Assembly: GCA_026991225.1 (NCBI GenBank)
Contig: JALXCB010000181.1
Span: 1-34,537, forward strand
Length of the DNA stretch: 34,537 nt
Direction: 5' to 3'
Source: Anaerolineae bacterium
GTDB taxonomy: Bacteria; Chloroflexota; Anaerolineae; J102
A program made the translations under genes and the position numbers. Below are positions 1-34,537 of this stretch, piece by piece. Every line of letters starts with the position of its first letter. Position 1 is the stretch's first letter. The notes under the pieces were generated by a model. The model searched no databases. It was not told the DNA's origin and was given only the letters and a program-made list of their open reading frames with translations.

Positions 1-1
1 G

Positions 2-343
2 GTGATGACCACTCCCGCGGTAGCGCCCCCCGCCTGCCCCACCGCGGGCGTGGTCATCACCTCGCCCGGCGTGGGTCAGACCCTCACTGGGCCCGTCCAG
101 ATCACGGGCACGGCCAACATCCCCAACTTCCAGTTCTACAAGCTGGAATGGAGCAGCGCGGCCGCGCCCGACCAGTGGCACTGGTTCGCCGGGGCGGAAG
201 CGCCTGTGGTCAACGGCGTGCTGGGAACCTTCAACCCGGCCCTGGTTCCGCCCGGCGCGTACAACATCCGCCTGGTGGTCGTAGACAACACCGGCAACTT
301 CCCCGCGCCCTGCGTGGTCCAGGTCAACGTGCCGGGATCGTAA
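2..343 (+). CDS. C-terminal part of a secreted protein with an Ig-like module (5' truncated)
   Basis: The reading frame is open at the window edge and stops with TAA at 341-343, so only the last ~113 codons are present. The visible part is one beta-rich module: a GVVITSP opening, then a GxVxIxGTA segment, an FYKLEW strand and a closing NIRLVVVDNTGNFP strand. From general knowledge, similar modules end extracytoplasmic Chloroflexota proteins, including penicillin-binding and LCP-type proteins, where they are thought to bind wall or surface components. No catalytic motif is visible, so the parent protein is unknown. A repeat element (371-501) follows the stop. The in-frame GTG/ATG at the left edge should not be read as the true start. 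Confident as coding, weak on function. Confidence 0.6.
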   Translation: MMTTPAVAPPACPTAGVVITSPGVGQTLTGPVQITGTANIPNFQFYKLEWSSAAAPDQWHWFAGAEAPVVNGVLGTFNPALVPPGAYNIRLVVVDNTGNFPAPCVVQVNVPGS

Positions 344-370
344 GCGTTGGGGACTGCGTATGAACATGCT

Positions 371-501
371 GACGGCCGGGTTGGCGCGGGTTGCCCATGC
401 CAGAATGCGTAATGCGTGATGCGTAAGGACCTCACGTCTCACGTTTTCACGCATCACGCCTGTTACAGACTCGCCCAACGTCGGCTTGGCGAGCTTATCT
501 C
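371..501 (-). repeat. Interspersed repeat R1, copy A (inverted)
   Basis: Read on the minus strand this matches the copies at 6770-6895 and 24300-24440. The shared order is a CGACGTTGGGCGAGTCTG head, a GGCGTGATGCGTGA arm, a short spacer containing GTGAGGTC, the opposite arm ACGCATCACGC, then a GC-rich tail. The arms GCGTGATGCGT (414-424) and ACGCATCACGC (449-459) form a perfect 11-bp stem. The repeat fills the gap between the first gene and the BNR-protein gene. Confidence 0.8.
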
Positions 502-530
502 ATGCGCGGCGAAGGTTACTTTACGGTTAG

Positions 531-3527
531 GTGAAATCCATGCATCTCCCTGAGTCTCGCACAATGGCCAAGCTGCCCGCCTTCGGGTTCCGGTGGGGCG
601 TTGCGATGGGATTGGCGCTGGCATTGACGCTGGCGGCGGCGTTCATAGCGCGGGCGCAGGGGACGGGCGATTGGGTGGGAGGTTCCGGGCCCGTGGCCTT
701 CGCCACCCACATCGCGGCCGATCCCACCGACTCCGATTTCCTCCTCATCTTCCTGGTCAACAGCGCCCGCCGCAACCCCGATCAGACCCAAACCAGCCAG
801 GGCGAGACCGTGACCACGTGGGCGCCCTACTTCTCCGTGGACGGCGGCGCCACCTGGCAACCCGCGTCCAACGACCTGGCCGAGGTGCAGCCCTCCTTCC
901 TGGCCATGTTCCAAGGGGAGGATGGCGTGGTCGCCTGGGTGGGGACCGAAGCCCGCGGCCTGTGGCGCAGCGACAACCGCGGCCGCACCTGGCGGCCCGT
1001 GATCATCCCCGGCATGGCCAACCAGCGGGCGGTGGGGATGGCGCAGGACGCGCGGGGGAGGCTCCATCTGCTGACCGTGGACGGGACGCGCTACCCTGCC
1101 GCGCATCTCTACACCAGCCGCGACGACGGCAAGAGCTGGAGCTACCGCCGGATTCAGGATTATAAGGGCGAACCGGAGGCGACGGTCGCGGGCATCCTGG
1201 CCGATCCCTTTGACGGTAACCGCTTGTACGTCACCACCCACGGCGGACTCATGGTCACCGAAGACGCGGGCTTCACCTGGAAGCGGGTGACCCTGCCCCT
1301 GCCCGCAGGCTCCGACCCCGCGGGCCAGGTGGTCATCGCCGCGGACGCCACCCAACGGGGACGCTTGTTCCTGGTGCGCCGGGGCAAAGATCCATCGGGC
1401 CGGCCCGCCTTGCACAGCTTCCTCTCCCTGGATGGCGGCCTTGCGTGGGAATCCCTGCCCATTCACATCACCCACAGCGCCGGAGCCAACCCCGACGCCG
1501 CGCCCGTCCCCTTCAGCCTCAGGGTGGACCCCCTCAACCGAAAGCAGTTGCTGCTGGCGAGCAGCACGGGCCTGTGGCGCTCGCCTGACGGCGGCGTCTC
1601 CTGGCTGGCCGCGGGCTCCGAACTGGCGGGGACGCCCGTCATCGACCTGGCGTTCGACGCCCGGCGCAAGGGCGTGTGGACCGCCATCGGCGCGGGCGGC
1701 CTGTGGCGCACCCGCACCGGAGGAACCTCGTGGGAGGCCAGCATCCAGGGCCTGCCCGCCACCGCCGCCATTCACGCGCTGGCCCCGCTGGCGGGCAAGG
1801 GAAACGTGCTCCTGGCTCTGAACGGGGGCTTCCTGCCGCAAGACGACCTCGCGCATCCCCTCTGGCGCAGTGCAGACGGCGGCGCGACCTGGATGCCCGC
1901 CATGCGCGGGCTGGAGGGCGCGCATGTGCGCCGCCTCATCGCCCATCCCGCCCTGCCCGACACCGCCTTCGCCCTCACCGACCAGGGCGTCGCCCGCACC
2001 GACAACGCCGGTGTCTCCTGGCTGCAACGCCCGCTGGAGGGCTACCCCTTGGCCCTGGCCGCGGACCCCACCGGCCCGCGGGTCTATGTGGGCGCGGGCC
2101 AGGGGCTGCTTTTCAGCCCGGATCGGGGCGACAACTGGCGGCGGGTGTTCGAAGGCGGCAGCGTCGTGGCCGTGGCCGTGGACGCGGCCGGAACCGTCTA
2201 TCTGGCCTCCTACGGCGAAGGCGGGGACCTGGCTCTGTGGCGGGGGAAGCAGGGCGGCCGGGATTGGGAGATGGTCGGGGCTCTGCCCGTGCAGGGGGCG
2301 GTGGAGCTCATCGCCCATCCCAAACAGCCCAAACTGCTGGCCCTCACCGCGCCCTGGGAAGGCGTGTTCGTCTCCGTGGATGGCGGGAAGACGTGGGATC
2401 GCCGGGTGAACGGCATTCCCGTCCCCGCCCGCTGGCAGGGCGGCGCGCCCGACACGCCCGACGCGCCCAACATCCTGGCCCTGTTCATGGACCCGGACAC
2501 CGGGGAATGGTGGGCCAGCCGCGATGGCGGGGGCGTCTTCCACAGCCTGAACAACGGCGGCATGTGGCGGGACGCCACCGACGACATGGGCGACACGCTC
2601 ATCCTCAGCTTCGCCCGCGGGCCCGAGGGGCTGCTGGCCGGGTCGGCCAATGGCGGCGTCTTCCAGCAGCGAGCGGGCCTGACCCCGCCCGAACCGCCCC
2701 CGCAGGTGGACGTGCGCATCGAGATCTTCTGGCCCCACGACTTCGCGCCCGTGACCTCGGCCCAACAGGCCAATCTGGGCCTGCGCCTCTACCGCACCCG
2801 CAGCCTGGAGCCGCCCCCCTGCGCCTGGACGCCCAACGTCGAGCTGTGGGCCGCACAGGACGCCGAACCCCTGCGGCGGCTGGGCCTGGCCGACCAGCGC
2901 AGCGTGGAGGGCCATCCCTTCCCCTTCTGGACCATGAACGACCTGGACGTGACCTGGGCCAACGACCCCGACCATCAACTCATCTACCTGGCGCGGGTGA
3001 CGCCGGGCCTGGCCGAGAGCTACGGCTCGGTGTGGGTGCACGCGGCCGACGCCCGCACCCGCCTGCCCAACCCGCCCCAACCGCAGGGACTGGCCCCGGC
3101 CGGCGCCGCCGAGATGGATGGGCGCATCCTGGTGGTGTGGCCCCACGACGAGGCCGGGCGCTTCGCGCCGCCCGAAGACGCGCCTCTGGCCAACATCACC
3201 GCCGCGCTCTTCCGCCGCGGCACGCTGCAAGCCCTGCGGCCCGAGGACCTGCCCGACCGGGTGTGGCTGGTGGGCGCGCTGGACAACCAGGTCGGGCGCA
3301 GGCTGGCCGTGGGGAAGCCGCGGGAGGCCGAAATCAACGACCTGCGCGTCACCCTGTACGACTTCAACGACATCGACGTCTCCCTGGCCCGCGACCCGGC
3401 CCATCGCTGGGCCTTTTGGCTGGAAGCGCCGGGCGCGGACCTGACCAGCAACGTGTGGATTCATGGCAGCGACGCCCGCACCATCGCCCCCCGCATGACC
3501 GAACCCATCACCACCTGCCAACCATGA
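531..3527 (+). CDS. Secreted BNR/sortilin-like beta-propeller protein with duplicated C-terminal domain
   Basis: 998 aa. The start is GTG at 531, with in-frame ATGs at 540 and 564 as alternatives; a Sec-type signal peptide (hydrophobic core about residues 26-38, ARA-Q cleavage) is kept with any of them. About 13 BNR-type turns of the S/V-x-DGG-x-T/S-W kind (VDGGATW, PDGGVSW, ADGGATW, VDGGKTW and others) run to about residue 715, as in two-propeller YCF48/sortilin-like proteins, which usually bind glycans or proteins outside the cell. No Asp-box sialidase catalytic set is recognised. Two related ~120-aa domains follow (genomic 2707-3067 and 3111-3492), each with a WPHD opening and a VW(V/I)H-x-x-DART closing. 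The stop overlaps the next start (ATGA), so the two genes are probably translationally coupled. Exact role unknown. Confidence 0.8.
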   Translation: MKSMHLPESRTMAKLPAFGFRWGVAMGLALALTLAAAFIARAQGTGDWVGGSGPVAFATHIAADPTDSDFLLIFLVNSARRNPDQTQTSQGETVTTWAPYFSVDGGATWQPASNDLAEVQPSFLAMFQGEDGVVAWVGTEARGLWRSDNRGRTWRPVIIPGMANQRAVGMAQDARGRLHLLTVDGTRYPAAHLYTSRDDGKSWSYRRIQDYKGEPEATVAGILADPFDGNRLYVTTHGGLMVTEDAGFTWKRVTLPLPAGSDPAGQVVIAADATQRGRLFLVRRGKDPSGRPALHSFLSLDGGLAWESLPIHITHSAGANPDAAPVPFSLRVDPLNRKQLLLASSTGLWRSPDGGVSWLAAGSELAGTPVIDLAFDARRKGVWTAIGAGGLWRTRTGGTSWEASIQGLPATAAIHALAPLAGKGNVLLALNGGFLPQDDLAHPLWRSADGGATWMPAMRGLEGAHVRRLIAHPALPDTAFALTDQGVARTDNAGVSWLQRPLEGYPLALAADPTGPRVYVGAGQGLLFSPDRGDNWRRVFEGGSVVAVAVDAAGTVYLASYGEGGDLALWRGKQGGRDWEMVGALPVQGAVELIAHPKQPKLLALTAPWEGVFVSVDGGKTWDRRVNGIPVPARWQGGAPDTPDAPNILALFMDPDTGEWWASRDGGGVFHSLNNGGMWRDATDDMGDTLILSFARGPEGLLAGSANGGVFQQRAGLTPPEPPPQVDVRIEIFWPHDFAPVTSAQQANLGLRLYRTRSLEPPPCAWTPNVELWAAQDAEPLRRLGLADQRSVEGHPFPFWTMNDLDVTWANDPDHQLIYLARVTPGLAESYGSVWVHAADARTRLPNPPQPQGLAPAGAAEMDGRILVVWPHDEAGRFAPPEDAPLANITAALFRRGTLQALRPEDLPDRVWLVGALDNQVGRRLAVGKPREAEINDLRVTLYDFNDIDVSLARDPAHRWAFWLEAPGADLTSNVWIHGSDARTIAPRMTEPITTCQP

Positions 3528-4240
3528 CCCCCGCCGCCCTGCTGCTTCTCATCCTGCAACTCATCGCCATCCTCCTGCTCATCGTGTGGTGGGTGCGATG
3601 GTCCCCGCGCGGGCTGGCGTGGGCCTTCTTTGCCCTGTTCATCGCGGCCGGGCTCAGCTATCTTTCCAGTCTCATCTTCCGCGTTCACCCCTATCAGGTG
3701 GGATGCGAGGGCGTCTGCCCTGGCTGGCGGGGCTATCCCGCGCCCACCCATCACCTTCTGGAAGGGCGTGTCGCGTTCGATGGGGCCTCATTTGTGCGAA
3801 ACACGTTCTTCTATTATGCTGTGGTTCTGGCCTACAGCGCCATCCTGGCCTGGCTGATCCGCCATTTTCGCATGGTCGGGCGTTCCTGGGGCCGATGGCT
3901 GCTCTTCGCGCTCTTTCTCATCATCATCCCCCTGGCCACCTTGCCCCTGTGGATTCCTCCCCCCCAACCCGACGTGTCCGTCACCGACCTGCGGCTGGTG
4001 AACAACGCGGCCCGGGACTGGCGCTGGCAACTGCGCCTGCGCGGCTGGATGGATCGGCGGCTGGCGTTGGAGGATATGCGGCCCGCGCCCGACGGCCAGG
4101 GCCAGCGCGTCTGCTTCCGCATCTACACCTGGTTCTATCTTCCCTACCAACACGCCTACATCGATCTGGACGAAGCGGGCCTGCGCGCCCGTTCCGGCGG
4201 CGAAATCCCCCTGTCCCAATCCTGCTGGGAAGCTCCCTGA
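3524..4240 (+). CDS. Hypothetical membrane protein coupled to the BNR protein
   Basis: 238 aa, starting at the ATG that overlaps the upstream stop by 4 nt. Two hydrophobic segments lie at the N-terminus (about residues 3-24 and 30-50). A polar loop with two Cys in a VGCEGVCPGW context follows. Two more hydrophobic segments lie near residues 92-112 and 120-143. A soluble C-terminal domain of ~90 aa begins after a PPPQPDVSVTDLRL junction. The likely topology is four helices with the C-terminal domain outside. I recognise no family. The overlapping start and the shared gap-free context suggest it acts with the BNR protein, perhaps as its anchor or sensor partner, but this is inference. Confidence 0.65.
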   Translation: MTPAALLLLILQLIAILLLIVWWVRWSPRGLAWAFFALFIAAGLSYLSSLIFRVHPYQVGCEGVCPGWRGYPAPTHHLLEGRVAFDGASFVRNTFFYYAVVLAYSAILAWLIRHFRMVGRSWGRWLLFALFLIIIPLATLPLWIPPPQPDVSVTDLRLVNNAARDWRWQLRLRGWMDRRLALEDMRPAPDGQGQRVCFRIYTWFYLPYQHAYIDLDEAGLRARSGGEIPLSQSCWEAP

Positions 4241-4287
4241 ATTTTGGTTGCCATTGCCTTGCCGAAAGAGAGAAACTTTTCTCAAGC

Positions 4288-4364
4288 GTCAACCGTAAAA
4301 CGTCAAACGTCAATCAGTGCTGGCGGGCAGTGATTTTGACGTTTGACGCTTTACGCTGGTTGAC
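4288..4364 (+). repeat. Word-hairpin of CGTCAAACGTCAA type
   Basis: The arms CGTCAAACGTCAA (4301-4313) and TTGACGTTTGACG (4336-4348) are perfect 13-bp complements. They extend outward imperfectly through GTAAA to GTCAACC (4288-4294) and GGTTGAC (4358-4364). The 22-nt loop is unrelated GC-rich sequence. It is the first half of the 426-nt gene-free stretch 4241-4666. There is no run of T after the stem, so it is not a classical intrinsic terminator. Confidence 0.8.
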
Positions 4365-4585
4365 TGACAAATCTTGAGGCTTTCCTTTCCGACCGTATTC
4401 ACCGAGTAAACTCGGGCTCTTTAGGCGCTTCGCGCCTGTGGTCGACCTTCGTCGACCTGATTTCCATCATGAACATGGACGGCGGAGGCCGTCCACTGGC
4501 CGCAGGCCTGGAATGGGACGACTTCAGTCGACAGCATAGGCGACCACAGCAGACCATAACGCGTTTTGTCAGTCAATCAGCGCAT
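4351..4585 (+). repeat. Hairpin-string element R3, copy 1, bounded by inverted repeats
   Basis: The core (about 4395-4555) is a chain of small hairpins: CCGAG-TAAA-CTCGG, GGCGC-TTC-GCGCC, GGTCGA-CCTTCG-TCGACC, GGACGGC-GGAG-GCCGTCC, GGCC-GCA-GGCC and CGAC-TTCA-GTCG. The same chain, inverted, lies at 30040-30178. Here it is enclosed by inverted repeats TTGACTGACAAA (4360-4371) and TTTGTCAGTCAA (4565-4576), which extend with few mismatches to about 4351 and 4585. No open reading frame of note lies inside. Confidence 0.75.
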
Positions 4586-4666
4586 GACGTTTGACATTCT
4601 TTTCCGGCCATGGGCGCGTGTCGACGCCCTGGCTTCATGACCATTCGGCCATTGCTACGAACTCCC

Positions 4667-6736
4667 ATGTCCAAAAACCTTTTCCTCCTGCTCATCTTCC
4701 TCGTCCTCATCCTCTCCTGCTGCGCCATAGCCACGGCCTGCGGCGCGGGCGTCTACATCTTCCAGGCCATCGGGGACGCGGGCTCGACCGACGTCGATTT
4801 CGAGGCGGATTTCGACGGGGGCGTGACCGTGGTTCCGGCGGAGGCGCCCGACAAGCCCACGCCTTCGGGCCCCACCGCCACGGCTTTCCCAAGCCCCACG
4901 CCCGCGCCCGGCGCCACGCCCGTCAGCCATCTCACCACCGAGGAGCTGATCCAATCGGTGGAAGTCCCCATCAACGATCCCATCGACCTGGCCGCGCGGC
5001 TGCGCCCCGAACTGGGAGCCGTCCCCCGCGTGGTCAATGACGCGCCCTCCGACTACGAAGAGGGCGACGTCATCTCCTTCTGGGTCAGCAACAGCGACAC
5101 CGACGAGAACTGGCAGATCGACGCGGAGCTGGTGGTGAAGGGGAAGCATGTGTACATGTGGCGCGAGGTGGGCTCCAAAGTCAGGGAGAAGGACCTGCGC
5201 AAGGCCGCGAAATTCTTCGATGAGCAGATCTACCCCACCGACCGGGAATTCTTCGGCAGCGAATGGTCGCCGGGCATCGACGACGACCCCCGGCTGCATG
5301 TGCTCCACGCCCGCGGCCTCGGCGACACCATCGCCGGCTATTTCTCCTCCGCCGACGAAATCCCCCGCGCCATCCATCCTTACTCCAACGAGAAGGAAAT
5401 GTTCTACATCAATGTGGACAACAACAAGCCGGGGTCCGACTTCTACAATGGCACTCTGGCCCACGAGTTCCAGCACATGATCCACTGGTATCAGGACAAG
5501 AACGAGGAGAGCTGGATGAACGAAGGCGCGTCCGAGCTGGCCATGCAGCTCAACGGCCTGCGCCGGGACTCCCTTTTCTCGCCCGACAGCGCCTTTGCCG
5601 AAAACCCCGACCTGCAACTGAACACCTGGCCCGACACCGACGAGAGCTACGCCCACTACGGCAACGCCTACCTGTTCATGAGCTATTTCCTCAGCCGCTT
5701 CGGCGAGGACGCCACCAAGGCCCTGGTGGCGGATGACAAAAACGGCATGGATGCCGTGGACGACGTGTTGCGTCAGTTCGGCGCGGGCATGACAGCGGAT
5801 GATTTCTTCGCGGATTGGGTGGTGGCCAACTGGTTGGATGACCCCAAGGCCGCGGACGGGCGCTGGGACTATCCCGATTATCGGGTGGACCGGATGACGC
5901 CCGTGGCCGAATTCGATGCGCTGCCCGTCTCCTACAGCGACACGGTGCATCAATACGCGGCCGACTATTACACCATTCCCGTGGATGGCGACAGCGTCAC
6001 CATCACCTTCTCCGGCGATACGCAGACCCGGCTGGCCGCCACCGACGCGCACAGCGGGCAATGGGCCTGGTGGAGCAACCGCGTCGATGAATCGGACACG
6101 CGGCTGACCCTGCCCGTGGACCTGACCGGGACGGAGAAGGCCACCCTGCACTACTTCACCTGGTACGACATCGAGGAGCTGTGGGATTACGCCTATGTGG
6201 AAGTGAGCGAGGATGGCGGGAGGACCTGGACCCTCCTGGAGACCGAACGCACCACCCGCGAGAACCCCAACGGCAACGCCTACGGGCCCGGCTACACGGG
6301 CAAGAGCCTGGGCGATTTCGCCGGTTGGGTGGAAGAGCAGGTGGACCTCAGCCCCTACGCGGGGAGGGCGATTTTGGTGCGGTTCGAGTATGTCACCGAC
6401 GCCGCGGTGACGCAGCCCGGCATGTTCATCGACGACGTGTCCATCCCCGAGATCGGCTATTATCAGGATTTCGAGAACGGCCCGGGCCGGTGGGAGTCCG
6501 AAGGCTGGCTGCTGACGAACAACATTCTGCAGGAGCGCTGGCTGGTGCAGGTCATCGAACAGCGCGGCGCCCACGACGTCGTCATCCATCGCATAGAGGT
6601 CGGGCCCGACGGCCGGGGCGAGCTGCGCCTCACGGGTCTGGACGACTTCTACGACCTGGTGCTCATCGTCTCCGCCCTGGCCCCCGTCACCGTGGAAGAA
6701 GCCTCCTATCAGTTCGAAGCCCAACCCGGGCCATGA
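4667..6736 (+). CDS. Secreted HExxH zinc metalloprotease, M6/immune-inhibitor-A-like
   Basis: 689 aa from ATG 4667. Upstream in-frame ATGs would put a polar leader before the hydrophobic N-terminus, so 4667 is preferred. The N-terminus is a signal or anchor (residues 3-20, with an LSCC lipobox-like end), followed by a Pro/Thr-rich linker (about 55-90). The catalytic region has HEFQH at 266-270 and NEGASE with E287 as the likely third zinc ligand, a gluzincin-like arrangement. The C-terminal half resembles the beta-sandwich modules of M6-type secreted peptidases (WSNRVDESDTRL, FTWYDIE, MFIDDVSI). It probably cleaves extracellular proteins for nutrition. It has no clear SD before the start and follows a structured repeat region. 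Family placement is good; substrate is unknown. Confidence 0.8.
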   Translation: MSKNLFLLLIFLVLILSCCAIATACGAGVYIFQAIGDAGSTDVDFEADFDGGVTVVPAEAPDKPTPSGPTATAFPSPTPAPGATPVSHLTTEELIQSVEVPINDPIDLAARLRPELGAVPRVVNDAPSDYEEGDVISFWVSNSDTDENWQIDAELVVKGKHVYMWREVGSKVREKDLRKAAKFFDEQIYPTDREFFGSEWSPGIDDDPRLHVLHARGLGDTIAGYFSSADEIPRAIHPYSNEKEMFYINVDNNKPGSDFYNGTLAHEFQHMIHWYQDKNEESWMNEGASELAMQLNGLRRDSLFSPDSAFAENPDLQLNTWPDTDESYAHYGNAYLFMSYFLSRFGEDATKALVADDKNGMDAVDDVLRQFGAGMTADDFFADWVVANWLDDPKAADGRWDYPDYRVDRMTPVAEFDALPVSYSDTVHQYAADYYTIPVDGDSVTITFSGDTQTRLAATDAHSGQWAWWSNRVDESDTRLTLPVDLTGTEKATLHYFTWYDIEELWDYAYVEVSEDGGRTWTLLETERTTRENPNGNAYGPGYTGKSLGDFAGWVEEQVDLSPYAGRAILVRFEYVTDAAVTQPGMFIDDVSIPEIGYYQDFENGPGRWESEGWLLTNNILQERWLVQVIEQRGAHDVVIHRIEVGPDGRGELRLTGLDDFYDLVLIVSALAPVTVEEASYQFEAQPGP

Positions 6737-6769
6737 CGCTGTTCCGAAAATAGCATTGCGTTGGCCTGC

Positions 6770-6895
6770 AAAAAACTCGAAGCCCACGTTAGGCGAGTCT
6801 TCCACGGGCGTGATGCGTGATGCGTAATCCGTGAGGTCGTTACGCATCACGCATTACGCATTACGTGCTTGGCTTCCTGCGCCGGCCTCGCCGCA
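6770..6895 (+). repeat. Interspersed repeat R1, copy B
   Basis: Same order as the copies at 371-501 and 24300-24440. The stem TGCGTGATGCGTAA (6814-6827) / TTACGCATCACGCA (6840-6853) is a perfect 14-bp match with a 12-nt loop. The tail ACGTGCTTGGCTTCC is shared almost exactly with the 24-kb copy. It lies between the metalloprotease and ATPase genes. Confidence 0.85.
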
Positions 6896-6942
6896 GAAAA
6901 ATCCTCCTGCAACCGCCTCCGACTGCACGACCGAACGACCTC

Positions 6943-8232
6943 ATGACCGCCTCCTACCGCAATCCCTACACCATCGGCGGATGGGTCAGCGGGCAACGTT
7001 ACTACGGCCACGCGGACCTCCGCCAATACATCCTGCTGGGCTCCGACAACTACATTTGGGTCATCGGCACGCGGCGCGTGGGCAAAACCTCCCTGCTGCG
7101 GCAATTGGACGTGCAGGGCCGCCGGGATTACCTTCCCATCTATTGGGACATGCAGGGATGCGCCAACGCGGACGACCTGCGGGACGAGCTGCTCTTCGCG
7201 CTGGAAGATCGGGCGGCGCAGTTGAGCAAGCTGGGGGTGGATATCGACGCCCTGGCCGGGGAGGACATGGCCAACGCACTGCGCAAAGTCTGCCGCCAGG
7301 CCGAAAAGGCGGGCGTGCGCATGCTCCTCCTCATCGACGAGCCCGAGCCCCTCATCGAGATCGCACAGGCCCAACCTCAGGCCGTGCAGCGCCTGCGCGC
7401 GGCCTTCCAGCGCCCGCCCAACCTGCGCGTCGTCCTGGCCTCCACCAAAACCCTGGCCTCCCTGCAGGAGATCACCCGCGACTGGCCCACCTCCCCCTTC
7501 CTCACCGACTTCGCGCCCTTCTACCTGGACGGGTTGGCGCGGGAGGATGCGGAGCAGCTCATGCGCCAGGAGCAGCGCAACCCCGTGCACGTCACGCCCG
7601 AGACCATCCGCCGCATCCACGACTTCACCGGCGACCATCCCTACCTGCTGCAATGGCTCTGCTACCGTCTCTACCAGCCCGACCACAGCCTGCGCCCGCC
7701 CCGCAAGGACGACATCGTCCTGGACGCCATGCTCACCACCCTCTTCCGCCTCCAGTTCGACCAGCTTTCCCCGGCCGAACGCCGCATCTTGCTCCACCTG
7801 GTGGATGGCGGGAAGGACGCGGTCGGGATTGCAAAGGCGCTGGGGGTGAAGCTGACGGAGGCGGGCATGTATCTCTACGTAATGGCGCGGCTGGGCTACA
7901 TCCGCCGCTCCTCCGCCGGGAAGTGGATCATCGGCAATCGTTTTCTGCATCGCTGGCTGGCGGAGCATGACGCGGAGCTTTCGGTGGAGGACGCGGCCAT
8001 CTCCGACCAGCGGGTGCGGGAGATGGCCCGCGCGGGCCAGAAGGAGGAGGCCGTCTACTGGCAGGAGCAGCTCCGCATCTATCGGGAGCGGCTGGGCAAG
8101 CTGGAGGTGGCCGCGGCCCGGTACGAGGATCAGCCGCCCGAACGCCTCCAGGCCACCATCCTCGAACACAAGCGCCGCATCCGGGCCCTGGAGCGCAAGA
8201 TCGATGCGTTCCATCGGGCGTATGGGGCATGA
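6943..8232 (+). CDS. AAA/STAND-type ATPase with winged-helix and coiled-coil C-terminus
   Basis: 429 aa from ATG 6943, chosen because the upstream in-frame codons are low-complexity and include a word array (GCACGACCGAACGACC). Walker A is GTRRVGKTS (residues 42-50) and Walker B is LLLIDEPE (128-135), as in the archaeal/bacterial ATPase families related to STAND NTPases. After the ATPase, ERRILLHLVDGG...VKLTEAGMYLYVMARLGYI looks like a winged helix. The last ~70 residues are charged and helical, probably a coiled coil. These proteins usually couple ATP-dependent switching to a partner encoded nearby; no obvious partner is present here, so the role is unknown. There is no SD. The next sequence holds a hairpin repeat with a terminator. 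Confidence 0.75.
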   Translation: MTASYRNPYTIGGWVSGQRYYGHADLRQYILLGSDNYIWVIGTRRVGKTSLLRQLDVQGRRDYLPIYWDMQGCANADDLRDELLFALEDRAAQLSKLGVDIDALAGEDMANALRKVCRQAEKAGVRMLLLIDEPEPLIEIAQAQPQAVQRLRAAFQRPPNLRVVLASTKTLASLQEITRDWPTSPFLTDFAPFYLDGLAREDAEQLMRQEQRNPVHVTPETIRRIHDFTGDHPYLLQWLCYRLYQPDHSLRPPRKDDIVLDAMLTTLFRLQFDQLSPAERRILLHLVDGGKDAVGIAKALGVKLTEAGMYLYVMARLGYIRRSSAGKWIIGNRFLHRWLAEHDAELSVEDAAISDQRVREMARAGQKEEAVYWQEQLRIYRERLGKLEVAAARYEDQPPERLQATILEHKRRIRALERKIDAFHRAYGA

Positions 8233-8286
8233 CCGGGGCTGCTCGGAAGAACCGCGAAGACGCGGCGAAAGGAAGACGGATTGCGT

Positions 8287-8425
8287 TGCGCCTGGCTCTG
8301 CCCGGAGGTGAACCTCCGGGCTAGAAACGACGCCCCCTCAAGGGGGCTTTCAGAGCCAGCCCGCGCCCAAAGCCGGGTTCACCCGGCGTTGTTTTGTAGC
8401 CCGGCGCTGAAGCGCCGGATGGAGC
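8287..8425 (+). repeat. Hairpin repeat R2, copy 1
   Basis: Four successive hairpins: GCCCGGAGG-TGAA-CCTCCGGGC, GCCCCCT-CA-AGGGGGC, GCCGGG-TTCA-CCCGGC and CCGGCG-CTGA-AGCGCCGG. The first two are enclosed by CTGGCTCTG and CAGAGCCAG (8351-8359). The copy at 10352-10492 has the same order with base changes, several of them compensatory. The two copies flank nusA in the same orientation. Confidence 0.8.
8332..8350 (+). terminator. Weak intrinsic terminator inside R2 copy 1
   Basis: A GCCCCCT / AGGGGGC 7-bp stem with a minimal loop, followed by only three T. It is placed about 100 nt after the ATPase stop and would end that transcript. The short T-run makes its efficiency uncertain. Confidence 0.45.
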
Positions 8426-8505
8426 CCGCATGACCGAATTCCTGATGACAACGCGATTTACCAAAATTTTAGGACGCACCCATTTTGAAATTTTGAATCG
8501 CGACC

Positions 8506-8534
8506 TTGACCCCGAAAGTTTTTTCCTGTATAAT
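8506..8534 (+). promoter_or_regulatory. Near-consensus housekeeping promoter for nusA
   Basis: TTGACC (8506-8511), a 17-nt spacer and TATAAT (8529-8534) give an almost ideal sigma-70/SigA-type promoter. The expected transcript start is near 8541, leaving a leader of about 125 nt before nusA. Just upstream (8461-8484) is a fragment ending GGACGCACCC that matches the end of the repeat at 30 kb. Confidence 0.85.
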
Positions 8535-8564
8535 AAGGGCACTCAGGTAAAGACACCCTCCTCG

Positions 8565-8596
8565 AAAAGTGGGCGCCCCCCACTTTTTTGTTTGTT
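8565..8596 (+). terminator. Terminator-like hairpin in the nusA leader
   Basis: AAAAGTGGG (8565-8573) and CCCACTTTT (8579-8587) form a 9-bp stem with a CGCCC loop, followed by a T-rich tract that continues to TTTGTTTG. It lies about 25 nt after the predicted transcript start and 80 nt before the nusA ATG. It therefore looks like an attenuator of nusA rather than the terminator of the distant upstream gene. Confidence 0.7.
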
Positions 8597-8666
8597 TGGG
8601 GTCAAAACCTGATGCAATCGCATACACAACTTCATACTTTGAGAGGTAATTGAAAAACAACCGCAT

Positions 8667-10286
8667 ATGAACAAGCAACTTTTAATGGCCATCAACCAGA
8701 TCTGCGCCGAACGCAATCTCAAACCTCAGGTGGTCATCGACGCCATCGAACAGGCGCTGATCAGCGCTTATCGCAAGAATTTCGGGACCGCGCAAAACGT
8801 GGAGGCGCGGCTGGACCCCGAGACCGGGGATACGCACATTTACGCCATCATGGAGGTGGTTTCCCCCGAGGAACTCACCGATCCCAATACCCAGATTACC
8901 CTGGAAGAGGCCCGGGAATACAAGCCAGACGCGGAGATCGGGGATGAAATCCGCATCGAGCGCACCCCCGATGATTTCGGTCGAATCGCCGCGCAAGCCG
9001 CCAAGCAGGTGATCTTGCAACGCATTCGCGAGGCCGAGCGCGACGCCCTTTACGAGGAGTATATCCAGCGCGAGGGTGAGCTGATTCAGGGCGTGGTGCG
9101 CAGCATCGACCGTAAGAACGACGCGCTCATCATCTCCCTGGACGGCGGTCAGGCCGAGGGCATCATGCATCGATCCGACCAGATTCCGGGCGAGCGTTAT
9201 CGGCCGGGTAACAGCGTGCTGGCTTATGTGGTGGAAGTAACTCGCGGCGGTCGCGGGCCCAACATCCATCTCAGCCGCACCCATCGCAACATGCTCCGCC
9301 GTCTGCTGGAGAAAGAAGTGCCCGAGATCAAGCAGGGCACGGTGGAGATCAAGGCCATCGCCCGCGAAGCGGGCAGCCGTTCCAAAGTGGCCGTGGCCGC
9401 CACTCAGCGCGGGGTCGATCCTGTGGGCTCCTGCGTGGGCATGCGCGGCGTCCGCATTCAGAACATCGTCAAAGAGTTGAACAACGAGAAGATCGACATC
9501 GTGGAATGGGATCCCGATCCCGAGAAATTCGTGGCCAACGCGCTCAGTCCGGCCAAAGTCACCGACGTCATCCTCTTCCCGCAGATGGACAAAACCGCGT
9601 TGGTGATCGTGCCCCAGAAACAGCTCTCCCTGGCCATCGGCAAGGAGGGGCAGAACGCTCGTCTCGTGGCCAAACTCACTGGCTGGCGCATCGACATCAA
9701 GAGCGACGAAGAGGCCCTGGCCGAAGGGCTGACGCCCGAGGAGCGGGATCGTCTGCGTCGCGAGCAGAAGGAACAGGCTCGCGAGGCCGACTTGCTGGCC
9801 GCGGCTCGGCGTCTGCTGGAGGAAGATAGCCTGGCCCGGGAAGCCGTGTTGGAGCCGGGCGAGGAGCTGGATATCCCCATCCTGGACCTGGATGAGATCG
9901 CGCCGCCCGCGGAAAAAGCGCCTGCGCCCGAGGTCGCCGAGCCCGAGATGGCCGAGGCGGAAGCCTCCGTTGATGAGGAGGCGGAGCAGATCAAGGCCCT
10001 GGCCGCCAAACTCTCCAACAGCATGGCGGGCGGCGAGGCGGATGAGATCGAGCTCGACGAGGAGCTCTACGCCCGCTTCTTCGAACCCGAGGAAGAGACC
10101 GATATCGAGGAACTGGCCCAAACCACTGGCAAGAAGAAAAAGAAGAAGGGCAAGCGCAAGGACCGCAAGCTCGTCTTCGATGAGGAACTCGGTCGCCTGG
10201 TACAGGTCAAGAAGCGCAAGCGCGGCGGCTCCGAGTTCGGTTATGACGATTTCGAGGACTTTGGCTACGATCTCGACGATTTCTAA
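8667..10286 (+). CDS. nusA: Transcription termination/antitermination factor NusA
   Basis: 539 aa. It binds RNA polymerase and nascent RNA and modulates pausing, intrinsic termination and antitermination. In order: the N-terminal RNAP-binding domain (1-~130), an S1 domain (~137-205), KH1 with GMRG at 258-261 and KH2 with GKEG at 325-328. The C-terminus (~350-539) is not the two-AR2 tail of E. coli. It is a long acidic segment followed by a Lys-rich [12 protein letters not shown] block and an aromatic-acidic end ([16 protein letters not shown]). A GAGAGG SD-like block lies rather far (about 19 nt) from ATG 8667. The gene has its own promoter and leader hairpin. A terminator follows at 10397, so it may be largely monocistronic, unlike the usual rimP-nusA-infB operon. 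Confidence 0.97.
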
Positions 10287-10351
10287 ACTGGAAGCCAAAT
10301 GAAAACCAGGTTTTTTGGCTCAACTTCTATGCGAATATGACGCTGTTTTAA

Positions 10352-10492
10352 AGGGCATACGACCATCTGCAGGTGAACCTGCGGGCTAAGAACGACGCCC
10401 CATGAATGGGGCTTTTTTGCCATGGCCGCAATCAAGCCGGATTTACCCGGTGTCGTTTCGTAGCCCGGCGGCTTCAGCGCCGGGCGGGCGTG
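10352..10492 (+). repeat. Hairpin repeat R2, copy 2
   Basis: Same series as 8287-8425: GCAGG-TGAA-CCTGC, GCCCCAT-GA-ATGGGGC, GCCGG...CCCGG and CCCGGCG-GCTTCA-GCGCCGGG. The sequences joining the hairpins (GGGCTA-GAACGACGCCCC, GT(C/T)GTTT(C/T)GTAGCCCGGCG) are conserved while stem bases change. It follows nusA within the 417-nt gene-free stretch 10287-10703. Confidence 0.8.
10397..10418 (+). terminator. Intrinsic terminator after nusA
   Basis: GCCCCAT (10397-10403) and ATGGGGC (10406-10412), immediately followed by six T (10413-10418). The realistic loop is TGAA. It would separate nusA from ylxR-infB transcription. Confidence 0.75.
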
Positions 10493-10515
10493 GCCTCAAA
10501 AAATACCGAGTTTCA

Positions 10516-10673
10516 AAATGACTGTAACTGCTAACGTAGCCCTGTTTACTCGACACGGATAGGAGGAAACACGGATAAAATCTTTTTGAATGACTTCGTG
10601 TCTTCGTTTCCGTCGTGTCTTCGTGGCAAAAGAGGCCGATTGCGGCCAACGACCTTAGCAGTTACAAATGACT
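10516..10673 (+). mobile_element. MITE-like element: 8-bp duplication and 11-bp terminal inverted repeats
   Basis: AAATGACT occurs at 10516-10523 and again at 10666-10673. Just inside are GTAACTGCTAA (10524-10534) and its exact complement TTAGCAGTTAC (10655-10665). The interior (120 nt) has no coding capacity and is made of ACACGGATA and GTGTCTTCGTG words. This is the layout expected of a non-autonomous transposable element with its target duplication. It ends 30 nt before ylxR. No transposase is present in the window, so mobility is inferred only from the ends. Confidence 0.65.
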
Positions 10674-10703
10674 TCAGTTTAGAGCCTGCTAATTGGTTTC
10701 TTT

Positions 10704-11015
10704 ATGGCCAAGAAAGGACGTCGTAAACACATTCCGCAGCGCACCTGCGTCGTCTGCCGGCGTATCTTTCCCAAACGGGAAGTGAACCGCATCGTACGCA
10801 GCCCTGAAGGCGAGGTGCATTATGATCCCACCGGCAAAGCGCCCGGGCGCGGCGCTTACCTTTGCAATGACATCGCCTGCTGGGAAAAAGCCGTCACCGG
10901 TAATTTCCTGGATCGCGCCCTCAAAACCAAATTGACTCCGGCCCAACGCGCGGCGCTGCAAGAAGAACTGGAACGTCGCAAGGCGCTGCCAGGGCAGACA
11001 TCTCGCAGTGGTTGA
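10704..11015 (+). CDS. ylxR: YlxR family protein (RNase P modulator RnpM)
   Basis: 103 aa. The N-terminus is basic (KKGRRKHIPQRTCVVCRR) with the CVVC pair. The conserved GRGAYLC core follows, then a short helical tail. YlxR proteins sit between nusA and infB in many bacteria; the Firmicutes member was reported to bind the RNase P RNA and renamed RnpM. The position here, after nusA and before infB, agrees. Unusually, a terminator and a MITE-like element lie upstream, so its promoter is unclear, and no good SD precedes ATG 10704. Family assignment is firm; function in this organism is taken from homologues. Confidence 0.92.
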   Translation: MAKKGRRKHIPQRTCVVCRRIFPKREVNRIVRSPEGEVHYDPTGKAPGRGAYLCNDIACWEKAVTGNFLDRALKTKLTPAQRAALQEELERRKALPGQTSRSG

Positions 11016-11087
11016 CAGACCATGAACCGGCGACCCTGCATACCAGCGCCGCCTCTGGCCGGCCCAACCAATTTCATACCCCACACA

Positions 11088-11237
11088 GCCAGAAGCGCGG
11101 GAGGCGCGGCCATGTATTGAGCATGACCCCTGATCCCTAACCTCACCGATCCTCCCTGCCTTGCTGGCTGTTCCCCAAAAGGAATCGGGCTTTATGGCCC
11201 GTTGCCAGAATCAAAAAGGACAGGGAGGATTTTTGTT
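11088..11237 (+). promoter_or_regulatory. Structured infB leader with two mutually exclusive SD-controlling folds
   Basis: Segment S (11149-11168) carries ATCCTCCCTG, then CCTT, then CTGGC. Downstream, CAGGGAGGAT (11221-11230), which contains the infB SD, is its perfect 10-bp complement, and GCCAG (11204-11208) pairs with CTGGC (11164-11168). Inside are two small hairpins, TTCC/GGAA (11171-11184) and CGGGC/GCCCG (11186-11201). Upstream, GCCAG (11088-11092) and GGGAGG (11099-11104) can pair with the same CTGGC and CCTCCC, in nested order. One fold hides the infB SD; the other frees it. The pairings are seen directly; switching is inferred. Confidence 0.6.
11112..11120 (+). other. Two-codon mini-ORF with strong SD in the infB leader
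   Basis: ATG-TAT-TGA is preceded by GGGAGG (11099-11104) at a 7-nt spacing. A second short frame, ATG ACC CCT GAT CCC TAA, starts at 11123. The SD of the mini-ORF is also one of the alternative pairing blocks of the leader. A ribosome initiating here would occupy that block. Confidence 0.4.
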
Positions 11238-13256
11238 ATGAAGAAACGCCTCAATCAATCCCGAAAACGCCAGGAGCCTGTAAGCGCTCCCAAACGCCTG
11301 GACGCGGCCCGTCGTCGCGGGGGCGGGCGACGCAAGCCCGTGACCGCCGGAGCCAGCGGCAGCGGTCGGCGCAAAAGCAGCCGTCGCCGCGGCAAACACG
11401 CCCCTCCGCATCGAGGGGATGCCACCGCGGTCGCCACGCCGGAGCCTGCCGTGAAGCAGGCCCAACCCGAAAAACCCGAATCCTCCGTCATTGAGGTTCC
11501 CGAAGTCATCTCCGTGCGCGACCTGGCCAAAAAGCTGGATACAACGCCCATCGACATCATCAAGATTCTGATGAGCTATGGCACGATGGCCACCATCAAC
11601 GAGATCATCGATTTCGATACGGCCACCATCGTCGCCGAGGAGCTGGGCAAGGAAATCCAGCGGGAGACCATCGTCGAGGAGGAGCTGGAAGAAAGCGAAA
11701 CCGGCCCCAAGACGCTGCGCGAGCGGCTGCTGGAGATGGAAGACCCCAGCAAACTCAAGCCGCGTCCCCCCGTCGTCACCGTGCTCGGGCATGTGGACCA
11801 CGGGAAAACGACCCTGCTCGACGCCATCCGCAACACCAGCGTCGCCGAACGCGAGGCTGGCGGCATCACCCAGCATATCGCCGCCTATCAGATCGAGCTG
11901 GACGGGCGCAAGATCACCTTCCTGGATACGCCCGGCCACGCCGCGTTTACCGCCATGCGCGCCCGCGGCGCCCAGGTCACCGATATCGTCATCCTGGTCG
12001 TGGCCGCGGATGATGGCGTCATGCCCCAGACTGACGAGGCCATCGATCACGCTCGCGCCGCCCATGTGCCCATCATCGTCGCCCTGAACAAGATCGACAA
12101 GCCCAACGCCAATCCCGAACGGGTGATGCAGCAATTGGCCGATCGCGGGCTGCAGCCCGAAGAGTGGGGCGGCGACACCATCGTCGTGCCCATCTCGGCC
12201 AAACAGCGCATCAACATCGACACCCTGCTGGAGAACGTGTTGCTGGTGGCCGACGTCATGGACCTGAAGGCCAACCCCGAAGGTCCGGCCGTCGGCACGG
12301 TCATCGAAGCTTTGCAGGATCGTCGTTTGGGCAACACCGCCACCGTGCTCGTGCAAAAAGGCGCCCTTCACCGAGGCGATCCCATTGTCGCGGGCATGGA
12401 GTGGGGCCGCATTCGGGCCATGTTTGATGATCGAGGCAAGAAGGTGGAAGAAGCCGGGCCGTCCATGCCTGTGCTTATCACCGGTCTGCAGGGCCTGCCC
12501 CAGGCGGGAGATATCTTTCAGGTGGTGGAAAACGATCGCCTTGCCCGTCAGATCTCGGCCGAGCGCAAGGAAAAGGCGAGGACTGAGGAGCAAGAGCCGA
12601 GCAAGGCCCTCAGCCTGGAGGACTTCTATGCCCAAATGCAGAGCGGCGCCGTCAAGGACCTGAACCTCATCGTCAAGGTGGACGTGCAAGGCTCTCTGGA
12701 ACCCGTCGTCAAATCTCTAGAAGACCTGAGCACCGACGAGGTGGGCATCCGCATTCTGCGCAAGGCCGTGGGCGACATCACCGAATCGGATGTCATGCTC
12801 GCCGTGGCCAGCCGCGCCCTGATCATCGGCTTCAATGTGAAGGTGGACCCGGTGGCCAAACGCCAGGCCGAGCAGCAAGGCGTGGATATCCGCCTTTACA
12901 ACGTCATCTATCACATCGTCGAGGATATCGACAAGGCCCTGCAGGGCATGCTTGAGCCCGTGTATGAGGATAAAGAGCTGGGCCGGGCCGAAGTACGGGC
13001 CGTCTTCCGCATTCGCGGCCGCGGCAAAGTCATGGGCTGCCTGGTCACCGATGGCGTCATTCGCCGCAATGCCGACGCCATTATCCTCCGCCATGGCGAG
13101 GAGATCCATCGCGGCGTCATCGTCAGCCTTAAACGCTATCAGGAAGACGTCCCCGAGGTGCGCGCGGGCTATGAATGCGGCATCGCCGTCGAAAACTTCA
13201 CCGATCCCAAAGAGGGCGATATCATCGTCGCCACGGAGAAGGTGCGAGTGAGGTAG
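11238..13256 (+). CDS. infB: Translation initiation factor IF-2
   Basis: 672 aa from ATG 11238, which has CAGGGAGG as SD eight nt upstream; the in-frame ATG at 11202 lies inside the leader hairpins and is rejected. IF-2 is the GTPase that places initiator tRNA on the 30S subunit and promotes subunit joining. A basic low-complexity N-terminus (1-80) is followed by the short IF2_N domain (about 90-140). G motifs: GHVDHGKTT (184-192), GGITQHI (208-214), DTPGH (230-234), NKID (284-287), then domains II-IV. The protein is shorter than E. coli IF-2 (890 aa), mostly in the N-terminal region. rbfA starts 2 nt after its stop. Confidence 0.98.
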
Positions 13257-13258
13257 AA

Positions 13259-13642
13259 ATGGTTCGCAACTACCGAAAACAACGGCTGGATGAGCTCTTC
13301 TGGGAAGAGATCAACAGTATCATCATGTACGAACTCAGCGATCCGCGCGTCGATGACATCGGCGTCACCCAGGTGGACGTCGCGCCCGATCTCACCACCG
13401 CCCGCGTGTTCGTGACGCCTCTCTACGAGGACGTGGACACGCGGGAGGCGCTGGCGGGATTGAAAGCCGCCCAGGGCTTCATCCGCACTCAACTCGCCCA
13501 GCGCATCAAAGTGCGTCGTATGCCCGAATTGATTTTCAAAATCGACCGCAGCTACCTGGAAGCACGGCGGGTCGATGAGATCCTCGATTCTCTCCCTCCC
13601 GTCACCGACCCCGTCAAAGAAGAAGAGACCCCACGTGACTGA
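13259..13642 (+). CDS. rbfA: 30S ribosome-binding factor RbfA
   Basis: 127 aa from ATG 13259, two nt after the infB stop, with its SD (GTGAGG) inside the end of infB. The KH-type fold is shown by the N-terminal helix (VRNYRKQRLDELFWEEIN), the SDPR motif and the VTPLYED strand region. It helps mature the 5' end of 16S rRNA in the small subunit. Its last codons overlap the GTG start of nrnA by 8 nt, so infB, rbfA and nrnA are almost certainly co-translated. Length and order are typical. Confidence 0.96.
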   Translation: MVRNYRKQRLDELFWEEINSIIMYELSDPRVDDIGVTQVDVAPDLTTARVFVTPLYEDVDTREALAGLKAAQGFIRTQLAQRIKVRRMPELIFKIDRSYLEARRVDEILDSLPPVTDPVKEEETPRD

Positions 13643-14621
13643 CTCCTCACACCATCCGTTCACACCCCCACCCGAGCTTCTCGACGCACTGAGCAGCGCT
13701 CGCAGACCTCTACTCATCGCCCACATCTCGCCTGATGGCGACGCCATCGGCAGTCTCACCGCCCTGGGCTATCTGCTCTATCGCATGGGCAAAGACCCCA
13801 TCCTCGCCTGTCAGGACAAAGCGCCCGCCACCTTCAACTTCCTGCCCTTCTACGACCGCATCGTCCAGAATGTGGATAGCGAGCGGCCCGATCTGGTCAT
13901 CTCCCTCGACAGCAGCGATCCCACCCGCATGGGCGGGATTTACGAGGAAGAGCGCTTTGGCGATCTTCCCCTCATCGTCATCGATCACCATGTCACCAAC
14001 GTTTACTTTGGCGACATCAACTGGGTGGATCCTCAATGCGTTGCCACGGACCAGATGATCTACTATCTGACCAAGGCGCTGAACGAGCCGCTGGATGAGA
14101 CCCTGGCCACGGCGCTGCTCACGGGCATCGTCACCGACACCCGCGGCTTCCGCACCTACAACGTCACGCCAGCGGTCATGCACGTCACCGGCGAACTCAT
14201 CGACGCGGGCGCGCCCCTGGCCATGATCACCGAGCGCACGCTGGACACCCGCTCCATGGCCCTCATCACCCTGTGGGGCCGGGCCCTGGACACGGTGGAG
14301 CTGGCGGACGGCGTCATCAGCGCCATGAACACCCTGGCCATGCGTAAAGACCTGGGCGGCATCATCCGGGCCGAAGGGCTGGTATCCTTCATCCTCTCCG
14401 CTCAGGAAGCCAAAATCGCGGCGGTCTTCACCGAAATGCCCGACGGCAAGGTGGAATGCAGCTTTCGCGCCCGCCGCGGCTACGACGTGTCCCAGATCGC
14501 TCTGAACCTGGGCGGCGGCGGCCATCCCCCGGCTGCAGGGTGCACCGTCGAAGGCGAGATCCACGCCGTGCGCCGCATGGTCGTGGAGATGCTCAAGGAA
14601 GAAGCGAAAAAGAAGAAGTAA
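13635..14621 (+). CDS. nrnA: DHH-family bifunctional oligoribonuclease/pAp phosphatase NrnA
   Basis: 328 aa from GTG 13635 overlapping rbfA. No ATG start keeps the N-terminal motif, and the GTG is placed for translational coupling. The DHH domain shows SPDGDAIGS (32-40), LDSSDP (91-96) and DHHVTN (117-122); DHHA1 ends in GGGGHPPAAG (293-302). NrnA degrades 2-5 nt RNAs and dephosphorylates 3'-phosphoadenosine 5'-phosphate. The order infB-rbfA-nrnA-truB is widely conserved. The C-terminus is Lys-rich (EEAKKKK). A 59-nt word array separates it from truB. Confidence 0.93.
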   Translation: MTDSSHHPFTPPPELLDALSSARRPLLIAHISPDGDAIGSLTALGYLLYRMGKDPILACQDKAPATFNFLPFYDRIVQNVDSERPDLVISLDSSDPTRMGGIYEEERFGDLPLIVIDHHVTNVYFGDINWVDPQCVATDQMIYYLTKALNEPLDETLATALLTGIVTDTRGFRTYNVTPAVMHVTGELIDAGAPLAMITERTLDTRSMALITLWGRALDTVELADGVISAMNTLAMRKDLGGIIRAEGLVSFILSAQEAKIAAVFTEMPDGKVECSFRARRGYDVSQIALNLGGGGHPPAAGCTVEGEIHAVRRMVVEMLKEEAKKKK

Positions 14622-14629
14622 GCCCCCGA

Positions 14630-14688
14630 CCAGACGACCACGCGACTGCACGACCGCACGACTGCGCGACCGCACGACCAGACGACCC
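14630..14688 (+). repeat. GACC/ACGACC word array before truB
   Basis: Stuttering units of ACGACC, GCGACTGC and GCACGACC run up to two nt before the truB ATG. ACGACTGCGCGACCGC (14658-14673) recurs exactly, inverted, at 16959-16974. The two arrays bracket truB and the CpXC gene. Confidence 0.8.
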
Positions 14689-14689
14689 C

Positions 14690-15574
14690 ATGCCCCCCAC
14701 CGGCGTTCTCAACATCGACAAACCCCAGGGCCTGACCTCCCACGACGTGGTGGCTCGGGTGCGAAGGCTCACCGGCATTCGCCGCGTGGGCCACGCCGGC
14801 ACTCTGGACCCCCTGGCTACGGGCGTGCTGCTGGTCTGCGTGGGGCCCGCCACCCGCTTTGTGGAATATCTCCAGCAGAGCAAGAAGGTGTACGAGACAA
14901 CCATCCGTTTGGGGGTGGCGACCGACACCTACGACGCGGAAGGACAGGTCCTCGCCACCGCGCCCGCGCCCGTGCCCGATTTCTCGTTGGAGGAGTTGGA
15001 TCGGGCGCTGGATGCGTTTCGGGGCGACATTCTGCAGACGCCGCCCATGTATTCCGCCATCAAGCAGGGGGGCAAGCCCCTCTACAAGCTGGCCCGCGAG
15101 GGAAAACAGGTGGAGCGCCCGCCCCGGCCCGTCACCATCTACGACATCACCCTTCTGGACTGGCGCAAGCCCGACCTCACCCTGCGCATCACCACCTCGC
15201 CGGGCGTCTACATCCGCTCCATCGCCCACGATCTGGGCCAGGCGTTGGGCATGGGCGGCCATGTGCTGACGCTGCGCCGCGTCGCCTCGGGTGCCTTCCG
15301 CGTGGAGGACGCCGTCACCCTGGCGGAGCTGGAAGCTGCGGGAGAGGATTGGTCCCGCTACCTGCACGGGCTGCGCGGCGCTCTCTCCATGCTGCCCGCG
15401 GTCGTCCTCACCGAGGATCAGTCCCGACGTTTTCGCTTCGGCCAACGCATTTCCCTGGACAACCCGCCCGTCACCGCCTCCGACCTGCGCGTTCTCGGCC
15501 CGGGCGAGAAATTCCTGGGCGTTGGGCGTATGAAAAGCGGCGTCCTCGTCCCCCTCAAAGTCCTGCCCAACTGA
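14690..15574 (+). CDS. truB: tRNA pseudouridine(55) synthase TruB
   Basis: 294 aa from ATG 14690. TruB converts U55 of the T-loop to pseudouridine in nearly all tRNAs. The NIDKP-x-G-LTSHD motif (8-19) and the catalytic GTLDPLATG loop with Asp40 are intact. The YETTIRLG strand, the PPMYSAIKQGG motif and the RSIAHDLG motif follow as in the family. A partial PUA-like C-terminus ends FLGVGRM. It belongs to the conserved infB-rbfA-nrnA-truB cluster but is preceded by a word array and no SD, so it may be leaderless or depend on upstream coupling. Confidence 0.97.
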   Translation: MPPTGVLNIDKPQGLTSHDVVARVRRLTGIRRVGHAGTLDPLATGVLLVCVGPATRFVEYLQQSKKVYETTIRLGVATDTYDAEGQVLATAPAPVPDFSLEELDRALDAFRGDILQTPPMYSAIKQGGKPLYKLAREGKQVERPPRPVTIYDITLLDWRKPDLTLRITTSPGVYIRSIAHDLGQALGMGGHVLTLRRVASGAFRVEDAVTLAELEAAGEDWSRYLHGLRGALSMLPAVVLTEDQSRRFRFGQRISLDNPPVTASDLRVLGPGEKFLGVGRMKSGVLVPLKVLPN

Positions 15575-15604
15575 ACACTGCACACCCAAAACTGGAAATC
15601 ACCC

Positions 15605-16945
15605 ATGTTCCGACCCCAACTTGTCACCATCACCTGCCCGCAATGTGGCGTGCCCTTCCAGACGCCCGTCTTCTCCATCATCGACGTCAAACGCCAGCCC
15701 GAATTGAAAACAGCGCTCCTTTCGGGTCAGCTCAACGCGGCCCAATGCCCGAGCTGCGGGCGGGTGACCTATATCGCCGGGCCCCTGCTCTACCACGCCC
15801 CGGACAAAGAATTCCTGGCCGTCTACATCCCCATGGAGGCCAACATTCCCGAGGCCGAGCGCCAGAAGATCATCGGGGACCTGACCAACGCCCTCATGAA
15901 CGCCTTGCCCGCGGAAGAGCGCAAGGGCTATCTCTTCACCCCCCAGCAGTTCTTCGATTTGGAGACCCTCATCCGCAAGATTCTGGAAATGGATGGGGTC
16001 ACGCCGGAGATGATCGAGGCCAGCCAGAGGAAGATCGCACTGGTGGAGAAGTTGCTCAACCTGCAAGGGGATGAAATGGCCTTCAATATGGCCGTCAGCG
16101 AAAACCAGGACCTGCTCGACCGGGAATTCTTCATGATCCTGGCCGACGCCATCGAGCGTGACAAGGCCCTGGGCCAGGAGAATCGGGTCAAGGCCCTGGA
16201 AGCCCTGCGTGAGCGGCTCATGCCCGTGACCGAATTCGGGCGGCGACTGTTGAAACAGCGCAAGGCCGTGGAAGCCCTGGGCCCGCGCCCCACGCGCGAG
16301 CAGGTGCAGCAAGCCATCCTCGACGGCGATCTGGAGGAGGTGGAGGCCATCGCTATCGCCGCCCTACCCATGTTCGATTACACTTTCTTCCAGTGGCTTA
16401 CGGATCGCATTGAGGAGGCGTCGGGCGAGGAGCGGGAAAGCCTGGAAGCCAAACGGGACCTCATCCTCAAACTGCTGGAAACGCTGCGCAAAATCGACGA
16501 AGAGGCCACCCGATCCGCGGCCCGCGTCGCCGAGGAACTGATCAGGGCCGACGATCTGGACCAGACTATTCAGGAGCTTGCGCCTTTCATCGATGAGCGG
16601 GTTATCGAGATGCTGATGGCGGAACTGGCCGTCGCTCAGCAGCAAGGCGCCCCGGAGATGGTTGAACGCATCCAGACCGTGATCAACACCCTGCAGGAAG
16701 TGGTCAGCCAGTCGGTTCCTCCGGAGATGACGCTGATCTTCGATCTTTTGGAGGCGGATTATCCCAACGGGACCAAGTCGCTGCTGGAGCAGAAACGGGA
16801 ATCCGTCAACGACGCCTTCTTCGCATTGCTCGACGCCTTCATCCAGGACGCTCAGACGAACCCCAGCTACGATCCCAAGACCCGCGACGATCTGGTGCGG
16901 TTTCTGAAAAACATTCGCGTTCAGGCCACGCTGTTGCGGCAATAG
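15605..16945 (+). CDS. CpXC-domain protein
   Basis: 446 aa from ATG 15605. The N-terminus has CPQC (about residues 11-14) and CPSC (about 48-51), the paired CpXC-type zinc knuckle, followed by the typical domain with YHAPDKEFLAVYIP. From about residue 120 the protein is almost entirely helical and charged with coiled-coil character, and no catalytic motif is seen. The family is common in Chloroflexota and Actinobacteria and its function is unknown. It is 30 nt after truB and has no strong SD. The zinc knuckle suggests protein or nucleic-acid binding, but that is inference. Confidence 0.85.
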   Translation: MFRPQLVTITCPQCGVPFQTPVFSIIDVKRQPELKTALLSGQLNAAQCPSCGRVTYIAGPLLYHAPDKEFLAVYIPMEANIPEAERQKIIGDLTNALMNALPAEERKGYLFTPQQFFDLETLIRKILEMDGVTPEMIEASQRKIALVEKLLNLQGDEMAFNMAVSENQDLLDREFFMILADAIERDKALGQENRVKALEALRERLMPVTEFGRRLLKQRKAVEALGPRPTREQVQQAILDGDLEEVEAIAIAALPMFDYTFFQWLTDRIEEASGEERESLEAKRDLILKLLETLRKIDEEATRSAARVAEELIRADDLDQTIQELAPFIDERVIEMLMAELAVAQQQGAPEMVERIQTVINTLQEVVSQSVPPEMTLIFDLLEADYPNGTKSLLEQKRESVNDAFFALLDAFIQDAQTNPSYDPKTRDDLVRFLKNIRVQATLLRQ

Positions 16946-16946
16946 G

Positions 16947-17015
16947 TCGCGCGGTCGGGCGGTCGCGCAGTCGTTTAGTCGCTTGGTCGTGCAGTCGTCT
17001 GGTCGCACGGTCGAT
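16947..17015 (-). repeat. GGTCG word array, inverted partner of the array before truB
   Basis: Units GGTCG, CAGTCG and TTAGTCG. GCGGTCGCGCAGTCGT (16959-16974) is the exact inverse of 14658-14673, and GTCGTCTGGTCG also has its inverse before truB. It begins directly after the CpXC stop codon. Confidence 0.8.
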
Positions 17016-17020
17016 CCTCA

Positions 17021-17069
17021 CTGGTCTACTGCTCTACTGGTTTCCTGGTTTTTCGGCCTACCGGGTTCC
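17021..17069 (+). repeat. CTGGTTT/CTACTGG word array, inverted partner of 19478-19543
   Basis: TCTACTGGTTTCCTGGTTT (17033-17051) is the exact 19-bp inverse of AAACCAGGAAACCAGTAGA (19509-19527). The pair encloses the glycosyltransferase and cinA genes. Confidence 0.85.
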
Positions 17070-17100
17070 ATTTCCATCCTCCCTGCCAAAGGAGACTTCC

Positions 17101-18243
17101 ATGCGCATCGGCATGTTCGCCAACGCTTATCTGCCCGTCATCAACGGCGTGGTGCGATCCATCATGCTCTATCGCCAGGGCTTGCTAAACGACTGCCATT
17201 TCGTGGGCGTATTCGTGCCCGACGCCCGCAACTACGAAGACGATCAGCCTTTCATCTTCCGCTATCCCGCCATTCCCCTGCCCACCCAGCTCAATTACTC
17301 CTTCCCGGTGGTCACCGCGCCTCACATCACCTGGATGGTCCCCCGCCTCAAGCTGGACATCGTCCACGCCCATCATCCCATCATCGTAGGTGTCGAGGCC
17401 CGGCGCTTCAGCGAGGAGTTGGACATTCCCCTGGTGTTCACCTTCCACACCATGTACCACGAATACACCCACTATTTCCTGGGGATGGACAACGAGATCG
17501 TGAAGCAGATCGTGCGGCGGGTGGTCAGGGATTACGCCAATCGGGCGGACTACATCATCGCCCCTTCGCCAGCGGTGGTGGACATGCTGCCCAGCTATGG
17601 GATTGACAAACCGGTCGAGATTTTGCCCACGCCCGTGGACCTGGACCAGTTCAAGTCGCGCGAAAAGCCCCCGCTCAGCGACCCCGACCGCATTCGGCTG
17701 ATTTACGTGGGCCGCGTGGCCAAAGAGAAGAATCTGGATTTCCTGTTGCGGGTGTTCAAGCGGGTGGCCGAGCAGGATGATCGCATCGAGCTTATGGTGG
17801 TGGGGGGCGGCCCCAGCCTGGGGGATTTGAAGAAGCTGGCCGAGCAACTGGGCGTCGCCCATCGCATCGAATTCACCGACATGGTGCCCTTCACCCAGGT
17901 GGTGGACGAGCTGAACCAGGCCGATCTGTTCGTTTTCTCCTCTGTCACCGAAACCCAGGGCCTAGTGGTGCTGGAAGCCATGGCCGCGGGCCTGCCCCTG
18001 GTCCTGGTCGAATCCAAAGCCCTGCTCCATTTCGTCAATCCCGGCAAGGATTGCGTCGTCGTGAAGGAAGATGAGGCAGAGATGGCCGCGGCCATCCTGG
18101 CGCTGGTCCATGACCCCGACCGGCTGCGGGCCATGGGCCGGGCCGCCCGTCAGAATGCAGAAAAATACAGCATCCCGGCCCTCACCTCCCGATTGGTGGA
18201 CGTGTATCAGCGGGCCATCGACATTCACTTCTCCCAGACCTGA
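17101..18243 (+). CDS. GT4 glycosyltransferase, diacylglycerol glucosyltransferase-like
   Basis: 380 aa from ATG 17101, with AAAGGAG as SD seven nt upstream. GT-B fold, retaining GT4 family: the N-terminal domain has FANAYLPVINGVVRS and the acceptor-side DIVHAHHP and FTFHTMYHEY motifs. The C-terminal nucleotide-sugar domain has YVGRVAKEKN and the EX7E pair E284/E292 (ETQGLVVLEAM). The N-terminal motifs recall 1,2-diacylglycerol 3-glucosyltransferases, so a membrane glycolipid product is plausible, but other acceptors cannot be excluded. It is a soluble, membrane-associated enzyme. cinA follows after 10 nt, with both inside one inverted repeat pair. Confidence 0.88.
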   Translation: MRIGMFANAYLPVINGVVRSIMLYRQGLLNDCHFVGVFVPDARNYEDDQPFIFRYPAIPLPTQLNYSFPVVTAPHITWMVPRLKLDIVHAHHPIIVGVEARRFSEELDIPLVFTFHTMYHEYTHYFLGMDNEIVKQIVRRVVRDYANRADYIIAPSPAVVDMLPSYGIDKPVEILPTPVDLDQFKSREKPPLSDPDRIRLIYVGRVAKEKNLDFLLRVFKRVAEQDDRIELMVVGGGPSLGDLKKLAEQLGVAHRIEFTDMVPFTQVVDELNQADLFVFSSVTETQGLVVLEAMAAGLPLVLVESKALLHFVNPGKDCVVVKEDEAEMAAAILALVHDPDRLRAMGRAARQNAEKYSIPALTSRLVDVYQRAIDIHFSQT

Positions 18244-18253
18244 CATCCATTTC

Positions 18254-19501
18254 ATGAACGCAGAAATCATCACCACCGGCACCGAACTCCTCCTGGGCGA
18301 GATCGTCGACACCAACGCCCCCTTCATCGCCCGCCAACTGCGCAGCATCGGCGTCAATCTTTTCTGCAAGATCACCGTGGGGGATAACCGTGAACGCCTG
18401 GCCAAAGCCATCCACCAGGCCCTGGCCCGTTCCGACGCGGTTATCATCACCGGCGGCTTAGGCCCCACCGTGGACGATATCACCCGCGAGGCTGTGTCCG
18501 ACGCCACCGGGCGGCCCCTGGAGCTGCGGGAGGAGATCGTCGATCATCTCAAGGCGTTCTTCGCCCGTCGCGGGCGTTCCTTCACCGAGAACAACCTGCG
18601 CCAGGCCTATCTGCCCCAGGGCGCGATCATGCTGCCCAATCCTATCGGCACCGCGCCCGGCTTCATCGTCGAGGTGGATGGCAAGGCGGTCATCACCATG
18701 CCCGGTGTGCCGCGGGAGATGGAGCGCATGATGACCGAGCAGGTCATTCCCTATTTGCAGAACAAGATGGATGAGCAGGCCGTGATCGTGGCTCGCATCA
18801 TCCACACCGCGGGCGTCGGCGAGAGCGTCATCGACCAGCGCATCGGCGATCTCATGCGCTTCAGCAACCCTACCGTGGGGCTGGCCGCCCACCTGGGCCA
18901 GGTGGACGTGCGGATCACGGCCCGAGCCCGCACCGAGGAGGAGGCTCGGGCGTTGATTGCGCCTATCGAGACCGAGATTCGGGAAAAATTGGCTCCTTGG
19001 GTCTATGGCGCGGACGAAGAGACCCTGGACGGGGTCATCGTCCGCTGGCTGCGGGACCACGACGCCACCCTGGCCATCATGGAGACGAACACCCGCGGCG
19101 CCATCCTGGCGAAATTCCCCGAGCCCGATCGGGACGCGCTGGCGGGCCATTTTCTGGATATCACGGGGCTGGCAGGGTGTGAAGATTGCCGAGACTTCAC
19201 CGAGGCCAACGCCCGCGTCGCGGCCGAAACAGTGCGCACCCTCACCCATGCCGATTTCGCCCTGGTCGTGATGGGACCCTCCGATCCCGACCTGGGTTTC
19301 TGGGCCGATCACCGGGGCGAGACCTGGCTGGCCCTCGCTTTCGACCAGGGAACCCTCACCAAACGACTGGAAGCGGCTGGAAGCGATGATTTTACCCGCA
19401 ACTGGCTGGCCACCAACGCCCTGGCCTGGGCGCTGCGTCGGCTGGGGGAGATGGATGATCGTTCGGTGAGCCAGGAAACAGGTAGACCAGTGAATCAGTA
19501 A
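18254..19501 (+). CDS. cinA: CinA-like protein with an altered PncC-type C-terminal domain
   Basis: 415 aa from ATG 18254. The N-terminal MoaB/CinA domain is intact: TTGTELLLGEIVDTNA (7-22), ITGGLGPTVDDITREA (65-80), GTAPGF (132-137), MPGVPREM (149-156). In active CinA the C-terminal PncC domain deamidates nicotinamide mononucleotide and carries a Ser in an AES-x-TGG loop. Here the equivalent is METNTRGAILA (276-286), lacking that Ser and the Gly pair, so NMN deamidase activity is doubtful while the N-terminal ADP-ribose pyrophosphatase role may persist. The last codons (QETGRPVNQ) and the TAA are supplied by the word array at 19478, so the end of the gene was captured from a repeat. Confidence 0.88.
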   Translation: MNAEIITTGTELLLGEIVDTNAPFIARQLRSIGVNLFCKITVGDNRERLAKAIHQALARSDAVIITGGLGPTVDDITREAVSDATGRPLELREEIVDHLKAFFARRGRSFTENNLRQAYLPQGAIMLPNPIGTAPGFIVEVDGKAVITMPGVPREMERMMTEQVIPYLQNKMDEQAVIVARIIHTAGVGESVIDQRIGDLMRFSNPTVGLAAHLGQVDVRITARARTEEEARALIAPIETEIREKLAPWVYGADEETLDGVIVRWLRDHDATLAIMETNTRGAILAKFPEPDRDALAGHFLDITGLAGCEDCRDFTEANARVAAETVRTLTHADFALVVMGPSDPDLGFWADHRGETWLALAFDQGTLTKRLEAAGSDDFTRNWLATNALAWALRRLGEMDDRSVSQETGRPVNQ

Positions 19502-19543
19502 ACCCGGGAAACCAGGAAACCAGTAGACCGGGAAACCGGGACA
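19478..19543 (+). repeat. CCAGGAAACCAGTAGACC word array
   Basis: Units GGAAACC, AGTAGACC and CAGTAAACC. Contains the exact inverse of 17033-17051. It starts within the coding end of cinA and runs to the ATG of the decayed gene at 19544. Confidence 0.85.
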
Positions 19544-20009
19544 ATGAGCCTGCTGCTTCTCTTTATCGATGGCATCGTAATAGGGCCCACACAGCTTCCA
19601 ATCCCTTTGCCACAGCCTCGCTCCCCACGTTCACCGAACCGGCGGAGGGCAGGTTGGTGCAGGGGATCAGGCGGGCCGCAACCTGGGCCGGCCGCTGATA
19701 ACCCACGACCTCGTTCTCTATGAGACCTTCCTGCCCGACCTGGTGGGGCACAGGCAGTTGCCCTGGCCGCCCGAAAAGGCGTTGCAGCGGTTGGACGGCC
19801 TCCAGCGCGGCGTGCTGGACGTCCTGCCCGCGGACGCCACCCTGCTCGTCACCTCCGACCACAGCAATCTGGAGGACATGAGCACCCACGCCCACACCTA
19901 CAACCCCGTTCCCCTCATCATCTACGGGCCCGACGCTCCCGCCTTCGCCGACGTCACCGACCTCACCGGCGTCACCCCGGCCATTCTCGACGCGCTTCGC
20001 CCCCACTGA
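19544..20009 (+). pseudogene. Decayed alkaline-phosphatase-superfamily metalloenzyme gene
   Basis: A frame from ATG 19544 encodes MSLLLLFIDGI...IGP, a metal-site start (FIDG) typical of the superfamily. The reading then shifts: NPFATASLPTFT is in another frame (about 19600-19640). The C-terminal part (THDLVLYETFLPDLVGHR, then LLVTSDHSNLEDMSTHAHT...VPLIIYGPDAP) is in a third, ending at TGA 20009. The SDHxNxED and HT motifs are the C-terminal metal ligands. Intact relatives are about 300 aa; here about half, including the central ligands, is missing. Two frameshifts and an internal deletion make it non-functional, unless the C-terminal piece from GTG 19743 is expressed. Confidence 0.75.
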
Positions 20010-20039
20010 TTACTGTTCACTACTTACTGATTACTGACT
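20010..20039 (+). repeat. TTACTGATTACTG word array
   Basis: TTACTG, TTCACTAC, TTACTGATTACTG units fill the whole gap between the pseudogene and the DUF84 gene and stop two nt before its ATG. There is no SD. Confidence 0.6.
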
Positions 20040-20041
20040 CC

Positions 20042-20620
20042 ATGTCCATCCCTCCCAATCCGCTCATCGCCGTGGGCTCGTTGAACAAGCCCAAGCTGGA
20101 AGCCACGCGGCTGGCCCTGCTGCCCGTCTGGCCCGAGGCGACCATCGCGCCCGTGCAGGTCCCGTCCGGGGTGGATGATCAGCCCTGGGGGATGGAGGCC
20201 GCCATTCGGGGCGCACTGAACCGGGCCCGGGCCGCGCAGAAAGCCCTGGAGGCCGACCTGGGCGTGGGCCTGGAGGGGAGCGTGGAGGAGGGACCGGCTG
20301 GCATCCTGCTTCTGACGGGTTGGAGCGCCATCGTCACCGCGGACGGGCGCTGGAGCATTGGCGGCGGCGCCCGCACGCCCCTGCCGCCCGAACTGGCGGC
20401 GATGCTGCGTTCGGGCATGGAACTGGGCCCGGCCATCGATCAATGGCTGGGCCGGCAGGGCGTGCGGCATCAGGAGGGCACGGTGGGCGTGCTCACCGGC
20501 GGGCGATTGACCCGGGCCGAATCCTTCGCCAATACGCTGATCCACGCCCTCGCCGCCATTCTTCATCCCGATTGGTACGAATCCTGGCGAGGATTTTCCG
20601 ATTCCAGCTTTTTGACTTAA
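20042..20620 (+). CDS. Non-canonical purine NTP phosphatase, DUF84/YjjX family
   Basis: 192 aa from ATG 20042. The N-terminus VGSLNKPKLEATRLAL is the conserved substrate-binding start of the family, followed by VPSGVDDQPWG, GLEGSVEE (metal-binding acidic residue) and the HQEGTVGVLTGGRLTR signature near the C-terminus. Relatives hydrolyse inosine/xanthosine triphosphates and so keep damaged purines out of RNA and DNA. Length is normal. No SD is present; a word array precedes the start. The last two codons run into an AT-rich spacer that leads to the LCP genes. Confidence 0.85.
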   Translation: MSIPPNPLIAVGSLNKPKLEATRLALLPVWPEATIAPVQVPSGVDDQPWGMEAAIRGALNRARAAQKALEADLGVGLEGSVEEGPAGILLLTGWSAIVTADGRWSIGGGARTPLPPELAAMLRSGMELGPAIDQWLGRQGVRHQEGTVGVLTGGRLTRAESFANTLIHALAAILHPDWYESWRGFSDSSFLT

Positions 20621-20681
20621 AATACTGCTACTTCACATACCACACGCTTATCCCCCTTCCCCCATTCCTGTGTGTGACCTC

Positions 20682-21971
20682 ATGAAAAAGCTACTCCCCC
20701 TGATCTTGTCATTGGTGACCTCGGTTTGGTTGGCGGGTTGCTCTCAGAACGTTTTGAGGAATTCGGAACTTGAGGTGACGCCCGCGTTGACGCCCATCCT
20801 GCTGGAGAGCCCCATCGCGGGGTCGGAAAGTGGGGCTGCGTCCGCCCCTGCGGAATCCAGCCCTGCCATTGCTGGCGCGTCCGAGAGCGACCGCACGCCT
20901 ATCCTAATCCAAGTGCCGCGTGCACCCGTTGTAGCGGCGATGACAACCCCGGTCGCACCGCAGCACACGACCACCATTCCCTCCTCACAGAACCAGGCGG
21001 CCCCCATCCCTCCGGCCGAGCCTTCCCCCGCCGCGATAGAGACGGTCGGGCCTGTGGACGCTCCCACCGCGTCGCTTCCCGCGTCTGGGGAGACGCCCAC
21101 GCCCGAGGAGGTGTCTCAGGGCGCGCCCGTCTCGCTGGATGACACCCTCAACATTCTGGTGGTGGGCTCGGATGAGCGCAGACCGGGCCAGCCCTGGCGT
21201 TCCGATGTGATCATGGTCGTGGCTGTGGATTTCGCGCATCGGCAGGTGGGCGTCGTCTCCTTCCCCCGCGACCTCTACGTCGACATCCCCACCGTGGGCA
21301 AGAATCGCATCAACACCGCCACCTTCTTCGGCGGCGTCAACAACTACAAAAATGGCGGGGATATCGGCTTGCTGAAGGACACGCTGGCCCAGAATTTCGG
21401 CATTCGCATCGACCATTACGTGAAATTCAATTTCGAGACCTTCAAGGATATCATCGACGCCTTGGGCGGCATTGATATCGTGGTGGATTGCCCCATCACA
21501 GGTAAATTTCCGGTGGAGGAGGGGAGCAAGCAGTTGAAATGGCAGACATTGCAACCGGGCAAGTATCACATGGATGGTGAGTTCGCGTTGCGCTATGTGC
21601 GCGAGCGCAAGACCACGAGCGATGTGGATCGCAACCGCCGCCAGCAGCGGGTGCTCATCGCCATGCGCAAGCGGGCGCAGGAGGTGAATATCCTGCCCAG
21701 GATTCCCGCCCTCTATCAAGCCATGCGCGACAATATCGAAACCGATCTGGGGCTGACCGATATCGTGGGCCTCGCCCGATTGGGTCTGCAAATTGCGCCC
21801 AAAGACGTCCACGGCTTCAATATCGGCTACAAGCAGGTGAAAAGCTGGCAAACGCCGGGCGGGGCCATGGTGTTGGTTCCCAACATGGAGAAGATCAACG
21901 AGGGGATTCGCACCCTGTTCACCAAACCAAGCATCCTCAAGAATCCGGAGAAGCCGGCCAGTTGCCGGTAG
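20682..21971 (+). CDS. LCP-family (LytR-CpsA-Psr) lipoprotein, first of a tandem pair
   Basis: 429 aa from ATG 20682, chosen because it places the hydrophobic core directly and a lipobox (LAGC, C20). A low-complexity Ala/Pro/Ser linker (about 35-150) precedes the LCP domain (about 155-330): NILVVGSDERR, SDVIMVV, VVSFPRDLYVDIP, RINTA, then the ALRYVRERK-type Arg cluster and DVDRNRRQQR. LCP enzymes transfer polyprenyl-phosphate-linked glycopolymers to peptidoglycan or other envelope acceptors. Membrane-anchored with the domain outside. Only 18 nt separate it from the second LCP gene, so they form an operon. The AT-rich gap before it may hold a promoter, but none is convincing. Confidence 0.92.
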   Translation: MKKLLPLILSLVTSVWLAGCSQNVLRNSELEVTPALTPILLESPIAGSESGAASAPAESSPAIAGASESDRTPILIQVPRAPVVAAMTTPVAPQHTTTIPSSQNQAAPIPPAEPSPAAIETVGPVDAPTASLPASGETPTPEEVSQGAPVSLDDTLNILVVGSDERRPGQPWRSDVIMVVAVDFAHRQVGVVSFPRDLYVDIPTVGKNRINTATFFGGVNNYKNGGDIGLLKDTLAQNFGIRIDHYVKFNFETFKDIIDALGGIDIVVDCPITGKFPVEEGSKQLKWQTLQPGKYHMDGEFALRYVRERKTTSDVDRNRRQQRVLIAMRKRAQEVNILPRIPALYQAMRDNIETDLGLTDIVGLARLGLQIAPKDVHGFNIGYKQVKSWQTPGGAMVLVPNMEKINEGIRTLFTKPSILKNPEKPASCR

Positions 21972-21989
21972 ACTGGCTCTGTCACCGAT

Positions 21990-23330
21990 ATGCGTAGCAG
22001 ATTCGTCCTGGGCTGCATCCTTCTCACACTGATCCTGCTGGCGCTGGCCGGGTGTGGCGCGTTGCGCGGGCCCACACCGACGCCCACACAGCCTCTTCCC
22101 ACCCTGGCGCTGTCCGCTTTGCAGACCGATACGCCCACGCCCGTTCCTACCGCCACCTTCACGGCCGCACCCACAGCGACGCCAACCTCCACGGCCACGC
22201 CGCTTCCCACGCAGACCCCAGCGCCCAATCCATCGCCCGAGCTGACGGTTCCCCGCGTCGTCTCCCCCACGTCGACCTCCACCCCGACGCCCGCTTCCAC
22301 CGCCACCTTTACGCCCGCGCCCACGGTTGCGGCCGAGGATGCCGTGGCGGGCGTGGGGAATCTCGACCTGACGCCCACCTCCTCCGTCTGCATCCTAGAC
22401 CCCGAGTGCATTCCCACCCCCGCCCCTCCGGTGGAACGCCTGCAAAACACCGAGAACATCTTGCTTTTGGGCACAGACCGCCGCGAGGGATGGTCCAACT
22501 GGCGGACGGACACCATCATGCTGGTGGCGATTGACCATGAGACGAATCAGATCGCGGTCATCTCCATCCCTCGCGATCTCTACGTCTATCATCCCACCTT
22601 TGGCCGTCGGCGCATCAATACCTTTGATTATCTGGGCGAGTCGCACGGATATCCGGGCGGCGGTTTTCAGGTGATGAAGGAGATCTTCGAGTACAATTTC
22701 GGCGTGCCCATCCATCATTACGTGCGGGCGCATCGGGGCGCATTCGTGGAATTCGTGGATGCGGTCGGAGGCGTCGATGTCACCCTGGATTGCGATCTGT
22801 GGGAAATATCGCCTGATCCCAGCGGCAATGGCTACAAGGTGCTCTATCTGCCCGCGGGCACGCATCATCTGGATGGCGAGACCGCGCTGGCCTTCGCCAC
22901 CTATCGCTACCGCACCGCGGACTGGGGTCGGGCCCGGCGGCAGCAGATGGTGCTGGCCGCGCTCAAGAACCAGGCCGCGCAATTGGGGCTTCTGGCCAAA
23001 GCGCCGCAGATATGGGATATCATCAAACGCAATGTGAGTTCTGACCTGGGTTTCACCGATATGCTGCGTTACGCCACGCTTGGGCTGGATATCAACATGA
23101 GTGACATCCACTCGCACGTGCTGAGCGGTCGGGAATTGCAACTGGTGAAGCTGCCCAGTGGTGCGGAAATCCTGATTCCTCGCGAGGAGGGAGTCATTCA
23201 GGACGTGCTGGAAAATATCTTCCTCTACGTTCCCATCAGCGTGCAGGGAACCCACGCCAAGGGCTGTCCCCCGCCGCCCGCCTGGGCTCCCGACTATCTC
23301 GCCTCGCTCACGCCCACGCCCCAGCCATGA
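21990..23330 (+). CDS. LCP-family lipoprotein, second of the pair
   Basis: 446 aa from ATG 21990 with lipobox LAGC (C22). A long Thr-Pro-rich linker (about 28-150, many TPTP and TATFT units) spans the wall. The LCP domain begins near residue 157: NILLLGTDRREG, TDTIMLVAIDH, ISIPRDLYV, RRINTFDY, and later ALAFATYRYR and GRARRQQ. Its linker and central loop differ from those of the first LCP protein, so the pair arose from an old duplication or recruits different substrates. The stop overlaps the next start (ATGA), coupling it to the HAD gene. Confidence 0.92.
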   Translation: MRSRFVLGCILLTLILLALAGCGALRGPTPTPTQPLPTLALSALQTDTPTPVPTATFTAAPTATPTSTATPLPTQTPAPNPSPELTVPRVVSPTSTSTPTPASTATFTPAPTVAAEDAVAGVGNLDLTPTSSVCILDPECIPTPAPPVERLQNTENILLLGTDRREGWSNWRTDTIMLVAIDHETNQIAVISIPRDLYVYHPTFGRRRINTFDYLGESHGYPGGGFQVMKEIFEYNFGVPIHHYVRAHRGAFVEFVDAVGGVDVTLDCDLWEISPDPSGNGYKVLYLPAGTHHLDGETALAFATYRYRTADWGRARRQQMVLAALKNQAAQLGLLAKAPQIWDIIKRNVSSDLGFTDMLRYATLGLDINMSDIHSHVLSGRELQLVKLPSGAEILIPREEGVIQDVLENIFLYVPISVQGTHAKGCPPPPAWAPDYLASLTPTPQP

Positions 23331-24124
23331 TCAAGCTGATTGCCGCGGACCTGGATGGAACGCTGGTGGACCGCCAGGGGCATATCGATGAGGTCGAGAT
23401 AGAGGCGTTGCGCCGCGCCCGCGACCTGGGCGTGCAGGTGGTCATCGCCACCGGGCGCATGCCCACCATCATCGATCACTTTCTCGACCGCCTGGATGTG
23501 CGGCCCGAAGACCCGGTGGTGGGCGCACAGGGCGGCGTCATCGCCCGCAGAGATGGCCGCATCCTGCGCGTGCTCACCATCCCTCGCGACGTGGCGGAGC
23601 AGGGCGCGGCCATCGCCCGCGAGTTCGGAGCCGTGCCCGTGTTTTACACTCCCAACGACATCGTGATGGAGCGGGTGGCGTTCTCGCCCGAGCAGGATGT
23701 CTTCTGGTTGGGCAAAGGGCTTCGTTATGATCCGGATGCGCTCTCGCATCTGGATGATGATCTCGTCAAAATCCTGGCGGTGCACACCGACCCCGGAGCG
23801 GTTCCCGAGCTGCTGGCCGCCTTTCGGCAGGCTCTGGGCGACCGGGCCGACGTGGTGCGGTCCCACCACTGGTTTGTGGAGGCGGTGAACAAGGAGGCGA
23901 ACAAGGGCGCGGCCATCGCCTGGATCGCACAGCAAATGGGCGTCGACCGGGAGGAGGTGCTGGCTATTGGGGATGCGGACAATGATGTGAGCATGTTGCG
24001 CTGGGCGGGCGTGGGCGTCGCGCCCGGGGATGCGGCGCCCGAGGCCCGGGCCGCGGCCGATTGGATCGCGCCGCCCCTGGGCCAGCACCCCGTCGCCGCC
24101 GCACTGGCGCGGTTTCTGCTATGA
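23327..24124 (+). CDS. Cof-type HAD phosphatase
   Basis: 265 aa. HAD motif I is AADLDGTLVD with nucleophile D8 and acid D10; motif II is the VIATGRMP region; motif III Lys is in NKGAAIAWIAQ; motif IV is GDADNDVSMLRWAG. The C2-type cap between motifs II and III is typical of the Cof subfamily, which dephosphorylates sugar phosphates, pyridoxal phosphate or similar small molecules. Translational coupling to the LCP pair hints at a role in envelope-sugar or polyprenyl-phosphate metabolism, but the substrate cannot be read. Its last codons and stop are part of a 16-bp sequence duplicated 154 nt downstream. Confidence 0.9.
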   Translation: MIKLIAADLDGTLVDRQGHIDEVEIEALRRARDLGVQVVIATGRMPTIIDHFLDRLDVRPEDPVVGAQGGVIARRDGRILRVLTIPRDVAEQGAAIAREFGAVPVFYTPNDIVMERVAFSPEQDVFWLGKGLRYDPDALSHLDDDLVKILAVHTDPGAVPELLAAFRQALGDRADVVRSHHWFVEAVNKEANKGAAIAWIAQQMGVDREEVLAIGDADNDVSMLRWAGVGVAPGDAAPEARAAADWIAPPLGQHPVAAALARFLL

Positions 24125-24285
24125 AAATAGAGCCACGAAGGCGCGAAGGAAAGCGAAGGCACGAAGAAAAAAGACTGAAGACTAAAGATTATCTGCGGAA
24201 ATCAGCGTTGCATCTGCGTCATCTGCGTTCTCATTTTCATCGGTATCGGCGAGCCGTCGCTCGGGACGCCTGCTATGAAAATAGA
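24116..24285 (+). repeat. Word repeat between two copies of a 16-bp direct repeat
   Basis: CTGCTATGAAAATAGA occurs at 24116-24131 and again at 24270-24285. Between them are CACGAAGGCGCGAAGG-type words (24132-24170) and ATCTGCGTCATCTGCG-type words (24190-24230). The first copy includes the HAD stop codon. It forms the first half of the 357-nt gene-free stretch 24125-24481. Confidence 0.75.
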
Positions 24286-24299
24286 ATGATCGCTGGTTG

Positions 24300-24440
24300 C
24301 GGAAGGATCGCCAGGCCGACGTTGGGCGAGTCTGCAACGGGCGTGATGCGTGAAACCGTGAAACCGTGAAACGTGAGGTCGCCACGCATCACGCATTACG
24401 CATAACGTGCTTGGCTTCCCGCGTCGCCCTGGCCGCGAGG
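24300..24440 (+). repeat. Interspersed repeat R1, copy C
   Basis: CGACGTTGGGCGAGTCTG head, GCGTGATGCGTG (24341-24352) and CACGCATCACGC (24383-24394) as a perfect 12-bp stem, the GTGAGGTCGC spacer, and the ACGTGCTTGGCTTCC tail shared with the 6.8-kb copy. It lies between the convergent HAD and rnhA genes. Confidence 0.85.
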
Positions 24441-24481
24441 CGCTTTCGTTTGTATCGGCATTCGCCGCTGCTAGCCGAGTG

Positions 24482-24952
24482 CTAGCCGAGATCGGGCGGG
24501 GCGGATTTGGCTTTTGTGCGCGCGGCCTCGGTCGCCAGCCGGTCCACCCGCTCATTCTCCTCATGCCCGGCGTGCCCCTTCACCCACTCCCAACGCACGT
24601 CGTGGAGTTTCATGGCCTCCAACAATTCCCGCCACAGGTCCTGGTTTTTGACGGGCTTTTTGCTGGCCGTGCGCCAGCCATTGCGTCGCCAGTTATGAAT
24701 CCATTGGGTGATGCCCTTGCGCAGGTATTGGGAATCCGTGTGGATGACGACCCTGCACGGCTTTTTCAACGCCTTCAGCCCCTCGATGGCCGCGCGTAGC
24801 TCCATGCGGTTGTTCGTCGTTCGGCTGGCCGCACCCGTCAGCTCCTTCTCATGCTCGTTCCAGCGCAGCAACGCGGCCCAACCTCCGGGCCCGGGATTGC
24901 CCAGGCAGGCGCCATCGGTGTAGATGTGGACGGTCGGTTTCGCTGGGCTCAA
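24482..24952 (-). CDS. rnhA: Ribonuclease HI
   Basis: 156 aa when read from TTG at 24952, which overlaps the stop of the upstream MBL gene and has GGGAG at a suitable distance. It removes RNA from RNA/DNA hybrids. The catalytic residues D13, E51, D73, H127 and D137 fall exactly three positions after those of E. coli RNase HI (D10, E48, D70, H124, D134), so the enzyme should be active. Motifs: [41 protein letters not shown] longer in-frame start would add a stretch coded inside the MBL gene and is rejected. A tandem 11-bp duplication (TGCTAGCCGAG, 24469-24490) covers the stop codon. Confidence 0.95.
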
Positions 24953-25947
24953 ATCGTGATCTCCCGTCCCACCAGCAGGTCTTGATATCGTTGCCCGAAC
25001 GCGGTGCGGAACGCGGCCAGACTCCAGTCGCAACTGTCGTGGGGAGAGAGGGCCACGATCTTGGGATCGCGGCGATAGAGGAAGGCGATGGCCCGATGCA
25101 CGTCCGCTTTGGTGATGCGCTGCCAGGGCCACAGGCCCGTGCCGAAGATCTGTTGGGCCGGGATGCCATGTCGGACGGAGCGGGAGCCAGTGACCGGGTA
25201 GTGCAATCCGCCGATGACGCCATATAAGGGCTCGTCGAACAGCATCTCCTTGCGTGCGATGATCTTTTGGATGGTGGGATGGCCGCAGCCGATGATCAGG
25301 ACGACGCCTTTGCCCTCCACGTGGATGGCCAGGGATTGTTCGGGCGTCCAGCCCAGGAAGAAGAGCTGGCGGGGGATGGGTCCCATGCTGACGATGCCGG
25401 GGGCCAGCACCGTGGGCTCTTCGATGACGATGGGCGTGGCCGCGGGGTTAACCAGGGGCGTGGGCAGGTAGGCGGGCATCTGGTGCAGGTCCACATACCC
25501 GGCCGAGGGGGCGAACAGCCCCTCCCGCGCATTCTCCATGCCGCCGATGTGATCGAGATGGGCGTGGGAGATGAAGATCATGTCGATCTCATTAAAGTTC
25601 ACGCCTAGACGCTCCATGTTGCGCAGCAGGGGCGAGGGATGCTCCTGGTTTTTGTTCAGGCCCAGGTCGAAGAGGATGGTCGTGTCATCCGCCCGGATGA
25701 GGTAGGACACGCCCGACTCGCCCTCTAGCACGTCGGGATCGACACTGTACCAGTCGATGAGGGGCAGGATGGTGAGGTTTTTGACCGCGCCCACGTCGCC
25801 CATCTTGGGGAAGCGGCTGGCCTCCCACACGGCCTCGGCCCGCTTGCGGCCCTGCACGAAGCGGGCGGACAGCGCGAGGGGTGGGATGGCTGCGGTGAGC
25901 AGGGCAAGTTCGGCTGCACGTCTCACCTGCGATTGTGCGCTTTTCAT
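24949..25947 (-). CDS. Metallo-beta-lactamase-fold hydrolase, AF1076/dihydropterin-synthase-like
   Basis: 332 aa from ATG 25947, with AGGAAGGG as SD. The metal motif is [10 protein letters not shown] (127-136) instead of HxHxDH with Gly, and a later IGCGHP and SPHDSCDW supply further ligands. The closest remembered relatives are the MBL proteins annotated as 7,8-dihydropterin-6-yl-methyl-4-aminobenzene phosphate synthases, but real activities in bacteria are mostly unknown. A weak N-terminal hydrophobic segment (about 11-28) could be a signal. It lies downstream of the AOR gene with a word-hairpin between (25972-26029), and overlaps rnhA. Confidence 0.85.
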
Positions 25948-25971
25948 GGAGTCCCTTCCTGGATGATGTGC

Positions 25972-26029
25972 GACGATAGACGATGGACGATAGACGACGA
26001 CCGCGGGCCGCCCATCGTCCATCGTCTCA
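25972..26029 (+). repeat. GACGATAGACGAT word-hairpin
   Basis: GACGATGGACGAT (25979-25991) and ATCGTCCATCGTC (26014-26026) form a perfect 13-bp stem with a GC-rich 22-nt loop. It lies 4 nt past the AOR stop codon on the minus strand and 24 nt upstream of the MBL start. Confidence 0.85.
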
Positions 26030-26033
26030 CTTC

Positions 26034-28229
26034 TCAGACTGCGTTCAACTCCGCCCGCTTGCGCTCCACCAGCTCAATGACTTCGGGGAAGTCGATATGG
26101 AGGCGCTTCAGGGTTTCGAGGGTGGGGATGCCGTGCTTATCCCAGCCGCGACGCTTGTACACGGCGTCGACCAATTGGTCATAGCGGTCTTCGCGGTACT
26201 TCCGCAGAATGCGCATCTTTTCTTCCGTGCTCAAGCCCTCGGGATCGACACCGATCTCCTCCCGAAGCTGCTTGTCATAGCGCTCCTGGCGGGATTCATA
26301 TTCCTCGACGGTGACCGGGCCCATGGCCCGATAGGGCACATAATCGTGCTCGCGCGTCCCGTAGCCGAATTTGAGGATGAAGACGCGCTGGAAGTTGTAC
26401 ACCCGCTCCGATTGCTCGATAAGGCCTTCGGGCGTGATGGGCACACCGGTGGTGCCTTCGAACAGCCAGGTGTAGTTCTCCACATGCTCCATCACCTTAG
26501 CGGGCTCGGGCGTGTTCTTGTTGTCCGGGGGTTCGATATCGTTCCAGGGCAGCTTGCACAGCCCATGCAGGCTGAACCAGGTGCGCCACATGGGGAAGTA
26601 GTGCAGGGCCTCGGCTTTGTCCTCGAAGGTGGGCAGGAGCTTCTCAACCATGTCCATGAAGATGAGCCAGGCTTCGTCGTGCTGCGGGCCTTTCAGGGTC
26701 ATGCCATAGCCGCCCTGCTGGGCCAACGATTCCTTGGTCACATATTCGGAGATCTCCAGGCCCTTACCCTGCATGCCGATGTCGTGCAGGAACTGGCGAT
26801 CCGCGCCCTTGGTCTCGGTAAAGTAGTCGATCATCCAGTGCACGCCATTGCCCACCACCTCGGCGCCGAAGCCCTCGCCCCGGGCCATCTGGTGCAGAAG
26901 CTCAGCCGCGTCCTTCCAGTTGCCCCAGGTCAGATCGAGACCGCCGGTGTCCTTCTCGTCGATGATGCCGTTCTCCCACAGCTCCATGACGAAGGCGATG
27001 GAGTTGGCCAGGGTGATGGTGTCGATGCCGTAGGTGTCGGCGTAGAAGTTGAGTTCGAGGACGCCGTAGGGGTCGAAGACGCCGATGTTGGCTCCCAGGC
27101 CCGCGGCGGTCTCGTATTCCGGGCCGTCCACAATGACGCTCTCGCCGGCATAAGGCCCGGTTTGCAGCTTGAAGTCATCCACGGCATGGGAACAGGAGAG
27201 CTGGCAGCCCGCCCAGCAGCCGTCGGGCATGCCCTGGGTGAAGAGGCTCTTCCAGACGGTGGAGTCGATCTTGTGGGATTCGGGATGGGAGCCGTATTTG
27301 AAGTTGTGCACCGGCAGGAGATCGAAGTGATCCATGATCTCCACCAGGTGCGCGGTGCCCACCTTGCGCATCTGGTTCTGCACATCGTCGTAGAGGGCGA
27401 TCTCCTTGTTGATGCGTTTGCCCGCTTTCTTGATCAGTTCGGGTTTGGCGGGATTGTTGCTCTTGCCCGATAGGCTGGTGTAGCGCACGACGATGGCCTT
27501 GATCTTCTTGTCGCGCAGGACGCGACCTACGCCTCCGCGGGCGCATTGCTTGATGCGAACATGCTTGCGGCGCATGTCATACCAGCTCAGGTTCAGGATG
27601 CCGTAGCGGATATGGTCTGCAGCCTCGCCCGCGGAGACCACGGACACGCCCATCTTGCCCCGTTCGCCTTTGGTGGGATCGGCGTACATTTCGGTCAGTT
27701 GTTCGGCTAAAATGTGTGAGTCCAGTTGCTCTAGAGGGGCCTCCTCGATGGTGATTTTGCCAGTGTCGCCGTCGATGAAAATGATGACGTCCTTCTTCGC
27801 CTTGCCCTGGATCTCCAGTGCATCGAATCCAGCAAATTTGAGATAAGGCCCGAAATAGCCGCCGCCATTACTGTCGATGATGGAATGAGTGAGGGGGGAG
27901 ATAGTGACAGCGGTGGTCTTGCCCAGGCCAGGGTAGGCGGTGGAGCCGCTGATGGGGCCGTTGGCCAGGATGAGTTCGTTGCGGGGGTCATCCCATTTCG
28001 TGCCTTCGTCGACCGCGTTCCACAACAGCCAAAGGGCGAACCCGCGCCCGCCGGTGAACACGTCCTTCATCTGTTGCGTCACCGGTTTTTCCTGAATTTC
28101 GTTGTCATCGAGATTGATATACAGGGTGCGATTGGCATAGCCATGCTGAACCGGGCGCAATTTATAATCATATTCCGCCAGCAGCTTGTGCGCTGCTTTG
28201 ATTTCTTCGAGAAGAGGGCTAATCGCCAT
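26034..28229 (-). CDS. Aldehyde:ferredoxin oxidoreductase-family tungsten/molybdenum enzyme
   Basis: 731 aa from ATG 28229, with GGAGG eight nt upstream. The AOR N-terminal domain (LYINLDD, TGGRGFALWLLW, NGPISGST, YFGPYLKFAGFDALEI, KKIKAIVVR) binds the pyranopterin cofactor. The Fe-S ligands appear as C338, C342, C346 (CWAGCQLSC) and C558 (HGLCKLPW). The first two Cys are spaced CxxxC, whereas the archaeal AOR has CxxC. Such enzymes interconvert aldehydes or carboxylates with ferredoxin or reduce activated aromatics (BamB type). No small Fe-S partner lies next to it. It has its own promoter (28271-28300). The neighbouring cyclic-nucleotide-binding protein may sense or modulate it. Family firm, substrate unknown. 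Confidence 0.92.
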   Translation of the reverse strand: MAISPLLEEIKAAHKLLAEYDYKLRPVQHGYANRTLYINLDDNEIQEKPVTQQMKDVFTGGRGFALWLLWNAVDEGTKWDDPRNELILANGPISGSTAYPGLGKTTAVTISPLTHSIIDSNGGGYFGPYLKFAGFDALEIQGKAKKDVIIFIDGDTGKITIEEAPLEQLDSHILAEQLTEMYADPTKGERGKMGVSVVSAGEAADHIRYGILNLSWYDMRRKHVRIKQCARGGVGRVLRDKKIKAIVVRYTSLSGKSNNPAKPELIKKAGKRINKEIALYDDVQNQMRKVGTAHLVEIMDHFDLLPVHNFKYGSHPESHKIDSTVWKSLFTQGMPDGCWAGCQLSCSHAVDDFKLQTGPYAGESVIVDGPEYETAAGLGANIGVFDPYGVLELNFYADTYGIDTITLANSIAFVMELWENGIIDEKDTGGLDLTWGNWKDAAELLHQMARGEGFGAEVVGNGVHWMIDYFTETKGADRQFLHDIGMQGKGLEISEYVTKESLAQQGGYGMTLKGPQHDEAWLIFMDMVEKLLPTFEDKAEALHYFPMWRTWFSLHGLCKLPWNDIEPPDNKNTPEPAKVMEHVENYTWLFEGTTGVPITPEGLIEQSERVYNFQRVFILKFGYGTREHDYVPYRAMGPVTVEEYESRQERYDKQLREEIGVDPEGLSTEEKMRILRKYREDRYDQLVDAVYKRRGWDKHGIPTLETLKRLHIDFPEVIELVERKRAELNAV

Positions 28230-28270
28230 TGACGTAACCTCCGTGAGTGTGAGATTGAATAGATTGTGGA

Positions 28271-28300
28271 ATTATCTCAGAAAGCGCGGCCCGTCGTCAA
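28271..28300 (-). promoter_or_regulatory. Promoter of the AOR gene
   Basis: On the minus strand TTGACG (28300-28295), an 18-nt spacer, then GATAAT (28276-28271). The leader would be about 35 nt and includes the GGAGG SD at 28242-28238. Separates AOR transcription from the upstream cNMP gene. Confidence 0.65.
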
Positions 28301-28333
28301 ACAGAGAATGGAAGCCAACGTCATGCGTCTGTT

Positions 28334-28807
28334 TCAATTCTCCGACGGCTTTGGAGGTCCGACCATCTCCAGAGTGCGCATGCGGTGATGCAGCGCGCCA
28401 ATGATATGGCGGTAGAAGGATCGGGCGATCTCGCAATCCTCATCGAAGAGCTTGCGCATCTTCTCCGAATCCATTACCAGCGCATTCACCTCGGTGATGG
28501 CCCGGGCCGTGCAGGTGTGCACGTTGGGTGGGAACAGAGCGGAGCAGCCGGTGACGTCGCCCGCGCCCAGGGGCTTGAGAGGCGACATGGCGCGGCCGCC
28601 CACGGTCAACTCCTCGGCCGCCTGCCCCTGGAGGATAATATAGACCTTTTCAGCGGGATCGCCCTGTTTGTGCAGCACAGCGCCGGGCAGGAAGGTCTCC
28701 TCCACGCAGATGTCATAGAATTTCCGAAGTTGATCCTCGCTCAACCGGCTGAAAACCGGATAGGCGGCCAATTGATTGATGTCTTTGATGTAGACGAACT
28801 TGCTCAT
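28334..28807 (-). CDS. Stand-alone cyclic nucleotide-binding-domain protein
   Basis: 157 aa from ATG 28807, chosen for the GGAGG SD seven nt upstream. It is a single Crp-type cNMP-binding domain: LSEDQLRKFYDIC, the PGAVLHKQGDPAEKVYIILQGQ strand pair, LKPLGAGDVTGCSALF and TARAITEVNALVMD. There is no DNA-binding helix-turn-helix after the domain; the C-terminus is a short helical region (ARSFYRHIIGALHHRMRTLEMV). The PRAAARTA phosphate-binding cassette of cAMP-responsive CRP is not clearly present, so the ligand is uncertain. Located between the AOR and radical SAM genes on the same strand, it may be a redox/energy-linked regulator of the AOR by direct binding. That is inference. Confidence 0.85.
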   Translation of the reverse strand: MSKFVYIKDINQLAAYPVFSRLSEDQLRKFYDICVEETFLPGAVLHKQGDPAEKVYIILQGQAAEELTVGGRAMSPLKPLGAGDVTGCSALFPPNVHTCTARAITEVNALVMDSEKMRKLFDEDCEIARSFYRHIIGALHHRMRTLEMVGPPKPSEN

Positions 28808-28867
28808 GATTGCCTCCATCTGTTTTTGAGGAGAGTGTGTCGGGGTGGATGACAACGTGACGCATGT

Positions 28868-29893
28868 TCAGCGTGTTCCGGGCTGAGTGCGCAAACTCTG
28901 TTCTGTTTCGGGATAATGGGCTGGGGCTGCGCTCCAGAAGCGGACGCCGTAGCGTTCGACGACCTGCGCCCGACCGCTTCGCTCAAGCTCACTTAGAGCC
29001 GCGTCCACCCGGCCGGGCGACCATCCTGCCAGAGCCCGGCGGATCTGGTCCTCGCGCATGGGGTGCCGGGTGATGATGGCGACAATGGCGTCCAGGGGAT
29101 TCTCGAAACCGCTGAGGTTGAAAATGCCCTCGCGAGGATGAACGACCTGGGCCACGTCGCCCAGGATGGCCATGGCCCGCAGCACCGCGTCCTCGTCCGC
29201 GGGTTGCACCCACACCTCCGCGGGCGGGCGGTCGGGCAGGAGAATGTGCACCTGGTCGGGACCGATGGCGCCTAACACCCGAGCGAGGTCGTGCAGCGCT
29301 TCCTCACTGTCGTTCATCCCCTTCACCAGCATGACCTCGATCCACAACCTGTTTTCGTACTCGGCCCGGAACGCGCGTAATCCCTCCACCAGCCGCTGGA
29401 AGGTGAGTTCGGGCCAGGGGCGGTTGATCTTGCGATAGAGGTCGGGCGTCCCCGCGTCCAACGTGGGCATGACCGCGTCGGTCGGGGCCAGCTCCTCCCG
29501 CACCTCGGGCAGATAGAGCAGGGATCCGTTGGTGATCACAGCCACGGGCTTATCGGTCAGCTTCTTCACTTCGCGGATCAACCAGCCGATGCCGCTGTGC
29601 AAAGTGGGCTCCCCCGACCCTACGAAGGTCACCCAATCGATTTCCTCGGGCCGATGCGTCGCCAGCACGGCCCGCAACTCCTCCAGCACCGCCTCCCGCG
29701 GGACATACTCCTTTCGCTCATGGATCAGCGGCTCACTCCGCCCCAACTGACAATACACGCAATTCCAGTTACAGGTCTTCAGGGGGATGGTATCGATGCC
29801 CAGGGACTGTCCCAGGCGTCGGGACGGCGCCGGGCCGAATACATACCGCCGGGCCAGTCTGGTGGTTTGGTGAATCGCGCGATGTTGGGTCAT
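28868..29893 (-). CDS. Radical SAM protein (COG0731-like) with C-terminal winged-helix region
   Basis: 341 aa from ATG 29893, preceded by a GAGG block; the in-frame GTG at 29920 is less likely. The cluster-binding motif is CNWNCVYC (C41, C45, C48), CxxxCxx[21 protein letters not shown] and [15 protein letters not shown] are the usual SAM-binding strands. The last ~75 residues ([32 protein letters not shown]) look like a winged helix. Homologues are annotated as uncharacterised Fe-S oxidoreductases related to wybutosine-type enzymes; the reaction is unknown. It lies about 60 nt upstream of the cNMP gene on the same strand and may be co-transcribed. Confidence 0.88.
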
Positions 29894-30015
29894 AAGAGAG
29901 CGCCTCACTGGGGAGCGCACAAATGATTATGCAACGATTCCGAATGGCTCCTCCTTGAACCTGCCCCTATTTTACCCCATTTCCCCGCTTTTGTCATCTC
30001 AAATGTCGTTACAGG

Positions 30016-30236
30016 GTGCGTCCCGGAAATTTTGGCGTCATCTAGCCGACTGAAGTCGGACTCTTCAGGCCTGCGGCCAGTGGACGGCCTCCGCCGTCCA
30101 CGATAATGCCCACAAATGGTCGCCGAAGGGCGACCTCTGGCGCGAAGCGCCTAATGAGCCTGAGTTTACTCGGCAAGTGTCTGCCAATAATTTGGGACGC
30201 ACCCGTCGTCACAGGGTGCGTCCCGGAAGTTTTGGC
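30016..30236 (-). repeat. Hairpin-string element R3, copy 2, bounded by GGGTGCGTCCC inverted repeats
   Basis: Left end GGGTGCGTCCC (30016-30026) and right end GGGACGCACCC (about 30192-30202) enclose the same hairpin chain as 4395-4555, in reverse. GTCGTTACA precedes the left end and GTCGTCACA follows the right end, an 8/9 direct repeat that looks like a target duplication. A second left-type end (GGGTGCGTCCCGGAAGTTTTGG) starts at 30212. It lies in the 524-nt gene-free stretch 29894-30417. Confidence 0.75.
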
Positions 30237-30246
30237 GACGCAGGCG

Positions 30247-30310
30247 ACCTCCGGGAGATGGCGACAGAGTTTGGGGCAAAATGAAGCGTTTAGCGCCACC
30301 TTCCGGAGGT
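30247..30310 (+). other. Imperfect long hairpin, unknown role
   Basis: ACCTCCGG (30247-30254) pairs with CCGGAGGT (30303-30310), and TGGCG (30259-30263) pairs with CGCCA (30294-30298), leaving a symmetric 4 x 4 internal loop. It lies downstream of the subtilase gene and next to the R3 element. It has no T-run, so a simple terminator is unlikely. Confidence 0.4.
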
Positions 30311-30417
30311 TAGCCAAAAAATGGGAGATACTTGTCGTTATCGACACGATTGCGGTGCAGTCGGGCCGAATGCCGCTGGCGGGCCGGGTGCGTACGAAGT
30401 AGCTCCCAGTACGCGGG

Positions 30418-33024
30418 CTATTTCGTTGAAAGCAGTCGGGAGGCCTGCATGGCCTGGAGTTTGGAGAGTTCGGGCGTCAGGAGTTCGCTCATGGGTGCTC
30501 TCTCGCCGAGCAGCGGCGTTCGGTTGGCGCTGCGAGAGAAAATGATGAGGCGGTAGTAGTACGGCGTTCCAAAGCTGTCCCCGCCGTTGTAGGGGCGTGG
30601 ATACCAGCCATATTCTTTGCCGTACTGGACATCGGACGGCAGGCCTGTGATGGTGACGCCGCCCACGTAACCCAGGTTTTCGGTGGTCCATCCCGTGCCG
30701 CCTCCTGGCTCGAACAGGATGAAGGCGTAGGTGTCCCGTGTATAGGAACGTTTCTGCCATTGGAAGGTGGCGGGCAAAGCGCGAGTGGCTCCTGAGGGCG
30801 GGGAGGTCAATTTCACGTCTGCGATATCGAAATCGCCGCCATGTTTGGTCTGGCCGCTGCGATAGGAGGTAATGTCGGGGCCGAACCAGACGTAGACGAA
30901 TCTGTCGTCGTCGCCGTTGGGGCCATACCGCACATAATAACGCTTGCCCGAGGGCAGAGTGGCGATATGCTTGAAGCTGTATCGTCCCTGGCTGTCGGTG
31001 TAGGTGGTGGCGACGGTGTCCTCGCTGTAGTTGTCATAAACTCGTAGGGCGAGTTTGATGCCCGGCGCTTTCTGGTTGTTGTAGGTGACCCATCCGTAGA
31101 TCTCGGCGGAGGCTCCGGGGGTGGCGGTGGGTGTAGGCGTGGGCTGGCGGGTTGGGGTGCGAGTCGGGGTGGGCGTGGGCTCCGGCCAGACCCTCAGGGC
31201 GATGGGCAGCCACACGCGCTTGTTGCTGGGCGGAGGCGGGGTGGTCTGGCATGGATGGAACTGGGAGGGCGAGTAATTCGCCTGATTGGTGATCAGCACC
31301 GCGTCCAGACGGGAGCCCCCTTCTCGGGATTTGAATCGAATCGTATGCCGTCCGGCCGAAAGATAAACGGCGTCTTCATACTCTTCCGGGGGAGGGGCTT
31401 CCTGCCAGCGCCAGACCCAGTTTTCGTTTTCATCTGGCATGATTTCGAAGTGGAAGTCTTCGCCATCGTCGATGCGGACGAAGAAGGAGTTGTTGTGCCA
31501 GCTCAGACCCATGGCCCGCGCCCAGATGTAATAATTGCCGGCATCGGGCAGGGTGAAATTGAGGCTGGCGCTGCCATTCGACCAATCATCGGTGACATAA
31601 ATATACTGGCATCCTGATACATTTTCGTCGGTTCTGACGCCGATGGGCTGGTTCAATGCGCCGTCTTCAGCTTCCCCCCACCATGTATACGGGGTCGGCG
31701 TGGGCGTTGTGTGTTGCTTCAGGTAGCGCAAGGCGTCTGCGACCTGGATGAGACCATATCCGTACATGGCATCCTTGCCCGGCGCTCCCAGGTCCATCGC
31801 TGTTTGTTCCAAAGCCCGCTGCACCTGCACGCGGTTCGCCTCGGGAACATAGGATCGGAGCAAGGCCGCGGCCGCAGCGACGTGAGGCGAAGCCATCGAA
31901 GTTCCCTGGAGGAAGTAATAGCCCCACTCTCCGTACTCGTCGAAAGTCTCCTGAAGCACGCCATCGGCATAGGTGTCGCCATTGGCGTCCTGGTTCAGAT
32001 CGCCGCCTGGCGCGCTGACGCTGAGAGCGCTGCCATGGTCGGAATAGGGCGCAAGTCTGCGATTGTAATCCACCGCGGCCACGGCGATGACGTCGGGATG
32101 GTTGGCGGGGTAACCGGGCGTGGACCTGCCGGAGTTGCCCGCCGCGGCCACGATGACGATATCTTTTGACACGGCGTGGGCGATGGCGTCATCGACGAAA
32201 GCGTCGTGGCAGGAATCATACGGGGCGTTATAGCAATCCATGCCCAGGGACATGTTGATCACATCCGCGCCGTGGTCAGCGGCCCAGCGGATGCCTGTCC
32301 CAATCTGTGACATAGCGCCGGACCCGCTTTCATCCAGCACCCGCACGGGCATGATTTTCACGTCGGGAGCCAGGCCAGCCACGCCCGTGTTGTTGTGGGT
32401 GCACTGGCCGATGGTGCCAGCCACATGGGTGCCGTGATGGTTGCGATCCCGGGCCGCAGACTCGCCCGTTGTATCCGTGATGGCGTCGTATGGACTGACA
32501 AAGGTGCGACATTGCAGGTCCGAGCCGCGGGAGACGCCCGTGTCCACCACCGCAACGATCACGCCCGCGCCGCGGTTGATATCCCAGGCCGCGTCCGACT
32601 GCACCTGGGGCATGTGCCACTGATATTGGTAGTAGGGGTCGTTGGGATAGGCCTGGGCGCGGTCGGGAAGATCGGCCCGCACGGGCTTCGGTTCGTCCAG
32701 TTGCACCAGGTAGTCGGGCTCCACGATCAGGACGTCATCGCGCTGGGCGAGCGCGGTCATGGTCGTGGCCAGGCTTTTGCCTTCGGAGACGGGAATGACA
32801 TACCAGTCATCGAAGAGGTGGCGGGCGCCGGGCATGCGCGTCAGCTGTGAGTCCGCGCCCGGAACGAATTTGACCAGAACATGGTCGGAGACGTGAGGTC
32901 GTTGCAGAAGCGTCTCGAAGTCCGGAGTCGTGGGTTGAGCCTGGATGTGGGAAATCCCCACACCCGCCAGTACGATGACCAGCACCGCTAGAGTCATCAG
33001 AAAAAGCGTGAGATATCGTTTCAT
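30418..33024 (-). CDS. Secreted subtilisin-like serine protease (S8) with carbohydrate-binding-like modules
   Basis: 868 aa from ATG 33024 with a clear signal peptide (hydrophobic 5-22, cleavage near IQA-Q). A propeptide (about 35-115) precedes the S8 domain. The triad is D161 (VVDTG), H197 (HHGTHVAG) and S376 (GTSMASPH), with oxyanion Asn297 (AAGNSG). After it come a jelly-roll module like a carbohydrate-binding domain (about 445-580, WGEAEDGA...YYIWARAMG), an LPIALRVW motif, a TPTPT-rich linker, then a carboxypeptidase-regulatory-like domain (AEIYGWVTYNN) and a beta-rich tail. It is exported and probably degrades extracellular protein. The SD is weak and no strong promoter is seen. Intact and well conserved in its catalytic core. 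Confidence 0.95.
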   Translation of the reverse strand: MKRYLTLFLMTLAVLVIVLAGVGISHIQAQPTTPDFETLLQRPHVSDHVLVKFVPGADSQLTRMPGARHLFDDWYVIPVSEGKSLATTMTALAQRDDVLIVEPDYLVQLDEPKPVRADLPDRAQAYPNDPYYQYQWHMPQVQSDAAWDINRGAGVIVAVVDTGVSRGSDLQCRTFVSPYDAITDTTGESAARDRNHHGTHVAGTIGQCTHNNTGVAGLAPDVKIMPVRVLDESGSGAMSQIGTGIRWAADHGADVINMSLGMDCYNAPYDSCHDAFVDDAIAHAVSKDIVIVAAAGNSGRSTPGYPANHPDVIAVAAVDYNRRLAPYSDHGSALSVSAPGGDLNQDANGDTYADGVLQETFDEYGEWGYYFLQGTSMASPHVAAAAALLRSYVPEANRVQVQRALEQTAMDLGAPGKDAMYGYGLIQVADALRYLKQHTTPTPTPYTWWGEAEDGALNQPIGVRTDENVSGCQYIYVTDDWSNGSASLNFTLPDAGNYYIWARAMGLSWHNNSFFVRIDDGEDFHFEIMPDENENWVWRWQEAPPPEEYEDAVYLSAGRHTIRFKSREGGSRLDAVLITNQANYSPSQFHPCQTTPPPPSNKRVWLPIALRVWPEPTPTPTRTPTRQPTPTPTATPGASAEIYGWVTYNNQKAPGIKLALRVYDNYSEDTVATTYTDSQGRYSFKHIATLPSGKRYYVRYGPNGDDDRFVYVWFGPDITSYRSGQTKHGGDFDIADVKLTSPPSGATRALPATFQWQKRSYTRDTYAFILFEPGGGTGWTTENLGYVGGVTITGLPSDVQYGKEYGWYPRPYNGGDSFGTPYYYRLIIFSRSANRTPLLGERAPMSELLTPELSKLQAMQASRLLSTK

Positions 33025-33174
33025 GGTAAATTGTCCCGGCTTGGTGATAAGAATGTGGTTGTTCCTGACATGGTCGTAACCAGGGGTATGATAATGGATA
33101 AAAGGGAAAAAGGAAAGTGACTATACAGGTATCCAGCAAAATGCTCTGCACAAAGGCTTGAAGGGACGACGACA

Positions 33175-33262
33175 ATGCAGGTTTGCAAGTTTGCAGATTG
33201 CAAGTGGCAAGTCCTTCCGGCCTGCGAGGTTTTTCACCTGCCACTTGCTACCTGCCACCTGC
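33175..33262 (+). repeat. GCAAGTGGCA word-hairpin
   Basis: TTTGCAAGTTTGCAGATTGC words lead to GCAAGTGGCA (33200-33209), whose exact complement TGCCACTTGC is at 33239-33248, followed by CTACCTGCCACC words. Further CTTCGTGTCGTCGTGG words, like those at 10.6 kb, continue to about 33300. It fills most of the 387-nt gene-free stretch 33025-33411. Confidence 0.8.
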
Positions 33263-33356
33263 CACTTTTACTCTTCGCGCCTTCGTGTCGTCGTGGTTTT
33301 TGCCTTGCTATGAGAGGATGCGTGTATAGTTACAAAGGAAAATGTCCCAAAGAGGC

Positions 33357-33389
33357 AAAAAACCGGAGGGCGCAGGGCCGCTCCGGTTT
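33357..33389 (-). terminator. Intrinsic terminator of the dockerin-protein gene
   Basis: On the minus strand AAACCGGAG (33389-33381) and CTCCGGTTT (33368-33360) form a 9-bp stem, with the right arm running into six T (33362-33357). It is 22 nt after the stop codon at 33412. Confidence 0.85.
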
Positions 33390-33411
33390 GGGAATGATGA
33401 GGCGTGAGGAT

Positions 33412-34537
33412 TTAGTGAGCGACAGGCAGATACACCCGCAGCCGTGACCAGATATCGATGCGGCCATCTTCCAATGCAGTGGGAATGCTTGCGCCTTGGG
33501 GAGTTGCAAAGGTGGGGGCCGAGATAGTGATGTGGCTGCTTTCGCCAGGCTCGCCTACCGAGTCGAAGGTGATGGTCGCCAGGGTGAGGTCGCCATCAGC
33601 GCCCTGGGTGGAGGCCAGGGTGAAGCGGATGGCGTCCTGGGCGTAGTTGAGATTGCAAACGGCCAGGTCGAATTTGTTGTTGGGATCCACGTCACAGGCG
33701 GCGGGTTGGACGATGTCAGGGTCGAAGTGGAGCTCAATGGCGCCTGCTCCCAAGGCGTTGCCGTTCATGTTTGCTGTGATGGGGATGGCTATCTGGCCGT
33801 GAGGGAGCACGACGCCCTGGCCCGCCTGGAGATTGGCGGTCTGGGATGTAGCCAGTGGGGAGGCCTCGAGGGCGACGGAGACGGGGCAGAAAGCGTTCGG
33901 GATGCCCACTTCGCATTGCATGATGAACATGGCGTCCACGATGGTGCATTGGCCGTCGCCGCTTACGTCGCAGGCGGGCTCGAAGATCGCGTCGGACGGG
34001 GGCGGGCATTGGTCGCTGCTGCTGCGCAGCCCGACCTCGAATTGCATGATGAACATGGCGTCGATGGTGTTGATTTCGTTGTCGCAGTTGACGTCGCCCA
34101 TCATGATCGGCTCCTCTTCCAGGGTGATCTGTCCATCCTGCGTGACGGTTGAAATGGCGTCGCCAGCGGGATCGGAGATGGTCTGAATGGTGATGGAGAT
34201 GGGCGAGACGTCACCGATGCTTCCTGTGGCGGTGAATGTGAGGTTCGCCAACAGATGATCGTTGGGGACGCCAGCGGTGCTGAGCAGGGAGAGCCGCACC
34301 ACGCCCGGCGCGAAGTTCTCGTTGCATGCTTCGGAATCGAATTGGCTGTCGGGGTCGGGATAACAGTCCTCGGGGGTGACGACGGCGGGGTCGTAGCCAA
34401 TGTCCAGCGTGAGGGCGCCAATGCCGGGGGGAGTGAAGTGGGTCATGGAGATGGGCATGGTGATGAACTCTCCTGGATGCCCGATGACCTCATCGGCGGC
34501 GATAACGGGGGTAGGGGTGGGGATTGGCGTCTCAGTG
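33412..34537 (-). CDS. Secreted protein with cohesin-like domains around a dockerin-like repeat pair (5' truncated)
   Basis: The reading frame is open at the right edge; about 374 codons are visible. It begins with a TPIPTPTPV linker. A cohesin-like beta-sandwich (FITMPISM...LTLDIGYDPAVVTPEDC to QTISDPAGDAIS) is followed by a dockerin-like pair: DVNCDNEINTIDAMFIMQ and DVSGDGQCTIVDAMFIMQ, each with the Asp/Asn ligands of a calcium-binding loop. A second cohesin-like domain (VALEASPL...LHFDPDIVQPAAC) comes next. The protein ends RLRVYLPVAH, a V-Y-L-P end like the LPIA segment of the subtilase. Having both module types in one chain suggests intramolecular or self-assembly contacts at the cell surface; no cellulosome is implied. 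Terminator follows. Confidence 0.85.
   Translation of the reverse strand, partial: TETPIPTPTPVIAADEVIGHPGEFITMPISMTHFTPPGIGALTLDIGYDPAVVTPEDCYPDPDSQFDSEACNENFAPGVVRLSLLSTAGVPNDHLLANLTFTATGSIGDVSPISITIQTISDPAGDAISTVTQDGQITLEEEPIMMGDVNCDNEINTIDAMFIMQFEVGLRSSSDQCPPPSDAIFEPACDVSGDGQCTIVDAMFIMQCEVGIPNAFCPVSVALEASPLATSQTANLQAGQGVVLPHGQIAIPITANMNGNALGAGAIELHFDPDIVQPAACDVDPNNKFDLAVCNLNYAQDAIRFTLASTQGADGDLTLATITFDSVGEPGESSHITISAPTFATPQGASIPTALEDGRIDIWSRLRVYLPVAH

Follow-up and report, generated by a model that had tools for sequence, protein, structure and literature searches.

A probable IS66-type MITE nested within an older repeat between nusA and ylxR of an uncultured member of the Anaerolineae

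How does a short, non-coding stretch with matching ends come to lie between nusA and ylxR, and what could have moved it there? The question is raised by positions 10516-10673 of the window, by which is meant the entire analysed stretch of 34,537 nucleotides, a contig (C181) from the MAG-like draft genome of an Anaerolineae bacterium (3.87 Mb, 201 contigs, 97% complete). The 158 bp very probably represent a non-autonomous MITE together with its target duplication, nested in an older repeat and moved in trans by an IS66-family (ISBst12-like) transposase.

Structure and position of the element

The 158-bp total is made up of a 142-bp element proper and two 8-bp duplications. The inverted ends of the element are perfect over 11 bp and agree at 14 of 15 bases when extended, while the interior holds ACACGGATA twice and TCGTGTCTTCGT twice. 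No ORF of at least 80 aa occurs over 10516-10673 in the ORF list of the window. The original prediction had described a AAATGACT duplication, perfect 11-bp inverted ends, a length of 158 bp and no coding, and this description proved exact to the base. On a simple calculation, chance alone would give an 11-bp inverted match together with an 8-bp direct repeat in such a layout about 4e-5 times per window. The element is thus short, non-coding and bounded by terminal inverted repeats (TIRs), as MITEs are. A scan of the nusA-ylxR gap for sigma-70 promoters found none. The features of the locus, and of one related element elsewhere in the window, are as follows.

8667-10286, + strand: putative nusA, a 539-aa ORF and the upstream neighbour (named from the original prediction and gene order)
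10283-10682, + strand: host repeat CTAAACTG...CAGTTTAG, TIR-bounded, about 250 bp without the MITE, with GTAG-REP-like hairpins
10516-10523, no strand: left target-site duplication AAATGACT, present as a single copy in uninterrupted host-repeat copies
10524-10665, + strand: MITE (family A) of probable IS66 type, 142 bp, non-coding
10524-10534, + strand: left TIR GTAACTGCTAA, followed by CGTAGCCC
10553-10577, + strand: two ACACGGATA words of the left arm
10594-10627, - strand: CCACGAAGACACGA module of words, as read on the minus strand, common to other MITE families
10655-10665, - strand: right TIR, TTAGCAGTTAC on the + strand
10666-10673, no strand: right target-site duplication AAATGACT
10704-11015, + strand: ylxR-type ORF of 103 aa, the downstream neighbour; an IF2-like ORF comes next, starting at 11202
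33117-33333, + strand: family-B MITE of probable IS66 type; ends GTGACTATACAGGT / GTAACTATACACGC, flanked by the perfect 8-bp duplication AAAGGAAA

Copies, target duplications and empty sites

The element is one of many. BLAST identified 40 homologous, near-full-length copies in its own genome at 88-99% identity, the best two (99%) lying at other loci. At no more than one mismatch, there are 287 occurrences of the 11-bp end per strand, versus 42-58 of the reversed pattern, and 69 copies in the genome have both ends exact and 110-140 bp apart, versus none for the reversed-pattern control. Three congeners possess 1, 6 and 5 such both-ends-exact copies (control 0 everywhere), and the remaining 96 genomes searched contain none, the control likewise giving 0. 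Among 77 copies from fetched loci, a perfect 8-bp target duplication was found in 51, and one with no more than one mismatch in 60; duplications of 4-7 or 9-11 bp were found in none of the 77. Multiple copies with a target-site duplication of fixed length are typical of MITEs, and duplications of 8 bp only are the signature of a transposase that makes an 8-bp staggered cut. The genome-wide search for the 11-bp ends that the original prediction had called for also placed them beside the remnant of an IS66 transposase gene, discussed below.

Farther afield, the both-end pattern was absent from IMG/VR, and across 84,980 species genomes it was confined to MAGs of the Anaerolineae, plus three unrelated matches. 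Those in a Pelosinus and a Neobacillus MAG are the same stretch on opposite strands and lack an 8-bp duplication, 7 of 8 bases being different, as does that in a Woesearchaeota MAG, where 3 of 8 differ. The three are treated here as chance matches, about 0.5 being expected by arithmetic. Two further loci depart from the usual layout: one (L233, G000:C44:30633-31060) carries a MITE within a copy of the same family, forming a 294-bp composite with an outer 8-bp duplication GATTCCGA, and another (L178, positions 413-559 of WGCR01000085.1) has GTAACTGCTAA ends but a AACCTGACAGGTTC-type interior with no CACGAAG words.

The nusA-ylxR gap is, on comparison of its sequence with other copies, occupied by two nested insertions, the MITE lying inside an older repeat. 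The left flank of the MITE (10283-10523) belongs to a repeat with 47 matches in the genome, the first bases of which hold the nusA stop codon, and the MITE breaks into this host repeat 9 bp short of its right end. In five further copies of the repeat (L091, L098, L099, L100 and L102), a sequence of the CGAGTTTCAAAATGACTTCAGTTTAG type (e.g., CAAAATGACTTCAGTTTAG) runs through unbroken, with a single AAATGACT. In four congeners (G003, G005, G007 and G008) the nusA-ylxR gap is 9-80 bp long and contains neither MITE nor host repeat, and in a fifth (G006) it is 184 bp long and lacks the MITE, the gap there holding an unrelated word-bearing insertion. Empty sites with a single target copy, which the original prediction had proposed to look for, thus exist in the five paralogous repeats, and the gaps of five congeners (9-184 bp) are free of the MITE. 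Together with the genome-wide recurrence of the ends, they bear out the proposal of a MITE with its target duplication between the two genes. The mobilising family (IS66, ISBst12-like), the nesting inside a second TIR element and the second MITE at 33.1 kb go beyond that prediction. At the level of sequence, these comparisons show that the MITE inserted once, exactly between two copies of AAATGACT, into the right end of the older repeat. The host repeat had entered the nusA-ylxR gap first, the MITE then landed in it, and this MITE copy is now part of the nusA-ylxR linker.

Other copies occupy sites of the same kind. For example, one MITE copy, on contig C154, has landed in a family-B MITE at GCAGGTTT, a site whose unoccupied version lies in the window at about 33.18 kb, and the rejoined flanks of another copy are identical to window positions 4356-4467 (100% over 112 bases). 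The intergenic repeats at 4356-4467 and 6774-6884 of the window are both unoccupied versions of sites that hold MITE copies elsewhere. As for the host repeat itself, its copies start and end with TA beside AACTG...CAGTT, which suggests that its own insertion made a TA-type duplication. The insertion in the gap of G006 (L119, G006:C187:10300-11100) is independent and carries another word type, CACCACAGAGACACGGAGG, in inverted arms; the genus has thus seen more than one invasion of the nusA-ylxR gap.

IS66-type ends and the candidate transposase

What kind of enzyme could have moved the element? Contig C180 of the same genome carries a decayed IS66 transposase gene (L061/L126; PF03050, E=1.4e-33; NF033517 IS66 equivalog, 207 bits against a cut-off of 180), which has a frameshift and has lost its 3' part. 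No other sizeable IS66 gene turned up in the genome, where the Pfam IS66 DDE domain is otherwise present as fragments. Beside the start of the C180 gene lies GTAACTACTAAGGTAGCCC, which matches the MITE end GTAACTGCTAACGTAGCCC at 17 of 19 bases. Moreover, five intact single-ORF IS66 elements of 1.43-1.63 kb were found in the class, two of them confirmed as IS66 family by NCBIfam, and each has GTAACT ends and a perfect 8-bp duplication. Their ends are GTAACTACTAAGCC (twice), GTAACTATACAGGT, GTAACTGTTTAGGT and GTAACTGCTCAC, or, in short form, GTAACTACTAAG, GTAACTATACAGG, GTAACTGTTTAGG or GTAACTGCTCAC. ISDge4 of the ISBst12 group, for which transposition has been seen experimentally, similarly has one ORF, GTAACTGCTCAGCA ends and an 8-bp repeat (PMC12898284). 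Taken together, the intact elements of the class, ISDge4 and the C180 remnant make a strong case that the ends of the MITE are IS66-type, and a single-ORF IS66-family transposase of the ISBst12 group is the likely mover. Such a DDE transposase would recognise the GTAACTGCTAASGT ends, move the MITE in trans and leave the 8-bp staggered duplication.

The MITE shares with ISBst12-like members of IS66 both termini starting with GTAA and the 8-bp duplication; since it has no ORF, and hence no DDE transposase of its own, it is IS66-like only as a non-autonomous derivative. Its match to IS66 is confined to the outermost ~19 bp, so it did not arise from a known element simply by loss of the interior. 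Neither its own genome nor 298 genomes of the class yielded an intact IS66 element whose ends are exactly GTAACTGCTAA, and the stretches between more distant end pairs, on contigs C15, C38 and C46, hold ordinary host genes and no transposase. The assembly, a draft in 201 contigs at 97% completeness, could lack the partner; alternatively, the end match could be convergent.

A MITE moved by some other transposase family that makes 8-bp duplications, such as IS256, ISAs1 or IS6, is conceivable because the assignment to IS66 rests on the ends and no intact cognate transposase was found. The termini of these families differ from the GTAACT type, however. GTAACT ends with 8-bp duplications occur directly on the five intact IS66 elements, as do GTAACT-type ends with an 8-bp duplication on the published ISDge4 (PMC12898284), so that another family is an improbable source. 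Still less probable is that the stretch only resembles a MITE and in fact serves the nusA operon as a terminator or regulatory RNA, its hairpin being kept for control of ylxR-infB expression. As single-stranded RNA, the 142-bp element is predicted to form one long imperfect hairpin that beats shuffled sequences (-50.1 kcal/mol, z -3.9), and the host repeat contains a hairpin followed by six T (10397-10412) that resembles an intrinsic terminator. Inverted ends by themselves yield a stable fold, however, and the same element occupies dozens of unrelated sites with fresh target duplications, is missing from this locus in congeners and has no match in Rfam. 

Finally, the stretch might be a palindromic repeat of the REP/BIME type, spread by a RAYT enzyme and not a DDE transposon, a reading that hardly merits credence. 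Movement of the RAYT/IS200 type leaves no target duplication, yet 51 of the 77 copies combine inverted ends and an exact 8-bp duplication, which contradicts such a reading. The interior words, being short repeats, would suit a REP, which is a short palindrome with a GTAG or CGTC tag. The GTAG tag is seen only in the hairpins of the neighbouring host repeat, and GTAG-REP hairpins have been described for several phyla, including the Chloroflexi (PMC3733652). An IS66-type MITE is the preferred reading over all of these.

Among the closest known systems are ISDge4 and the ISBst12 group: their ends (GTAACTGCTCAGCA versus GTAACTGCTAASG for the MITE) and 8-bp duplications are alike, and the same transposase type occurs in the class, but ISDge4 is autonomous, with a transposase of 449 aa, whereas the 142-bp MITE encodes nothing. 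The Chunjie MITE of Geobacter uraniireducens, as described in a review, is similar in having conserved ends of its own, duplications and copies numbering in the tens, one of which lies within an operon; it is 178-235 bp long and from a different host phylum (PMC10969869). MITEPsy1 of Pseudomonas syringae is also short and non-coding; its movement has been demonstrated and is credited to an IS whose ends match its own. Unlike the present element, it is 100 bp long, makes a 4-nt duplication and has ISPsy2 (listed as IS5?) as its presumed source (PMC3189936). A literature search with partial journal coverage found no description of IS66-derived MITEs, and the element would add IS66 as a source of bacterial MITEs. 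It also makes the nusA-ylxR-infB gap a clean example of serial insertion, one element nested in another.

Interior words and related MITE families

The original prediction had tied the interior words of the element to transposition, and this link holds. The word CCACGAAGRCNCGAAG occurs 417 times, versus 0 in the control, and 28 of the first 30 CCACGAAG words listed fall in MITEs of IS66 type or their relics: 19 are enclosed by family-A ends that have an 8-bp duplication and 9, by reading of their contexts, lie in degraded or family-B/C copies. The other two belong to the repeat type found at 24.1 kb. A literature search on the words themselves returned nothing relevant. Near the ends of intact IS66 elements the word is absent, so the words do not appear to be required as IS66 ends. 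They would instead be cargo common to several related IS66-type MITE families of the genus, and no part of a transposase gene. An intergenic word type that abounds in this uncultured genus of the Anaerolineae is thereby traced to its source, the MITE family providing most of the short CACGAAG words dispersed in the genome.

Families B and C of the same genome resemble family A in their CCACGAAG modules, 8-bp duplications and GTAAC ends. They differ in having GTAACTATACAGG (B) or GTAACTGCTCAGG (C) ends and copies of 217-226 bp with an extra central segment. Family-B ends, which resemble those of an intact IS66 element in another genome (G110), occur 57 times in the genome versus 0 in the control, and 15 of the 21 family-B copies read have a perfect 8-bp duplication. 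Over ~180 bp, the interior of C shares 86% identity with that of B, and the outer arms, counted with their tips, agree at 81-85% between A152 and C; the tips themselves read GTAACTGCTAAG in A, GTAACTGCTCAGG in C and GTAACTATACAGG in B. Judging from the shared interiors, the simplest reading is that these families may form one MITE lineage whose tips diverged along with its transposases. More tentatively, one might suggest that a single family of word-bearing modules has repeatedly switched ends and has thus been carried by different IS66-type transposases, an idea that at present seems somewhat doubtful. If true, the "heptad words" of the genus would not be independent intergenic repeats; together they would make up the body of one MITE lineage as it evolves. 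How MITEs keep pace with changes in their transposases can be tested on these several families, which have bodies in common but differ in their tips.

The two other sites in the window at which the word type had originally been noted fared differently. That at 33.3 kb lies within a MITE of a related end type, the family-B element listed above, whereas that at 24.1 kb belongs to a different repeat without these ends. The latter (24117-24286) is a word-bearing repeat of another type that has no GTAAC ends; a direct repeat of 16 bp, CTGCTATGAAAATAGA, stands on either side of it, and related copies are found at two other loci (L261 and L271).
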